From positions 1 through 64,000 of the forward strand of contig NZ_JACHWP010000004.1 of assembly GCF_014191425.1 (NCBI RefSeq): a DNA stretch of 64,000 bases, read 5' to 3'. Every line of letters starts with the position of its first letter. The first letter of the stretch is position 1. This DNA comes from Helcobacillus massiliensis (GTDB lineage Bacteria > Actinomycetota > Actinomycetes > Actinomycetales > Dermabacteraceae). Position numbers and translations under genes: made by a program. This document shows positions 1 to 64,000 of this stretch, one piece after another. The notes below the pieces were generated by a model, which ran no database searches, had not been told where the DNA came from, and saw only the letters and a list, made by a program, of their open reading frames with translations.

Positions 1-1640
1 ATCTCCCGATCATCGCCATCGGCCTGGCCACCACCGGCGGGCAGGGCGGCGCCGCGGCCCTGCCGTTCATCTACGGCTCCGTCATCATCGCGGGCCTGTT
101 CACGTTCTTCGCCGCCCCCTACTTCGCGCGGCTCATCCGCTTCTTCCCGCCGGTGGTGATCGGCACCGTCCTCACCTGCATGGGCATCACCCTGCTCGCC
201 GTCTCCGCGAACGACATCACCTCCTGGGCCGACGGCACGCCCGCCAGCAGCGACGTCCTCTACGCCGCCCTGACCCTCGCCGTCATCGTGGCCGCCCAGC
301 GGTTCTTCCGCGGATTCCTCGGCACCATCGCCATCCTCATCGGCCTGATCATCGGCACCGCCACCGCCCTCGCCCTGGGCGACGCGTCCTTCGCGGAGGT
401 CGGCACAGCCGACTGGGTGGGCGTCACCACCCCGTTCTACTTCGGCCTGCCCGCCTTCACCCTCACCGGCGCCATCTCCATGATCGTGGTCATGCTGATC
501 ACCATGGTGGAGACCACCGGTGACGTGTTCGCGGCCGGGGAGATCGTCGGCAAGCGCATCACCCGCGGCCACATCCGCGCCGCCATCCGCGCCGACGGGC
601 TCTCCACCACCCTCGGCGGCGTCCTCAACTCCTTCCCCTACACCTGCTTCGCGCAGAACGTGGGGCTGGTGCGCCTCACCGGCGTCCGCTCCCGCTGGGT
701 GGTGGCCGGCGCCGGCGTCATCATGATCATCCTCGGCGTGCTGCCGAAGGCCGGAGCAGTGGTCGCCTCCATCCCGGGGCCCGTCCTCGGCGCCGCCTCC
801 CTCGCCCTGTTCGCGAACGTGGCACTGGTGGGCATCCAGACCCTCGCCTCCGTGGACCTGCGGGACAACCGCAACGCCGTGGTGGTCACCATCTCGCTCG
901 GCCTCGCCCTGCTCGTCACGTTCAAACCCGCCATCGCGGAGCTCGTGCCCTCCTCCCTGCAGGTGCTGTTCGCCTCCGGCGTCACAGTCGGCTCCATCTG
1001 CGCGATCGTGCTGAACCTCCTGTTCTTCCACGTGGGCCGCCAGGCCGGCCCGGATGTTGCGGTGGGGGCCGACGGGTCCCGCCTCACCATGGAGGAGATC
1101 TCCGCGATGGACACCGCCGAGTTCGCCACCGCCCTCGCACCCCTGTTCAACAACGAGACCTGGCCGCTGGAGGCCGCCGCCCAGCGCGGCCCCTTCTCCT
1201 CCGTCCAGGACCTGCGCGAAGCGATCCAGGAAGCGGTCCTCACCGCACCCCACGAGAAGCAGATCGCCCTCATCGAGGACTACCCCGACATGGCCGAACT
1301 CCTCCTGGCCGACGACACCCGCGCAGAGGAGATCGCGAAGGTCGCCGGCTCCCTCGCCCTGGAGAACATGGACGATGCCGAACAGCAGCAGCTGCAGGAG
1401 CTCGCCGACGCCTACCGCGAGAAGTTCGACCTCCCGTTCGTGGCATGCCTGGGCCGGATGGACTCCCGCCAGCAGATCATCACCTCCGGCATCCGTCGGC
1501 TGGAGAACTCCCGCGAACAGGAGCGCGTGGTCGCGCTCGCGGAGGTCGTGGAGATCGCCAACGACCGCTTCGGCATCATGATGGCGGACGCCAACCCGAT
1601 CGCCTCGGCCTGGCACCGCAAGTTCGAACAGCTGCACTGA
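1..1640 (+). CDS. NCS2 xanthine/uric acid permease fused to OHCU decarboxylase-like domain (5' partial)
   Basis: The reading frame is already open at base 3, so the N-terminus lies outside the window. The first two thirds (to about base 1060) is a run of hydrophobic segments typical of NCS2 nucleobase permeases. The remainder (about 1105-1620) is soluble and matches 2-oxo-4-hydroxy-4-carboxy-5-ureidoimidazoline (OHCU) decarboxylase, the last enzyme from urate to S-allantoin. Supporting stretches are RGPFSSVQDLREAI, AYREKFDLPFV and GIRRLENSREQE. The family's HP[DE]LA motif, which carries the catalytic His, reads YPDMA here (Tyr codon 1281-1283), while the Glu and Arg positions appear kept. The fusion suggests uptake coupled to urate breakdown, but the changed residue suggests the soluble domain may be inactive or regulatory. 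The MFS gene starts 6 bases downstream. Confidence 0.85.
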   Translation, partial: LPIIAIGLATTGGQGGAAALPFIYGSVIIAGLFTFFAAPYFARLIRFFPPVVIGTVLTCMGITLLAVSANDITSWADGTPASSDVLYAALTLAVIVAAQRFFRGFLGTIAILIGLIIGTATALALGDASFAEVGTADWVGVTTPFYFGLPAFTLTGAISMIVVMLITMVETTGDVFAAGEIVGKRITRGHIRAAIRADGLSTTLGGVLNSFPYTCFAQNVGLVRLTGVRSRWVVAGAGVIMIILGVLPKAGAVVASIPGPVLGAASLALFANVALVGIQTLASVDLRDNRNAVVVTISLGLALLVTFKPAIAELVPSSLQVLFASGVTVGSICAIVLNLLFFHVGRQAGPDVAVGADGSRLTMEEISAMDTAEFATALAPLFNNETWPLEAAAQRGPFSSVQDLREAIQEAVLTAPHEKQIALIEDYPDMAELLLADDTRAEEIAKVAGSLALENMDDAEQQQLQELADAYREKFDLPFVACLGRMDSRQQIITSGIRRLENSREQERVVALAEVVEIANDRFGIMMADANPIASAWHRKFEQLH

Positions 1641-1646
1641 GGAGTC

Positions 1647-2858
1647 ATGCCGGCAACCCGCGCGAAGAGCGCCCACCTGGGCGCCCTCACCATCACCATC
1701 CTGACGGCGCTCGCCGCCATCGGTCCGCTCGCCACCGACATGTACATCCCGGCGTTCCCGCAGGTCGCCGCGGACCTCACCGCCCGCGCCGCCCACGTGC
1801 AGCTGACGCTGACGGCGTTCTTCGCCGGTGCGGCCGCCGGCCAGGTGGTGGCGGGCCCCCTCAGCGACCGCCTGGGCCGACGGGTGCCGCTGATCTCCGG
1901 GACGCTGCTGTGCCTGGTGGGCTCCATCGGCTGCGCTCTCGCCCCGAGCATCGGCTGGCTGCTGGTGTGCCGTGTCCTGCAGGGCATGGGCGGCGGGTTC
2001 GGGATGGTGCTCTCGCGCGCCATCCTCATCGATCTGGCGCGCGGGCCGGAACTGTTCCGCTCCATGAACCTGCTGCAGGGCATGGTCGGCATCGCCCCGA
2101 TCATCGCGCCACTGATCGGCGGGGTGATCCTGATCGTGGGGTCGTGGCGGGAGGTGTTCATCGTGATCGCCACCGCCACCGCCCTGTCCCTGATCGCCCT
2201 GGTGCTGCGGATCCCCGAATCGCTGCCGAGGCAGGACCGTCAGCCCGGCGGCTTCCGCACCTTCGCACGGAATGTGGCGCGGCTGCTGCGCCGGCCCGCG
2301 TTCACCTCCTACCTGCTGGTGAACGCGTTCAGTGCGTTCGCGCTGATGGCGTACGTGTCCGCCTCCAGCTTCGTGGTGCAGAACCTGCTCGGGTTCTCCT
2401 CCACCGTCTATTCGATCTCGTTCGCGGTGAATGCGACGGGCATGATGCTGGCGAGCTTCACCTCCGCGCGGCTTACCCAGACCCGCAGTCCGCGGTCCCT
2501 GATGCGCTGGGCGATCCCCGTGGTGATCGCCGCCGGCGCGCTCCTGCTGGTTGGGGTGCTGCTGCTGGGCACTCCGGCGTGGGTGGTGTTCCCGGCGTTC
2601 TTCCTCACCGTGGTGCCGCAGGGCTTCATCTTCGGCAACGGCGCCGCGATGGCGTCCCGCGAGGCGACGGACATCGCCGGCACCGGGTCTGCACTGATCG
2701 GCCTCGGCTTCGCCTGCGCTGCGTCCCTCGCCGCCCCGGTGGTGGGCCTCGCGGGGGAGGGGTCGGCGCTGCCGGCCGCGATCGGCATCTTCGTGGGCGG
2801 CATCATCAGCCTGATCCTGTTCGTGATCGCGGGGCGCTTCGAGCGCGCGTCGGCGTAG
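1647..2858 (+). CDS. MFS multidrug efflux transporter, Bcr/CflA family
   Basis: A 403-residue protein with the usual twelve-helix MFS profile. The N-terminal stretch GPLATDMYIPAFP and the loop 2-3 motif GPLSDRLGRR are characteristic of Bcr/CflA drug:proton antiporters, which export bicyclomycin, chloramphenicol or small peptides from the inner membrane. A GAGGAG ribosome-binding site lies a few bases before the ATG. The gene starts 6 bases after the permease-OHCU gene and is probably cotranscribed with it. The substrate cannot be read from sequence, and a purine-related role is possible only from context. Confidence 0.88.
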   Translation: MPATRAKSAHLGALTITILTALAAIGPLATDMYIPAFPQVAADLTARAAHVQLTLTAFFAGAAAGQVVAGPLSDRLGRRVPLISGTLLCLVGSIGCALAPSIGWLLVCRVLQGMGGGFGMVLSRAILIDLARGPELFRSMNLLQGMVGIAPIIAPLIGGVILIVGSWREVFIVIATATALSLIALVLRIPESLPRQDRQPGGFRTFARNVARLLRRPAFTSYLLVNAFSAFALMAYVSASSFVVQNLLGFSSTVYSISFAVNATGMMLASFTSARLTQTRSPRSLMRWAIPVVIAAGALLLVGVLLLGTPAWVVFPAFFLTVVPQGFIFGNGAAMASREATDIAGTGSALIGLGFACAASLAAPVVGLAGEGSALPAAIGIFVGGIISLILFVIAGRFERASA

Positions 2859-3075
2859 TCCGTCGCCAGGACCGTCTGGAAGAGGGGAAGCGGATGCTGA
2901 AGCGGAACCCGTCGGCCGCCTGACCAGCCGGGCCCCGCCCGTGCCCGCACGCCCCACCCGACCCCGTCCGATTCGTCCCAGTTCGCCCGGGCGGCCCCCG
3001 TCGGTCCCTCAACTCCCGTATCATGCGGGAAGGACCGTGTTGTGCGCACTGCCGGGCGCTGAGGGGAGAGCTGGA

Positions 3076-5082
3076 ATGGACACCACGATGGTGCAGCGGC
3101 TGCGCATGCCGCGCGCGCTGATGATGATGGCGATCGCAGCGGTGATGATGCTGGTGCTGGCGGCGTGCGGCCCCACCCTCAACACCAAGCTCACCATCGA
3201 CGACAAGGGCGCTGGCTCCCGCGTCATCTCCCTCGTCATCACGCAGAGCGACATGGAGTCCATCCCCGGCGGCGCCGGCGTCATCGACGAGACCATCAAG
3301 GCGAACGTGCCCGGTGAGATCACCTACCACGGCATGTCCTCGGGGGCCGACGGGGCCACTGTCTACAACTTCGAGATCACCTTCACCGACCCCGCCGACT
3401 ACGAAGCGAAGGCGCAGAAGGTGCTGGACGCCGGCGGCGTGGACAAGCAGGCATCCGTGACACTGACCCTGCCGAAGAAGCCGTTCGCCGAAGGCGCCCG
3501 CATCGACGAGAACTTCACCTCCGCCGACCTGCTCGCTTGGGCGGCCAACGCCCTTGAGGCGAAGCTCGGCTCCGACACCGTCAGCGCATCCGACTTCTCC
3601 GGCTCCGGCGAGGTCACCGTTGCGCTGCCGGGCCAGGATGAGATCACCGACCAGCTCGAACCGATCGACGCCGGCGAGGCCTCCCAGCACGGCTTCACGG
3701 CCATCGCGGTGAAGACCGGCGGCATCGGCAGCGGCGACGCACTCACCCGCACCATTACCTACACTCTGCCCGCGGATTCCTACGCCCGCAGCCCCAAGGA
3801 CTATGACGCGTGGATCGACTCGGTCACTCCGGACGGCGGCAAGGCCGAGAAGTCCACGGACGACAACGGCGACACCCAGTGGGTGCTCACCCTTCCCGAG
3901 GGTGATGCGCAGGCGATCTCCGCGCAGACCGACACCGCCCTGAACACCTCCGGCACCTCCCTCGAGGTCACCACTGAGCCGGACTCCGAGAACCCCCTGC
4001 GGTCCACCACCTACGTCACCGACACCCTGACCTGCTCCACGATCTGCACGGACTCCGGTGTCATCCGTGCGGAGCACGACGTGCCGGAGGGCTGGGAGCA
4101 CCTGACCGAGAGCGGCGTCGATTCGGACACGGGCAAGTCCACCGTGACGTACTCGCACATGGTGCTGGTGCAGGACTTCCGCGCCACCACCACAATCGGT
4201 GAGGTCGGTGGCGGCGAGGTCGCCTACGCGTACACGTTCTCCAAGGAGGACGACGCGAAGATGGGCAAGGACATCGCCGCCTGGGTCAAGGGCGACAGCC
4301 GCGCAGCGGACCCGAAGCGCACTGAGGACGGCGACACCGTCACCTACACGATGACGTTCAGCGGCACCGCTGAGCAGCTGGCGGGGGATGTGGGCGAGTA
4401 CATCGGCGCCGACGGGCCCTACGGCACCGGCACCATCACGAAGTCCGGCGAGTCGATGTTCACCACCACCAGCCGCTTCCACACATCCTTCGCCGCACCT
4501 CGCCAGCTCAGTGAGAACCCGCCGGCGGCCAGCACGTGGACCGTGAAGCTGCCCGACGGGTACGAGGCCCAGCCCGGCACCGTGTCCTCCGACCCGAAGG
4601 GGAAGACCTCCGCGAAGGGCAGCAGCGTCTCCATCACCACCACGGAGGCGACCTCCAGCGCACCCTCCGTCACCGGTGAGGCGGAGTCCCGCAACTGGGT
4701 GGGCGTGATCGCACTGATCGTGCTGCTGGTGTTCGCCCTCGCGATCGTGTTCGCGATCATCGCGCTGGTGCGCCGGGCGAAGCGTCGCTCCGCGCAGGCC
4801 GCGCCGCACCCCGCGCCGAACGGGGCGCAGTTCGCCGGCGCGCCGATGGCGGCGGCGGGGGTGCAGGGGCCGACGGGTTCTCACGCGGCACCGCCCGCCG
4901 CGTCGGGCATGTCCGCCCCGTCGGCCCCGCCCTCCCCGCACACCGGCCAGTACCCGGCGCAGCCTCCTGCTCAGCCGCCGGCGCAGCCGCCCGTGCAGCC
5001 GCCGGCGCAGCAGGGCTTCGGCCCGGGCAGCCACACCTCGGTGATGTCCGCGCCGACCCCGCCGCGCGCGCCGCGCAGCTGA
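3076..5082 (+). CDS. Lipoprotein with LppM-like domain and C-terminal membrane anchor
   Basis: About 668 residues. The start at 3076 is chosen because it follows an AGGGGAGAG ribosome-binding site and places a lipoprotein signal directly at the N-terminus, ending in a LAAC lipobox. The mature part begins LNTKLTIDDKGAGSRVISL, resembling the LppM domain of actinobacterial lipoproteins (tentative). Several beta-rich repeats of unknown function follow. Near base 4700 there is one strong transmembrane helix, then basic residues and a Pro/Gln/Ala-rich tail with five PAQPP-type repeats. Both ends would therefore be membrane-attached, with the tail probably cytoplasmic. No operon partner is evident. 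Confidence 0.75.
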   Translation: MDTTMVQRLRMPRALMMMAIAAVMMLVLAACGPTLNTKLTIDDKGAGSRVISLVITQSDMESIPGGAGVIDETIKANVPGEITYHGMSSGADGATVYNFEITFTDPADYEAKAQKVLDAGGVDKQASVTLTLPKKPFAEGARIDENFTSADLLAWAANALEAKLGSDTVSASDFSGSGEVTVALPGQDEITDQLEPIDAGEASQHGFTAIAVKTGGIGSGDALTRTITYTLPADSYARSPKDYDAWIDSVTPDGGKAEKSTDDNGDTQWVLTLPEGDAQAISAQTDTALNTSGTSLEVTTEPDSENPLRSTTYVTDTLTCSTICTDSGVIRAEHDVPEGWEHLTESGVDSDTGKSTVTYSHMVLVQDFRATTTIGEVGGGEVAYAYTFSKEDDAKMGKDIAAWVKGDSRAADPKRTEDGDTVTYTMTFSGTAEQLAGDVGEYIGADGPYGTGTITKSGESMFTTTSRFHTSFAAPRQLSENPPAASTWTVKLPDGYEAQPGTVSSDPKGKTSAKGSSVSITTTEATSSAPSVTGEAESRNWVGVIALIVLLVFALAIVFAIIALVRRAKRRSAQAAPHPAPNGAQFAGAPMAAAGVQGPTGSHAAPPAASGMSAPSAPPSPHTGQYPAQPPAQPPAQPPVQPPAQQGFGPGSHTSVMSAPTPPRAPRS

Positions 5083-5097
5083 CCCCGCGCAGCCGCG

Positions 5098-6549
5098 TCA
5101 CAGCACCATCGCGGCGATCCAGCCGGCGGCCAGCAGCGGCAGGTTGAAGTGCAGGAACGTCGGGATCACCGAGTCGCGGATGTGGTCGTGCTGCCCGTCG
5201 GCGTTGAGGCCGGCGGTCGGCCCGAGCGTCGAATCCGATGCCGGTGAGCCCGCATCACCCAGGGCCCCGGCCGTGCCGATCAGAGCGACCGTCGCCGCCG
5301 GGGAGAACCCGAGCGAGATGCACAGCGGCACATAGATCGTCGCGATGATGGGCAGGGTCGAGAACGACGACCCGATGCCGAGCGTCACCACCAGGCCCAC
5401 CACCAGCATCGCCAGCGCGGCCGCGCCCCGGTTGTCGCCCACGAGCTCAGCGGCGGACTTCACCAGCGGCTCCACCTGACCGGTCGCGGTCATCACCGCG
5501 GCGAAGCCCTGCGCGGCGATCATGATGAACCCGATCAGCGCCATCATCCGCATCCCGCCGGTGAACACGTCATCCGCGCGGCGCCACGGTACTGCGCCCG
5601 TGCCCAGCATCAGCGCGAGGCCCACCAGCGCGCCCACCAGCAGCGGGTTCGCCTCCGATTCGAGAGCGGTCAGCACCAGCTGGATCGCGAAGCAGGCGGC
5701 GACCGCCACCAGGCTCATGACCATGGAGAAGCGCTGGCGGCCAGCGCTGGGGCCCTCGTCGGCCCGCCCGGCCGCTGTTGCTGGGCTGCTCGCGGCATCG
5801 GCTGCCTCGCCGGCGTCGTCGGGTTCGGGGGCCGACGGATTCGGGCGCGCGTCGGCCGCCCCGACCGCCACATCCGCGTACATCCGCGGGCGGCGGTAGC
5901 TCACCAGCAGCGCCACCAGCAGACCCGCCGCCATCCCAGCCGCGGGGATGCCCATCGCCGCCATCACGTTGACGGAGCCGACCGGCATGCCCGCCTTTTC
6001 GATGTTGCCGAGCAGGATGTCGTTCAGGTAGATCGATCCGAAGCCGACGGGCAGCAGCATATAGGTGGTGACCAGGCCGAACGTGAGGGTACAGGCGATG
6101 GCGCGGCGATCCAGGCGCAGACGGTTCATCACCACCAGCAACGGCGGGATCAGCAGCGGAATGAACGCGATGTGCACCGGGATCAGGTTCTGGCTCACCA
6201 CCGACATCGCCAGCACGCCCGCCACCAGCGCCCACCGCACGGCCGTGACGGCGCCCTGCTGCGCGGAATCGGAGGCCCCGCTGAGCCGGCCGACGATCCA
6301 CGCCGCCAGCGCGTCCGGCAGGCCCGAACTCGCCACCGCCATCGCGAACGCGCCCAGCAGGGCGTACGCGAGCGCGATCTGGGCGCCGCCGGCCAGGCCG
6401 TCCTGGAAGGCCACCATCGTGGCGTCCAGGCCGAGACCGGCCACGAGACCGCCGACGACGGCGCCGATGAACAGGGCAAGGACCACGTGCACGCGCGCCA
6501 GGGACAGCACGAGCATCACGATCACAGCGAGGAGAACAGCATTCAGCAC
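5098..6549 (-). CDS. Na+/H+ antiporter family membrane protein (NhaC/YuiF-type)
   Basis: A 483-residue polytopic membrane protein. The motifs GSIYLNDILLGNI, GIGSSFSTLPIIA and GDAGSPASDSTLGPT resemble the NhaC/YuiF branch of the ion transporter superfamily, which includes Na+/H+ antiporters and amino acid transporters. A hydrophilic, Ala/Asp-rich loop of roughly 50 residues sits mid-protein. The start is GTG with no convincing ribosome-binding site. Instead a TAGTGT -10 box lies 6 bases upstream, suggesting a leaderless mRNA. It converges with the lipoprotein gene, with only 15 bases between stop codons. The substrate is uncertain. Confidence 0.82.
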   Translation of the reverse strand: MLNAVLLAVIVMLVLSLARVHVVLALFIGAVVGGLVAGLGLDATMVAFQDGLAGGAQIALAYALLGAFAMAVASSGLPDALAAWIVGRLSGASDSAQQGAVTAVRWALVAGVLAMSVVSQNLIPVHIAFIPLLIPPLLVVMNRLRLDRRAIACTLTFGLVTTYMLLPVGFGSIYLNDILLGNIEKAGMPVGSVNVMAAMGIPAAGMAAGLLVALLVSYRRPRMYADVAVGAADARPNPSAPEPDDAGEAADAASSPATAAGRADEGPSAGRQRFSMVMSLVAVAACFAIQLVLTALESEANPLLVGALVGLALMLGTGAVPWRRADDVFTGGMRMMALIGFIMIAAQGFAAVMTATGQVEPLVKSAAELVGDNRGAAALAMLVVGLVVTLGIGSSFSTLPIIATIYVPLCISLGFSPAATVALIGTAGALGDAGSPASDSTLGPTAGLNADGQHDHIRDSVIPTFLHFNLPLLAAGWIAAMVL

Positions 6550-6555
6550 CCCGAA

Positions 6556-6561
6556 ACACTA
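6556..6561 (-). promoter_or_regulatory. -10 box for leaderless antiporter mRNA
   Basis: TAGTGT on the minus strand, 6 bases before the GTG start. No -35 element is obvious. Confidence 0.5.
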
Positions 6562-6761
6562 GGCCGAAGCATGCCGCCGCTGCGTGTCAGACCGCCTGGT
6601 GGGCGCCGCCCGTGCCGGTGTTCCGGGAGGTCACCGGGCCCCGGGGCCCTTGAAGTGGCGCAGTGCACGCCATCCGGCTACGCTGTCACCAATCATTGTG
6701 ATGTGGTGCACGCGATGGTGCGTTCACACTCGCTCCCTTGTTCCCCGAAGGAAAGAAGAAC

Positions 6762-8399
6762 ATGGATCTCTCACGTCGATCACTCCTCGCCGGCTCCGTC
6801 GCATTCGTCGGCCTCGGCGCCCTTGCAGCCTGCGGCGGCGACAACAAGAGCGGCAGCGGCTCCGGCGGCGGCGGCGGTGCAGCCGTCATCGTGAACGGCA
6901 CCGAGCCGTAGAACGCCCTCGTTCCCACCAACACCAACGAGACCGGCGGCGGTCGCGTGATCCAGTCGATCTTCTCCGGCCTCATGTACTACAAGGAGGA
7001 CGGCTCCGCTGAGCCCGACCTCGCCGAGTCCGTCGAGTCCGATGACTCCAAGGTCTGGACCGTCAAGCTCAAGGCCGACCAGAAGTACTCCGACGGGTCC
7101 GTCATCACGGCGCAGGACTTCGTGGACTCCTGGAACTACGGTGCCGCGGCCGCCAACGGCCAGCTCCTGCAGTCCTTCTTCGACCCGATCGAGGGCTTCG
7201 CCGAGGTCGCCGAAGAGGGCAGCACCATCAAGGAGATGAAGGGCCTCAAGGTCGAGGACGACACCACCTTCACCGTGACCCTGGTGGCCCCGCAGTCCGA
7301 CTTCGCTCAGCGCCTCGGCTACTCCGCGTACATGCCGATGCCGCCCTCCGCGTTCAAGGACATGAAGGCGTTCGGCGAGAAGCCGATCTCCTCCGGCCCG
7401 TACAAGCTGGAGACCTGGTCCCACGACCAGGAGATCGTCACCGTGCCCAACGAGCACTACAACGGTCCCCGCAAGGCCAAGAACGGCGGCATCACCTACC
7501 GCATCTACCTCGAAGACGACACGATGTACAACGACCTCCTCTCGGACGCCGTTGACGTCACCGACACCATCCCGCCGAGCCGCCTGTCCACCTTCCAGGA
7601 CGAGCTCGGTGAGCGATCGGTCAACGCACCGGGTGCGGTGTTCCAGTCGATCACCTTCTCCCCGACGGACAAGAACTACCAGGGAGAAGCGGGCAAGCTG
7701 CGCCGCCAGGCGATCTCCCGCGCCATCAACCGCGAGTCGATCTGCAAGAACCTGTTCTTCGACTCCCGCACCCCGGCGACCGACTTCGTCGCTCCTGTGA
7801 TCGAGGGCGGCGGTGCCACCGACATCAAGGGCGCCGAGGTCCTCCAGTACGACAAGGCGAAGGCCAAGGAGCTGTGGGACAAGGCCGAGGCCATGCAGAA
7901 GTTCGAGGGCGAGTTCACCCTCGGCTACAACTCCGACGGTCCCCACAAGGACTGGGTGGAGGCCGTGTGCAACTCCGTGAAGGAGGCGCTCGGCGTCAAG
8001 GCGACCCCGAAGCCGTTCCCCGAGTTCGGCAAGTTCCGTGAGCAGATCACCAACCGCAAGATGCCCGGCGCGTTCCGCTCCGGCTGGCAGGCGGACTACC
8101 CGTCGATGTTCAACTTCCTCGGCCCGATCTACAGCTCCGCTGCGGCCGACGGCAAGGGCTCGAACGACGCCGACTACAAGAACCCCGAGTTCGACAAGCT
8201 CCTCGCCGAGGGCCTGTCCGCCACCGACACCGAGGGCGCGCTCGCGAAGTTCAAGGAAGCCCAGGCCCTGCTGATGGAGGATCTGCCCGCCATCCCGCTG
8301 TGGTACCAGAACAGCCTCGGCGGCTTCTCGAACGTCGTCAAGGACGTCAAGTACGCCTGGGACACCACCCCGATCTACTACGAGATCACCAAGGAGTGA
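6762..8399 (+). pseudogene. Peptide ABC transporter substrate-binding lipoprotein (family 5) with in-frame stop
   Basis: The frame from ATG 6762 encodes a twin-arginine lipoprotein signal (SRRSLLAG ... LAAC), a Gly/Ser linker, then NGTEP. A TAG codon follows at 6909-6911, after which the same frame continues to 8399 with a full DppA/OppA-type solute-binding fold (GGRVIQSIFSGLMYY, WTVKLKADQKYSDG, RRQAISRAINRESIC, QADYPSMFNFLGPI). Family members usually have Gln at the stop position (EPQN), so CAG to TAG is the simplest change. Restarting at GTG 6957 would give a protein with no export signal. Either the gene is inactivated, read through, or this is a sequencing error. No permease or ATPase genes are adjacent. 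The body of the protein shows no other damage, so the event looks recent. Confidence 0.82.
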
Positions 8400-8437
8400 T
8401 CCCTCCGGGCGGCCCGGCACCGGGTCACCCCATCTGA

Positions 8438-8476
8438 GAAGCGGGCCCCTCACCCATGCGGTGAGGGGCCCGCTTC
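8438..8476 (+). terminator. Strong hairpin terminator after the binding-protein gene
   Basis: A perfect 17-bp stem (8438-8454 with 8460-8476) with a 5-base loop, starting 39 bases after the stop codon. No long T-run follows, as is common in high-GC actinobacteria. Confidence 0.85.
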
Positions 8477-8621
8477 GCTGTGCGCGGGGACGAAGTTCCC
8501 CGCGCGGCCACCGGATCGTCACCGCGTCCATCCCTGCCGCCAATCCTCACGCCAACGCCCGGTCACCCGCGCCGCCTACCCTCGGTGAAACCACAGGTCA
8601 CCGCAGGAAGGAAGCCGCGCC

Positions 8622-10061
8622 ATGATCCTCGAACGCTTCGGCGACGATGACCTCTCACAGGTGAGCTACCTCGTCGGCTGCCCCGCCGCCGGCGACGCGA
8701 TCGTCATCGACCCTCGCCGCGACATCCAGGTCTACCTCGACCGCGCCGACGCCCTCGGCGTGCGCATCACCGCCGTGACCGAGACCCACATCCACGCCGA
8801 CTACCTCTCCGGCACCCGCGAACTCGCCGCCGCCACCGGCGCCCGCATCTTCCTCTCCGGGGAGGGCGGCACCGACTGGGCCTACGGGTACGACGCCACC
8901 CTCCTCCACAGCGGCGACGACATCCAGATCGGCTCCCTCACGATCGAAGCGGTGCACACGCCCGGCCACACCCCCGAGCACCTCATGTTCCTCGTGGCCG
9001 ACGGATCCCGCACCACCGACGTGGACGGCGTCGGCGAGGTCGGCTACGCCTTCACCGGTGACTTCGTGTTCGTCGGCGACCTCGGCCGTCCCGACCTGCT
9101 CGATGAGGTCGCCGGCGGCACCGACACCCGCTACGAGGGCGCGCGGCAGCTCTTCGATTCGCTGCGTGAGCACTTCCTGCCGCTGGAGGACTACGTGCAG
9201 GTGCTGCCCGCGCACGGCGCCGGGTCCGCGTGCGGCAAGGCGATGAGCGCGGTTCCCACGACTACCGTCGGCTACGAGCGCGAGTTCGCCTGGTGGGTTC
9301 CGTACGTGCGGATGGGTGACCTCGAGGGCTTCACCGACCAGCTGCTGAACGGCCAGCCCGACGCGCACGCCTACTTCTCCCGCATGAAGCGCCAGAACCG
9401 TCAGGGCCCCGCGATCCTGGGGGAGCGGCCCGGGCTCGCGGAGTTCTCCGGCGGGGCGGCGCAGGCGGCACTGGCCGACGGGTCCCACGTCCTCATCGAT
9501 GCGCGCGGCCTCGACGACATCGCCGAGGGGGTGGCCGACGGGTCCCTCACCATCCCGGCGCCCCGCAGGCTCGCCAGCTTCGGCGCCTGGGCGGTGGACC
9601 CGGAGACCGACTCCGCGGGCATCATCCTGCTCGCCGCCAGTGAGGAGAAGGCGCAGCGGATGGCGGACCACCTGGTGCGGGTCGGCATCGATCGAGTGGT
9701 CGGGTTCATCCGCTGCCTCGACGGCATCGAGCTGCACTCCCCGGCATCCGTCGGCCCCGAGGAGCTGGACGGGTTCGGGCACGACATGCTGCTGGATGTG
9801 CGGCAGAAGGCGGAGTTCGCGCGCGGAACCATCCCGGGGGCGCAGCAGCTGAGCGCGGGCCGGGTGCTGTGGGACCGGTGCGAGCTGCGGCAGGGCCGGA
9901 TCGTGGTGTTCTGCCAATCGGGGGTGCGCAGTGCGGTGGCGGCGAGCGTGCTGCGCCGGGCCGGGCTGGACGTTGTTGAGCTGACGGGCGGATTCGCCCG
10001 CTATTGTGAGGCCACCGCGGAGCGCCGAGCTGAGAAGCCCCAGCTCACGAGCGCTCCCTGA
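8622..10061 (+). CDS. MBL-fold persulfide dioxygenase-like protein with rhodanese domains (CstB-like)
   Basis: 479 residues. The N-terminal half is a metallo-beta-lactamase fold of the ETHE1/persulfide dioxygenase group: THIHADYLSG metal ligands, HTPGHTPEHL, and FTGDFVFVGDLGRPDLL. The middle (about residues 265-345) looks like a degenerate rhodanese domain without a Cys loop. The C-terminal rhodanese (about 385-470) has an active-site Cys in VFCQSGVRSA. This dioxygenase/dead rhodanese/active rhodanese order matches S. aureus CstB, which oxidises persulfides to thiosulfate. It probably acts in the cytosol in sulfide or persulfide detoxification. The ribosome-binding site is AGGAAGGA. A PfpI-family gene follows after 23 bases, suggesting a two-gene stress operon. 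Confidence 0.85.
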   Translation: MILERFGDDDLSQVSYLVGCPAAGDAIVIDPRRDIQVYLDRADALGVRITAVTETHIHADYLSGTRELAAATGARIFLSGEGGTDWAYGYDATLLHSGDDIQIGSLTIEAVHTPGHTPEHLMFLVADGSRTTDVDGVGEVGYAFTGDFVFVGDLGRPDLLDEVAGGTDTRYEGARQLFDSLREHFLPLEDYVQVLPAHGAGSACGKAMSAVPTTTVGYEREFAWWVPYVRMGDLEGFTDQLLNGQPDAHAYFSRMKRQNRQGPAILGERPGLAEFSGGAAQAALADGSHVLIDARGLDDIAEGVADGSLTIPAPRRLASFGAWAVDPETDSAGIILLAASEEKAQRMADHLVRVGIDRVVGFIRCLDGIELHSPASVGPEELDGFGHDMLLDVRQKAEFARGTIPGAQQLSAGRVLWDRCELRQGRIVVFCQSGVRSAVAASVLRRAGLDVVELTGGFARYCEATAERRAEKPQLTSAP

Positions 10062-10084
10062 AACCCATCGAAAGGAGAACGTCG

Positions 10085-10621
10085 ATGACTGTCACCGATA
10101 AGAAGGTCGCATTCCTCCTCACCCGCGGGGTGGAGCAGATCGAGCTCACCAGCCCCCGCAAGGCCCTCGACGACGCCGGCGCCACCACCGTGATCGTGTC
10201 GCCGTCGGAGGGAACGCTGCAGGCGATGGAAGGCGATTGGGAACATGCCGACACCTTCGATGTGGATGTGCCCGTCGGCGAGGCGAACGCGGATGACTAC
10301 GACATGCTGGTGCTGCCCGGCGGCACCCTCAACGCCGACGCGCTCCGCCTCGACGAGGACGCCGTCGCGCTCGTGAAGGCATTCTTCGACGCGGACAAGC
10401 CGGTCGCGGCGATCTGCCACGCCCCGTGGATCCTCGCTCAGGCGGACCTCGCCCGCGGCCGCCGTCTCACCAGCTTCGCCTCCACGAAGGTGGACCTGGT
10501 CAACGCCGGTGCGGCCTGGGAGGACAGTGAGGTCGTGGTGGACGGCAACCTCATCACCTCCCGCAGCCCGGGCGACCTCGAGGCGTTCAACCGCGAGATC
10601 CTCAAGGCCCTCGGCGCCTGA
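10085..10621 (+). CDS. DJ-1/PfpI family protein
   Basis: 178 residues, the usual length for PfpI/YhbO-type class I glutamine-amidotransferase-like proteins. The nucleophile elbow AICHAPWIL carries the reactive Cys followed by His. DMLVLPGG and the C-terminal ITSRSPGDLEAFN are also typical. Members are reported as deglycases, chaperones or peptidases, and the exact activity cannot be assigned. The AAGGAG ribosome-binding site and 23-base spacing from the persulfide dioxygenase gene suggest cotranscription in response to thiol or electrophile stress. Confidence 0.88.
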   Translation: MTVTDKKVAFLLTRGVEQIELTSPRKALDDAGATTVIVSPSEGTLQAMEGDWEHADTFDVDVPVGEANADDYDMLVLPGGTLNADALRLDEDAVALVKAFFDADKPVAAICHAPWILAQADLARGRRLTSFASTKVDLVNAGAAWEDSEVVVDGNLITSRSPGDLEAFNREILKALGA

Positions 10622-10638
10622 CACCACCGCCGCGCCGC

Positions 10639-10975
10639 TCAGTCCTTCGTCCAGATCCTCGTGTTCAGGTCGAAGTCCTGCACGAGCCGCAGGAACCGCA
10701 CCATGTCCCGGTAGATCTGCTCGGTCGCGGCGCGGATGTCTCCGTTCGTCGGGTCGAGGCTGAACCGGTCCGTGTCCACACCCACGGCGATGTTCATCCG
10801 GTTGTCGGTGAACGACACCGCGACCGCATCAGACCCCGCCTCGGCCACGAAAGCGTTCAGCGCCTCGATGAGCTGCGGCGTCACCAGATAGCGCGCCTCC
10901 GCCTGGTCGCTGGTCCAGCCGTCCACACCGTCGGGCGTCTGCGTGCCGACCAGCCGCATCGGTTCAAGCCCCGCC
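10639..10975 (-). pseudogene. DUF3137-like protein, C-terminal fragment
   Basis: Minus-strand frame ending at 10639. Its last 85 or so residues (EARYLVTPQLIEALNAF, SDAVAVSFTDNRMNIAVGV, IYRDMVRFLRLVQDFDL) look like the C-terminal end of DUF3137 proteins, which have two N-terminal membrane helices and are normally several times longer. Upstream of about 10975 the frame runs into the antisense of an unrelated nuclease gene, so the first part of the gene is missing. The boundary is approximate (10955-10985). It has no plausible start or ribosome-binding site and is presumably nonfunctional. Confidence 0.65.
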
Positions 10976-12625
10976 CCGTCGGCCTCCGAAGCGATCTTCG
11001 TGTACACCGGCAAGACCCAGACCACCGTCGCCGTGGGCGACGAAGTGCAGGTCACCGGCACCGCCGACGAATACCGCGGCCGCACCCAGATCTCCGGCAA
11101 GATCGAAGTGACCCCGCTGAACGAAGGCCTCGAACCCGTCCGCCCGCTCACCATGGACTGGGCCTCCACCGACGGGAAGCGCGAGAACCTCGAGTCGATG
11201 CTGTACCTGCCGAACGAGAAGTTCCTCGTCTCCGACGTGTACCCCGTCGGCCGCTACGGCGAGATCGGCCTCGCCTCCGGCAAGCAGCTGCCCACCCAGC
11301 CCACCGACATCGCCCGCCCCACCAGCCCCGAGGCGAAGGCGCAGGCTGAGCGCAACGACGCCATCAGCGTCATCCTCGACGACGGAACCGGCCAGGGCTT
11401 CGCCGCCAGCCCCACCCTCGACCCCCGCCCGGTCCCGTACATCGACCCCGAGGACCCCATCGACGTGGGCGACAGCGCCCACATCACCGAACCCGTCATC
11501 ATCGACTACCGGTACGACACCTGGCGCCTCCAGCCCACCCGCCCCATCACCGACGGCGACGAACCCGCCCGCTTCCACGGCCGCGCCCACCCCGTCCCGA
11601 AGCCCGGAGGGCAGATCAGCATCGCCTCGTTCAACGTCCTGAACTACTTCACCACCACCGGCGATGAACTCGGCTGCAAGGGCGGCAACTACTCCACCGA
11701 CGGCACCAACAACGTCGCCGGGAACCCCTGCGACGTGCGAGGCGTGTTCGACCGCGACGACCTCCACCGCCAGCAGGCGAAGACCGTCGCCGCCATCAAC
11801 CGTCTCGACGCCTCCGTGGTGGGCCTGATGGAGATGGAGAACTCCGCCAAGCTCGGTGAGGGCAAGGACGAAGCGACGAAGAACCTCGTTGCCGCCCTCA
11901 ACAAGGACGCCGGCTACGCGAAATGGGACTACATCGAGATCCCCGACTCCGAGCTGCCGGCGATCGAGGACCAGGACTTCATCACCAACGCGATCATCTA
12001 CCAGCCCGCCGAGGCGCGCCCCACCGGCCACGTGCAGGCCCTCGACGAGGAAGCCGGCGACAACGGCGCCTTCCACAACGCGCGCACTCCCATCGCCGCC
12101 ACCTTCACTGCAGTCAAGAGCGGCAAGAAGGCCGTGCCCACCACCGTGGTCGTGAACCACTTCAAGTCCAAGGGCTCCGCACCGAAGGCCGGCCCGAACA
12201 AGGACCAGGGCGACGGCCAGGGCAACTGGAACGCCGCCCGGATCGAACAGGCGCAGGCCCTCGTGGACTGGACGCCGCAGCTGGTGCGGGACTCCGGCTC
12301 TGCCGACATCGCGATGCTCGGCGACTTCAACTCCTACGCGCAGGAGGACCCGATGCACGTCCTGTACGGCGCGCACTACCGTCCGGCTGCGACCGGCGAG
12401 TTCTCCTACGTGTTCGGCGGGCAGGTCGGCTCGTTGGACCACTTGCTTCTCTCGCCGTCGCTCGCGGCCCGCATGACCGGCGCCGACGTCTGGAACATCA
12501 ACTCGGTGCAGTCGCCGCTGCTGCAGTACGCGCAGTACCGCACGGTGGGGGAGGACTTCTACCGCCCGGATGCGACGGCGTTCTCCGACCACGACCCGTA
12601 CATCGCAGGGTTCCGCGCGAAGTGA
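10976..12625 (+). pseudogene. ExeM/NucH-type extracellular endonuclease, 5'-truncated
   Basis: Homology begins abruptly near base 10985 with SEAIFVYTG, an internal OB-fold-like segment of large secreted ExeM/NucH nucleases. The C-terminal exonuclease/endonuclease/phosphatase domain is intact: IASFNVLNYF, LMEMENSA (catalytic Glu), AMLGDFNSYAQEDP, LDHLLLS and FSDHDPYI. About 547 residues remain, whereas full-length relatives carry a signal peptide and further N-terminal domains. An in-frame GTG at 10943 lies in the antisense of the DUF3137 fragment and is not a credible start. Without export signal or promoter the gene is probably dead. The intact family role is extracellular DNA degradation. 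Confidence 0.78.
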
Positions 12626-12961
12626 GGTGACGGGCCCAGCCTGAGCGCGGGTGCGGGGCGTCGGTGGTCGTGCAAAGGGCGCGAGATGCTGCGGGCGGGT
12701 GCAGCGCCGTACAAAAGTTGGAGCAGATTGCCCGTTCGGCCGCGAAAATGGCCGGATCGGTGGAATTTTGGTCGGAAAGTGCACGCCGCGGCTCGATGGG
12801 CTCGGTCGTGTTGGGCCTGGCCGAACAAGAACCGCGACAGAATCGGCCGTTCGGGCAGTCAGATGCCACTGAGAGGCGGTTTCGTCGCGGAATCTGTCCG
12901 TGAGGCGTGCTGGGTGCTGCAGCTCCGGCGCGGGAACGGCAGAGCCGTTCGGCGTGGAAAC
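12626..12961. other. Non-coding stretch containing a 76-base repeat-like element
   Basis: No credible gene. 12709-12784 spans 76 bases and ends with GGTCGGAAAGTGCAC (12770-12784). That 15-mer forms both arms of the inverted repeat at 59443-59518, which is also 76 bases long. Read on the minus strand, the first 20 bases differ from the left end of the 59443 element at one position. It lies just before the tRNA-Ser terminator. Confidence 0.6.
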
Positions 12962-12962
12962 G

Positions 12963-12996
12963 AGAAGAGCCCCGATCGTGAGATCGGGGCTCTTCT
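12963..12996 (-). terminator. Terminator of tRNA-Ser
   Basis: A perfect 15-bp stem (12963-12977 with 12982-12996) with a GTGA loop, 6 bases beyond the tRNA 3' end on the minus strand. Confidence 0.85.
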
Positions 12997-13002
12997 GCTC
13001 GG

Positions 13003-13088
13003 CGGAGGATGGGGGATTTGAACCCCCGAGGGCTATTAACCCAACACGCGTTCCAGGCGTGCGCACTAGGCCGCTATGCGAATCCTCC
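13003..13088 (-). tRNA. tRNA-Ser (anticodon GGA)
   Basis: 86 bases on the minus strand. The acceptor stem is GGAGGAT/ATCCTCC with discriminator G. The anticodon arm CACGC-CTGGAAC-GCGTG gives anticodon GGA for UCC/UCU codons. A long variable arm typical of class II tRNAs and a T arm with GGTTCAAAT are present. CCA is not encoded. A TAGGAT -10-like box lies upstream on the minus strand at about 13132-13137. Confidence 0.97.
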
Positions 13089-13280
13089 TCGAGCTGTCCG
13101 CGAACACATGTGCTCGCGAGCAGTGGCTTCCATCCTAGCGGACGCTCCCGTTGCCTGCATCCTCAGCCCCCTTGCGGGGGCGAAGGTCACACTCGTGGCG
13201 TGCAGTGCGCGGTGAGCGGCGTCTGGTCACCGGTGAGCGGCCGGCCGCAATGGTCAGCGGTCAGCAGTCACGGCCAGCCG

Positions 13281-13520
13281 TCACCGGTCGGCGGCGTGGG
13301 AACCGTTGAGCGCTGCGTGCCCGTCGGCTTCCTGGTCGCGCCCGACGGAGTCCGCACCGCCGCGGGACTGAGAACGGTCGGCAGGCGCATCAGCCGTGTC
13401 GGGGTTGTGCCGATCAGCGGAGTAGTCCTCATTGCGGATCAGGTTCAGCACGGCGAGGCCGAGGCCGCCCCAGAGCAGGACCATGGACAGAACGAGCAGA
13501 ACAATGGCTCCGGTGCTCAT
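13281..13520 (-). CDS. metS: MetS-like small subunit of NSS methionine/alanine importer
   Basis: 79 residues: one N-terminal transmembrane helix (IVLLVLSMVLLWGGLGLAVL) followed by a charged, disordered tail. Such single-helix proteins are essential partners of MetP in Corynebacterium methionine import. The ATG overlaps the stop codon of the upstream NSS transporter gene by 4 bases (13517-13520), so the two are translationally coupled. The tail is longer than in the roughly 60-residue C. glutamicum MetS. Confidence 0.85.
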   Translation of the reverse strand: MSTGAIVLLVLSMVLLWGGLGLAVLNLIRNEDYSADRHNPDTADAPADRSQSRGGADSVGRDQEADGHAALNGSHAADR

Positions 13521-15361
13521 CGGGCGTCTCCCTTCGCGGCAGTGTCGGTGATGTCGGCATCAGTGCCGGGGTGCGGGGCCCGATGGGTCTGGCCGGTGCC
13601 GAGGTCAGCGGCCGAGGACTCACCTTCGGCCTCCACGGCGATCCCACCGGGGCCCACCTTGTCCGGCTGGGCATGCGATCCGGCGATCACCGCACCGGCG
13701 GGGACGTCCACCGGGTCCGCCTGCCGCACCGCGGCGACATCCGCCCGCAGCTCCTGCGGGTAGCGGTGGCCGTGCGGCGCCTCAAGGCGGGTGTCGGGGA
13801 TCGCGGGATCGGCGATGGGGTCGCCGTCGGAGTCCAGACGGTGCGCGTTGGAGCGCGCGGACCACGGCAACAGGCTCAGCAGCACTGCCACCACCAGGAC
13901 AGCGCCGGCCATGCCCCAGCCGAACGTGTTGACGAACGAGCTGGGCATCCCGTTGTACCCGTTCTTCAGGATGTCGCTGGCATCCAGCCACAGGGTGCTC
14001 AGCAGGATCAGCGGCGCCACGGCCGCCACTGTGATCAGCCAGAAGTTGCCCACGCGGAACGTCCCGTACATGTTCAGGTGGTCGCGCAGGGTGGGCAGGG
14101 CCCTCAGCACGAAGGCGATCAGGAAGGTGCCCACCAGTGCGGCGGTGACGATGCCGAAGGAGTTGATGAACTTGTCCGTCACGTCCAGCAGGTTCAGGCC
14201 GGAGGTGGTGGAGAACAGCAGCACGGAGATCACGGACATCGGGAGCACCACGGCGAGTGTGCCGCTCAGGCGCCCGAGGCCGAGCTTGTCCTGCACTGCC
14301 GCCACGACCACTTCGATGATCGAGATGAGGGAGGTGAAGCCGGCCAGCACGAGGGAGCCGAAGAACAGCACTCCCACCAGCTCACCCATGGGTGCTTCAT
14401 TGATGATCGCGGGGAAGGCGATGAACGCCAGGCCCACACCGGCGGCGGCGACGTCGTTGACGCCCTGGCCGGTGGCAGTCGCCATGAAGCCGAGCGCGGC
14501 GAACACGCCGATGCCGGCGAGCAGTTCGAAGCCGGAGTTGGCGAAGCCCACCACGAGACCGGACCCGGTCAGGTCGGTCTTCTTCTTCAGGTAGGAGGCG
14601 TAGGTGAGCATGATGCCGAACGCGACGGACAGGGAGAAGAAGATCTGTCCGTAGGCGGCGACCCAGACGCTGCCGTTGGTCAGCTCGCTCCAGTCCGGCT
14701 GGAACAGCTGGTTGAGACCCACCTCGGCGCCCTTCAGGGTGACGGCGCGGATCACCAGCACGATGAACATGACGATCAGCAGGGGGATGAACACTGCGGA
14801 GGAGCGCGCGATGCCCTTGTGCACGCCGAGCGCGAGGACCACGGCGACCAGAATCCACACGAGCAGAATGCCGCCGAGCAGCGTCGGCACGAAGTCCCAG
14901 GTGATGGAGGCGGTCTCAGGGGCGTCGGCCTGGGTGAACTCGCCGAAGAACGCGGCGGGGTCCGAGCCCCACTTCTTGGTGAAGGAGAACAGGGTGTACC
15001 AGAGCGACCAGGCGAGGATCGCTGCGTAGTACGCACCGATGACCACGCAGATGAGCACCTGCCACCAGCCGACTGCTTCTGCGCGACGGTTCATGCGGCG
15101 CCACGCCAGCGGTGCGGAGCCGCGCCAGCGGTGGCCGATGGCGTAGTCCACGAACAGCAGGGGGATGCCGGCGGTGAGCAGGGCGATCAGGTAGGGGATC
15201 ATGAACGCGCCGCCGCCGTTGTCGTAGGCGGTGTAGGGGAAGCGCCAGATGTTGCCGAGGCCCACTGCCGAGCCGATGGCCGCGAAGATGAACGCGGTGC
15301 GGCCCGAGAAGGCGCCGCGGTCGGCTGCCTCCGTGGGGGCTGGGGTGGATGGACGTGCCAT
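13517..15361 (-). CDS. metP: NSS family sodium-dependent amino acid transporter (MetP-like)
   Basis: About 614 residues. Neurotransmitter:sodium symporter signature near the N-terminus: GSAVGLGNIWRFPY, then NGGGAFMIPYL. Around twelve membrane helices follow, then a hydrophilic tail rich in Asp/His/Pro. The start at 15361 (MARPSTPAP) is preferred over the longer frame because AGAAGG sits at the right distance. The partner metS overlaps by 4 bases, so together they should import methionine or alanine with sodium. A second sodium-coupled amino acid carrier (AGCS) is encoded upstream but is separated by a hairpin. Confidence 0.9.
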   Translation of the reverse strand: MARPSTPAPTEAADRGAFSGRTAFIFAAIGSAVGLGNIWRFPYTAYDNGGGAFMIPYLIALLTAGIPLLFVDYAIGHRWRGSAPLAWRRMNRRAEAVGWWQVLICVVIGAYYAAILAWSLWYTLFSFTKKWGSDPAAFFGEFTQADAPETASITWDFVPTLLGGILLVWILVAVVLALGVHKGIARSSAVFIPLLIVMFIVLVIRAVTLKGAEVGLNQLFQPDWSELTNGSVWVAAYGQIFFSLSVAFGIMLTYASYLKKKTDLTGSGLVVGFANSGFELLAGIGVFAALGFMATATGQGVNDVAAAGVGLAFIAFPAIINEAPMGELVGVLFFGSLVLAGFTSLISIIEVVVAAVQDKLGLGRLSGTLAVVLPMSVISVLLFSTTSGLNLLDVTDKFINSFGIVTAALVGTFLIAFVLRALPTLRDHLNMYGTFRVGNFWLITVAAVAPLILLSTLWLDASDILKNGYNGMPSSFVNTFGWGMAGAVLVVAVLLSLLPWSARSNAHRLDSDGDPIADPAIPDTRLEAPHGHRYPQELRADVAAVRQADPVDVPAGAVIAGSHAQPDKVGPGGIAVEAEGESSAADLGTGQTHRAPHPGTDADITDTAAKGDAR

Positions 15362-15480
15362 GTCTGCCTTCTGTGGATTGCTGATCAGAGGAATAAGTAT
15401 GCGCAACCCGCCGGTTCGAGACCAGAGTGTTCACATGGTGGGCGGCCGACGGGGGCGGGTTGGTGGCCGACGGGGAAAGT

Positions 15481-15522
15481 GAAGCGCCCGGTCCACTGCG
15501 GGGGCAGTGAGCCGGGCGCTTC
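15481..15522 (-). terminator. Terminator hairpin after the AGCS transporter gene
   Basis: 11-bp outer stem GAAGCGCCCGG/CCGGGCGCTTC (15481-15491 with 15512-15522) and an inner CACTGC/GCAGTG stem. It lies 32 bases beyond the AGCS stop codon. Confidence 0.75.
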
Positions 15523-15553
15523 GATGCTCCGAGCGGAGCTGGTGTGCGGGCCG

Positions 15554-17131
15554 TCAGCGGCGGTCGTCGACCGCGGTGGAGCCGGTCTGCTGGCCGACGG
15601 CTTCGTGGCCGACGGTTTCGCGGTCGGTGATGCCGTCGATGCGGTTCTCCCAGAAGGTCGCACCGGCGATGCCGAGGGCGCGCGGGTCGAAGGTGATGTC
15701 CTCGAACAGCTTGCCGGCCTTCTTCTGGGCGCGGTAGTCCTTCAGTGCCTTGAGGGCCGGGCCCTGCATGATGAGCACTGCGACGATGTTCAGCCAGGCC
15801 ATGCTGCCCACGCCGATGTCGCCGAGGGCCCAGGCTGCGCCCGAGGTGGAGACTGCGCCGTAGATGACGGAGATGCAGATCAGGATGCGCAGGAACCAGA
15901 TGATGCCGCGGCGCACAGCGGGGTTCTTCACGTACCGGTTCATGTAGGTGAAGTTGGTCTCCGCCATGTAGTAGTAGGCGAGCACGGTGGTGAAGCAGAA
16001 CAGGGCGATGGCGATGGCCACGAAGGTGGGGCCGAAGCCGGGCGCCAGGCTGTCCAGACCGGACTGCACGTAGGCGGGGCCGGGCTCCTGGTCGATCGGC
16101 ATGTTCTTGCCGTTGTGCACCACGGCGCCCTCGATCGATTCGTCGCGGTACACGTTGTACGCACCGGTGGAGATGATCATGAACGCCGTCGCGGAGCACA
16201 CGAACAGGGTGTCCACGTAGACCGCGAAGGACTGCACGAAGCCCTGCTTCGCCGGGTGGGACACCTCGGAGGCTGCAGCGGCGTGCGGGCCGGTGCCCTG
16301 ACCGGCCTCGTTCGAGTAGATGCCGCGCTTCACGCCCCAGGCGATGGCGGCGCCGATCATGCCGGAGAACGCAGCCTCGGCGTCGAAGGCGGAGCGGAAG
16401 ATGAGCCCGAAGACCTCGGGGATCTGCTGGAAGTTCACGATCATGACGATGATCGCGGCGAGGATGTAGAGGACGGCCATGAACGGCACAGCCATGCCGG
16501 CGAAGGTGGCGATGCGCTTGATGCCGCCGAACACGATGGCGGCGAGGACGCCTGCCAGGACGATCGCGGAGATCCACGGGCTGATGCCCCAGGCCTGGTC
16601 GACGGCCTGGGAGACGCCGTTGGCCTGCACGCCCGGAAGGAAGAAGCTCATGGCGAGGATGGTGATGATCGCGAAGACGATCGCGTACACCTTGAAGATG
16701 CCGCTGGCTTTGGTGTGGGCGAAGGACTTCTCGATGAAGTAGGCGGGGCCGCCGCGGTACTCACCGGTGTCCTGGTCCTTCTCCTTGTAGATCTGGCCGA
16801 GGGTGGATTCCACGAACGAGGTGGCGGAGCCGAGGAAGGCCACGGCCCACATCCAGAACACGGCACCGGGGCCGCCGAAGGCGATGGCGGTGGCCACGCC
16901 GCCGATGTTGCCCATGCCGACTCGGCCGGCCAGTGACAGCATCAGGGACTGGAACGAGGAGATGCCGTCGGGCGACTTCGCGCCGCGGGCCATCGAGGTG
17001 AACATGTCCGGCAGGTGCAGCACCTGCAGGAACAGGGTCCGGATGGTGAAGTAGAGGCCTGCGAGCAGGCACAGGTAGACCAGGTAGTCCGACCAGATGA
17101 CGTCGTTCAACCAGGAGATGAGTGGTTCCAT
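15554..17131 (-). CDS. Sodium:alanine/glycine symporter (AGCS family)
   Basis: 525 residues with about ten membrane helices. The AGCS signature is present: SLAGRVGMGNIGGVATAI near the N-terminus, EYRGGPAYFIEKSF, and GVKRGIYSNEAGQGT in the centre. These proteins import alanine or glycine with sodium. GGAGG lies at a normal distance before ATG 17131. The gene is monocistronic, bounded downstream by the hairpin at 15481-15522 and divergent upstream from the alpha/beta hydrolase gene. Confidence 0.93.
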   Translation of the reverse strand: MEPLISWLNDVIWSDYLVYLCLLAGLYFTIRTLFLQVLHLPDMFTSMARGAKSPDGISSFQSLMLSLAGRVGMGNIGGVATAIAFGGPGAVFWMWAVAFLGSATSFVESTLGQIYKEKDQDTGEYRGGPAYFIEKSFAHTKASGIFKVYAIVFAIITILAMSFFLPGVQANGVSQAVDQAWGISPWISAIVLAGVLAAIVFGGIKRIATFAGMAVPFMAVLYILAAIIVMIVNFQQIPEVFGLIFRSAFDAEAAFSGMIGAAIAWGVKRGIYSNEAGQGTGPHAAAASEVSHPAKQGFVQSFAVYVDTLFVCSATAFMIISTGAYNVYRDESIEGAVVHNGKNMPIDQEPGPAYVQSGLDSLAPGFGPTFVAIAIALFCFTTVLAYYYMAETNFTYMNRYVKNPAVRRGIIWFLRILICISVIYGAVSTSGAAWALGDIGVGSMAWLNIVAVLIMQGPALKALKDYRAQKKAGKLFEDITFDPRALGIAGATFWENRIDGITDRETVGHEAVGQQTGSTAVDDRR

Positions 17132-17255
17132 TGAGTGTCCTCCGAGGAGAAGGGGGTGCGAGCCAAGACTCCGTTGTGGCTTGGGTCACCCCATAGGGAT
17201 CCCGGCTAGTGTGCCCTGTTCAACAATCTGCGTCCAGCCAGGATTGTCGGCCATG

Positions 17256-17268
17256 GGTAAGTGTTACC
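17256..17268. promoter_or_regulatory. Inverted repeat in divergent intergenic region (candidate operator)
   Basis: GGTAA-GTG-TTACC is a perfect short palindrome between the AGCS gene and the hydrolase gene. A second inverted repeat ACAATC...GATTGT spans about 17222-17249. Both are plausible operators, and no regulator is encoded nearby. Confidence 0.35.
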
Positions 17269-17323
17269 TATTCGTTATCGGTTCGTGATCGCTCCCCAAG
17301 GGCGCGTTGGGACAATCCGCCGC

Positions 17324-18178
17324 ATGGACACCACTCGCTCCGCGGCCTCCGTCGGCCTCCTCAGCTCTGATCGACGCCTCTCCTACACCGTCACCGGGCC
17401 CGCGGCGGGTCCCACCCTCGTCACGGTCCACGGCGTCACCGGCAGCTCCGCCGCCCTCCACGGCCAGACCGTTCACCTCGCCGCCGCCGGCTACCGCGTG
17501 ATCACGGTCGACCTGCTCGGCCACGGCTCGTCCCCCCGCTTCAGCGCCGACGACCTCAAGCGCGCTGCGGCACCCGACGCCGCGGTCGACACGATGATCG
17601 ACCTGGTGGAGGAGATCGCCGCATCCCACGGCCCCGTCGGCCTGATCGGCCACTCCATGGGCGGCGCCGTCATGGCCGAGGTCGCCGTCCGCGTCGGCCC
17701 CGAGAAGGTCGCGTGCGCCGTCCTGGAGGACCCCGCCTGGCTGACCGAGGAGCAGGCCGACGGGTACCGCGAGCGGGGCCCGCGCGGCGCGTCGGATGAC
17801 CTCGTGCGTGCGCGGAGGGATCCGGGCGCCGTGGTGAAGGAGCTGTTCGAGCAGCGGCCGCAGCGCGCCCCGGAGGATGCGGTCGTGTCGGTGCTGTCGT
17901 GGATGCGGACCGACCCGGAGCTGGTGCGGCTCGGCCAGGTGGCGCCGTCCACGCCGTGGCAGGACGTCGCCGCTGCGCTGAAGGTCCCCACGATGGTCAT
18001 CACCTCGGATACCAGTGAGGTCCTCGTGGGCGCGGACCAGCGCCGCGAGCTCGAAGTGATCGGCAATGAGCTGGTCGAGGTGGCGGAGGTTCCGAACGCC
18101 GGTCATGGGGTCCGCCAAGACCAGCCGGAGGGCTTCTTCGCCGTGGTGGATCCGTTCCTGGCGGAGCACCTGCGCTGA
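17324..18178 (+). CDS. Alpha/beta hydrolase
   Basis: 284 residues from ATG 17324. Alpha/beta hydrolase fold with VTVHGVTGSS (oxyanion region), LLGHGSS, nucleophile elbow GHSMGGAV and a C-terminal NAGHGVRQDQPEGF with the catalytic His. There is no signal peptide, so it is cytosolic. The substrate is unknown (esterase or C-C hydrolase type). The start is chosen because GACAAT ends 7 bases before ATG 17324, consistent with a leaderless mRNA, and no ribosome-binding site is seen. A longer frame would add 21 poorly conserved residues. Confidence 0.82.
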   Translation: MDTTRSAASVGLLSSDRRLSYTVTGPAAGPTLVTVHGVTGSSAALHGQTVHLAAAGYRVITVDLLGHGSSPRFSADDLKRAAAPDAAVDTMIDLVEEIAASHGPVGLIGHSMGGAVMAEVAVRVGPEKVACAVLEDPAWLTEEQADGYRERGPRGASDDLVRARRDPGAVVKELFEQRPQRAPEDAVVSVLSWMRTDPELVRLGQVAPSTPWQDVAAALKVPTMVITSDTSEVLVGADQRRELEVIGNELVEVAEVPNAGHGVRQDQPEGFFAVVDPFLAEHLR

Positions 18179-18245
18179 CCTCGCCGGCCTGAGCGGCGCG
18201 ATCCCCGGCAGAACGGGCAGCGGCGCGACCGCCAGCGGCATGGGC

Positions 18246-18268
18246 CGCGGCGCGTGAACTGCGCCGCG
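18246..18268 (+). terminator. Possible terminator between hydrolase gene and SRP RNA
   Basis: CGCGGCGC/GCGCCGCG 8-bp stem with a 7-base loop, followed by CTCCTTT, just upstream of the SRP RNA promoter. Confidence 0.45.
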
Positions 18269-18273
18269 CTCCT

Positions 18274-18303
18274 TTCGACTGGAGGGCCCTCACTGTGTAC
18301 AGT
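18274..18303 (+). promoter_or_regulatory. SRP RNA promoter
   Basis: TTCGAC (18274-18279), an 18-base spacer, and TACAGT (18298-18303) place transcription start near 18309-18310, at the 5' strand of the SRP RNA closing stem. Confidence 0.7.
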
Positions 18304-18308
18304 GGGAG

Positions 18309-18399
18309 CGACCCCTCATGCGGTGTCATCTTTCTGAATCCCCCAGGGCTTGACGGCAGCAAGGGCAGGAGAGCTCTGGCAGGTGCATGAGGGGTCGTT
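18309..18399 (+). ncRNA. ffs: Signal recognition particle RNA (4.5S type)
   Basis: CGACCCCTCATGC (18309-18321) pairs perfectly with GCATGAGGGGTCG (18385-18397) as the closing helix. The conserved Ffh-binding region CCCCCAGGGC...GGCAGCAAGGG lies at the tip (18340-18365). The apical tetraloop reads UGAC where most bacteria have GGAA. The position directly before dnaX matches the scr-dnaX order of Bacillus and many Gram-positives. The exact ends are estimates. Confidence 0.88.
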
Positions 18400-18463
18400 T
18401 CGTACCCACCGGCTGGTCCTGCCGGTGATCCACAACCCGGGCGGCGCGGGCCCGGCCCTGAAC

Positions 18464-18469
18464 TACGCT
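18464..18469 (+). promoter_or_regulatory. -10 box for leaderless dnaX mRNA
   Basis: TACGCT ends 6 bases before the GTG start of dnaX. It lies downstream of the SRP RNA, so dnaX need not depend on the ffs promoter. Confidence 0.45.
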
Positions 18470-18475
18470 GGAGCG

Positions 18476-21400
18476 GTGGCTACTACTGCTCTGTATCGTC
18501 GTCTCCGTCCGGAATCCTTCGCCGAGGTCATCGGCCAGGACCATGTGACCGAACCGCTGCGCCGCGCGCTGCGCGCGAACCGCGTCGGCCATGCCTACCT
18601 CTTCTCCGGGCCGCGCGGCTGCGGCAAGACCACCTCAGCCAGGATCCTGGCGCGCTGTCTGAACTGCGCGGAGGGCCCCACGGACACTCCCTGCGGCACC
18701 TGCGATTCGTGCCGTGACCTGGCCCGGGACGGCGCCGGCAGCCTCGACGTGGTGGAGATCGACGCCGCCAGCCACGGTGGTGTGGACGATGCGCGCGAAC
18801 TGCGCGAACGCGCCTCGTTCGCGCCGGTGCGGGACCGCTTCAAGGTGTTCATCATCGACGAGGCCCACATGGTCACCTCGGCGGGGTTCAACGCGCTGCT
18901 GAAGCTGGTGGAGGAGCCGCCGGAGCATGTGAAGTTCATCTTCGCGACAACGGAGCCGGACAAGGTCATCGGCACGATCCGGTCGCGCACGCACCACTAC
19001 CCGTTCCGGCTGATCCCGCCGCAGGTCCTGCTGCCGTACCTGGAGGAGATCTGCCGGCAGGAGAACGTGCCGGTGGGCGAGGGTGTGCTGTCCCTTGTGA
19101 TCCGCGCGGGCGGCGGCAGTGCCCGCGACACTCTGTCGGTGCTGGACCAGCTGATGGCGGGGTCGGACGAGCGGGGTCTGGATGTGGAGCTGGCGGCGGC
19201 GCTGCTCGGCTTCACCGATATCGAGCTGATGAACCGGGCGACCCTCGCGATCGCTGAGACGGATGCGAACGCACTGTTCACGGCGATCGATGAGGTGATC
19301 GGCTCGGGCCATGAGCCGCGCGGGTTCGTGGAGGACCTGTTGGCGCGCTTCCGCGACCTGATCGTGCTGACGGCGGCGCCGGACCATGCGGCGGAGCTGC
19401 TGCCGGATGTGCCGGTGGACCAGCTGGAGGCGCTGATGGAGCAGGCGCAGCGGTTCCAGCCGCGGGAGCTGACGGACTGCGCGGAGATCGTCTCGGCGGC
19501 GCTGGATGCGATGTCGGGGGCTACGGCGCCGCGGCTGCACCTGGAGCTGCTGGCGGCGAAGCTGATGCTGCGCGGTCAGCCGGCGCCGCAGGCGGGTCAT
19601 GCTCAGGGGCCGACGGGTGCCGCTGCGGGCGGGTCCGCGGCCGGTCGCGCTGGCGGTGCCGGTGCGGCGGGTGGCTCGCAGGGGCCGACGGGTGCCGGCT
19701 CGGGCGGGTCGGCACGGGAGCGTGCGATGCAGGTGGCGCGTGCGCAGGCGGAGGCGTCGCGGAACCGTCGGGCGCAGGCGGAGCAGCAGATGCCGGGCGG
19801 CGGCGCGCCGCCGCAGGCGCCGGCCGAGAGCCAGCAGGCGCCCGCCCGGTCAGCCGTGCCTGCCCAGTCCGCGGCGCCCGCACCTTCCGCCCCGTCCGCG
19901 GCGCCTGCCCAGTCCGCGGCGCCTGCCCAGTCCGCGGATGCTGATGATTGGGGACCTGTCGCTCAGCCCGGCGGGGGAGGGGCTCAGGCGATCTCCCCGT
20001 CGAGCGGCCAGTCCGCGCCGGCGCAGCAGAACGGCCAGGGCGGCGGCCAGCAGGCCGCATCGACCGGCGCGAACGGTCAGCGCCCTGCCGAGCAGAGCAC
20101 ATCCCAGCCGAGCGCTCGCCAGGCCAGCGCCGTGCAGCCCAGTGCTGTTCAGGCCAGCGCCGTGCAGCCGAGCGCTGCCCAGCAGTCGGCGCAGCAGCCG
20201 AGTGCCGCGCAGCCTCCCGCTGAGGGCGGCTCTGCACCCGGCGGGGCGGAGCGCATCGAGCAGCATTGGTCGGCGATCATGGACGAGCTGCAGTCGATTC
20301 GTCGACCGTCCTGGGCGCTGATCGCGCAGAACGGCACCGTGCATTCGTTCGACGGCACTCAGCTCGTCCTCGCGTTCCGCTCCACCGGCCTGGTGGCAGC
20401 GTTCTACCGCGGCACCGCCCAGCAGAATATGGCCGAAGCGGTCAAGAAGATCACCCACCTCGACGTGACCGTGGAGGCCACGGCCGGGGGAGAGATGCCC
20501 CCATCGGGTAGTGCCGGACGCCCGGCGGCGGGCGGCCCGGCGGCTAGCGACCCGAGCGGCGGGCCCGCAGCCGGCGGCCCGCAGGGGCAGGGTGGCCCGA
20601 ACCAGGGTGGAATGCACCGGGGCGGGCAGCAGGCTGGTCGCGGACCGCAGGGGCAGGGCGGCGGGCCGACGGGTGCCGCTGGCACTGGACCGGGCTCGCA
20701 GAACGCGTCGAGTAGCGGTGGGGCGCAGTCGGCATCTCCGCAGGCGGGCGATGATGGTGGCTGGGGTGACGTCGTGGTCAACCGCCCGCCGAGCGAGGCA
20801 GCGCCTCCGCAGCAGGCGTCAGTGCCAGCGAAGGCGGCAGAGCCAGCACCAGTGCAGTCCGCCGCCCCGTCGGCACCCTCTGCTGCACCCGCACAGTGGG
20901 GCGACGCAGCCGGCGACGCATCCCCGTCGCCTCGAGCCGCGGATCATGAGTCCGTTGCCCCCACTGCGAACGCGTCTGCCCAGTCGACTCCCGCCCCGTC
21001 GGCGCCGCCGGCGCCCCAGGGGTCAGCCGGTGAGGACTCCTTCATCGACGAGGAGCCCCCGTTCGACCCCTACCACGACGACTTCCCCGCCGACGACGGC
21101 TACGCCGCCCCCTCGGAGCGAGGCGCCTCCGCTGCCGGGCAGCAGAATGCCGCGCAGGCGCCCGCATCACGAGGCGCAGATGAGCGCCCGGCCCCGGCGA
21201 AGCCCGCAGCGATCGACCCGGTGAGCCTCCCGCCGCAGCCGGGGGAGGACGAGCCGCGCACCCACGGGCAGGGCGAACTCGTCGCCGCCATGCGCGAGGC
21301 GTACGGAGCGGACTTCGCCCCGTCGGCGACACTCGTGATCGGATCCGACGATGCCGGAGCGCAGGCCGATGCCGACGCACAGGACGCGCCCCCAGCGGGC

Positions 21401-21889
21401 CCCGCAAGCCCCGCCGCCGACCCTGGCCCCGCTCCCTTCGGCGACACCTCCGCCGGCACCGGTGCTGCCTCGCCCGAACCCGCCTCCTGGGGCGATGCTG
21501 TTGTTGCGCAGCCGCCCGCAGTCGAGCCGCCCTCTGCGCCCGGCTCGACCTCCGGTCCTAGCTCGGCTCCGGCCGCCACGCAGGTGGGCCCCGCCGCCGG
21601 CCAGCAGGGCCGCCCGCTGTCCGGCGCCGACCTCGCTCGCGCCGCCGCCCGACAGAACCTCGCGAACGCCCGCGGCCGCGGCCCCGGCATCGCTGATGCG
21701 GGGAACCCGTCGGTCAGCAGCGCCGCCGCCCCGATCGACGACGACCCGTTCGGCGGCGCGTCCCGCGACGACGCCGACGCCACCGGTCCCTCCACGTCAC
21801 GTCGGCCCGGCCGCGACATCGTGGAACAGGTCCTCGGCGGCGAAGTCCTCGAAGTCATCGACGAGACGCAGAACACCGACGCCTACTGA
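18476..21889 (+). CDS. dnaX: DNA polymerase III gamma/tau subunit
   Basis: About 1137 residues, roughly twice a minimal gamma/tau. GTG 18476 gives the family N-terminus ALYRRLRPESFAEVIGQDHV. An upstream ATG in frame would lie inside the SRP RNA. The clamp-loader ATPase is intact: Walker A GPRGCGKTT, a four-Cys zinc module (CLNC...CGTCDSC), and sensor region FIFATTEPDKV. The core ends near residue 365. A first low-complexity linker (Ala/Gln/Pro/Ser) follows, then a folded tau domain at about 592-670 (IEQHWSAIMDELQSIRRPSW) and a second disordered stretch of over 400 residues. The linkers contain three copies of the GCCGACGGGT motif, read as GPTGA. No slippery heptamer for gamma production was noticed. 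Confidence 0.95.
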   Translation: MATTALYRRLRPESFAEVIGQDHVTEPLRRALRANRVGHAYLFSGPRGCGKTTSARILARCLNCAEGPTDTPCGTCDSCRDLARDGAGSLDVVEIDAASHGGVDDARELRERASFAPVRDRFKVFIIDEAHMVTSAGFNALLKLVEEPPEHVKFIFATTEPDKVIGTIRSRTHHYPFRLIPPQVLLPYLEEICRQENVPVGEGVLSLVIRAGGGSARDTLSVLDQLMAGSDERGLDVELAAALLGFTDIELMNRATLAIAETDANALFTAIDEVIGSGHEPRGFVEDLLARFRDLIVLTAAPDHAAELLPDVPVDQLEALMEQAQRFQPRELTDCAEIVSAALDAMSGATAPRLHLELLAAKLMLRGQPAPQAGHAQGPTGAAAGGSAAGRAGGAGAAGGSQGPTGAGSGGSARERAMQVARAQAEASRNRRAQAEQQMPGGGAPPQAPAESQQAPARSAVPAQSAAPAPSAPSAAPAQSAAPAQSADADDWGPVAQPGGGGAQAISPSSGQSAPAQQNGQGGGQQAASTGANGQRPAEQSTSQPSARQASAVQPSAVQASAVQPSAAQQSAQQPSAAQPPAEGGSAPGGAERIEQHWSAIMDELQSIRRPSWALIAQNGTVHSFDGTQLVLAFRSTGLVAAFYRGTAQQNMAEAVKKITHLDVTVEATAGGEMPPSGSAGRPAAGGPAASDPSGGPAAGGPQGQGGPNQGGMHRGGQQAGRGPQGQGGGPTGAAGTGPGSQNASSSGGAQSASPQAGDDGGWGDVVVNRPPSEAAPPQQASVPAKAAEPAPVQSAAPSAPSAAPAQWGDAAGDASPSPRAADHESVAPTANASAQSTPAPSAPPAPQGSAGEDSFIDEEPPFDPYHDDFPADDGYAAPSERGASAAGQQNAAQAPASRGADERPAPAKPAAIDPVSLPPQPGEDEPRTHGQGELVAAMREAYGADFAPSATLVIGSDDAGAQADADAQDAPPAGPASPAADPGPAPFGDTSAGTGAASPEPASWGDAVVAQPPAVEPPSAPGSTSGPSSAPAATQVGPAAGQQGRPLSGADLARAAARQNLANARGRGPGIADAGNPSVSSAAAPIDDDPFGGASRDDADATGPSTSRRPGRDIVEQVLGGEVLEVIDETQNTDAY

Positions 21890-21934
21890 CCACCGCGCCC
21901 GGTGGCGCAGCCGATGTCTGAGCTCACGAGCGGG

Positions 21935-22486
21935 TCAGGCGACGAGGTCGTCCGGTTCGCCGTCCTCGTCGTTGTCCAGCGCAATGAAGAGGTCTGTGCG
22001 GTTCAGCGCTGGGTCCCCGTCGGCCGTCGGCTCGGTGACGTAGACCTCCCAGAAGTGCTTCGTCGGCACCAGGCCGCGCTCCGCCACCTGCCCGAGGAAC
22101 GACTGCCATGCCCCGCCGAGGCCGTCGTACCCACCCATGTAGGTGTGCGCCGCGACCCGCGACTCCGGCAAGTGCGAGAGCTCCACGGTGTACTCCGTGT
22201 CCGCCAGCTGCAGAGGCTCCGACAGCGCCGCGGTCGACTCCTCAGCGATCGGGAACCCGACCTGCACGTCGATGCCCGACGGCTCCAGGCGCGTGTAATA
22301 GGACAGGGGTGCGCCGACGAGCTCCACACCCTGGGCGGCGAGCGTCGGCATGAGGTGCGTGAACACGGCATCCATCAGAGCGGGCAGGTCAGCGAACGTG
22401 AGACCGGTCTGCTTCACCACGGCGATCGGCTCCGCTTCGGGAGCGAGCACGGTCACCGACTCGAACGGTGCGGGGGACTGGGGCAT
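21935..22486 (-). CDS. GyrI-like small-molecule-binding domain protein
   Basis: 183 residues, start at 22486 supported by GGAAGGAAG. The fold resembles the AraC-effector/GyrI-like (SHS2) domain as a single domain: VVKQTGLTFADLPALMDAVF, SEPLQLADTEYTVELSHLPESRVAAHTYMGGYDGL, and FWEVYVTEP near the C-terminus. There is no DNA-binding domain. Such stand-alone proteins bind or hydrolyse hydrophobic ligands. It converges on dnaX with 45 bases between stops and has no operon partner. Confidence 0.75.
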   Translation of the reverse strand: MPQSPAPFESVTVLAPEAEPIAVVKQTGLTFADLPALMDAVFTHLMPTLAAQGVELVGAPLSYYTRLEPSGIDVQVGFPIAEESTAALSEPLQLADTEYTVELSHLPESRVAAHTYMGGYDGLGGAWQSFLGQVAERGLVPTKHFWEVYVTEPTADGDPALNRTDLFIALDNDEDGEPDDLVA

Positions 22487-22710
22487 GAGCTTCCTTCCAT
22501 GGGGCGCGGGCGCGCCGCAGTTGCGCACCACACTATCGGCGCAGGACCGACGGATTCGGGTGTCACCTGAACCCCGGCAGGCGCCCTCCCATGCCCCGTC
22601 ACCGAGGGGGCAGACGCGCCGACGGGCCGACACATCCGGAGCTTTGGTCACGCCCGGTGGAACCGGTCATAAAAAGATAACGAAATGACCCCCGGAGACT
22701 CGGTGCCGGG

Positions 22711-22716
22711 TACGGT
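22711..22716 (+). promoter_or_regulatory. -10 box for leaderless lipoprotein mRNA
   Basis: TACGGT ends 6 bases before ATG 22723. Confidence 0.45.
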
Positions 22717-22722
22717 CCAGCC

Positions 22723-23535
22723 ATGGGGACGAATCGAACATTCCGCACATCTGTGACCACTCGGGCCACTCGCGCTGTTGCCGCCGCCACCGCCGCGGTC
22801 GCGTCGGCTGCTCTGATCGCCGGTTGCGGCATGATCGACCAGTTCAGCGGGTCCGATCCTGACGCCTCTCCGACCTTCACCGGCAAGGAGACGGCGGCCC
22901 AGGACAGCTCGCCGAGCGCATCGCCCAGCGAGTCGCCCACCGCGGACGACAGCGCGTCGCCCAGTGAGACCGCGAGCGAATCGGCAAGCGCGACCCCGTC
23001 GGCCACCCCGGCGGAGAGCACCAGCGCCGCACCGTCGCCGACGGCTGCGCCGTCCTCCGCAGCGCCGAAGCCGAAGGCGCAGAACAACCAGAGCGCCCCC
23101 GCGCAGCAGCCATCCACCAACAATCCGGACCCCGGCCCTGCTGGGAACGGCCCGGCCGCTGACGGCCTCGACGGCGCGCCCGCCGAAGTGAAGCGTGGGT
23201 TCAGCAAGGTGAAGCAGCCCGAAAACGGATCCTTCCAAGGGTGGCTGACGAATTCCCACGGGTACGATCCGAACCTGCCGCTGTCCTATGCGACGCTCGC
23301 GTCGGACGCTGACGCCGAGTTCGCGGCCTCGCAGATCATGCTGTTCCACAAGGGCACGTACATCGGCACCACCACCGGCAAGGCGCAGACCGGCTGGTAC
23401 CGGATCGACCGGAACAGCCCGTCGTCCATCACCGTCACGTATTACCACGAAGACGGCGGCGAATACGTGTCCACCTACACGTGGAACGACGCCAAGAACA
23501 AGATCGACTACTCCGGCGAGGTCCCCTTCAAGTAA
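22723..23535 (+). CDS. LppP/LprE-type lipoprotein
   Basis: 270 residues. Signal peptide with lipobox ending LIAGC, then a long Ser/Ala/Pro/Thr-rich disordered spacer (about residues 40-140), then a compact domain: [44 protein letters not shown]. This domain resembles the mycobacterial LppP/LprE family, surface lipoproteins of unknown function. The spacer would lift the domain off the membrane through the cell wall. It sits between dnaX and recR, where ybaB normally lies. Confidence 0.78.
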
Positions 23536-23616
23536 GCCCGCCCGCCTGCTTGCCAGCCTTCCCGGCCACGCAGCCCGCTTGGCCGCCAGCTTCCCGGGGC
23601 GCCCCGCCCACCTCGG

Positions 23617-23622
23617 TAGAGT
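23617..23622 (+). promoter_or_regulatory. -10 box for leaderless recR mRNA
   Basis: TAGAGT ends 7 bases before the GTG start of recR. Confidence 0.45.
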
Positions 23623-23629
23623 AGGGCGC

Positions 23630-24223
23630 GTGTTCGAAGGTGTGGTTCAGGATCTGGTCGATGAGCTCGGGACGCTGCCCGGCATCGGCCCCAAGTCAGC
23701 GCAGCGCATTGCTTTCCACCTGCTCGACCGCGACGAGGAGAGCGTGCGCCGCCTCGCCGATGTCCTCATCGAGGTGAAGGAGAAAGTCCGCTTCTGCGAG
23801 ATCTGCGGTGGCATCTCCGAGACCGAGATCTGTCGCATCTGCTCCGATGCCCGGCGCTCCAACGACATCATCTGCGTGGTCGAAGAGTCCAAGGACGTGT
23901 TCGCGATCGAACGCCTGCGCGAATTCCGCGGCCGCTACCACGTGCTCGGCGGCGCCATCGACCCGATCGGCGGTGTCGGTCCCGACGACCTGCGCATCTC
24001 CGAGCTCATGCAGCGCATCGCAAAGGGCGAGACCGACGAGGTCATCCTCGCGCTCGACCCCAACATCGAAGGCGAAGCGACCTCCTCGTACCTGGCGCGC
24101 ATGCTCGGCGCGCAGGATGTGAAGGTCACGCGCCTCGCCTCCGGGCTGCCGGTGGGCGGAGACCTCGACTACGCCGACGAGATGACGCTCGGCCGCGCCT
24201 TCCTCGGCCGCCGCTCGATCTGA
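23630..24223 (+). CDS. recR: Recombination mediator RecR
   Basis: 197 residues, normal length. GTG 23630 gives the conserved start [20 protein letters not shown]. Helix-hairpin-helix [15 protein letters not shown], four-Cys zinc finger FCEICGG...ICRICSD, Toprim domain beginning [10 protein letters not shown], and C-terminal [16 protein letters not shown] are all present. RecR with RecF/RecO loads RecA on gapped DNA. The usual neighbour ybaB/ebfC between dnaX and recR is missing, replaced by two unrelated genes. Confidence 0.96.
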
Positions 24224-24300
24224 GCCTTCCCGGCCGAGCTGAACGGTCCGCGGGGCCGAACTCCCCACCGGGACCCATGCCGCGCCGCGCATGATCTGCG

Positions 24301-24306
24301 TAGTGT
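24301..24306 (+). promoter_or_regulatory. -10 box for leaderless membrane-protein mRNA
   Basis: TAGTGT ends 6 bases before ATG 24313. Confidence 0.45.
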
Positions 24307-24312
24307 CGAAGC

Positions 24313-26118
24313 ATGGACACGATGCCGACACCCCACCCCACCGAGGCCCCCGGCCGACTCGCGCCGCTGCGCCCCGAGAGTCGGCACATCGACCTGCCCA
24401 GTGAGATCCTCGCCGAATCGCCTCGGGCGTTCGTCGCGCAGGCACCCGTCGGCCTCTACGTCACCGCCGCTCTGCTCGGCGCGTTCGTCTGGCCGCTGTT
24501 CATCGTGGGGTCGCTCCTTGCCGGGTTCGGCGGCGTGTTCGCCGGCACCGCCGCCATCGGCACCATCACCCGCGATCACACCGGCTTGGGCACATTCCCC
24601 TCCGGCTTCGTCACCACCGTGCTGCTGGCCGGAGGGCTCGCCGCTCTCGGAGCGGTGGTCTCTGCGGTCATGGTGCCGGCGGGTCTGCTGCTGGTGGCGC
24701 GGGTCCGGCCCCGCGCGTACGGCACCGAGGCAGCGTTCCAGCAGGCTGTGGCGGGACGGATCGCGGCCGTTGTGCTGGCGCCGCTGCTGCTGACCGTGCC
24801 GTTCCTGCTGCTCGTGCCGGGCAGGCTCGGCGACGCCGGCTGGGACTACTTTGCGGCCCACCGGCCGTTCCTGCTGATGTGGATGGTGGTGGCGGGCTCC
24901 TGCGCGTACGGCCTGCTGCGCGCCGCCGTGCCGGTGCCGAGGCTGCTGGGGATCCAGAGCGTGGGGGCGCTGCGCACAGTCGCCCTGACGGACGCGGCGC
25001 GCTCGGACCGGGCGCGCGCGATCCTCGGTGTCGATGACCCCCGCGCCGCTCATGTCCTCGCCGCGGACCTCGCCCACGTGGATCTGCACATCGGTCCACA
25101 GATGCCGCTTCGCGCGCTCGAAGCGGTGATCCGGGGTGCGTGGGTGGCCGCGCTCGTGGTGTTCCCGCTGATGCTGATGATGGAGGAGCCGCTGCTGTGG
25201 ATCATCGCCGCCGGGTACGACTCCTCCTCCGACCTGGTCGGCTACCCGCTGCCGCTCGTCCTGCTGGCCGCTGTGTCGCTCGCCGGGTGGGTCGCAGCGA
25301 GCACGGCGGCGTATGCGGGCCTGCTGCGGCTGCTGCCGAACCGGTTCGCGGCGTCGTGGATCGCTGCGGCGGCATCCGTCGGCCTCGGCGGGGCGCTCCT
25401 GGTGGCGCTGCTGGTGCTGCGCGGCCCGTTGGGGTGGTCGGGCCGGGCGACGCTCGATGCGCTGCTCACGCAGCCGGTGGTCATGGTGCCGCTGGCGCTG
25501 CTCGCGTTCATCGCGATGGGGATCGTGCTGCATCGGCAGGCGGTGACGGTGCTGGTGGGCCCGGCCCACTGGTATGCGCGCCGCCCGGTGGACTTCACCG
25601 CGATCGTGCCGCCGACGGGGACCCGCACCCAGTGGGCGCAGCGGCTGGACGTGCAGGACGCGGAGCACCGCACGATGGCCCGCCGTGCTCTCGCGCAGGA
25701 GGAGCGCCGGATCCAGAAGGCGGCCCGGGCCGAGGAGCAGCAGATGCCGTCGGCCCCTCACGTGCCCGCTCCCGCGCAGGATGCCGTGCGGCAGGGCGCG
25801 GAGCAGGTGAGGACCCGTGTGGACGAGATGCTGCCCGCGGCGCGCATCCGCCACGGCGCCCCGGTGCAGAAGCAGAGCACCGTGCGCCTGCCCGACTTCG
25901 GCCGGTCCGCCGCAGCCGCCCGCCCGATCCTGCGGCACCGCGCGGAGGCCACCTCGGACCGCAACGGCATCCCCGCGGGGGTGGATGTGCTGCGTGACCG
26001 CGGCGTCGGCGCGACGGGGGAGCGTGCGCGCCGGCTGATCGGTCGCCTCGCGGGGCGTGCGGGCCGCGCCGGTGAGCGACGCGCCGGGGGAGCGGGCCGA
26101 CGGGTGGAGCGCTGGTAG
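24313..26118 (+). CDS. Polytopic membrane protein of unknown function
   Basis: 601 residues, family not recognised. About ten hydrophobic segments occur between residues 40 and 420 in two blocks, separated by a soluble segment around residues 215-270 (VGALRTVALTDAARSDRARAILGVDD). The C-terminal 180 residues are hydrophilic, basic and probably disordered (AQEERRIQKAARAEEQQ; ending in Arg/Gly repeats). The position between recR and lysC, a conserved actinobacterial neighbourhood, gives no functional hint. The start is set by the leaderless -10 box. Confidence 0.72.
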   Translation: MDTMPTPHPTEAPGRLAPLRPESRHIDLPSEILAESPRAFVAQAPVGLYVTAALLGAFVWPLFIVGSLLAGFGGVFAGTAAIGTITRDHTGLGTFPSGFVTTVLLAGGLAALGAVVSAVMVPAGLLLVARVRPRAYGTEAAFQQAVAGRIAAVVLAPLLLTVPFLLLVPGRLGDAGWDYFAAHRPFLLMWMVVAGSCAYGLLRAAVPVPRLLGIQSVGALRTVALTDAARSDRARAILGVDDPRAAHVLAADLAHVDLHIGPQMPLRALEAVIRGAWVAALVVFPLMLMMEEPLLWIIAAGYDSSSDLVGYPLPLVLLAAVSLAGWVAASTAAYAGLLRLLPNRFAASWIAAAASVGLGGALLVALLVLRGPLGWSGRATLDALLTQPVVMVPLALLAFIAMGIVLHRQAVTVLVGPAHWYARRPVDFTAIVPPTGTRTQWAQRLDVQDAEHRTMARRALAQEERRIQKAARAEEQQMPSAPHVPAPAQDAVRQGAEQVRTRVDEMLPAARIRHGAPVQKQSTVRLPDFGRSAAAARPILRHRAEATSDRNGIPAGVDVLRDRGVGATGERARRLIGRLAGRAGRAGERRAGGAGRRVERW

Positions 26119-26180
26119 GTCCCCATCCCGGCCGACGGATGTCGGCCACCCGACGGATGCCGCACCTGCCTTAGGTGACC

Positions 26181-26202
26181 GTCCAATTGGCAGGAATTGG
26201 AC
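26181..26202. promoter_or_regulatory. Palindromic candidate operator upstream of lysC
   Basis: GTCCAATT-GGCAGG-AATTGGAC is a perfect 8-bp inverted repeat with a 6-base spacer, 100 bases before the lysC start. Its AT-rich core stands out in this GC-rich DNA. Confidence 0.5.
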
Positions 26203-26240
26203 ACACTTGTTGGGCTGTGGGCGCAGAGCGTGCCAAGATC

Positions 26241-26274
26241 TACCGAGGGCTAACTGAAAGTTTTCACCTCGGTA
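26241..26274 (+). promoter_or_regulatory. Palindromic leader element upstream of lysC
   Basis: TACCGAGG (26241-26248) pairs with CCTCGGTA (26267-26274), and inside it TGAAA pairs with TTTCA around a GT loop, with a 6-base asymmetric bulge. It ends 28 bases before lysC. It could be a second operator or an mRNA hairpin controlling the aspartate-pathway operon. Confidence 0.45.
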
Positions 26275-26302
26275 GTCACCGCAACGTCGAAGGAGCAGGC
26301 GC

Positions 26303-27100
26303 ATGGCCCTCGTGGTCCAGAAGTACGGCGGGTCGTCCGTAGAGGACGCCACCGCGATCAAGCGAGTCGCTGCGAGGATCGCCAAGTACTCCAAGGCCGG
26401 TCATGAAGTGGTCGTCGTGGTCTCCGCCATGGGCGACACCACCGATGAGCTCATCGACCTCGCCGAAGAGGTCACCCCCACCCCGCCGCCGCGCGAACTC
26501 GACATGCTGCTGACCGCCGGCGAGCGCATCTCCATGGCCGTGCTGTCCATGGCGCTGAACAACCTCGGCATCTCCGCCCACGCCTACACCGGGTCCCAGG
26601 CCGGTGTCATCACCGACGACTCCCACGGCTCCGCCCGCATCATCGACGTCACCCCCGGCCGCATCCGCAGCGCCCTCGACCAGGGCCATGTCGCCATCGT
26701 CGCCGGCTTCCAGGGCGTCTCCCACAGCGCCAAGGAGATCACCACCCTCGGCCGCGGCGGCTCCGACACCACCGCGGTCGCGCTCGCCGCCGCCCTCGGC
26801 GCCGACGTCTGCGAGATCTACTCCGACGTGGACGGCGTCTTCACCGCCGACCCCCGCATCGTCCCCACCGCCCGCCGCATCCCCGAGCTCTCCGCCGAGG
26901 AGATGCTGGAGATGGCCGCCAGCGGCGCCAAGATCCTGATGCTGCGCTGCGTGGAGTACGCGCGCCGCTTCGGCGTGCCGCTGCACGTGCGCTCCAGCTA
27001 CAGCGGGAAGATCGGCACCATCATCTGCGATGACTCGGACCGCGACTTCCCCGTGGACCCGATCATCACCCGTAAGCAGCAGGCCGCCGCCGCCCACTGA
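26303..27100 (+). CDS. lysC: Aspartokinase, catalytic domain only
   Basis: 265 residues, against about 420 for the usual actinobacterial LysC. Start [15 protein letters not shown] with GAAGGAG upstream. The amino-acid-kinase domain appears complete: [51 protein letters not shown], and [15 protein letters not shown]. It stops after [19 protein letters not shown]...VDPIITRK, exactly where the ACT domains should begin. Those domains are encoded by the next gene, 25 bases downstream and in a different frame. It phosphorylates aspartate, the first step to lysine, threonine, methionine and diaminopimelate. Feedback control would need association with the separate ACT protein. Confidence 0.93.
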
Positions 27101-27125
27101 ACGACCAGATCGAGGAGAACAGTCC

Positions 27126-28726
<1,601 letters not shown>

Positions 28727-28825
28727 CCGACACTGCACATGTCCGAATCCGACTCTTCAGGGCCTGTCATACCCCTGACTGGGCACAGCGGATTCACCTC
28801 TCCCACCACCCACTGGAGGTATCCC

Positions 28826-29470
28826 ATGTCCACGCCGAGCACCACCCGGGCGCCGATGCGCACCCGCCGCCGCGAACAGGCGCGTCCGCGCGTCAACCTG
28901 ACCAAGGCCCGCGGCGAACAGACCCGTGAACTGATCCTGACCGAAGCCACCGCCCTGTTCGCGGTCTACGGATACCGCGGCACGTCACTGCGGGACATCT
29001 CCGAGCGCGTGGGCATCTCCCACCCGGGCATGCTGCACCACTTCCCGCACAAGGAGTCCCTGCTGCTGGCGGTCATCGACCGCGCCGGCCAGGGGTACCT
29101 GCAGGTCGTGAAGGACTTCTGCAACTGCAACTCCTTCGAGGAGATCAAGGCGTGGCAGTCCTCCGTGACGGTCGAAGCCACCCTCGTCTCCGTCCTCATG
29201 GCGGAGATCGTGGACGAAGAGCACCCGGGCCGTGAGCCCCTGCTGGAGCAGCGCGCCCAGGTGGAGTCGATCGTCACCGACTACTTCCGATACGTGCAGT
29301 CCCGCGGCGACCTCGCCGACGGCGTCACACCGGACTTCGCCGCCCGCATGCTCGTGGTGCACTGGATGGGAGCGTTCCTGCGCGAGCGCCTCACCGGCGA
29401 CCAGCTCTATGACGATGACCTCGGCCAATGCCTGCGCATGCTGATGCCTCGCCTGCGTGAGCAGGACTGA
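28826..29470 (+). CDS. TetR/AcrR family transcriptional regulator
   Basis: 214 residues from ATG 28826 with GGAGG 6 bases upstream. The N-terminal helix-turn-helix is typical: TRELILTEATALFAVYGYRGTSLRDISERVGIS, continuing GMLHHFPHKESLLLAVIDRAG (residue runs shown in parts of a single domain, about residues 33-85). Confidence 0.88.
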   Translation: MSTPSTTRAPMRTRRREQARPRVNLTKARGEQTRELILTEATALFAVYGYRGTSLRDISERVGISHPGMLHHFPHKESLLLAVIDRAGQGYLQVVKDFCNCNSFEEIKAWQSSVTVEATLVSVLMAEIVDEEHPGREPLLEQRAQVESIVTDYFRYVQSRGDLADGVTPDFAARMLVVHWMGAFLRERLTGDQLYDDDLGQCLRMLMPRLREQD

Positions 29471-29518
29471 CCCATTCGAGTTCGGCCAGGGGTGCTGCCG
29501 ACAACGGTGAATCAGGGG

Positions 29519-29541
29519 CAGGCTCGCCTGCGCTGAGCCTG
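29519..29541 (+). terminator. Possible terminator after the TetR-type regulator gene
   Basis: CAGGCTC/GAGCCTG 7-bp stem with a 9-base loop, 49 bases after the stop codon. It has no T-run. Confidence 0.35.
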
Positions 29542-29650
29542 AAGCTCCGGCGCCCGATGTGCTGCGGTTATTCCGCTGTCGCGTGAGCGCGTGCCGCCCT
29601 GGAAGAGCAGGCTCAGATGAGGAATCCGCACGATTTCACCTGCCACGCGG

Positions 29651-29656
29651 TAGGCT
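29651..29656 (+). promoter_or_regulatory. -10 box for leaderless rmlA mRNA
   Basis: TAGGCT ends 6 bases before ATG 29663. Confidence 0.5.
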
Positions 29657-29662
29657 GGTCGC

Positions 29663-31584
<1,922 letters not shown>

Positions 31585-31624
31585 CCCCCGGTCCTCAGCC
31601 CGCAATCGACGAGAAGGAGACGCC

Positions 31625-33139
31625 GTGGCGAAGCCGCTGAGCGTGCACACCACCCCCATCCCCGGCCTGCTCGTGCTCGACCTGCCCGTCCACGGCGATG
31701 CCCGCGGCTGGTTCAAGGAGAACTGGCAGCGCGAGAAGATGACCGCGCTCGGCCTGCCCGACTTCGGGCCCGTGCAGAACAACATCTCCTTCAACCAGGA
31801 GGTGGGCGTCACCCGCGGCATCCACGCCGAACCGTGGGACAAGTTCATCTCGGTGGCGACCGGCCGCGTGTTCGGCGCCTGGGTGGACCTGCGAGAGGGC
31901 GACAGCTTCGGCGCCGTCCACACCCAGGAGATCACCCCCGATATCGCGGTGTTCGTGCCCGCCGGGGTCGGCAACTCCTTCCAGACCCTCGAGGCGCCCG
32001 CCGCCTACACCTACCTCGTCAACGACCACTGGTCCGAACAGGCACAGGCCGAGTACACCTTCCTCAACCTCGCCGACCCCACCGCCGCGATCGACTGGCC
32101 GATCCCGCTCGAGGACGCGGAGCTGTCCGAGAAGGACCGTGCCCACCCGATGCTCGAGGACGTCACCCCCATGCGGCCCAGCGGCCCCGCCGCCGCCCCG
32201 GCTGCCCCCGGCGCACCCGTCGGCGCGCAGGCCGGCCGGCCTGGTGGGGGAGGGGCCGACGGGTCCGTGCTCGTCATCGGTGCGAGCGGCCAGCTCGGTC
32301 GGGCACTGCGCGAGACATGGGCCGATGGTCGCCGGGCCGCCGAGGGGGCCGACGGGGCCCGCCGTGACGCCCGCTTCGTCACCCGCGACGAGCTCGACCT
32401 CGCCGACGTCGATGCGATCCGCGCCCTCGACTTCACCCCCTTCTCCGTGGTGGTCAACGCCGCCGCCTACACCGCGGTGGACGCCGCCGAGACCCCGGAG
32501 GGCCGGGCAGCCGCGTGGGCCGTCAACGCCCGCGGGGTCGCGGAGCTCGCCGCCGCAGTGGACCGCGCCGGGGGAGTGCTCGTGCACGTCTCCACCGACT
32601 ACGTATTCGACGGCACCGCCGAGCTCATCAGTGAGGACGACCCCGTCGGCCCCCTGGGGGTGTACGGGCAGTCGAAGGCCGCCGGTGACGCCGCCGTCAG
32701 CGCAACCGCGCGGCACTACCTGCTGCGCACCTCGTGGGTGGTGGGCGACGGCGCGAACTTCGTGCGCACCATGGCGTCGCTGGCGGAGAAGGGCGTGGAC
32801 CCGTGCGTGGTGGATGACCAGTACGGTCGCCTCACGTTCACCACGGAGATCGTCCGCGCGATCGACCACCTGCTGACGACCGGCGCCCAGTACGGGACGT
32901 ACAACGTGTCCTGCGGCGGCCGGGCCGCCACCTGGTGCGAGGTGGCGCGCCGCGTGTTCGAGCTGACCGGCCACGATCCCGCCCGGGTGTCCGGGACGAG
33001 CACGACCGAGTACTTCGCCTCGAAACCGGGCGCGGCGCCGCGCCCCCTGAACTCCGTGTTCGACCTCAGCCGGCTCGAAGCGAGCGGCTTCGAGCCCCGC
33101 GACCAGTGGGCGGCGCTCGCCCAGTACCTGCAGGGCTGA
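31625..33139 (+). CDS. Bifunctional dTDP-4-dehydrorhamnose 3,5-epimerase/reductase (RmlC-RmlD fusion)
   Basis: 504 residues. The N-terminal third is an RmlC cupin: GDARGWFKENW, NNISFNQEVGVTRGIHAEPWDKF, GAWVDLREGDSF. A Pro/Ala/Gly linker (about residues 183-215) holds two copies of the GCCGACGGGT motif in opposite orientations. The C-terminal part is RmlD: VLVIGASGQLGRAL, VVVNAAAYTAVDAAE, HVSTDYVFDG, YGQSKAAGD. It performs the last two steps to dTDP-L-rhamnose in one polypeptide. GAGAAGGAGA precedes the GTG start. Confidence 0.93.
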   Translation: MAKPLSVHTTPIPGLLVLDLPVHGDARGWFKENWQREKMTALGLPDFGPVQNNISFNQEVGVTRGIHAEPWDKFISVATGRVFGAWVDLREGDSFGAVHTQEITPDIAVFVPAGVGNSFQTLEAPAAYTYLVNDHWSEQAQAEYTFLNLADPTAAIDWPIPLEDAELSEKDRAHPMLEDVTPMRPSGPAAAPAAPGAPVGAQAGRPGGGGADGSVLVIGASGQLGRALRETWADGRRAAEGADGARRDARFVTRDELDLADVDAIRALDFTPFSVVVNAAAYTAVDAAETPEGRAAAWAVNARGVAELAAAVDRAGGVLVHVSTDYVFDGTAELISEDDPVGPLGVYGQSKAAGDAAVSATARHYLLRTSWVVGDGANFVRTMASLAEKGVDPCVVDDQYGRLTFTTEIVRAIDHLLTTGAQYGTYNVSCGGRAATWCEVARRVFELTGHDPARVSGTSTTEYFASKPGAAPRPLNSVFDLSRLEASGFEPRDQWAALAQYLQG

Positions 33140-33194
33140 GGGGCTCGACGGGCTCACCCTGCCTCACGCCATCACTTACCCACATTCTGAACTG

Positions 33195-33206
33195 GAACGC
33201 TTGTTC
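33195..33206. promoter_or_regulatory. LexA/SOS-type box
   Basis: GAAC-GCTT-GTTC matches the Gram-positive SOS box core GAACN4GTTC exactly and overlaps the -35 hexamer of the next promoter, a position where LexA would block RNA polymerase. Confidence 0.6.
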
Positions 33207-33229
33207 TACTGCGTGGGGGTGGGTAGTCT
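33201..33229 (+). promoter_or_regulatory. Promoter of the ImmA/IrrE gene pair
   Basis: TTGTTC (33201-33206), 17-base spacer, TAGTCT (33224-33229). Transcription would start near 33236, about 38 bases before the ATG. Confidence 0.6.
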
Positions 33230-33273
33230 GGCGACAGTGGACAGGCACTGAGCCATAGGTCAAGGGGGAAGAG

Positions 33274-33789
33274 ATGCTCGTTTATGAGTCGGCTCGCCGA
33301 GAAGCACAGCGACTTCTCGACGATCACTGGGACGGCAACCTTCCAGTGAGCCTTGACGTAATGACCCTCGCCGTCAGCGCCTCCAAGTACGAGACGTCGA
33401 TGGGCGCGGGCCTGTCTGGACTCGTCTCGAAGGAACGCGACAAGCAGCCCATCATCGCGCTCAACAGCGATGAGTCCGCGCCTCGGAGACGCTTCACCTG
33501 GGCCCACGAAATCGGCCACATCGTCGAGCGTGACCGGGTGGCGCATGACCGTGACTACTCCTTCACAGAGGCGCGCGGGCAGAAGTATGACCTGCATGAG
33601 TTCTTCGCCGATGAGTTCGCGGGTGCTCTTCTCATGCCGCAGAGCGACATCCTGTCCATGTCTGCCCGTGGTTTGTCAAACCAACACATGGCCGAAACGT
33701 TCGGAGTCTCCAGGGCTGCCGTCGCCAAGCGACTCGAGAGTTTGGCGAAGACAGGAATTGTCCCGACATCGGTGAGTTTGGCGGACTGA
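33274..33789 (+). CDS. ImmA/IrrE family metallopeptidase
   Basis: 171 residues. Zinc-peptidase motif HEIGH at about residues 78-82 and the downstream ADEFAGALLMP with the third ligand Glu are typical of ImmA/IrrE proteins, which cleave repressors (ImmR in ICEBs1, DdrO in Deinococcus). The C-terminal part (HMAETFGVSRAAVAKRLESL) resembles a short helix-turn-helix. GGGGGAAGAG precedes the ATG. A small membrane-protein gene follows after 17 bases. The promoter overlaps a LexA-type box, so DNA damage is a likely inducer. Codon use is less G/C-biased than in the flanking genes, suggesting transfer. No adjacent repressor target is seen. Confidence 0.85.
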   Translation: MLVYESARREAQRLLDDHWDGNLPVSLDVMTLAVSASKYETSMGAGLSGLVSKERDKQPIIALNSDESAPRRRFTWAHEIGHIVERDRVAHDRDYSFTEARGQKYDLHEFFADEFAGALLMPQSDILSMSARGLSNQHMAETFGVSRAAVAKRLESLAKTGIVPTSVSLAD

Positions 33790-33806
33790 AGGACGCGGAG
33801 GGGGAT

Positions 33807-34160
33807 ATGAGCAAAGGCGAAGACACGCACGGACATTTCGCCGAAAAGGTCGATGTACTTGAGCAGGCTCCCGTCGATCCTATGACCAGCGGTGTCGACC
33901 TGACAGCGGAGCTGGCGATGCGTGAGCGCATTGCCAATACCCAGCGCAAGATCCTTTTCTGGTTCGTTCTCGGGACCATTGGGCTGTCGCTGGTGAGCGT
34001 TGTGGCGTTCGTGGCGCTCCTGGGGCGCGGCTTCCTCGATGTCCATCACACGGTGGCTGCCGTATTCGTGTCCGCAAACTCGATCCAGAGCTTCGTTCTT
34101 GCGGCGGTCCTCGCCCGTGGGCTCTTCGGTGACCCGGACCGCCGAATTGTACGGAAATAG
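33807..34160 (+). CDS. Small two-helix membrane protein paired with ImmA/IrrE
   Basis: 117 residues, family not recognised. A hydrophilic, acidic N-terminal 50 residues are followed by two transmembrane helices (ILFWFVLGTIGLSLVSVVAF and AAVFVSANSIQSFVLAAVLA) with a short loop, and a basic C-terminus. GGAGGGGG lies before the ATG. It is cotranscribed with the peptidase gene. It could be the substrate, membrane anchor or effector of the peptidase, which is inference from pairing only. Confidence 0.75.
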   Translation: MSKGEDTHGHFAEKVDVLEQAPVDPMTSGVDLTAELAMRERIANTQRKILFWFVLGTIGLSLVSVVAFVALLGRGFLDVHHTVAAVFVSANSIQSFVLAAVLARGLFGDPDRRIVRK

Positions 34161-34246
34161 CTGGGCGCCGGGCTCACCGATTCACGGCTCACCCGTCGCA
34201 ACGCGCGGGTAGACTCAGCCGCACCGCACCCAGTGAAGGAGCCGCC

Positions 34247-35317
34247 GTGGACACTGCCGATCACGCCCCGCTGAGCGAGGCGGACGCCGCCTGGGTGCAC
34301 ACCCTCACCACCGACCTCACCGGCGAGGTGGAGAAGGTCATCGAAGGCAAGCACGCCGCCGTCCGCTCCATCATCCACTGTCTGCTGGCCGCCGGACACG
34401 TGCTCATCGAAGACGTCCCCGGAGTCGGCAAGACCATGCTCGCCCGGGCGCTCGCCACCGCGCTCGACGCCACCGCCCAGCGCCTTCAGTTCACCCCCGA
34501 CCTCCTGCCCGGGGACATCACCGGTGCCAGCATCTTCAACCAGGCCACCCGCGACTTCGAGTTCCGCCCCGGCGCCGTGTTCACCCACATCCTCCTGGCC
34601 GACGAGATCAACCGCGCCTCCGCCAAGACCCAGTCCGCGCTCCTCGAAGCCATGGAAGAGCACGCCGTCACCGTGGACGGCACCACCCACCGCCTCGACG
34701 ACCCGTTCATGGTGATGGCCACCGCCAACCCCGTGGAGATGGCCGGCACGTTCGACCTCCCCGAAGCGCAGCGCGACCGCTTCCTCATGCGCCTGTCCCT
34801 CGGCTACCCCGACCCGGGCAGCGAACTGCGCATGCTGCGCACCCAGACCACCAGCGGCCCCCGCGCCGACAGCCCCCTGCAGCGCGTCCGGCCCATCGCC
34901 ACCACCACCGACATCGCCCGCGCGCTCGCCCTGGTGTGCCGCGCCCACACCTCCGAGGCGCTCCTCGGGTACGTGGTCGCGCTCGCGGATGCCACCCGCC
35001 GCCACAGCGAGATCATCATGGGAGCCTCCCCGCGCGCCGCCGTCCACCTGGTGCGCGCCGCGAAGGCCACCGCCGCCTGCGACGGCCGCACCTACGTCAC
35101 GCCGCAGGACGTCCGGGCGAACCTCACCGAGGTGTGGGCGCACCGGCTGCACCTGGTGCCGTCGGGCCCCGTGGACCATGCCCGCGCCGCCGATATCCTC
35201 GCTGACATCACCGGCACCGTCCCCGTCGCCGGCACCCACGCGGGCCCGGCACCCGTCGGCGCTGCGGCGGCTCAGCCCGCCGCCACGGGCCGTGGGGCGT
35301 CGGCGCCGGAATGCTGA
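34247..35317 (+). CDS. MoxR-family AAA+ ATPase
   Basis: 356 residues from GTG 34247, with AAGGAG upstream. Walker A EDVPGVGKTMLARALA (about residues 55-70), Walker B HILLADEINRASAKTQSALLEAMEE, and sensor ATANPVEMAGTFDLPEAQRDRF. MoxR ATPases act as chaperones for metal insertion or complex assembly and nearly always precede DUF58 and transglutaminase-like genes, as here. The C-terminal tail carries one copy of the CCGWCGG motif (35251-35260) read as PVG. It overlaps the DUF58 gene by 7 bases. Confidence 0.93.
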   Translation: MDTADHAPLSEADAAWVHTLTTDLTGEVEKVIEGKHAAVRSIIHCLLAAGHVLIEDVPGVGKTMLARALATALDATAQRLQFTPDLLPGDITGASIFNQATRDFEFRPGAVFTHILLADEINRASAKTQSALLEAMEEHAVTVDGTTHRLDDPFMVMATANPVEMAGTFDLPEAQRDRFLMRLSLGYPDPGSELRMLRTQTTSGPRADSPLQRVRPIATTTDIARALALVCRAHTSEALLGYVVALADATRRHSEIIMGASPRAAVHLVRAAKATAACDGRTYVTPQDVRANLTEVWAHRLHLVPSGPVDHARAADILADITGTVPVAGTHAGPAPVGAAAAQPAATGRGASAPEC

Positions 35318-36501
35318 CGAAGCGCGGCGCCGGCTGGCTCATCATCGCCGCCGCGCTCTGGATCGGTGGCATCATCACCGCAGTCTCCACCGCCTGGACC
35401 TTCGCCGCCGTCATGCTCGCGGCGTTCGTCGCCTGCGCCGTTCTCACCCAGGTCGTGGTGCGCGCCGCCAACGCCACCCGCACGGTCCGCACACCGCTGC
35501 CGATCCAGCGCGGCGAGGCCGTCACCATCGACGCCGCGGTGCGTCCCCGCTGGCTCACCGGCCTCGTCGGCACCGCCACCAGCGCCGGCATCAGCACTGT
35601 CCAGCGGTTCCATCGCCGCGGCCACCACGAGCTGCCCGTGATCGTGCTGCAGGCCGTGGACCCGCTCGGCCTCACCCGCGCCCGCCGCACCGTGGACGAC
35701 GGCGCCACCATCACCGTGACGCCGCGCCTCCTGGCCCTCGGCCGACTCACCTTCGGCACCGGGGCCGACGGGGACTCCACCGCCTCGGTCCGCACCGGCC
35801 GCGGTGATGCGTCGCCGCTGCCGCGGCCGTCGGAGCCGGGGGACGACATCCGCCGCATCCACTGGAAGGCCACCGCCCGCGCCGGGACGCTGATGAGCCG
35901 GGAGGAGGAGCGCCCCGAATCCACCCGCGTGCTGATCCTCGTCGACACCGCCGGTCCCGCCGTCGACTCCACACCGGGCCCCGCCACCGAAGGCGAGCAG
36001 ACCGAGCAGGCGGAGCGGGCCGAGCAGTCGGAGCAGGTCATGGACGCCGCCGCGTCCCTTGAGCAGGCCCTGCGCACCGAAGGCGCGCACGCGCGCATCA
36101 TCGAGATGCCGGGGGAGAGCAGTGCACCGATCACCGGCGCGCCTGCAGCAGCGATCCCGCCCGTGACCGCTGACCGGGACGCGCTGCTGATCGTCATCAC
36201 CGCCGCGCCCGACGCGGAGACCGGCGCAGCCCGCGCCGACGCGATCACCCGCAGCACCGCCTCCAGGAAGATCCGCACTCTCGTCATTCTGCCCACCGAC
36301 GGCGCCGACGCCGCCCACCAGACCGCGCGCATCGCCGATGCTGCGCGAACGCTGCTGGCTCCGCACCCGTCGCTGGGGGTCTCCGTCGGCCCCGCCGCAG
36401 GCTCGATCGCCGCGCACGCGGCCGCCCCTGCCTCTGCCGCCGCTTCCGCCGCCGCGTCGACGGTCGTCACCACGTCCGCTGTCCGCGAGGTCGGCGCATG
36501 A
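35311..36501 (+). CDS. DUF58 domain protein
   Basis: 396 residues. Two N-terminal membrane helices (WLIIAAALWIGGIITAV and FAAVMLAAFVACAVL) are followed by a beta-rich domain and the DUF58 hallmark GDDIRRIHWKATARAGTLMSREEE at about residues 179-202. A von Willebrand A-like region (VLILVDTAGPAV) follows. It is the central partner of MoxR and transglutaminase-like proteins. The start overlaps the MoxR gene and the end overlaps the next start by 4 bases (36498-36501). Confidence 0.9.
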   Translation: MLTKRGAGWLIIAAALWIGGIITAVSTAWTFAAVMLAAFVACAVLTQVVVRAANATRTVRTPLPIQRGEAVTIDAAVRPRWLTGLVGTATSAGISTVQRFHRRGHHELPVIVLQAVDPLGLTRARRTVDDGATITVTPRLLALGRLTFGTGADGDSTASVRTGRGDASPLPRPSEPGDDIRRIHWKATARAGTLMSREEERPESTRVLILVDTAGPAVDSTPGPATEGEQTEQAERAEQSEQVMDAAASLEQALRTEGAHARIIEMPGESSAPITGAPAAAIPPVTADRDALLIVITAAPDAETGAARADAITRSTASRKIRTLVILPTDGADAAHQTARIADAARTLLAPHPSLGVSVGPAAGSIAAHAAAPASAAASAAASTVVTTSAVREVGA

Positions 36502-38954
36502 GCACCCCCGTGCACCGCCGTCCCGCCGCCCGCCCCGCAGTGCCGCGCCGGGCCGGCCGCACCACCACCGCCCGCGCCCTGGTCCGCGAGTCGGTGCGGG
36601 CCGCCCTGCTGTGGCTCGCGCTGATGCTCGCCTTCCTGCCGCTGGCTCAGCTGTTCCGGCACCCGATGCCGCTGATCGGCACGGTCGCCGCCGGCCTCAT
36701 CGCTGTCGGTGTGGTGGGCCGCGCCGTGCCGCGCCTGCGCCGCTTCACCCCGCCCGCGCAGATCCTTCTGCTTCTGATCGCCGTCGGCACCTGGATGCAC
36801 CGCGCCGGCATCGGCCCCTCCGGCCTCGTCGATCCCGAAGCGTGGAAGGAGGCGATCATCGGCGTGTTCCGGACGGCAGGGCAGCAGCTGTCCGCCGAGG
36901 TGCCGCCGGTGGCACTGTCCCCGCACCTGGTGGCGCTCGCCATCCTCGTGGTCGGGCTCGTGACGCTCATCGCCGAGATCGTGCTGATGGACATGCGCCG
37001 CGCCCTCGGCGCCGCCATCGTACCGCTGATCCTCGGGCTCGTGCCCGCCCTGCACATCCCGGACCCGCCGTTCAGCCTGCTCATCGCCCCCGCCGCCGGC
37101 GCCCTCGTCATCCTCGCCGCCGACCCGCTCACCCGCCCGGCACCCATCGGCGCAGCACCCGTCGGCGCAGCGCCTGACGGCGGGGCCGTTGCCAGCCCGG
37201 CACCCGTCGGCCCCCGCCCCACCAGCGTCGCCGCCCGCGCGGTGCCCGCCGTCGTCGCCGCCCTCGTGATCGCGCTCGCGCTGGCCGCCGCACCGCTCGC
37301 CGCCGACCGCGGCAGCCTCGGCATCCGCCCCAGCCACCCCCTCAGCCTGGAGCGGCTCGCCCGCGCCTCCGGCGGACCCGGCCTGCCCGGCCTCGCCGCC
37401 ACCGATTCCATCTCCGTGCGCCGCTCCCTCACCGACCAGAAGGAGCACACCGTCCTCACCTACACCGTGTCCGGGCCGGCTCCGGACGGCGACTACCTGC
37501 GGGTTCACACCCTCACCCGCTGGGACGGAGAAGAGTTCACCTCCCCGGACGACATCCCCGTCCGCGACCCGCAGCTCATCTACCCCGACCGGTCCGACAC
37601 CCCACGCGACGGTCTCGCCACCTACACCGTGACGCTCCACCAGCTGCGCAGCGACCGCGTCCCCACCCCTCTGCGGCCCGTCCGCCTCGACCCGCAGGCC
37701 GGGGTCGACGCCGTCCTGCCCCGTGATGTCGACGAAGCCACCGCCTCCGACGGCGCCACCAGCGACCTCACCGACCTCACCTACCGCGTCACGACGGTCG
37801 CCGGGCAGCCCACCGCCGAGGACCTCGCCGCCGTCACCGACGACGACATCCACCGCGTCGCCCCACCCGTCGCGGTCCAGATCGCCCCCAACCCGCAGGT
37901 CACTGCGCTCGCGGAGAAGGTCCGCGCCGAATCCGGCGCCACCACCCCGTTCGAGACCGCGCGGGCGTTCGAGCAGCACTTCCACACCGGCTACACCTAC
38001 TCCCTGGACACCGTCACTCCGCCCGGCGCTGACCCCCTCACCAGCTTCCTCGAGGACCGCACCGGCTACTGCGAACAGTTCGCCGCCGCCTTCGCGCTGA
38101 TGATGAACGCCGAGGGGTACCCCACGCGCGTCGTCGTCGGCTACACCGGCGGCACGAAGAGGGGCGACCACTGGGAGGTCACCAACCGCAACGCTCACGC
38201 CTGGCCCGAAGTGTGGTTCGGCGAGGACTACGGCTGGGTCCGCTTCGAACCCACCCCACCCGCCGGCGGCGTCGGCATCGAACCTCTCGAGAGCCTCAGC
38301 ACCGAACCCGAGGCCGGCCAGGGCACGGCCACCCCCACACCGGCCCCCAGCACCAGCGCGTCGACGCCGCCGTCGGCCGAGCCCACCACGACCGACGCAG
38401 CCACCACGCCCACCAGCGCCACCACCGGCGCGACCGCGGGCACGGGGGAGGGCCGCCGGGGCGAGCCGACGGGTGCCGGCCGAGCCCTGCTCATGACCGC
38501 CGTGGCCATCGCCGCTGCCGCCACCGCTCTCGCCGCAGTCCTCTGGGGGCGCCGCCGCCGACGGGTCCGTGCACAGCGTGAGCGCAACCGCGCCTGGGAC
38601 CGAGCCCTCGCCTCAGACACCCCCGACGAGGTCGCTGCGGTGCTCGCCCTCGCCGATGCCCGCCGGTTCGCGGCACAGCACGGCGCCGTCTGGGACAGCG
38701 CCGCGGACCCGGACCGGGCGCTGCAGCGCCTCGCGTCAGACCCGCGGAACCGGGAGGATTCCGAGAATCCGTCGGCCGCCCTCGGCGAGCTCGCCGAGCT
38801 CGTCATGCCGGCACTGTACGGGCACAGAGAAGCGCGGACCCGCCGCGACGATGCGCAGCGGATCCGCGAGCTCTCCGATCAGATCGAGACGGACCTCAGG
38901 CGAGGCCGTGGCCGTCCTCCGGGTTCGCCCGGTGCGACGGGTGGTCAGCGGTGA
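36498..38954 (+). CDS. TgpA-like transglutaminase/cysteine peptidase membrane protein
   Basis: 818 residues. Several N-terminal membrane helices (to about residue 260) lead to an extracytoplasmic domain with the transglutaminase core: RTGYCEQFAAAFALMMNAEG (Cys about 524), NRNAHAWPEVWF (His about 567) and YGWVRFEPTP. A Thr/Pro/Ala spacer, another membrane helix (about 660) and a cytoplasmic tail (DUF4129-like) follow. It is the third member of the MoxR-DUF58-transglutaminase operon, thought to act in envelope protein processing. Its 3' end overlaps the convergent ndh gene by 59 bases. Four GCCGACGGGT motifs lie in its linkers, in three different frames. Confidence 0.88.
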   Translation: MSTPVHRRPAARPAVPRRAGRTTTARALVRESVRAALLWLALMLAFLPLAQLFRHPMPLIGTVAAGLIAVGVVGRAVPRLRRFTPPAQILLLLIAVGTWMHRAGIGPSGLVDPEAWKEAIIGVFRTAGQQLSAEVPPVALSPHLVALAILVVGLVTLIAEIVLMDMRRALGAAIVPLILGLVPALHIPDPPFSLLIAPAAGALVILAADPLTRPAPIGAAPVGAAPDGGAVASPAPVGPRPTSVAARAVPAVVAALVIALALAAAPLAADRGSLGIRPSHPLSLERLARASGGPGLPGLAATDSISVRRSLTDQKEHTVLTYTVSGPAPDGDYLRVHTLTRWDGEEFTSPDDIPVRDPQLIYPDRSDTPRDGLATYTVTLHQLRSDRVPTPLRPVRLDPQAGVDAVLPRDVDEATASDGATSDLTDLTYRVTTVAGQPTAEDLAAVTDDDIHRVAPPVAVQIAPNPQVTALAEKVRAESGATTPFETARAFEQHFHTGYTYSLDTVTPPGADPLTSFLEDRTGYCEQFAAAFALMMNAEGYPTRVVVGYTGGTKRGDHWEVTNRNAHAWPEVWFGEDYGWVRFEPTPPAGGVGIEPLESLSTEPEAGQGTATPTPAPSTSASTPPSAEPTTTDAATTPTSATTGATAGTGEGRRGEPTGAGRALLMTAVAIAAAATALAAVLWGRRRRRVRAQRERNRAWDRALASDTPDEVAAVLALADARRFAAQHGAVWDSAADPDRALQRLASDPRNREDSENPSAALGELAELVMPALYGHREARTRRDDAQRIRELSDQIETDLRRGRGRPPGSPGATGGQR

Positions 38955-40374
38955 GCTCACCGCGTTCACGGCGGGAGCCCTCCCGGTAGGAGAACGGCTT
39001 GCCGGCGCTGAAGCCGAAGCGACGCTTCGAGGAGTGCTTCGCGAACTCCTTGCGCGCCCGGTTCGAATCGACCTCGCCGATCACCGGGTTCGGCTGACTG
39101 AACGTGGTGCCCATCCCCGCGTACAGCGAGATCAGGTTCGTGGAGACGGCGCGGCGGTTGCGGGCGCCCAGCAGGTTCATCACGTGCACACCCATCCACG
39201 CCCACCAGCCGACGGAGCCCGTCAGGTCCGGCGCCTTCTCGAACGGCAGCTGCGTGATCGCGGCGTGGCGACCGATCGTCGCCATCGTGCCCAGATCCCG
39301 GTACGCGAACGGCGCATCGGCCGGCTTCCCATCGACCTCCGCGCTGATCAGCGAGGCCACATGCTTGCCGGACTGCATCGCCGGCTGCGCCAGCATCGGC
39401 AGGGCCTCATCCTGCGCAGCCACGTCACCGATCGCGAAGATGTTCCGGAAGCCCTTCACCCGCAGGGTGTCGTCCACCTCGATGCGGCCGTTGTCGCGGC
39501 GGGGCACGCCCCACCGGTTGATCTCGTCATCGGCGCCCACACCGACGGCCCAGATCGTGATGTCCGATTCGATGACGGTGTCGTCCTGCAGCGTCAGCGA
39601 GTCGTAGCCGACCGACTTCACGCCGCGGCCCAGCAGCAGCTCCACCTTGCGCTTGAGCAGCTCATCGGCCGCATACTCCTGCAGGTTCTCATTGAAGTCC
39701 TTGATCAGGGCCTTGCCGCGCTGGATCAGCGTGATCTGCAGCGTGCCCGGGTCCATCTCCGGGTAGAGCACATCCAGCTCCTGCTGGCGGAAGTCCGCGA
39801 GCGCACCGGCGATCTCCACACCGGTGGCGCCGCCGCCCACCACGGAGATGTGCAGCTTGTCGTTCGTGCCGGTCTCCGACAGCTGGGAGGCGCGCTCCAG
39901 TTCGGCGAAGATGCGGTCGCGGATGTCGATGGCCTGGCTGCGGGTGTACATCGGCATCGCGAACTCCTCAGCACCGGGGGTGTTGAAGAAGTTGACGGTG
40001 GCGCCGTTGGCGAGGACCAGGTAGTCGTAGGAGATCTTCTGGCGGTCGTGGAGGGTGACGGTCTGCTGCTCGGTGTCGACCGCGCGGACACGGCCCTGGC
40101 GGAACCGCATGTTCGGCACCTTCAGCTGGAGGCCGCGCAGGAACATGGTGACGTCGCCCGGGTTCAGACCGGCGGTGGCGACCTGGTAGAGGAGCGGCTG
40201 GAAGGTCTTGTAGACGTTCTGGTCGATGAGGGTGACGCGCACCCGCGCCTTGCGCAGCCCGAGGACGGCGTTCGCGCCGGCGAATCCACCGCCGACGATC
40301 ACGACATGGGGCCAGTTGCGGCCGTTGGTTGCGGGTTTGGTGCGTCGGCGGAAGCTTCTCTTGGCGCGGTCCAT
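38896..40374 (-). CDS. ndh: Type II NADH dehydrogenase
   Basis: 492 residues from ATG 40374 with AAGGAG upstream. Two dinucleotide folds: VVIVGGGFAGANAVLGL for FAD and ISVVGGGATGVEIAGALADF for NADH. Also FQPLLYQVATAGLNPGDV, WAVGVGADD and NIFAIGDVAA. This single-subunit, non-proton-pumping enzyme feeds electrons to menaquinone at the inner membrane face. The C-terminus has a hydrophobic amphipathic region and a basic tail (ARKEFAKHSSKRRFGFSAGK). The final 59 bases overlap the end of the convergent TgpA-like gene. Confidence 0.95.
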   Translation of the reverse strand: MDRAKRSFRRRTKPATNGRNWPHVVIVGGGFAGANAVLGLRKARVRVTLIDQNVYKTFQPLLYQVATAGLNPGDVTMFLRGLQLKVPNMRFRQGRVRAVDTEQQTVTLHDRQKISYDYLVLANGATVNFFNTPGAEEFAMPMYTRSQAIDIRDRIFAELERASQLSETGTNDKLHISVVGGGATGVEIAGALADFRQQELDVLYPEMDPGTLQITLIQRGKALIKDFNENLQEYAADELLKRKVELLLGRGVKSVGYDSLTLQDDTVIESDITIWAVGVGADDEINRWGVPRRDNGRIEVDDTLRVKGFRNIFAIGDVAAQDEALPMLAQPAMQSGKHVASLISAEVDGKPADAPFAYRDLGTMATIGRHAAITQLPFEKAPDLTGSVGWWAWMGVHVMNLLGARNRRAVSTNLISLYAGMGTTFSQPNPVIGEVDSNRARKEFAKHSSKRRFGFSAGKPFSYREGSRRERGELTADHPSHRANPEDGHGLA

Positions 40375-40715
40375 GGTTCTCCTTCGCAGCGAAGTGTCGG
40401 CGCCGCGGCGGCAGGGGAGTGTCTCGCCCGGCTGCACATGCGTGGGCATCGCCCGGGTGGGGCGGGCCCCGTCGGCTCTCCTCTCGATAGTAGTAGGGCC
40501 CTAGGTCCTCACCAACTCACCCGGCGGGCCCAGTGGCGGACTCGGCTGCGACTGCGTCACACCCAGTGTGAACAGCGGGTGTCCGCCATATGACCAGATC
40601 CAGTGGATTCTCAGGAAAGGGAGACAGGGGGTGCTTGACGGGTGTTGGATGGATGCGAGTCTTCCCCTCATATCCCCCTTTCGCCCCGTGCACGCACCCC
40701 TCCAAGGACACCGAC

Positions 40716-43193
40716 ATGTCTGACCACGCGCGTCCCGCAGCATCCCGCCGTCTGAGCACCATCGCGGCGCTCACCCTCGCCGCCGGGCTCCTCAGCCCGA
40801 TGAGCGGCGCCCTCGCCGCCGAGGGCGATGAGGTCACCCTCTACGGCATCAACGACTTCCACGGCCGTCTCTCCAAGTCCGGCGCGGACCTGGCCTGCAC
40901 CATCGAGAAGGAGCGCGCCAAGGACGGCGACTCCCTGCTCCTCTCCGCCGGTGACAACATCGGCGCCTCCGAGTTCACCTCCTTCATCGCCCAGGACATC
41001 CCCACCATCGACTACCTGAATGCGCTGGAGCTGCCGGTCACCGCCGCCGGCAACCACGAGTTCGATCAGGGCATCGACGACCTCACCGGCCGCGTCAGCG
41101 ACCGCGCCGACTTCGAGCACCTCGGCGCCAACGTGCGTGACAAGAGCACCGGCGAGCGTCTCCTGCCGGCCTACACCATCGTCACCACGGAGGACGGCAA
41201 GAAGGTCGCCGTGATCGGCGCCGTCACCCAGTCCACCGCCACCCTCGTCTCCCCGGGCGGCATCAAGAACGTGCAGTTCACCGACCCGATCGAGGAAGTG
41301 AACACGGCCGTTCAGGAGCTGAAGGACTCCGGCGAGCAGTACGACATGATCGTGGCGAGCTACCACGAGGGCGGCGGGAAGGACGCCGCCGGTGACGGCG
41401 TGCAGCCGGATCCGCTCACCAAGAGCCTGGAAGCCATCATGAACGGGACCTCGCCCGAGGTCGACGCCATCTTCACCGCCCACACCCACAAGTCCTACGC
41501 GTTCGACGCCCCCACCCCCGGCGGCGACGGCATGCGCCCGATCATCCAGACCGGCTCCTACGGCGCGAACCTCGGCGCCGTCACCCTCACGGAGCAGGCC
41601 GACGGGTCCTACAGCGTGAAGAAGGGCTCCGCCCACCTCATCTCCACCAAGGGAGCCGCTGAGGGCGAGGACTGCGCCCAGTTCCCCCGCTTCGTGAAGG
41701 CGAACCGGATCATCGAGGACGCTGAGGCGTTCGCGAAGGTCGAGGGTGAGAAGCCCGTCGGCTCCATCCAGGGCGACATCACCACCGCGTTCAACGCGGA
41801 GCGCGCGGAGTACCGCGACGGTGTGTGGTCCCTGAAGGCCGGCCAGACGCAGGAGAAGGGCGATGACCGTTCGGCCTCCTCCGCCCTGTCCAACCTGAAT
41901 GCTGACGCGCTCGTGTGGGCCACCCAGCAGGACGAGTCCGCCGGCCCCACCGCCGACATCGGTGTGATGCTGCCCGGCTCGGTCCGCGCCGACCTCCTGT
42001 TCGCGCAGTCCGCTCGGAAGGAGGGCGACGGGGTCGTCACCTTCCGCGAAGCGAACGACGTCACTCCGTTCGCCAACAACGTCAACACGGTGGAGCTCAC
42101 GGGCGCGCAGCTGTACACGATGCTGGAGCAGCAGTGGCAGCCGGAGGGTGAGAGCCGCGACTACCTCCAGCTGGGCCTCTCCAAGAACCTCGAGTACACC
42201 TTCGATGCGTCCGCGCCGAAGGGTGAGCGCATCACCTCGGTCACCCTGGACGGCAAGCCGATCGACGAGAACGCGACCTACACGGTGGCGGTGCAGAGCT
42301 TCCTCGCTGAGGGCGGCGACAACTTCACCGTCTTCGCTGAGGGCGCCAACAACACGGACTCCGGCATGGTCGACCGTGACGCCTGGATCGGCTACCTGCG
42401 TGCCCACAAGGACATCGCGCCGGACTTCTCGCAGCGCGGCATCGGCTTCCAGGTGCTGAAGGGCGAGGACGGCGCCGTGCCGACGGGCAGCAAGGACGAT
42501 CCGTGGACCGTGCGCGTCACCAACCTGCACTCCACGTCGCTCGGTGCCCCGCAGATCACCGAAGCGATCATCACGATCGACGGGCAGGAGTTCCGCGCCC
42601 CCTACCAGCAGGATGAGGAGACCGGCGAATGGTTCGCCGACGTCTCCGTGCACGCCCCGGAGTGCTCCGCCTCCGGCAACGTGGACGCCCTGGTGACGGC
42701 GGTGCCGGACACCGGCACCGAGGTCGCCTACCCGGTGACGATCGAAGGCGGCGACGGCTCCGGGTGCGAGGCTCCCGGTGAGGGCGAGCAGCCCGGCGAC
42801 GGCGACCAGCCGGGCGAGGAGACCCCCGCTCCCGGTGACGGCGACCAGGGCGAGGACGGCGACGGCGACGGCGGTCAGGCCCCCGCGCCCGGTGACGGCG
42901 ACGACCAGGGCGAGGACGGCGACGACCAGGGCGGTCAGGCCTTCGCCCCGAAGCCGATTAAACCCGCACCGAAGCCGTCCGCCCGCCCCGTGGCCGACGG
43001 ATTCCAGACCGACGTGACCCCGAAGCCGACGGTCAGCGCCACCGAGTCCGAGGCCGACACCTGGCCCTCCGACACGGACCAGCTGCCCCGCACCGGTGCG
43101 GAGATCGCCCCGTACCTCACCGTGGGAGGTGTGCTCATCGCCGTCGGTGTGGGCGCGGTGATCCTGTCGCGCCGCTTCTTCAGCCGCGACTGA
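40716..43193 (+). CDS. Cell-wall-anchored 5'-nucleotidase/UshA-like phosphoesterase
   Basis: 825 residues. A signal peptide (about 1-33) ends at GALAAEGDE. Metallophosphatase domain: LYGINDFHGRLSKSG, SAGDNIGASEF, TAAGNHEFDQG, TAHTHKSYAF. C-terminal nucleotidase domain: DVTPFANNVNTVELTG and VQSFLAEGGDNFTVF. A Gly/Asp/Glu/Pro-rich repeat spacer (PGDGDQ units, about 690-745) leads to the sortase signal LPRTG (about 789), a hydrophobic helix and a basic end. It probably hydrolyses extracellular nucleotides to supply nucleosides and phosphate. AAGGAC precedes ATG 40716. It is monocistronic, followed by a strong hairpin. Confidence 0.93.
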   Translation: MSDHARPAASRRLSTIAALTLAAGLLSPMSGALAAEGDEVTLYGINDFHGRLSKSGADLACTIEKERAKDGDSLLLSAGDNIGASEFTSFIAQDIPTIDYLNALELPVTAAGNHEFDQGIDDLTGRVSDRADFEHLGANVRDKSTGERLLPAYTIVTTEDGKKVAVIGAVTQSTATLVSPGGIKNVQFTDPIEEVNTAVQELKDSGEQYDMIVASYHEGGGKDAAGDGVQPDPLTKSLEAIMNGTSPEVDAIFTAHTHKSYAFDAPTPGGDGMRPIIQTGSYGANLGAVTLTEQADGSYSVKKGSAHLISTKGAAEGEDCAQFPRFVKANRIIEDAEAFAKVEGEKPVGSIQGDITTAFNAERAEYRDGVWSLKAGQTQEKGDDRSASSALSNLNADALVWATQQDESAGPTADIGVMLPGSVRADLLFAQSARKEGDGVVTFREANDVTPFANNVNTVELTGAQLYTMLEQQWQPEGESRDYLQLGLSKNLEYTFDASAPKGERITSVTLDGKPIDENATYTVAVQSFLAEGGDNFTVFAEGANNTDSGMVDRDAWIGYLRAHKDIAPDFSQRGIGFQVLKGEDGAVPTGSKDDPWTVRVTNLHSTSLGAPQITEAIITIDGQEFRAPYQQDEETGEWFADVSVHAPECSASGNVDALVTAVPDTGTEVAYPVTIEGGDGSGCEAPGEGEQPGDGDQPGEETPAPGDGDQGEDGDGDGGQAPAPGDGDDQGEDGDDQGGQAFAPKPIKPAPKPSARPVADGFQTDVTPKPTVSATESEADTWPSDTDQLPRTGAEIAPYLTVGGVLIAVGVGAVILSRRFFSRD

Positions 43194-43248
43194 TTCGGCC
43201 GCCGGCAGACCTTCTCGGTCGCAACTGACCCGGCCGGTCCAGCAGCGC

Positions 43249-43294
43249 GAAGCGCCGCGGTCCGCCTGATCCGTTCAGGAGGCCGCGGCGCTTC
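43249..43294 (+). terminator. Terminator of the nucleotidase gene
   Basis: 12-bp outer stem GAAGCGCCGCGG/CCGCGGCGCTTC (43249-43260 with 43283-43294) with further inner pairing of CCTGA with TCAGG. Confidence 0.8.
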
Positions 43295-43421
43295 TCGTCC
43301 GTCACGGCGCGTCCGCGGGGTGGTCAGCGTTCCTGCCGCGTCCGCACCCGTCGGCCCGTCGCCGGTGCCGACTGGACGCCGCTGTGGGCACCTGGGGCGG
43401 AGCGAGCGGCCGGTTCAGCGC

Positions 43422-43476
43422 TGGCGTATAGCGACGGACCATCGCGATATGGCCCATGGGTTGCCGCTATGCGCCA
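43422..43476. repeat. Imperfect hairpin, REP-like
   Basis: Left arm 43422-43440 and right arm 43459-43476 pair over about 18 positions with a few mismatches and one bulge (TGGCGTATAGCG against CGCTATGCGCCA), around an 18-base loop. Similar in size to the hairpin at 49212-49255 but different in sequence. Confidence 0.5.
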
Positions 43477-43621
43477 ATGCTGATCGCCACGACCGGCGGT
43501 GGTGTCCGAACGGAAGGGGCCGAGCAGCGCGTACGGCCCGCCTCGCCACCGCGCACCGTCGGTGCGTTCTGACACGGCTGGTCCGACCGTTCCGCACCCG
43601 TCGGCCCGCCGTTGTCGCTGG

Positions 43622-44026
43622 TCAGCGCCCGGTGCGTTCCGGTACCCGTCTGCCCGCCGCGCCCCGCCGCCGAAGGAGGGCCCACACCGCGGCCCCGGCC
43701 GCGACGCCCACCAGGTCCGCCACGATGTCCGCGAGATCGAACGACCGCAGCGGCATCAGCGACTGCACCGCTTCGATCACGAACGCGTGCGCACCGATCG
43801 CGGCCACAGCGAACCCCGCCGCCGGCCGCGGCGCCAGCAGATGCAGCACGGTCCACACCGTCAGCGCGAAGATCCCTGTGTGCACCAGCTTGTCCGCGTG
43901 CGGAATCAGCGCCCCTGCCGCCTCCGCCTCCGGCGTGAGCTTCGGCCAGTAGAACGTGGAGTTCAGCAGCAGCACCACCGCCACGAGAAGGACCCGCGCG
44001 GCGATCAAGCGGTGAGCAGCAGGCAT
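43622..44026 (-). CDS. VanZ-like family membrane protein
   Basis: 134 residues with four predicted membrane helices. The VanZ-like pattern is clear: DKLVHTGIFALTVWTVL, then VIEAVQSLMPLRSFDLADIVADLVGVAAGA. VanZ itself confers low-level teicoplanin resistance, but most family members have no known role. GGAGGAG precedes ATG 44026. It is divergent from sbcD, with about 200 bases between starts. Confidence 0.85.
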   Translation of the reverse strand: MPAAHRLIAARVLLVAVVLLLNSTFYWPKLTPEAEAAGALIPHADKLVHTGIFALTVWTVLHLLAPRPAAGFAVAAIGAHAFVIEAVQSLMPLRSFDLADIVADLVGVAAGAAVWALLRRRGAAGRRVPERTGR

Positions 44027-44222
44027 CAGAACTCCTCCAGTGCGGGGCAGGTGCGGCGGGGCGGGGCGCGTGCACAGGACACGACAGAACCGCCGATTCT
44101 AGCCGCGCACGCACCAGAAAGGCCGGGTCAATCGTGTCCTGCGCACAGCAGATCCTCCCTCGTCACCGCCGGACGCGGCGGCGAGTTCGGGAGGGTCGAC
44201 TTTAAATGTCGCACCCCCTCTT

Positions 44223-44228
44223 TAGGGT
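44223..44228 (+). promoter_or_regulatory. -10 box for leaderless sbcD mRNA
   Basis: TAGGGT ends 7 bases before ATG 44236. A palindromic GTCGACTTTAAATGTCGC lies just upstream at about 44195-44212. Confidence 0.5.
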
Positions 44229-44235
44229 GGGAGCC

Positions 44236-45420
44236 ATGAAGATCCTGCACACCTCGGACTGGCACCTCGGGCGCACTCTGCACGGGGAGGACCTGCACGA
44301 GCATCAGCGCACATTCCATGACTTCCTGGTGGACCTGGTGAAGCGCGAGAAGGTGGATGTCGTCGCCATCGCCGGTGACGTGTACGACCGCTCCATCCCA
44401 CCGGTCGCCTCCGTCGACCTCCTCAACGACACCCTCACGCGCCTGGCGGACATCACCACGGTGATCCTGACGCCCGGCAACCACGATTCGGCGGCGCGGC
44501 TCGGGTTCGGGGCGAAGCTGATGGGCCGCGGTGTGCACATCCTGTCCGAGACGGGCGGGGTGGAGCGGCCGGTCACGGTCGCCGATGAGCACGGGGAGGT
44601 GCTGTTCTTCGGCCTGCCGTACCTGGATCCCGATATCGTGCGGTTCGCTTTCGCTGCTGAGGGGGAGCAGCCCCTCGCGCGCAGTCACGAGTCGGTGACG
44701 CGGGAGGCCATGGACCGGGTGCGGCGCACCGTTCAGCAGCACGGCGGCGCGCGGTCGGTGGTGCTGGCGCACACGTTCGTCTCCGGCGGTGAGGGCTCGG
44801 ACTCAGAGCGGGATCTGACGATCGGCGGGGTGGACAGTGTGACCGGGTCCGTGTTCGCCGGGGTCGACTATGTGGCCCTCGGGCACCTGCACGGCTGCCA
44901 GAACATGGCCGGGCACATTCCCGACCAGCGGCCCGCCGCCTGGTATTCCGGCTCCCCGTTGCCGTTCTCGTTCTCGGAGAAGAACCACCGCAAGGCCGTG
45001 CTGATCGTGGACATGGGGGCCGACGGGTCCGTTGACGTCACCCCGGTCCCAACCCCGGTGCCTCGGCGGCTCATCGAGCTCACCGGGGACCTCGACACGG
45101 TTCTTGCACAGGCGGGTGAGCACGGCGACGACTGGGTGTTCGCGACGGTGCAGGAGCCGACTCGGCCCCCGCACATGCAGGAGAAGCTGCGGCGTGCGTT
45201 CCCCCACATGCTGGGCTGCGAGTTCGTCTCCACCGTCCATCGGGACCGGTCCACGGCACCGTTGGTGTCCGAAGCGATGGACGCGGTCGCCGTGGTGGGG
45301 GAGTTCTACCAGCAGCTCGCCGGCGCGGAGCCGACCCATGCACAGGTGGAGCTGATCGAACAGGCGGTGCGGGACGCCCGCGCCGCCCATGACGAGAACA
45401 GTCAGCGCGCCCGCGCCTGA
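44236..45420 (+). CDS. sbcD: Exonuclease subunit SbcD (Mre11-type)
   Basis: 394 residues. Metallophosphoesterase motifs in order: LHTSDWHLGRTL, IAGDVYDRSIPP, TPGNHDSAARL, VVLAHTFVSG and YVALGHLHG. With SbcC it forms an ATP-dependent nuclease that opens hairpins and processes blocked DNA ends. ATG 44236 gives the conserved MKILHTSDWH start, and a longer frame is disfavoured by the leaderless -10 box. One GCCGACGGGT copy (45019-45028) reads as ADGS. sbcC follows after 22 bases. Confidence 0.95.
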   Translation: MKILHTSDWHLGRTLHGEDLHEHQRTFHDFLVDLVKREKVDVVAIAGDVYDRSIPPVASVDLLNDTLTRLADITTVILTPGNHDSAARLGFGAKLMGRGVHILSETGGVERPVTVADEHGEVLFFGLPYLDPDIVRFAFAAEGEQPLARSHESVTREAMDRVRRTVQQHGGARSVVLAHTFVSGGEGSDSERDLTIGGVDSVTGSVFAGVDYVALGHLHGCQNMAGHIPDQRPAAWYSGSPLPFSFSEKNHRKAVLIVDMGADGSVDVTPVPTPVPRRLIELTGDLDTVLAQAGEHGDDWVFATVQEPTRPPHMQEKLRRAFPHMLGCEFVSTVHRDRSTAPLVSEAMDAVAVVGEFYQQLAGAEPTHAQVELIEQAVRDARAAHDENSQRARA

Positions 45421-45442
45421 ACCGGAGGACGGAGCACCCATC

Positions 45443-48400
45443 ATGCGCCTGCACCACATGACCTTCACCGGCATCGGCCCGTTCCGGGGCGAGCACCGCA
45501 TCGACTTCACCGCCCTCGGCGCCTCCGGCCTGTTCCTCCTCGAGGGGCCCACGGGGTCCGGGAAGTCCAGCATCATCGACGCCGTCGTGTTCGGCCTCTA
45601 CGGCCAGGTCGCCGGTGAAGCCTCCAGCCAGGAACGGCTGCGCTCCCACTTCGCCGGGGCCGATGAGCCCAGCGCGGTGGACCTGTTCTTCGAGACCACC
45701 AGCGGCCTGTTCCGCATCACCCGCACACCGCGCTACCTGCGGCCCAAGCGCCGCGGCGACGGCCTCACCCAGCAGAACGCCACCGCGAAGCTGTTCCGGT
45801 ACACCTCGGAGGACGCGTTACGCGCCGCCATCGCCGGTGAGGAGTCCGCTGGGGCGGTGCAGCCCGTGTCGGTGCGGATCGACGAGGTGGGGGCGGAGAT
45901 CAACCGCATCGTCGGCCTCACCCATGAACAGTTCACGCAGACCGTGGTGCTGCCGCAGGGGGAGTTCGCGCGGTTCCTCCGCGCGAAGTCCGAGGACCGC
46001 AAGGACGTGTTGGAGAAGGTGTTCGGCACCCGCCTGTTCACCACCATCGAGAAGCAGTTCATCGAACTGCGGCGCGAAGCCCGTGCCGCTGCCGAAGCCT
46101 CCCAGCAGGCCCTCGCGCAGGCGCTGGAACGGTTCCTCGAAGCCTCCAGTGCTGATGCCGACACCCGCGCCGAGGCCCACCAGGAACTCACCGCACCCGG
46201 CGGCCTCACCACCGTCCTCACCGACGCCGCCGCAGCCACCGCCGCGGCCCGCACCGCCCACGAGGACGCGGCGGCTCGCACCGAGAAGGCCCGCACCGGC
46301 GTCACCACCGCCGAGAAGGCGACCGAGGCCGCAACCCGGCACCTGCAGGCCGTGCAGGGCCGGCAGGAGGCCGACGGGATCGCCGCGCACCTCGAGCGGA
46401 CTCGTGAGGCCAGTGACCTCGCCGCCCGGCAGCTCGCCGCGCACGAGCGCGCCGAGCGACCGTTCTACGCCCTGCAGGCCCGCGCCCGCGCCGAACGCGA
46501 CGCCGACGCGACCCGCCTCGCCCTCCCCAAGGACGACCAGGAGACGCCGCAGCAGTGGCCGGACCTCATCGCCCACCACGACACCACCGCATCGACCGCT
46601 GCCGCCGCTGCCGCGGAGCTCGCCAGCGCCGCCCAGCTGGAGACCGGCCTGCCCAAGAGGCTCACCGACCTGGAGGAGCAGCGCGACGCCGTGACCACCA
46701 CCGAAGCCCGCCTCACCGAGCAGAAGGCGGCACTCCAGCAGCGGCCCACCCAGCGAGATGACCTGGCCGACCGTGTGAAGGAAGCCGCCGAGCAGTCTCG
46801 CGACCTCGCCGGCGCCCAGGCCACCCTCGAGACCTCGCAGGAGCGGCAGGAATCAGCGCGCCTCGCCGCCGCCACCGCCGAGAAGATCCAGCAGCTCGCC
46901 GGCCCGATCAGGGACGCCCACACCGCGGCGGCGCAGGCCGTCGAGACGGAGCGGGCCCTGCGCCAGCAGCGGATCGACTCCATGGCCGCTGAGCTCGCCA
47001 CCAGCCTGACTGACGGTGATCCCTGCCCCGTGTGCGGCGCTGCCGAGCATCCCAGCCCCGCCACCAGCGACCAGCCCTTCGTCACCGATGAGCAGATCGA
47101 GGAGGCGGAGGGCGCCCGAAGCGTCGCGGAGAAGCGCCTCAGCGACCTCAACGAGAAGAAGGCGGCCCTCGAATCCACCCGAGCCGCCGCGCACACCGCG
47201 GCAGGGGAGCGGTCCGTGGAGACCGCAGCCGCTGAAGTCGCCGCCGCCGAGCAGAAACTCGCCGACGTCCGCACCGCTGAGCAGCGCCACGCGGACCTGG
47301 AGAACAGCCTCGCCGCGTTCGATGAGGAGACCCAGCGCCTCACCACCGCCGCACACCAGGCGGAGACCGCGCTGTCCGCGGCCCGCACCCGCGTGGAGGA
47401 GACCGCGCACGCCATCCAGCGCGACCAGGCGGCTGTTGCCGAGGCCCGCGCCGACGCCGACACCGTCGCAGAACGCCGCACCCGCCTCAGCAACCGGGCC
47501 AAGACCGCGGCCGAGGCAGGGAAGCGACTGCGCGCCGCGCAGGACGCCCGCCAGCGGTGGCTCACCGCCGCAGAGACCGTCACCGACGAGATGCAGACCG
47601 CTGGCTTCACCAGCGAAGAGGACGTCACCGCCGCCCGCATCAGTGAGGAGACCCGCGCCCAGCACCGACAGGTGCAGACTCAGCGCGCCACCGCCCAGGC
47701 GAAGCTGACCGACCTCCTCGCCGATGAGGCCGTCGCCGCCCTTACCCTCGCCGAGACGTCCCTCGAGGACGCTGAGTGCGCCGTCACCGCCGCCCGGGAG
47801 CAGCAGGCCGCGGCCCGCGCTGCGCTGGAAGAGAAGCAGAGGCAGCTGTCCCTTGCGGAGCGCGCCGCCACCGCCACCGCAGCAGCGCTCACGTCCCTGG
47901 AACAGGCTGCGCAGAAGCATCGCGACACGTCAGCGACGGCGGAGGAGAAGCGGGCGCTCGCAGAGGTCATCACCGGCGGCAGCGGCAGCTCCGCCCGGCT
48001 GCCCCTGTCCACGTATGTGGTGATCAAACGGTTCGAAGCCGTGGTCGATGCCGCGAACGCACGACTCTCGGTCCTGTCCGGCACCGATCTCGAACTGGAG
48101 CTGGGGGAGCCGGCTGCTGGGGGAACGAAGAAGATCGGCCTGGACCTGGAGGTCGTGGACCGCCGCACCGACCAGCGCCGCAGCCCCGCCTCCCTCTCCG
48201 GCGGCGAAACGTTCTTCGTCTCGCTCGCGCTCGCGCTCGGACTCGCCGATATCGTCACCGCCGAGTCCGGCGGGGTGCAGATGAACACTCTGTTCATCGA
48301 CGAGGGCTTCGGCTCACTGGACCCGGAGAAGCTCGATTCGGTGATCGCGGAGATCCGGGCGCTGGGGAACGCGGGACGGACGGTCGGGATCGTGTCGCAC

Positions 48401-48487
48401 GTGGCGGAGCTGAAGCAGCAGATCCCGGAGAAGATCCACGTGCGCCGACGCTCCGACGGCACCTCCACCCTCGACATCACCGTGTAA
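45443..48487 (+). CDS. sbcC: Exonuclease subunit SbcC (Rad50-type)
   Basis: 1014 residues. N-terminal Walker A LEGPTGSGKSSIIDAVVFGL (about 33-52), Q-loop TQTVVLPQGEFARFL, then long Ala/Glu-rich coiled coils broken by the zinc hook CPVCGAAEHP (about 528). The C-terminal signature SLSGGETFFVSLALALGLAD (about 915) and Walker B LFIDEGFGSLDPEKL follow. ATP binding brings the heads together and controls SbcD. Start ATG 45443, with GGAG at suitable distance. Cotranscribed with sbcD. Confidence 0.95.
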   Translation: MRLHHMTFTGIGPFRGEHRIDFTALGASGLFLLEGPTGSGKSSIIDAVVFGLYGQVAGEASSQERLRSHFAGADEPSAVDLFFETTSGLFRITRTPRYLRPKRRGDGLTQQNATAKLFRYTSEDALRAAIAGEESAGAVQPVSVRIDEVGAEINRIVGLTHEQFTQTVVLPQGEFARFLRAKSEDRKDVLEKVFGTRLFTTIEKQFIELRREARAAAEASQQALAQALERFLEASSADADTRAEAHQELTAPGGLTTVLTDAAAATAAARTAHEDAAARTEKARTGVTTAEKATEAATRHLQAVQGRQEADGIAAHLERTREASDLAARQLAAHERAERPFYALQARARAERDADATRLALPKDDQETPQQWPDLIAHHDTTASTAAAAAAELASAAQLETGLPKRLTDLEEQRDAVTTTEARLTEQKAALQQRPTQRDDLADRVKEAAEQSRDLAGAQATLETSQERQESARLAAATAEKIQQLAGPIRDAHTAAAQAVETERALRQQRIDSMAAELATSLTDGDPCPVCGAAEHPSPATSDQPFVTDEQIEEAEGARSVAEKRLSDLNEKKAALESTRAAAHTAAGERSVETAAAEVAAAEQKLADVRTAEQRHADLENSLAAFDEETQRLTTAAHQAETALSAARTRVEETAHAIQRDQAAVAEARADADTVAERRTRLSNRAKTAAEAGKRLRAAQDARQRWLTAAETVTDEMQTAGFTSEEDVTAARISEETRAQHRQVQTQRATAQAKLTDLLADEAVAALTLAETSLEDAECAVTAAREQQAAARAALEEKQRQLSLAERAATATAAALTSLEQAAQKHRDTSATAEEKRALAEVITGGSGSSARLPLSTYVVIKRFEAVVDAANARLSVLSGTDLELELGEPAAGGTKKIGLDLEVVDRRTDQRRSPASLSGGETFFVSLALALGLADIVTAESGGVQMNTLFIDEGFGSLDPEKLDSVIAEIRALGNAGRTVGIVSHVAELKQQIPEKIHVRRRSDGTSTLDITV

Positions 48488-48494
48488 CCACCCT

Positions 48495-48536
48495 GCCGAG
48501 CGCCCCCAGCACCCCGCCGAGCGCCCCCAGCACCCC
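48495..48536. repeat. 21-base tandem duplication
   Basis: Two identical copies of a 21-base unit starting GCCGAGCGCC (48495-48515 and 48516-48536), followed by another GCCG. It begins 8 bases after the sbcC stop codon. Confidence 0.8.
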
Positions 48537-48683
48537 GCCGCAGTCGGTCGCGCTCCGTCGCATTCCGCATTGCCAAGCCGTTGCGCCCCACTGCACCTCG
48601 CCGCTCGCTACACTGACACCGGCCGGACGGAGCACCCGTCGACTGCCCGCCGCCCAGCACCACCCGCCGACCGAAAGGCCCTC

Positions 48684-49181
48684 ATGGGTTCGGACATCCT
48701 CGTCACCGTCATCGCCGCACTCGCGTTCGCGGTCGGCATCACCGGCATCATCGTGCCGGTCCTGCCCGGCTCCATCACGATCATCATCGGCACTCTCATC
48801 TGGGCGATCGTCATCGGCGGCACCGGTGCCTGGGTCGCGTTCGCAGTCATCACTCTGCTGTCGCTCGTCGGCATGACCTGCAGCTATGTCCTCACCGGTC
48901 GGCAGCTGAAGCGGCAGGAGACCCCCGGGTGGGCGGTGGCACTCGCCATCGTCGGTGGCCTGGTCGGGTTCTTCGTGATCCCCGGCCCCGGCCTGATCCT
49001 CGGGTTCATCCTCGCCCTGTTCGGAACCGAGTACGCGCGCCGCAAGGATGCCAACGAAGCCGTCCGCTCCACCCTCACCGCGCTGAAGGCGCTCGGCATC
49101 GGGATTCTCCTCGAAGTCGGCTGCGCGCTCATCAGCGCCACCATCTTCATCCTCGTCTCCGGCTACCACTTCTTCGCCTGA
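48684..49181 (+). CDS. DUF456 family membrane protein
   Basis: 165 residues and about four membrane helices. The sequence has the Gly/Pro-rich repeats of DUF456: GIIVPVLPGSITIIIGTLIWAI, GGLVGFFVIPGPGLILGFIL, ALFGTEYARRKDANEA. Function unknown. GAAAGG precedes ATG 48684. It stands alone between sbcC and the ABC module. Confidence 0.82.
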   Translation: MGSDILVTVIAALAFAVGITGIIVPVLPGSITIIIGTLIWAIVIGGTGAWVAFAVITLLSLVGMTCSYVLTGRQLKRQETPGWAVALAIVGGLVGFFVIPGPGLILGFILALFGTEYARRKDANEAVRSTLTALKALGIGILLEVGCALISATIFILVSGYHFFA

Positions 49182-49211
49182 CCCGCCCCGCGGCACCTCC
49201 GCGCGGTTCCG

Positions 49212-49261
49212 TGCGTTTCAGCGCCCATCCCGGCGATCAAGAGCGCTGAAACGCATGCAAC
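49212..49261. repeat. Palindromic intergenic repeat, copy A
   Basis: TGCGTTTCAGCGC/GCGCTGAAACGCA is a perfect 13-bp stem (49212-49224 with 49243-49255) with an 18-base loop. CGGCGATCAAGAGCGCTGAAACGC and its flanks recur at 51389-51444 in the same orientation (the shared core is given here only as its position and ends: CGGCGATCAA...GAAACGC). Confidence 0.8.
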
Positions 49262-49319
49262 GCCGGCCCGGGATCGGTGAGTCGACCAATGTCGGTGCCC
49301 GTCGGCCCGCCGGGCTCCA

Positions 49320-49325
49320 TACAGT
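49320..49325 (+). promoter_or_regulatory. -10 box for leaderless ABC-module mRNA
   Basis: TACAGT ends 7 bases before ATG 49333. Confidence 0.5.
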
Positions 49326-49332
49326 GGACCGC

Positions 49333-49935
49333 ATGCTGACCGCCACTGACCTCACCATCGGCTACGGCGACACCGACCCCGTCATTCAGGGCCTCGACCT
49401 CACCGCCGACCCGGGCGACATCATCGCCGTCACCGGCGCGAACGGCAGCGGCAAATCCACCCTCCTGCGCGGCCTCGCCGGCCACCAGCCGCTGGACTCC
49501 GGCACCATCCTGCTCGACGGCGCCGACCTCACCGCCAACTCCCGCGCCCACCGCCGCGACGTGTTCGCCGTCCTCGACGGCTCCGCGTGGATGCGCGAAC
49601 TCACCCTCGGCGACCACCTGCGGATCCTCGAAACCGACGGATCCCTCATGAGCGCCGACGACGCCATCCACACCCTCGACCTCGCCGACCTCGCCGACCG
49701 CCACCCGCACACCTTCTCCTCCGGGCAGCGGCAGCGCTCCGCCCTCGCCACCGCCCTCGTCCGCCCCTGGTCCGTGCTGATCCTCGACGAACCCGAGCAG
49801 CGCCTCGACGTCGACTACCAGGAGCGCACTGCGGACATCCTCCGCGCCATCGCCCCCGGCGCCGTCATCATCCTCGCCACCCATTCGCAGCAGCTGATCG
49901 ACCGCCTCGGCGCCGCCGAACTCCACCTGTCATGA
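49333..49935 (+). CDS. ABC transporter ATP-binding protein
   Basis: 200 residues, short for the family. Walker A VTGANGSGKSTLLRGLAG, signature FSSGQRQRSALATALVRPW (SSGQR in place of LSGGQ), Walker B VLILDEPEQRLD, and H-loop ATHSQQL. It is paired with the downstream membrane protein (4-base overlap at 49932-49935), so they form an ABC exporter-type module of unknown substrate. The mRNA appears leaderless, and the whole module is flanked by the repeats at 49212 and 51389. Confidence 0.9.
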   Translation: MLTATDLTIGYGDTDPVIQGLDLTADPGDIIAVTGANGSGKSTLLRGLAGHQPLDSGTILLDGADLTANSRAHRRDVFAVLDGSAWMRELTLGDHLRILETDGSLMSADDAIHTLDLADLADRHPHTFSSGQRQRSALATALVRPWSVLILDEPEQRLDVDYQERTADILRAIAPGAVIILATHSQQLIDRLGAAELHLS

Positions 49936-51368
49936 CCGACCCCATCGCCCGCGTCACACCCCACCACACCACCGGTGAGGTGCTGTCCGCCGTCTGGATG
50001 GGGGTGCTCGCCGCAGCCGTCGGCCTCGGTGTGTGGATCGGTGCGCTCACATCGCTCAGCCCGCAGCTGCGGGCCGGGCTCCTCCCGCACGCAGACCCGC
50101 TCACCGTCCTCGTGGTCGCAGTGACGGCACTGATGGTCGCGCTGATCCTCGCGGTGACCGGCGAGCTTGGGCCCTTCTCCGCATCGGCAGCGGAACTGAT
50201 GCTGACCGGTGGGCCCCGACGGCGCGCCGCCACCCTCGGCATCCTCGCCGGCGTCCTGCTCATGCTCAGTGCGGCTCTCGCGTCCGGTCTCATCACCGCG
50301 CTCGGGCCCCTGCTGCCGGGGCCGCTGCTGCCCGCGATCACCGGCATCCTCGCGACCGCATCTCTGCTGGTGCCGCCGCTGTTGGCCCGAGCCCAGCGCA
50401 GCCGGCTCCTCCCCGCCGTCCGCACACTGCCCGCCGCGCTCGTGGCCGGCGCTGTCACACTGCTGGTCGCCTTCCGCTTCTCCGGCACCGTCGGCGCATC
50501 GCTCATCACCGCCGCCGGGGTTGCCGCGATCGTGCTCGCGGGCGCGGTTGTGCGGTCCCGGGCGCGGGCCGGTTCTTTCGAGCTGATTCCGCGGTGGGAA
50601 CTGCTGCGGGCCGACGGGATCGTCACCGCGGCCGGGTCCGCTGCCGTGTCGATGGATGTCGGTGCGGTGCGGACGCACGGTGAGCTGACCCGCCCGGCCG
50701 CGCGCCGACGGGCCCTCGCGCCGGGGACGATGCGCCGTCTGCACCCGTCGGCGCGGCTGTTCGTGACCGTGCTCGCCCGCGCTGTCCGACGCACTGCCGC
50801 CACCAGTGGGATCGCAGTTCTGGTCGCCATCAGCGCCACCGCGTTCACACCGGCCGCGGGCACGCTCGCGATCGGGGCGGTGGCGGCCCTGCTGACCGCG
50901 CTGAGCCTCGCCTCGATCCTCGGTGATCTGGTGGTGTCGGTGCCGCTGCGGTCCGTGTTCGCTGCGGCTGCGCCCGGGGCGGCCTGGCTGACGCTCGCGG
51001 GACTCGCGGTGACGGCCCTAATGCCGTTCGCCGCAGCTGCCGTGGTGCACCTGGTGCAGGGCGGGCAGCCGTGGCCGGTGCTGGTGTTCGCCGCGGTTGC
51101 GGCCGCGGCGGTGACGCACGGCCTGGTGGGGCCGACGCGGGCGCTGTCCGACCAGGTCAACGGTGTGCTCACCACGATCAGCTCGCCCGAGCTGGGGCCG
51201 GTGCCGATCTACCTGATCCAGCGGGTCACCGCGGGCTGGGTGGCGCCGCTGGCACTGCTCGGTGCGGCGCTGCTCGGGCTGGACGCCGTGGCGCTGATCG
51301 CCGGGGCCATCGCCGCGGTGATCGCCCTGACCCTGTTCGCGGACGTGCTGACGAAGAACCAGCACTGA
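49932..51368 (+). CDS. ABC transporter membrane subunit of unknown substrate
   Basis: 478 residues and about twelve hydrophobic segments, with no ATPase domain. It starts in the ATGA overlap with the ATP-binding gene. It resembles actinobacterial DUF6297-type permeases in size and arrangement, but I cannot confirm that family by eye. A soluble stretch around residues 215-275 (FELIPRWELLRADGIVTAAG) separates two hydrophobic halves. One ACCCGTCGGC copy (50743-50752) lies in this loop. Confidence 0.75.
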   Translation: MTDPIARVTPHHTTGEVLSAVWMGVLAAAVGLGVWIGALTSLSPQLRAGLLPHADPLTVLVVAVTALMVALILAVTGELGPFSASAAELMLTGGPRRRAATLGILAGVLLMLSAALASGLITALGPLLPGPLLPAITGILATASLLVPPLLARAQRSRLLPAVRTLPAALVAGAVTLLVAFRFSGTVGASLITAAGVAAIVLAGAVVRSRARAGSFELIPRWELLRADGIVTAAGSAAVSMDVGAVRTHGELTRPAARRRALAPGTMRRLHPSARLFVTVLARAVRRTAATSGIAVLVAISATAFTPAAGTLAIGAVAALLTALSLASILGDLVVSVPLRSVFAAAAPGAAWLTLAGLAVTALMPFAAAAVVHLVQGGQPWPVLVFAAVAAAAVTHGLVGPTRALSDQVNGVLTTISSPELGPVPIYLIQRVTAGWVAPLALLGAALLGLDAVALIAGAIAAVIALTLFADVLTKNQH

Positions 51369-51388
51369 CCGCACACCGCCGCCTCGCC

Positions 51389-51444
51389 GTTGCATGCGTC
51401 TTCGCGCGCATTCCGGCGATCAAGAGCGCTGAAACGCTTCCAAC
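51389..51444. repeat. Palindromic intergenic repeat, copy B
   Basis: Imperfect inverted repeat (GTTGCATGCGT at the left, GCGCTGAAACGCTTCCAAC at the right) sharing the core and loop of copy A at 49212, same orientation. It lies between convergent genes and may also act as a bidirectional terminator. Confidence 0.75.
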
Positions 51445-51486
51445 CGGGGTCGGTATTGGGGCCCGATGGCGCAGGTCGAGCCGACC

Positions 51487-52815
51487 TCACCAACCGGCGT
51501 AAGGAGCGATGTCGGCGTCGCTCACCGCCCCCTCAGCGACATCGTCCAGCGCCTGCGCGAGCAGTTCCATGCCGCGAACACACTCGCCCCGTGAGATAGT
51601 CAGCGGCGGTGTGAGCTCGAGGGCACCATCACCGACGGGATAGACGACGAGTCCAAGCTCAAATGCGCGAAACGCCGCCTTTGCGGAGGTCGTCAGAGCA
51701 TCATCGGTGCCGTTTGGCAACAGTTGGAGGCCCTGCATCAATCCTCGGCCCCGGACCTCGTCGATGAGCCGTGCACCTGGGCGGTCGCTGGCGCGCAGTT
51801 GATTGATCAGGGCGGTCAGTACTTCACCCATCGCGGCTGCGTTGTCGATGATCGAGCCGTCGTCCAGTTCATCCAGGACCACCAACCCGGCGGCACATGA
51901 TGCACCGTTACCGGTGGTGGTCATCAACGCGGAAGCCGCGGGTTCATCAAGAACAGATGCGGGCCCGACCACCGCTGACAACGGGAGGCCGGCGCCGAGA
52001 GCTTTGCCGAGCGTCACCACATCAGGCTGGACACCGTTGTGCTCGATGGCCAACAGGCGGCCAGTCCGCCCAAGACCGGCTTTGACCTCGTCACACACTA
52101 GGAGCGTTCCAGTTTCTGTGCACATCTGCCGAAGTGCGGGCAGGAACTCAGGGTGCGGCATGATGATTCCACCATCGGATTGGATCGGCTCCACGATCAC
52201 TGCGGCGATGGTCTGGGTCTGCAGATGGCGCCTAATCTGATCGATGTGCGTGCGTGCCTCCGAGTCGGTGAGCGCGGCCGACGGGTACGTCAGAAGCACA
52301 GAATCGGCAGCGGCATCGGCTCCGCCGGATTCGACATGTACGCCTGAGACCCCTTGTGCAAGGCCGAGTCCGCCGTGATAGCCGTTGGAAAAGGCGATCA
52401 CCCCTTGGCGCCCGGTCGCACGGCGGCACCCCCGCAGTGCGACATCATTCGCGTCTGTCCCTGCATGCCCAAGGTAGACGCGTCGGTCTGGCTTTCCAGG
52501 AATCATCTGCAGCAGTCGCTCCGCGAGGAGCACTGCACGTTCGTGTGTGGCGGACAGGATGGAGGCGCTGCACCCGCTGGCCAGCGCATCTCTGACCGCA
52601 TCGGCGACCGCCGCGTTTCCGTGCCCCAGGCCGACAGCTGTCCACGCGGCAGAGAAATCAAGAAGCGTGCGCCCGTCAGCGTCGGTGACCTCACTGCCGT
52701 TTCCGCCGGCAATCGTCAAGGGGAAGAAGCGCAGCTTCTCAACTCCCGCGATGACATCGGCGTCACGTGCGGCCAGGTCTCCTGCCGCGGAGCCGTTGTG
52801 TGCAGTCGTCGTCAT
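51487..52815 (-). CDS. Class III (fold I) PLP-dependent aminotransferase
   Basis: 442 residues from ATG 52815 with GAGGAG upstream. Fold-type I class III features: FSNGYHGGLGLAQG, IVEPIQSDGGIIMPHPEFL, LLVCDEVKAGLGRTGRLLA, and TLGKALGAGLPLSAVVG with the likely PLP-binding Lys. Such enzymes transaminate omega-amino acids or amines (GABA, diamines, beta-amino acids). The motif CDEVK replaces the common FDEIQ. It is the last gene of a tightly packed five-gene operon and overlaps the M20 hydrolase gene by 4 bases. It probably produces an oxo-acid or semialdehyde from a released amine or amino acid. The substrate is unknown. Confidence 0.88.
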   Translation of the reverse strand: MTTTAHNGSAAGDLAARDADVIAGVEKLRFFPLTIAGGNGSEVTDADGRTLLDFSAAWTAVGLGHGNAAVADAVRDALASGCSASILSATHERAVLLAERLLQMIPGKPDRRVYLGHAGTDANDVALRGCRRATGRQGVIAFSNGYHGGLGLAQGVSGVHVESGGADAAADSVLLTYPSAALTDSEARTHIDQIRRHLQTQTIAAVIVEPIQSDGGIIMPHPEFLPALRQMCTETGTLLVCDEVKAGLGRTGRLLAIEHNGVQPDVVTLGKALGAGLPLSAVVGPASVLDEPAASALMTTTGNGASCAAGLVVLDELDDGSIIDNAAAMGEVLTALINQLRASDRPGARLIDEVRGRGLMQGLQLLPNGTDDALTTSAKAAFRAFELGLVVYPVGDGALELTPPLTISRGECVRGMELLAQALDDVAEGAVSDADIAPYAGW

Positions 52816-54056
52816 CTGTTGATCTCCTCGTCCACCTGCTCGTTCAGAATGCGCTCGGCGCCAGCGAGATAACCGGCCAGCATGGCATGAGCGACGTCTT
52901 TGATCGCCCTCTCCGTGGGGAGAAATCGAGGATCGTGCAGCGACGGCGCGGGAGAGCACCCCTCGACTTCCACCCCGACGAAGGTCATCAGAGACGGCAT
53001 CACTGAGCAGAAGTAGGAGAAGTCGTCAGCACCGAGTGACCGCATCGGCTCCGCAATGTCATGACCCATCGCTCCCAACCAGGCTTCGGCCCCTTCTGCG
53101 AGCTCCTTATGGTTTGTCAGGACCGGTTCACCAGAATCACGGCTGATATCCGCCGATAGTCCATAGGCGGCAGCGGTGCCTTCGGCCATCTGCCGGACGG
53201 CTTCGAACAGGTCGATGCGCTGCTCGTTCGACGTGGTGCGCATTGTGGCGCGCAGGTACGCCTCTGAGGGAAGAACGTTAGCCGCGCTGTCGCCAGCGCG
53301 GAGAGTGCCTACGCTCAGAAGAGCTGGCGACATCGGATCAACAGTTCTGCGGACAGCTTCTGGCAGTCCGATCGCGAGCTGGGCGATCGCGGTCACCGGG
53401 TCGGCCGCGGTGTGAGGGTAGGCGCCGTGCCCGCCACGACCCCTGAGGACGATGTTGATCTCATCTGCGGCTGCGTTGATGTAACCCGCGCCCACCGCGA
53501 TGGTGCCCGCCGGAACTCCTGGGTGAACGTGAGCAGCGATCATGTGGGTGACATTGATCTTCTCCAGAGCTTTTTCTTCGACGATGTCCAATGCACCAGA
53601 AGGATATGTCTCCTCTCTCGGCTGCAGGACAGCACCGATCGCGACGGGCAGATCCACCTGCGCTGCAGCACGGATGAGTGCGACAAGGGCGGCTTGATGA
53701 ACGTCATGGCCGCATGCATGCATGGCGCCGTTGCTGGCAGCGAATTCGACGCCGGTGCTTTCGTGGACCGGGAGCGCATCGAGCTCAGCGCGGATTCCGA
53801 CCGCGGGGCCGTCAGGGCCGATCCGGCCTATCGCTCCAGCGGATGCGACTTCGTCGAATTGGAGGATCCCCGCGAGCTCCGAAACGAGGATGTCGCGAGT
53901 GTCGTATTCCATGCCGGAAATGCGGGGGTCGGAATGGATGCGCCGGCGCAGGGCAGCTGCGTCAGAGAGCTGTTCGTCCAGACGGGAACGTAACTCGCCA
54001 GCGATCCTGGTGAGCGTGGTTCGTGTCGAATCGGCGGGGCTGTCTGTCGAGGTCAA
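52812..54056 (-). CDS. M20 family amidohydrolase
   Basis: About 414 residues. M20D metal-binding motifs: MHACGHDVHQAALVAL, QPREETYPSGA, AAHVHPGVPAGTIAV, GRGGHGAYPHTAADPV and GADDFSYF. Related enzymes hydrolyse N-acyl amino acids or gamma-glutamyl/indole-acetyl amides. The start is uncertain: TTG at 54056 overlaps the upstream stop codon in TTGA and is preceded by GGAG, which fits translational coupling. A longer frame to 54203 would lie inside the neighbour. In this operon it is a candidate to remove an acyl or glutamyl group from an amine intermediate. Confidence 0.85.
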   Translation of the reverse strand: MTSTDSPADSTRTTLTRIAGELRSRLDEQLSDAAALRRRIHSDPRISGMEYDTRDILVSELAGILQFDEVASAGAIGRIGPDGPAVGIRAELDALPVHESTGVEFAASNGAMHACGHDVHQAALVALIRAAAQVDLPVAIGAVLQPREETYPSGALDIVEEKALEKINVTHMIAAHVHPGVPAGTIAVGAGYINAAADEINIVLRGRGGHGAYPHTAADPVTAIAQLAIGLPEAVRRTVDPMSPALLSVGTLRAGDSAANVLPSEAYLRATMRTTSNEQRIDLFEAVRQMAEGTAAAYGLSADISRDSGEPVLTNHKELAEGAEAWLGAMGHDIAEPMRSLGADDFSYFCSVMPSLMTFVGVEVEGCSPAPSLHDPRFLPTERAIKDVAHAMLAGYLAGAERILNEQVDEEINR

Positions 54057-55285
54057 TCCGATGCTCCGTGAGTTGAGGGGGTCGAGGGGTGGGCTGTTGA
54101 GGATGGGAGCGTCGCGCTTGGGAGCTGATCGAGCCTGTAAACGCGACGGGCGTTGTCCCGTGAGATCATCTGGGCCACTCTTTGCTGTTCGGCGATCGGC
54201 CACTGATCTCGGCGTGCCCAGTCGTCGAGTGCCTCAGCCAGCCCGCGGCGGAACAGGAGCGCGCCGAGGTGATACAACTCCGCTGCTCCCCAGGCATCCG
54301 ACGAGAACAGCGCCTTGTGGAACGGAGTGAGCTCCAATGATTCGGCGATGATCTGTGCGGATTGGGAACCGGTGTAATTGATGGCCAGGCCGACGTCGCA
54401 ATACACGTGTTCAAAGCAGTGGGCCAGGTAGCCGGCTTCTCGATGAAATGGGTAGCAGTGCAGAAGCAGAATGTCCGAACCGGACCCGCGGGTGGCGCGC
54501 AGCAGGTCGGTGAGCAGCAGAGGGTTGCAGCGATGAAGATCCACATCGGGGTCGCCGTACCCAACGTGGAACTGGATCGGTACAGCACGATCAATCGCGC
54601 TCCAAATCAGGTGTCGGATGATGACAGGGTCCTCGAGGCGAATCGACCCGGGGTAATTGCTGATTCGATCGATCCATGCGCCAACGGCGCGTGCAACGTC
54701 AGCATGGGTGGGACGCGATGGGTCGAAGTCCAACCCGGTCCGATATGCAGCGATCGTCTTCGCTCCAACCGCTGTGCGCAGGCGTTCGTCCAAGACTCGC
54801 GCATACTCGTCGACGAACCCGCTGGGATGCACACCGGCTTCGACCAGCTCTTCGGCGAGCACCTCCAGGCGAACAACCTCGGCGTAGCCCGCGTTCGCTG
54901 TCGCGCCCATGTGTGCTGGACCGAGGATCTCGTCCCCTCGGTGGCCGGTCTCGATCAACAGGGTCTCGAATCCGGACGGGCGCAGCAGCCGTCGACCAAC
55001 TTCGTCGGCAGACAGAGCGGACCGCGCCTCAATGTATTCGTCGGGTGAGCAGAAGGGTTCAGCGTCGAGCAGTGGCGCGCAGTGGCGACGGATGGCGAAC
55101 CCAAGCTGGGTGTCGAACATGGTTGTTCCCCGCGGCGCGTGGCCGTCCGACTCTGTGATCAGGTCCTCGAACCGACTGCGGTTCGCTGGTGTAGCAAGGA
55201 TTCCGTGGCAGTGATGGTCGACTAGAGGGATCGAGCCGATCCATTCGGAGGCGGACGTCCTGTGCCTCAGCGCAGAGGGTGTCAT
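54053..55285 (-). CDS. FluG-type amidohydrolase
   Basis: 410 residues, start ATG 55285 with AAAGGAG upstream. Amidohydrolase-2 features: PLVDHHCHGIL (HxH metal site), PIQFHVGYGDPDVDL, DILLLHCYPFHREAGYLA, VYCDVGLAINYTG and FSSDAWGAAELYHLGAL with the final Asp. This is the domain fused to a glutamine-synthetase domain in fungal FluG and plant NodGS proteins. Here the two are adjacent separate genes 78 bases apart, supporting a shared function. The reaction is unknown. Confidence 0.82.
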   Translation of the reverse strand: MTPSALRHRTSASEWIGSIPLVDHHCHGILATPANRSRFEDLITESDGHAPRGTTMFDTQLGFAIRRHCAPLLDAEPFCSPDEYIEARSALSADEVGRRLLRPSGFETLLIETGHRGDEILGPAHMGATANAGYAEVVRLEVLAEELVEAGVHPSGFVDEYARVLDERLRTAVGAKTIAAYRTGLDFDPSRPTHADVARAVGAWIDRISNYPGSIRLEDPVIIRHLIWSAIDRAVPIQFHVGYGDPDVDLHRCNPLLLTDLLRATRGSGSDILLLHCYPFHREAGYLAHCFEHVYCDVGLAINYTGSQSAQIIAESLELTPFHKALFSSDAWGAAELYHLGALLFRRGLAEALDDWARRDQWPIAEQQRVAQMISRDNARRVYRLDQLPSATLPSSTAHPSTPSTHGASD

Positions 55286-55363
55286 GGAGAACGCTCCTTT
55301 CAGATGGTTGGGATACGGGGCGACCACCGGAGGAGAAGCCGTGCCACCGCCAGTTGTGTGGAG

Positions 55364-56731
55364 TCAGAAGATTTCGGCGTACCGCTTGCAGCGCTCTTCC
55401 ATAGACGTGTCCTTGAACGTCTCGATCTCATGCTCCTTGATCGCCAGGTACGACTGCACGAGTTCCGGGGTGAACCATGATGACACCTCGCTATCGGCCT
55501 GGAACGCAGCGAGTGCCTCCGGCAGATCTTCAGGCAGCTGCGGCAGATCCTTGTGCTCCCCTTCGAGGTCCAGATCTCCCTGCACGACCTGTGCGGGATC
55601 CATGTCCTCACGCAGACCAGCGATTCCTGCGCGGAGGATCGACCCGAGCAACAGGTAGGGGTTGGCGCCGATATCGCCGCCTCGGAATTCGAAGTGCAGC
55701 TGGGGCGCGGGGTCCCGGCCTTCCATTTCATTCGTGGGCGTGATGCGCAGCAGCGCTTCGCGGTTCTGCAGCCCCATGAACGCCCGAGCCGTGGACCAGT
55801 TATCCGGGCGGAGCCGCTCACCGGAGATCACCAGGGGCGCGAAGATGGCAGTCATGCCGGGTGCATGGTGAAGGATTCCTGCCGCGAACTTGGCGGCTTT
55901 TTCCGACACGCGGCCGGGGCGGGAGGGGTCGTAGACAACCGGGTCGCCATCGAGCGTGGTGAGACCGAAGTGCACGTGAACCCCGGAGCCGCCTGCACCT
56001 GCTTTAGGCAGAGGGGAGAAGGTGACATCGCGGTGGTGGCCGGCAAAAACGGCACCAACGGTGTCTCGGACGAGCACGGCACGATCAGCTGCAGAGACCG
56101 CATCCGTTGGGCGGACGGTCACTTCGAACTGATGGGGGGCGTACTCCGGCAGCCAGTTCTCCGGTTCCGCACCCATTTTGTCGAGCGCGTTCATGATCTG
56201 AGAACCGATGGGTTCGAGTGATCGGTGCGCGGCGAGGGAGAACGGATGGGTGGGGGAATCATCCCCCAGGTCCGTGAATTCGTGCTCGAACGCGGCGGTG
56301 ACGGTCAACCCGAATTCGTCCTCGAGCATCTTCACCGTGTCACGCAGGAACGTGCGGGAGTCTCCGGCCCACGGCGATCCGTCAGTTTCAACGATGTCGG
56401 TGAAGACGAGGGTGTGAGGCTCCTGGCCGGGGATGTCGGTGATCCGGACGGCTGAGGCGTAGTCGGGACGAAGGCGGCAGTCGCCAGTAGAACCGTAGGG
56501 CAGTCCGTGGACGATCTCGCCGAGGGGCCCGATGCCGAGGTTGGCCGGTACCCATCCCACGGACGATGTCTCATCGAAGTCTTCGGCTCTGACAGCGCGC
56601 CCCTTGGTGATGCCGGATAGGTCGCTGACAGCGAGGAATACGAGTTCGCCGGGGCGGGGGCGCACCTCGGGGGCGAGTGCTCCACCGGGGGTGTTCAGAC
56701 CGTCGGCCGGGGTGTGGTGTGCGGGGTTCAT
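55364..56731 (-). CDS. Glutamine synthetase-like gamma-glutamyl ligase
   Basis: 455 residues. GS fold: N-terminal beta-grasp (VFLAVSDLSGITKGRAV), FEHEF metal ligands, AGAGGSGVHVHFGL, RPDNWSTARAFMGLQNREA and FRGGDIGANPYLLLGSIL. The Asn-Gly-Ser ATP loop and adenylylation-site Tyr region of housekeeping GlnA are not recognisable. This places it among GS-like enzymes that glutamylate amines (PuuA, IpuC, GlnA3/4 types). AGGAGG precedes the ATG, which overlaps the permease stop (56728-56731). Likely role: ATP-dependent capping of an imported amine with glutamate. Confidence 0.88.
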   Translation of the reverse strand: MNPAHHTPADGLNTPGGALAPEVRPRPGELVFLAVSDLSGITKGRAVRAEDFDETSSVGWVPANLGIGPLGEIVHGLPYGSTGDCRLRPDYASAVRITDIPGQEPHTLVFTDIVETDGSPWAGDSRTFLRDTVKMLEDEFGLTVTAAFEHEFTDLGDDSPTHPFSLAAHRSLEPIGSQIMNALDKMGAEPENWLPEYAPHQFEVTVRPTDAVSAADRAVLVRDTVGAVFAGHHRDVTFSPLPKAGAGGSGVHVHFGLTTLDGDPVVYDPSRPGRVSEKAAKFAAGILHHAPGMTAIFAPLVISGERLRPDNWSTARAFMGLQNREALLRITPTNEMEGRDPAPQLHFEFRGGDIGANPYLLLGSILRAGIAGLREDMDPAQVVQGDLDLEGEHKDLPQLPEDLPEALAAFQADSEVSSWFTPELVQSYLAIKEHEIETFKDTSMEERCKRYAEIF

Positions 56732-58239
56732 TCGAGATCCTCCTGGGTGAGGCGCTCACCGATGCGATCAGCGAGACGCGGCTGGGCGATGACAATGATG
56801 AGGCCGAAGAGGCACCAGGCACCGGCGATCCAAGGGAACCATGTGTATGGGGCCTCTTGGCCGATGATCTGAACCGCGTAGACCCACACAAGGAATGCGA
56901 GGCCAAGTACGGGGACGATGACCTCCCATGCGGGGATGCGAGTTCCTGAGGTGATGGCGTACTTGATGATGCCGACCGACGTCATGGCATATGCAACAAC
57001 CATGCACAGAGTGGCGATGGTGGCGTACCAGTAGTAGACATCCACCGCGGTGGCTCCGATGGCTGCAAGTGCGGCCGCGAGGACGACGGTGAGGACGACG
57101 ACGGACAGCACGGCGATCGTGGGGACCCCGGTCCGGGCGTTTGTGCGGGCGAATACGGTGGGCCCGAAGCCGTCACGGGCGAGAGCGAACAGCAGCCTTG
57201 AGGCCGCAGCGGTGGATGACAGCAGCGATGCGAATGCAACGAAGAAAGCGATGACGCTGATGAGGACGGCGTACCACGAGCCGATGTAGGTCGCGGAGAG
57301 CTCAGTGAGCGTGGAGGCTGCGCCGGAGAACTTCTCGATTCCGGTTGCATCAGTGCCATAGCCGATTGTCTGGGCGAACATGACGAACGTGTAGATCGCA
57401 CCGGCGATCACCACAGCCAGCAGTAGGGCCTTGGGCACGGTTCGTTTGGGGTCGTTCGTCTCTTCTGCGAGCGAGGTGCCGGACTCAAAGCCCGCCCAGG
57501 ACAGAAAGCCGAATACGGACGCTGTCATGACCGCGGTGAGGGAAGCACTTCCGGGCAACAAGGTGGACAGATCGACGCCGGTTGTGACCGGAGCACTTCC
57601 GGAACCGACACGCGTCACAATCACCACGGAGAGAATGAGCATTGCAATGATGCCGACGAACCCGATAGCCAACAGTGTGCGGGCAGTCACTGCGGATTCG
57701 CGGATGTTGAGCAGTGCCACGAACACCGCGACGATGATCGGGACGACGATCCAGGTTCCGGCAGGAAGATGCAGGCCGAGCTCGGACAGCATGGCCTCGA
57801 AGAAAACCGCACATGCGCCGGCGATGCAGGCGGCGAAGAACAGGTATGTGCCGAGCAGGGCGAAGCCGCCGAAGAACCCAGCACGTGGTCCAAGGGTGAC
57901 TCCTGCGAGTGCGTACACGGAGCCGGCATGGGTGACGTAGCGAGTGAGCCGAATGAATGCATAGGCGACGAGCAGTGTTCCGATGAAGGACACCACGAAC
58001 GTGAAGGGGACACCTTTGCCCACAAGACCCGAGACTCCGATTCCGTTGAGGCTCATAGCCATGACCGGCCCCATGAAGCCGATGGAGATGGCGGAGACCT
58101 CGAGCGGAGAGAGCTTTCGGCGTGTGGAGAGTTGGCCTTCCTTGCCTGTTTCTGACGTCTGGGGACTTACCGATGATGCATGAGGCGCAGTTGTTCGGGT
58201 TGTTGGACGCTCTCGGTGAGCGCTGACGGATTCGGACAT
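56728..58239 (-). CDS. APC family amino acid/amine permease
   Basis: 503 residues and about twelve membrane helices after a 40-residue hydrophilic N-terminus. APC features: KLSPLEVSAISIGFMGPVMAM, AGSVYALAGVTLGPRAGFFGG, GFLSWAGFESGTSLAEETNDPKRTVPKALL. The closest type is the amino acid/polyamine/ethanolamine permeases. It is the first gene of the five-gene operon and is divergent from the RpiR regulator. GGAAAGG lies 10 bases before the ATG. It is the presumed importer for the pathway substrate. Confidence 0.9.
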   Translation of the reverse strand: MSESVSAHRERPTTRTTAPHASSVSPQTSETGKEGQLSTRRKLSPLEVSAISIGFMGPVMAMSLNGIGVSGLVGKGVPFTFVVSFIGTLLVAYAFIRLTRYVTHAGSVYALAGVTLGPRAGFFGGFALLGTYLFFAACIAGACAVFFEAMLSELGLHLPAGTWIVVPIIVAVFVALLNIRESAVTARTLLAIGFVGIIAMLILSVVIVTRVGSGSAPVTTGVDLSTLLPGSASLTAVMTASVFGFLSWAGFESGTSLAEETNDPKRTVPKALLLAVVIAGAIYTFVMFAQTIGYGTDATGIEKFSGAASTLTELSATYIGSWYAVLISVIAFFVAFASLLSSTAAASRLLFALARDGFGPTVFARTNARTGVPTIAVLSVVVLTVVLAAALAAIGATAVDVYYWYATIATLCMVVAYAMTSVGIIKYAITSGTRIPAWEVIVPVLGLAFLVWVYAVQIIGQEAPYTWFPWIAGAWCLFGLIIVIAQPRLADRIGERLTQEDLE

Positions 58240-58306
58240 GGTGAGGGCCTTTCCGATGGACGGCGGGGGCGATGACTGCCCTGCCGATGGGGTCCGCGTT
58301 CGTGAG

Positions 58307-58322
58307 TGTAATGCAGGTTACA
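58307..58322. promoter_or_regulatory. Candidate operator for the RpiR-type regulator
   Basis: TGTAA-TGCAGG-TTACA inverted repeat in the divergent region between the permease and regulator genes. A second AT-rich palindrome GAATATTTC lies at about 58355-58363. Confidence 0.4.
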
Positions 58323-58438
58323 TAAAGTGCCGGACGATGGCTAGTGGTGTCATGAATATTTCGGAGTCTGGTCGGCGGGGATGCGGGGACGGGACCGGTA
58401 CCCTCGAAGGCACGTTGTGCAGGCAGGAGGAGAAGCGA

Positions 58439-59332
58439 ATGGGCGCAAGTGACGGCGCTATGACGGGTGCCAGCGAGGACGGCGCCGCCGGAAGCAGCAC
58501 CCGTAGCGTTGCTGAACATATCCGGAGCGTGATGCCGGATCTGACGCCGTCAGAGCGCAGCATCGCTCGCGCGCTGCTTGCCGCGTACCCAACGTTGGGG
58601 TTGGACACGGTGGCGAGTTTGGCAGCTCACGCGAAGGTGTCCGCTCCGACAGTGGTCCGCTTTGCTCGTCACCTCGGCTTCGACGGTTTTCGCAGTTTGC
58701 AGCGCGCGTTGCGCGAGGAATTGGCAGTGAAGAACCAGTCCAACCTCTCGCAGGCTGAAGCTCGAGGGGGCGAGCGGACCACTTTTGACCATGCGCGAGA
58801 TGCCTACTTGACGGGCATAACCAGCACCTTTGCGGACAATGATCCGGCTGAGCTCGAAGCCGTTGTTGGCCTGTTGGCGGACGAGGGACGGCCCCTGCTC
58901 GCCGTGGGGGGTGCGTATTCAGGTGCGGTGACACGAACGCTGATTGCCCAATTGGCGCCAGTGCGGAGGAACGCTCGGGTGCTGGAGCCTCATGTGATTC
59001 TGTCGTCAACGGAGATGGCGGACGCTGCTGATCGGGGAGTCCTCGTCGTTGCGGATGTTCGTCGTTACGACCCTGAACTTGCCAAGCTTGCCGAGGCGGC
59101 CCATGGACAAGGGATCACGGTGGTTCTCCTGACGGATCCGTGGTTGTCGCCGATCTCCGCTTTTGCAGAGCGGCTGTTGACGGCGTCAGTAAAGGCTGCT
59201 GGGCCTTCCGATACCTTGGTGCCGATGTTGGCACTGGTAGAAGGCGTCTGTGAGCTGGTGGTGGAGGCGCGCGGAAAGTATGGCCTGGAACGTCTGCAGA
59301 GGGTTGAACAGCTCCGCTCCCATCTCGCGTGA
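58439..59332 (+). CDS. MurR/RpiR family transcriptional regulator
   Basis: 297 residues from ATG 58439 with AGGAGGAG upstream. The N-terminal helix-turn-helix domain has LTPSERSIARALLAAYPTLG and VASLAAHAKVSAPTVVRFAR, followed by FRSLQRALREEL. The C-terminal SIS-type domain (about residues 150-285) would normally bind a sugar phosphate, but here regulates an amine or amino-acid-type operon. It is divergent from the permease gene and is the likely local regulator. Confidence 0.88.
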   Translation: MGASDGAMTGASEDGAAGSSTRSVAEHIRSVMPDLTPSERSIARALLAAYPTLGLDTVASLAAHAKVSAPTVVRFARHLGFDGFRSLQRALREELAVKNQSNLSQAEARGGERTTFDHARDAYLTGITSTFADNDPAELEAVVGLLADEGRPLLAVGGAYSGAVTRTLIAQLAPVRRNARVLEPHVILSSTEMADAADRGVLVVADVRRYDPELAKLAEAAHGQGITVVLLTDPWLSPISAFAERLLTASVKAAGPSDTLVPMLALVEGVCELVVEARGKYGLERLQRVEQLRSHLA

Positions 59333-59442
59333 CCTCCCCACGCCCCGCGCTGATCCCGGCCCCGTGGGGTCCTCTTTTCGTTCCGGCCCCCTCCTTCCTG
59401 ACCTTGCCCTGGGCGGGTCACGGTGCCCGGGCCACGGACCGT

Positions 59443-59518
59443 GTGCACTTTCCGACCATAATCGCCCTCCAACGCGCTGAATCCCGCGCTGCAGGGGTTT
59501 TTCGGTCGGAAAGTGCAC
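59443..59518. repeat. 76-base inverted-repeat element
   Basis: GTGCACTTTCCGACC (59443-59457) and GGTCGGAAAGTGCAC (59504-59518) are perfect 15-bp arms around a 46-base centre. A related 76-base segment lies at 12709-12784. Confidence 0.8.
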
Positions 59519-59563
59519 GGCCGCTCTTCTCTCGCCAGCTTCGCGCCTCTCGCCCGCCCCTTC

Positions 59564-59671
59564 GGCCGGGACGGGAGGGCAGGAACCGGGCACCCCCTGG
59601 GCCGGGACGGGAGGGCAGGAACCGGGCATCCCCTGGGCCGGGACGGGAGGGCAGGAACCGGGCATCCCCTG
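59564..59671. repeat. 36-base tandem repeat, three copies plus a partial fourth
   Basis: Units at 59564-59599, 59600-59635 and 59636-59671, each starting GGCCGGGACGGG, differing at one position in the first copy (CACC for CATC). A fourth starts at 59672 and breaks off. Confidence 0.9.
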
Positions 59672-59720
59672 GGCCGGGGGCGCGGGCGCGGACGACCCTG
59701 GCATGCGGAATACTGTTGGC

Positions 59721-60647
59721 ATGTCTGAGCGTGAGTCACCGAGGCCTGCCCCGCCGATCTCCCGCCGCGCCGCACCGAAGCTCACCGATGCCCGCAAACG
59801 CGAACTCGCCGAGGCGTACCTGACGCAGGGCGCCGCCTACGATGCGCTGCGCCCCGGCTATCCGGACGCGGCCCTCGACCTCCTCGACGCCACCGCCCCA
59901 GACTCTTCCCGAGCCGCTGAAAGCCCGGCGCTGAGCCCGAGCCCGGCCGCCGCCCCAGACCCTTCCCGAGCCGCCGGCACAGCCCTGGACCCCGCAAAGC
60001 GCGCGGTCGACCTCGGCGCCGGCACCGGCAAACTCACCACCGCCCTCCTGAACCGCGGCTGGTCCGTGACGGCGGTGGATCCGAGCGCGGCGATGCTTGA
60101 GCTCATCTCCGACCCGGCACCCGGCCCCGCCTCCCCGGCCCACTCTGACCGTCCCGCCCTCACCCGCGTCACCGCCCCAGCCGAGGCCACGGGCCTGCCG
60201 GACGCGTCCGCCGATCTCGTGGTCGCCGCGCAGGCATGGCACTGGTTCGACTCGGCCGAAGCGACCGGGGAGGTCCTGCGGATCCTCGCGGCCGGCGGCA
60301 CGCTCGGCCTGATCTGGAACACCCTCGACGTGACGATCCCGTGGGTGCACCGCTACTCCCGGATCATGCACGCCGGGGACATCCTGCGCGAGGGCTTCCG
60401 CCCCGAGGTCGGCCCGGGGCTCACACTGACGGGCCAGCACGTCATCACCTGGGAGGATCCGCGCAGCACCGACGAGATGATCCGGCTCGCTCTGACCCGC
60501 AGCTATACGGCGACGGCGGGGGAGGAGCGCCGGGCGCGGGTGCTCAGCAACCTCGACTGGTACATCCACGACCACCTGGGCCACGAACCCGGCTCCATGG
60601 TCGGCATTCCGTACCGCACGGACCTGTTCCTGTACCGCCGCGCCTGA
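59721..60647 (+). CDS. Class I SAM-dependent methyltransferase
   Basis: 308 residues from ATG 59721. SAM-binding motif AVDLGAGTGKLTTALL, then VDPSAAMLELI and LVVAAQAWHWFD (typical of UbiE/YcgJ-like methyltransferases), and GGTLGLIWNTLD. An insert of about 35 residues before motif I contains a near-duplicate PDSSRAA/PDPSRAA, a short internal repeat. An alternative ATG at 59703 adds six residues. A TACTGT box sits 4 bases before 59721. The substrate is unknown. Confidence 0.85.
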   Translation: MSERESPRPAPPISRRAAPKLTDARKRELAEAYLTQGAAYDALRPGYPDAALDLLDATAPDSSRAAESPALSPSPAAAPDPSRAAGTALDPAKRAVDLGAGTGKLTTALLNRGWSVTAVDPSAAMLELISDPAPGPASPAHSDRPALTRVTAPAEATGLPDASADLVVAAQAWHWFDSAEATGEVLRILAAGGTLGLIWNTLDVTIPWVHRYSRIMHAGDILREGFRPEVGPGLTLTGQHVITWEDPRSTDEMIRLALTRSYTATAGEERRARVLSNLDWYIHDHLGHEPGSMVGIPYRTDLFLYRRA

Positions 60648-60656
60648 CCCGCCGGG

Positions 60657-61349
60657 TCACTTCAGCGCGATGCCGGTGACCTCCCAGGCCTTCTTCTCGG
60701 TGGAGTACTTCAGCGACACCGTGACCTCGCCCTTCGAACCGGGGTTCACGTGGCCCTCGTACTGCGGGTCGTCGATGAGAATGGACTTCTTCTCCGTGAA
60801 CGGCGATGTGACCGTCGCGGTGTGGGAGGCGGTGGGGTCCCCGTCGGCTTTCTTCACTTCGGCCTTCGGGTCGGTGAGGGTGATGTCGCCGCCCACAACC
60901 CAGCCGCCCGCCTGGTGCAGCTGCGCGGAGTTCTGCATGAAGGCGCCGCATTCCTTGCATTCGGGGGCGATGATCTCGCCCCACTGGGAGACGTCGCCGG
61001 TGGCGATCATCGGCGGATAGGCGGCGAAGAGGTAGTCGGTGGTGGCGAGGGCGCCGGCGTCGGTGGGCTGCGACATGGCGGCGGGCGCGGCGGGCTTCTT
61101 CGTGGCGGTCGGCTTCGGCTGGGACGCCGGGTCGACCTTCTTCCGGCCGGCGTTCGGGTCGGCACTGGGGTCCTGCTGGCCGGCCTGCCCGCCCTGGCCG
61201 GAGCCGCTCGGGTCAGCGGGGGCCGACGGGTTCTGCTCGCCCGACGGGTCCGCGCCGCCGTTCAGGTTGGAGAAGCCGACGAGGCCCACCGGCACCACGA
61301 GGGCGAGGGCGCAGATGAGGATCACGATGCGCTGGGCTGATTTGCTCAC
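60657..61349 (-). CDS. Secreted or membrane-anchored protein, possibly DUF6318 family
   Basis: 230 residues from GTG 61349. One N-terminal membrane helix (VILICALALVVPVGLVGF) without a clear lipobox, then a Pro/Ser/Gly/Lys-rich spacer (about 28-85) and a domain with TDYLFAAYPPMIATGDVSQWGEI, APECKECGAFMQNSAQLHQAGGW and a beta-rich end. The CxxC and this layout resemble DUF6318 proteins of actinobacteria (tentative). A leaderless -10 box precedes it. It is convergent with the methyltransferase gene, 9 bases apart. Confidence 0.75.
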   Translation of the reverse strand: MSKSAQRIVILICALALVVPVGLVGFSNLNGGADPSGEQNPSAPADPSGSGQGGQAGQQDPSADPNAGRKKVDPASQPKPTATKKPAAPAAMSQPTDAGALATTDYLFAAYPPMIATGDVSQWGEIIAPECKECGAFMQNSAQLHQAGGWVVGGDITLTDPKAEVKKADGDPTASHTATVTSPFTEKKSILIDDPQYEGHVNPGSKGEVTVSLKYSTEKKAWEVTGIALK

Positions 61350-61355
61350 TGCACC

Positions 61356-61361
61356 ACAGTA
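61356..61361 (-). promoter_or_regulatory. -10 box for leaderless mRNA of the secreted protein
   Basis: TACTGT on the minus strand, 6 bases before GTG 61349. Confidence 0.45.
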
Positions 61362-61430
61362 GCGCCCGCAGGAGCAGGACAGGAGCCCGGGTTCCGCTGC
61401 CGGGGGCGTACAGTATCGCGGTGCACAGAA

Positions 61431-61436
61431 TAGAAT
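61431..61436 (+). promoter_or_regulatory. -10 box for leaderless ABC exporter mRNA
   Basis: TAGAAT ends 7 bases before ATG 61444. Confidence 0.55.
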
Positions 61437-61443
61437 CAGCGTC

Positions 61444-63267
61444 ATGACGCTCGTCCGACTCATCGCAGCGCACGCCCGTCTGTACCTCTCCTTCGTCATC
61501 GCCGTCATCGTCCTGCAGCTGGTTGCTGTGCTGGCGGCCCTGTACCTGCCCACGATCAACGCGGACATCATCGACGACGGCATCGCCCAGGGCGATGTCC
61601 CCACCATTTGGCGCCTCGGCGGCTGGATGCTGGCCGTCACGGTGGTGAACATCCTCGCGATGGTGGCGGCCAATTGGTGCGCCGCCCGCGTCGGCATGAG
61701 CGTGGGCCGGGACCTGCGCTCCGCGGTGTTCCACCGGGTGCAGGGGTTCTCCCGCCGTGAGATGGGCTCCTTCTCCACGGCGTCGCTGATCACGCGGTCC
61801 ACGAACGATGCGCAGCAGGTGCAGATGCTCGTGTTCTTCGGCCTGAACTTCATCGTGCAGGCCCCGATCACCGGCATCGGCGGCGTGGTGCTGGCGCTGA
61901 ACCAGGAGCCCGGGCTCGCGTGGCTGATCGCGGTGATGGTGCCGGTGATGCTGCTGGTGATCGGCGGCATCGTGTGGAAGAGCGTGCCGCTGTTCCGGCA
62001 GATGCAGGAGCGGATCGACGAGATCAGCCTCGTGCTGCGCGAACAGATCACGGGCATCCGCCCGCTGCGCGCATTCGTCCGCGAGGACTATGAGCGCTCC
62101 CGGTTCGAGGAAGCGAACCTCCGCTATGACCGGGTGAACAAGCAGGTGGGCAACCTGATGGTGCTGATCCAGCCGACCATCATGTTCCTGCTGTCGTTCT
62201 CCTCCGTGGTGGTGCTGGCGGCGGCGGCCGGCCCCGTGGACCGCGGGGAGATGCAGATCGGGTCGATCACCGCGTTCATCGCGTACCTGATCCAGATCCT
62301 CATCGCGGTGATGATGGCGACCTTCATGACGATGATGATTCCGCGGGCGATGGTGTCCGCGGAGCGCATCACGGAGGTGCTGCACACCGAACCGGCCGTG
62401 CATCCGCCGTCGGCCGACGAGATCGAACGCCCCCTCGACCCGGCCGACGGGACCCGCCAGGCCGACGGATCCGGCCCCGCCGACGGGGCCCGTCCCGCGG
62501 ACCGGGTCACCCTCGAGTTCGACGACGTCTCCTACACCTTCGACGGCGCCGACCGCCCCGTGCTGAACCGCGTCTCCTTCACCGCCCACGGCGGACAGAC
62601 GGTCGCGATCATCGGCGGCACCGGCGCCGGCAAGAGCACCCTGCTCGGCGCCATCACCCGCGCGTTCGACGTCACCTCCGGCGCCGTCCGCATCAACGGC
62701 GTGGATGTTCGCCGCGCCGACCCCGCGATGATGGACCGCGCCTTCGGGTACGTCCCGCAGCGCCCGTACCTGTTCTCCGGGACGGTGCGCTCCACCGTCG
62801 GCTTCGGCCGCGACGGCACAACCGACGAGGACATCTGGCATGCGCTCACCGTGGCGCAGGCTCGGGACTTCGTGGCGGCGATGCCGCAGCAGCTGGACTC
62901 GCCGATCTCCCAGGGCGGCACGAACGTGTCCGGTGGGCAGCGGCAGCGCCTGTCGATCGCGCGGGCGCTGGTGGGCCGGCCCCCGATCTACCTGTTCGAC
63001 GACTCGTTCTCCGCGCTGGACCTGAGCACGGATGCGCGCCTGCGGGCGGCCCTCGAACCGGAGACGCGGGACGCGCTGGTGGTGATCGTGGCGCAGCGCG
63101 TCTCCACCATCGTGGACGCGGACCTCATCCTGGTGCTGGACCACGGCGAAGTGGTGGGCCGCGGCACCCACGAGGAGCTCATGGCCGACAGCGCCACATA
63201 CCGAGAGATCGTCGAATCCCAGGGCGGGATCGACGGCGCAGGCGAGAGCGAAGAGGTGCGCGCATGA
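61444..63267 (+). CDS. ABC exporter, half-transporter with degenerate ATPase site
   Basis: 607 residues. N-terminal six-helix membrane domain (to about 320) and C-terminal ATPase: Walker A GGTGAGKSTLLG, Q-loop YVPQRPYLFSGTV, signature NVSGGQRQRLSIARAL. The Walker B region reads IYLFDDSFSALD with Asp in place of the catalytic Glu, and the switch reads VAQRVST with Gln for His. Both are typical of the degenerate half of heterodimeric exporters. The linker between domains (about 318-355) has four ADG-type repeats encoded by GCCGACGG copies. The stop overlaps the start of the partner gene by 4 bases. Confidence 0.93.
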   Translation: MTLVRLIAAHARLYLSFVIAVIVLQLVAVLAALYLPTINADIIDDGIAQGDVPTIWRLGGWMLAVTVVNILAMVAANWCAARVGMSVGRDLRSAVFHRVQGFSRREMGSFSTASLITRSTNDAQQVQMLVFFGLNFIVQAPITGIGGVVLALNQEPGLAWLIAVMVPVMLLVIGGIVWKSVPLFRQMQERIDEISLVLREQITGIRPLRAFVREDYERSRFEEANLRYDRVNKQVGNLMVLIQPTIMFLLSFSSVVVLAAAAGPVDRGEMQIGSITAFIAYLIQILIAVMMATFMTMMIPRAMVSAERITEVLHTEPAVHPPSADEIERPLDPADGTRQADGSGPADGARPADRVTLEFDDVSYTFDGADRPVLNRVSFTAHGGQTVAIIGGTGAGKSTLLGAITRAFDVTSGAVRINGVDVRRADPAMMDRAFGYVPQRPYLFSGTVRSTVGFGRDGTTDEDIWHALTVAQARDFVAAMPQQLDSPISQGGTNVSGGQRQRLSIARALVGRPPIYLFDDSFSALDLSTDARLRAALEPETRDALVVIVAQRVSTIVDADLILVLDHGEVVGRGTHEELMADSATYREIVESQGGIDGAGESEEVRA

Positions 63268-64000
63268 GCGCCGACGAGAAGGACACGACGCGGGGCCTGC
63301 GCCCGGGCCAGAAGTCGAAGAACTTCCTCCCCTCGGCGAAGCGGCTGCTCGGACAGATGCGGTCGGAGCGCCCCATGCTGATCGCCGCGATCATCACCGC
63401 GGTCGCGTCGGTCGCGCTCGCGGTGGTGGGCCCGAAGATCCTCGGCCGCGCCACGGACATCATCTTCTCCGGTGTGATCTCCAAGCACCTGCCGCCGGGC
63501 ACCACGAAGCAGCAGGTGATCGAGCAGGCCCGCGCCGCGGGCAACGAGAAGTTCGCGGACATGCTCGGCGGCATGGAGCTGAACCCGGGCCACGGCATCG
63601 ACTTCTCCGTTCTGTGGGCGGTGCTCGGCCTGGTGACGGCCCTGTATGCGGTGTCCGCGGTGCTGAACTGGCTGCAGGGCATCCTCCTGGTGCGGGTGGC
63701 GCTGCGCGTGGTGAAGCGCCTGCGCCGGCAGACGGAGGAGAAGATCCACTCGCTGCCGCTGTCGTACTTCGACCGCACCTCGCGCGGTGATGTGCTCTCG
63801 CGCGTCACCAACGACATCGACAACATCCAGCAGACCCTCATCCAGACCATCGGCGGCATCGTCACGAGCCTGCTGACGGTGATCGGCACGATCGCGATGA
63901 TGCTGTGGATCTCCCCGCTGCTGACTCTGATCGCGATGATCGTGATCCCGCTGGCCGGTGTGATCACCGCGGTGGTGGGCAAGCGCGCCCAGAAGCTGTT
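63264..64000 (+). CDS. ABC exporter partner half-transporter (3' partial)
   Basis: Starts in the ATGA overlap with the upstream exporter gene and runs off the window after about 245 residues. N-terminal hydrophilic tail (SADEKDTTRGLRPGQKSKNF), then membrane helices LIAAIITAVASVALAVVGP and FSVLWAVLGLVTALYAVSAV. The typical coupling region LPLSYFDRTSRGDVLSRVTND follows. Between helices 1 and 2 lies an insert of about 45 residues (ISKHLPPGTTKQQVIEQARAAG), seen in partners of this exporter class. Its ATPase domain, outside the window, should carry the canonical catalytic Glu. Confidence 0.92.
   Translation, partial: MSADEKDTTRGLRPGQKSKNFLPSAKRLLGQMRSERPMLIAAIITAVASVALAVVGPKILGRATDIIFSGVISKHLPPGTTKQQVIEQARAAGNEKFADMLGGMELNPGHGIDFSVLWAVLGLVTALYAVSAVLNWLQGILLVRVALRVVKRLRRQTEEKIHSLPLSYFDRTSRGDVLSRVTNDIDNIQQTLIQTIGGIVTSLLTVIGTIAMMLWISPLLTLIAMIVIPLAGVITAVVGKRAQKL

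Follow-up and report, generated by a model that had tools for sequence, protein, structure and literature searches.

An actinobacterial operon pairing a racemase-type class III PLP enzyme with a gamma-glutamyl ligase, and a tentative route for the catabolism of alpha-amino amides and lactams

A five-gene operon of Helcobacillus massiliensis, located in the 64,000-nucleotide stretch of DNA analysed here (the window), encodes a permease, a GS-like ligase, a FluG-type amidohydrolase (AMD), an M20 amidohydrolase and a class III PLP enzyme, and the last of these, the operon's "aminotransferase", is probably a racemase of the ACL or amino acid amide type. Together, these families tentatively point to the catabolism of alpha-amino amides, lactams or (thio)esters through racemisation, gamma-glutamylation, opening and deglutamylation, a reading drawn from sequence comparison that we consider close to an even call.

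Transcription on the minus strand runs from an APC-family permease, a probable importer (503 aa; 56728-58239; PF13520 and PF00324), through a GS-like gamma-glutamyl ligase of the PA5508 kind (455 aa; 55364-56731; PF00120), AMD (410 aa; 54053-55285; PF04909) and the M20 amidohydrolase (414 aa; 52812-54056; PF01546 and PF07687, together with its motif positions), to the class III PLP enzyme (442 aa; 51487-52815; PF00202). Open reading frames, strands and Pfam families agree with the earlier note, which had described five coupled genes and a divergent RpiR regulator, and so do the 4-base overlaps at three junctions: ATGA between permease and ligase, TTGA between AMD and M20, whose TTG start lies over the AMD stop, and ATGA between M20 and the class III enzyme. 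The gap between ligase and AMD is 78 bases. As also noted before, Pfam finds no oxidase or aldehyde dehydrogenase among the five operon genes. A divergent intergenic region (58240-58438) separates the permease from the RpiR/MurR-type regulator (297 aa, with HTH_6 and SIS domains; 58439-59332, plus strand), for which the ATG at 58439 is a likelier start than that of the longest reading frame at 58238, since it is preceded by AGGAGG. No match to a sigma-70-type promoter was found in 51300-59700.

The class III enzyme had been assigned to a transamination step, which the residues at the checked positions do not support. Among solved proteins, it scores 319 bits against the ACL racemases 2zuk and 3dxw and 300 bits against the amino acid amide racemase 6gio, versus 209 bits for the best GABA transaminase; the four top-scoring chains, 5m46, 5m49, 5m4d and 5m4b (320-324 bits), are labelled only "Aminotransferase class-III", and we take them to be an ACL racemase. 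Identity to 2zuk is 43% over the aligned part, with the same residues at the compared sites and a C-terminal AGW common to both. In E. coli GabT numbering, the window enzyme and those of 23 other loci (24/24) have W at I50, G or C at R141, D at E211 and E at R398; at the last three positions the window enzyme has G, D and E rather than the residues of a GABA-type aminotransferase, and both transaminase arginines of GabT and PuuE are gone from it and from its 23 operon relatives. The enzyme has the Asp and the Lys that variants 5m4b and 5m4d carry as Ala in their deposited structures, and it lacks the dicarboxylate-binding arginines. All 13 operon sequences covered by the DEVK column have this motif, in an alignment that leaves out L115 and L116 of the window's own genome and L124 of Roseomonas, while GabT and PuuE have DEVQ. 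Against TIGR00700 the enzyme scores 218 bits, below the cut-off of 507, and its own genome encodes three class III proteins related to the GABA transaminase model, none of which (0/3) passes that cut-off.

The racemase residues suggest alpha-amino amides, lactams or esters as substrates rather than simple amines, and an oxidation step would then be unneeded. According to excerpts of the cited papers, ACL racemase acts on amino amides, lactams, esters and homocysteine thiolactone (PMC7431475, PMC11391342) and was put to use in L-lysine manufacture long ago (PMC7431475). ACL racemase (EC 5.1.1.15; 2zuk, 3dxw) and amino acid amide racemase (6gio) have been studied singly for amino acid production, while here the gene is part of an operon. 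None of the papers searched describes a natural pathway for ACL racemase or links it with a GS-like enzyme or gamma-glutamylation operon. A search on the gene combination gave nothing pointing to a substrate, in keeping with the earlier view that no substrate had been assigned to this operon.

In the ligase, both ammonium-site acids are replaced (D50 to V, E327 to W) and the metal, ATP and glutamate residues are kept on a GS fold, as expected of gamma-glutamyl-amine ligases of the PuuA/PauA7 type; glutamine is therefore unlikely to be its sole product, and the proposal of a gamma-glutamylation-type catabolic operon is supported. The genome was found to encode two further GS-family proteins, and these keep both acids. 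The closest solved ligase is PA5508 (PauA7, 4hpp; 291 bits, the next at 125), a gamma-glutamyl ligase for bulky amines with the same W at the E327 position, and the score against NF045547 (gamma-glutamylputrescine synthetase) is 237 bits, under its cut-off of 650. PA5508 is reported to prefer bulky amines, a preference that, as far as excerpts of the source go, neither proves nor excludes amino amides (PMC6478659).

From these assignments we infer the substrate class, the order of steps, the roles of the hydrolases and the signal of the regulator. Alpha-amino compounds with a masked carboxyl group (amino acid amides, alpha-amino lactams, (thio)esters), D or L, would be imported by the permease, and the ACL-racemase-type enzyme would interconvert their D and L forms before the carboxyl is unmasked. 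With ATP, the ligase would link glutamate through its gamma-carboxyl to the alpha-amine, AMD would open the amide, lactam or ester to give a gamma-glutamyl-amino acid, M20 would split the latter into glutamate and an L-amino acid, and the RpiR protein would control the operon.

The pairing of racemase and ligase extends well beyond the window. A ligase gene lies within about 10 kb of the racemase in 23/23 racemase loci inspected, a raw count to be read with the fact that E. coli puuE and puuA also pair a class III enzyme with a GS-like gene. Among 396 genomes of the order, own genome included, the racemase was found in 6 (E<=1e-90, at most 4 candidates scored per genome) and AMD in 16 (E<=1e-60), and in all six AMD is no more than 5 kb away from the racemase gene. 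Most actinobacterial loci were retrieved with AMD as the query and contain it by construction, which leaves this separate racemase search as the basis of the racemase-AMD link. At E<=1e-85, a search for the racemase over the whole phylum gave a hit in the own genome only (1/396). Besides the window, 7 of 8 actinobacterial racemase loci have AMD and M20, and the eighth (L103) has AMD and a class II amidotransferase-like protein. In proteobacterial racemase loci (15/15) the hydrolases are instead isochorismatase-like and N-formylglutamate-amidohydrolase-like (FGase-like), so that racemase and ligase stay linked across phyla, with unrelated hydrolases in equivalent operons.

In a plasmid collection, the racemase query gave 80 records, and the 14 examined all have the GS-like ligase and the isochorismatase-like and FGase-like genes within about 10 kb; no relative of M20 was found there at E<=1e-60. 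Copies of the module are found on Klebsiella and rhizobial plasmids, the rhizobial versions with branched-chain-type ABC importers, and in Shinella (L125) a protein 84% identical to 2zuk lies in the same kind of operon. Three loci of equal score (L117, L120, L134) are probably copies of one locus, and L004 and G218 were counted as one genome. The hydrolase names follow record annotation, since NCBIfam at E<=1e-20 gave no family for the L125 FGase-like, the L103 amidotransferase-like and one isochorismatase-like protein; the isochorismatase-like protein of L125 scores 80 bits against biuret amidohydrolase (cut-off 370). Several loci combine the ligase with AMD or with FGase without a racemase, which suggests that part of the module serves without it. 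It is possible, again at just short of even confidence, that these operons represent a widespread route that takes alpha-amino amides or lactams, D or L, through racemisation, gamma-glutamylation, hydrolysis and deglutamylation, with two steps carried out by unrelated hydrolases in different phyla; we know of no natural substrate that would account for the frequency of the module. Ten neighbours of AMD in other actinobacteria, considered as pathway partners, proved either unassigned or unrelated (among them YibE/F, Lgt, DNA polymerase IV type, oxidoreductase and carotenoid-type genes), and little can be learned from those loci.

The division of labour between the two hydrolases is ambiguous. 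AMD, proposed as the amide, lactam or ester hydrolase, matches 2qpx by sequence (5e-44) and structure (Z 44.2 over 365 residues), as expected for the N-terminal type of FluG, whose N-terminal region has 2qpx as its closest structure. Its residues H25, H27, K176, H240, H276 and D330 are invariant in 28/28 sequences. Beyond 2qpx, the structure search returned an amidohydrolase-2 protein, uronate isomerases and then other TIM-barrel amidohydrolases, from which the reaction is not readable, and NCBIfam holds no family for AMD. M20, proposed as the gamma-glutamyl-amino acid hydrolase, scores 236 bits against TIGR01891, above the cut-off of 154. M20 enzymes usually act on N-acyl amino acids, to which gamma-glutamyl-amino acids belong, and this speaks against a reversal of roles on the same substrates, with AMD as the gamma-glutamyl hydrolase and M20 opening a different amide bond, either ahead of glutamylation or following it. 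A class II amidotransferase-like protein fills the M20 place in L103 and L024, and the gamma-glutamyl hydrolase EgtC belongs to that type, which counts against the reversal as well. The reversal is unlikely, yet it is the best placed of the alternatives: AMD keeps its adjoining ligase in loci without M20 (L008, L010, L103, L024), of which L008, on a contig of only 11 kb, and L010 also have no racemase, and in Deinococcus (L129), where the pair adjoins an acetamidase/formamidase gene. In Streptomyces, SCO6961 is an AMD beside GlnA3 that is predicted to act as gamma-glutamyl hydrolase in a polyamine pathway (PMC5403932), and in fungal FluG the two are fused (PMC6478659); the excerpts of these papers mention no M20 beside SCO6961 and no racemase or M20 in either system, and give polyamine or developmental roles. 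Excerpts on the GlnA4 gamma-glutamyl ethanolamine pathway (PMC9397018) likewise describe gamma-glutamylation followed by a predicted FGase-family cleavage of a gamma-glutamyl-amino acid, with two dehydrogenases and no racemase.

A Puu-like amine catabolism, in which a true class III aminotransferase would act after glutamylation and deglutamylation and the oxidation enzymes would be encoded elsewhere, is improbable. The window operon shares with the E. coli putrescine pathway a permease, a GS-like ligase of the gamma-glutamyl-amine type, a hydrolase and a PLP enzyme of the Aminotran_3 fold family, and puuE and puuA are also in one operon. However, its PLP enzyme has racemase residues and neither transaminase arginine, its regulator is of another type, PuuB oxidase, PuuC dehydrogenase and a PuuD-type hydrolase are absent from the operon, and the inspected proteobacterial racemase operons have ligase, racemase and two hydrolases instead. 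The Puu-type logic of the earlier note is thus not supported for this operon.

Slightly less probable still is detoxification rather than feeding, in which reactive alpha-amino (thio)lactones or aminoacyl esters would be trapped by gamma-glutamylation and opened safely. Lactonases do occur in the amidohydrolase superfamily, but the permease of the operon and the rhizobial ABC importers suggest scavenging, and nothing in this analysis points to a (thio)lactone or aminoacyl ester substrate. An excerpt of PMC11391342 lends the idea some support, as it reports alpha-proton exchange on homocysteine thiolactone by ACL racemase. Degradation of N-acyl-homoserine lactones was also considered and found no specific support.

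The operon was likely gained by horizontal transfer, as had been suggested, given its low GC3 and the absence of AMD from all 35 same-family genomes searched. In 400-base steps, GC content is 60-67% across the operon versus 67-76% in adjoining steps, and GC3 is 67-76% in the six genes versus 87-94% in the four flanking genes measured, in agreement with the weaker codon bias reported earlier. The 10-mer CCCGTCGGCC has 36 copies in the window and, as stated before, a single one in the operon, where 4.4 are expected by length, or about 3.1 from its 1,044 copies in the 2.6 Mb genome; this deficit is not significant (Poisson P about 0.07 and 0.18) and fails as an argument for transfer.

If the preferred route of racemisation and gamma-glutamylation is true, an industrial enzyme, ACL racemase, gains its natural pathway, and, since its gene stays linked to those of a gamma-glutamyl ligase and particular hydrolases, this role could be tested with a small substrate panel. 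These operons also place the FluG-type amidohydrolase in a genetic context; its Lactobacillus version can replace the Aspergillus counterpart and is described, in an excerpt of PMC6478659, as having unknown activity. Moreover, annotations as "aspartate aminotransferase family" in such operons are called into question, the genes being probably racemases. The Roseomonas locus (L124) holds a different class III enzyme. Genes for class III PLP enzymes of the racemase type are usually annotated as aminotransferases.

The minus-strand genes for an APC permease (58239-56728), a glutamine-synthetase-like ligase (GS, 56731-55364), a FluG-type amidohydrolase (AMD, 55285-54053), an M20 enzyme (54056-52812) and a class III PLP enzyme (AT, 52815-51487) overlap by 4 bases at three junctions, with a 78-base gap at the fourth, and are read as a single operon. 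The gene of an RpiR regulator is divergent from it (58439-59332, plus strand), with its start most likely at 58439. The earlier note had described this arrangement of coupled genes, and Pfam confirms every family named.

AT had been taken for a class III aminotransferase carrying out a transamination step, a reading that its sequence does not bear out. R141, E211 and R398 of E. coli GabT and PuuE are G, D and E in AT, which also has W at the column of I50, and the named alpha-amino-epsilon-caprolactam (ACL) racemases 2zuk and 3dxw score 319 bits against it, versus 209 bits for the best GABA transaminase. The amino acid amide racemase 6gio reaches 300 bits, and four chains labelled just class III aminotransferase, which we take to be an ACL racemase, reach 320-324 bits. 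The Asp and the Lys that are replaced by Ala in 5m4b and 5m4d, respectively, are both present in AT, and GabT columns 50, 141, 211, 268 and 398 read W, G/C, D, K and E in 24/24 sequences (the window and 23 other loci). Given these racemase-type residues and scores, transamination by AT is unlikely. In PMC7431475 and PMC11391342, ACL racemases are reported to accept amino amides, lactams and esters as well as homocysteine thiolactone.

The closest solved counterpart of GS is by far PA5508 (4hpp; 291 bits, the runner-up 125). Compared with E. coli GlnA, GS keeps E129, E131, E212, E220, H269, R321, R339, E357 and R359, while D50 and E327, two acids of the ammonium site, are V and W. The other two GS-family proteins found in the genome retain both acids. 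With these acids replaced, GS should ligate an amine and make no glutamine. PMC6478659 describes both acids as not conserved in gamma-glutamyl ligases.

The earlier note had proposed a search for conserved co-occurrence, and such linkage was found. Among 396 genomes of the order, own genome included, the racemase occurs in 6 (E<=1e-90) and AMD in 16 (E<=1e-60), and all 6 racemase genes lie <=5 kb from AMD, against an expectation of ~0.001 if the genes were placed independently (rough hand calculation). A racemase query of a plasmid collection returned 80 records, and 14 were compared, from Klebsiella (2), Pluralibacter, Pantoea, Sinorhizobium (3), Ensifer (2), Shinella (2), Maritalea, Rhizobium and NT-25. 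In each of these, a GS-like ligase gene lies within ~10 kb of the racemase, together with genes for an isochorismatase-like hydrolase and an N-formylglutamate-amidohydrolase-like (FGase-like) protein; RpiR was detected in 13 of them and not in L118. The ligase accompanies the racemase in 23/23 loci (14 plasmid, 8 actinobacterial and L125 of Shinella zoogloeoides), 22 within the fetched stretch and one across the record's origin, Shinella WSD5-1, where the FGase-like gene is likewise placed. The strongest single case of an ACL racemase in a ligase operon is L125, ordered RpiR, isochorismatase-like, GS-like, FGase-like and a protein with 84% identity to the ACL racemase 2zuk; a branched-chain-type ABC importer is encoded on the opposite strand.

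The ligase-racemase operon of Klebsiella and Pluralibacter plasmids (L117, L120, L134) has arsenic resistance genes nearby in L117 and L134, lactose genes in L120, and insertion sequences in L120 and L134. On the Deinococcus plasmids L129 and L130, AMD comes directly after a GS-like gene, with an Lrp-type regulator alongside, and L129 additionally encodes an acetamidase/formamidase and an APC permease.

Six loci without a racemase have ligase and AMD (L006, L008, L010, L013, L015, L104; M20 in 4/6), another (L024) has these two and a class II amidotransferase-like gene, and in three (L124, L126, L127) the ligase is accompanied by isochorismatase-like and FGase-like genes. The racemase looks like an add-on to a broader gamma-glutamylation module.

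In the proposed pathway, the substrate would be imported and racemised with its carboxyl still masked, its alpha-amine would be gamma-glutamylated, the amide, lactam or ester would be opened, and the resulting gamma-glutamyl-amino acid would be cleaved. N-acyl amino acids, the class to which a gamma-glutamyl-amino acid belongs, are the substrates of M20 enzymes. Because such a route needs no oxidation step, it would account for the absence of an oxidase and a dehydrogenase.

The hydrolases differ among racemase loci. AMD is paired with M20 in 7/8 actinobacterial loci besides the window and with a class II amidotransferase-like protein in the remaining one (L103), and isochorismatase-like and FGase-like genes are present in 15/15 proteobacterial loci; two equivalent jobs seem to be filled by unrelated enzymes. 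Since an FGase-family enzyme of ethanolamine use is predicted, in PMC9397018, to cleave gamma-glutamylglycine, we place M20 as the deglutamylase and AMD as the amide-opening enzyme with moderate confidence; SCO6961 and one Deinococcus locus argue for the roles the other way round. The AlphaFold2 model of AMD (28 sequences, mean pLDDT 91.6) has a single close fold match, 2qpx (Z 44.2, rmsd 2.8, 365 aligned), followed by an amidohydrolase-2 protein (Z 26.0) and uronate isomerases (Z 20.7-24.3). H25, H27, K176, H240, H276 and D330 are invariant in 28/28 relatives, the pattern of metal-dependent amidohydrolases.

Literature linking a caprolactam racemase with glutamine synthetase was not found, nor anything on point for the hydrolase combination, and among the matches of a wider search just the review PMC7431475 concerns ACL-type racemases; this absence is weak evidence because most subscription journals fall outside the search.

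Horizontal gain of the operon is likely. GC3 is 67-76% across its genes and RpiR versus 87-94% across four flanking genes measured, AMD had no match in 35/35 same-family genomes searched, and its closest relatives (63-67% identity) are in Brevibacterium celere, Agrococcus and genomes of other families. The methyltransferase gene adjoining the operon (59703) has a match in 24/24 same-family genomes searched for it. Loss in relatives is a less likely alternative. The transfer suggested earlier is supported by composition and by the absence of AMD from the same-family genomes, and not by the scarcity of an iterated 10-mer, whose single copy in the operon is no significant deficit.

This 10-mer, CCCGTCGGCC, is a strongly iterated genomic word: the window contains it 36 times and the 2.6 Mb genome 1,044 times, versus 20 for its reversed letter order. 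Directly past the RpiR gene, at the right-hand boundary of the low-GC stretch, lies an inverted repeat (59443-59518) of two 34-base arms, 79% complementary; a 15-base arm end has 5 genome copies, with one further window copy at 12770. Between operon and methyltransferase gene, a 36-base unit is repeated in tandem 3.4 times (59557-59678).
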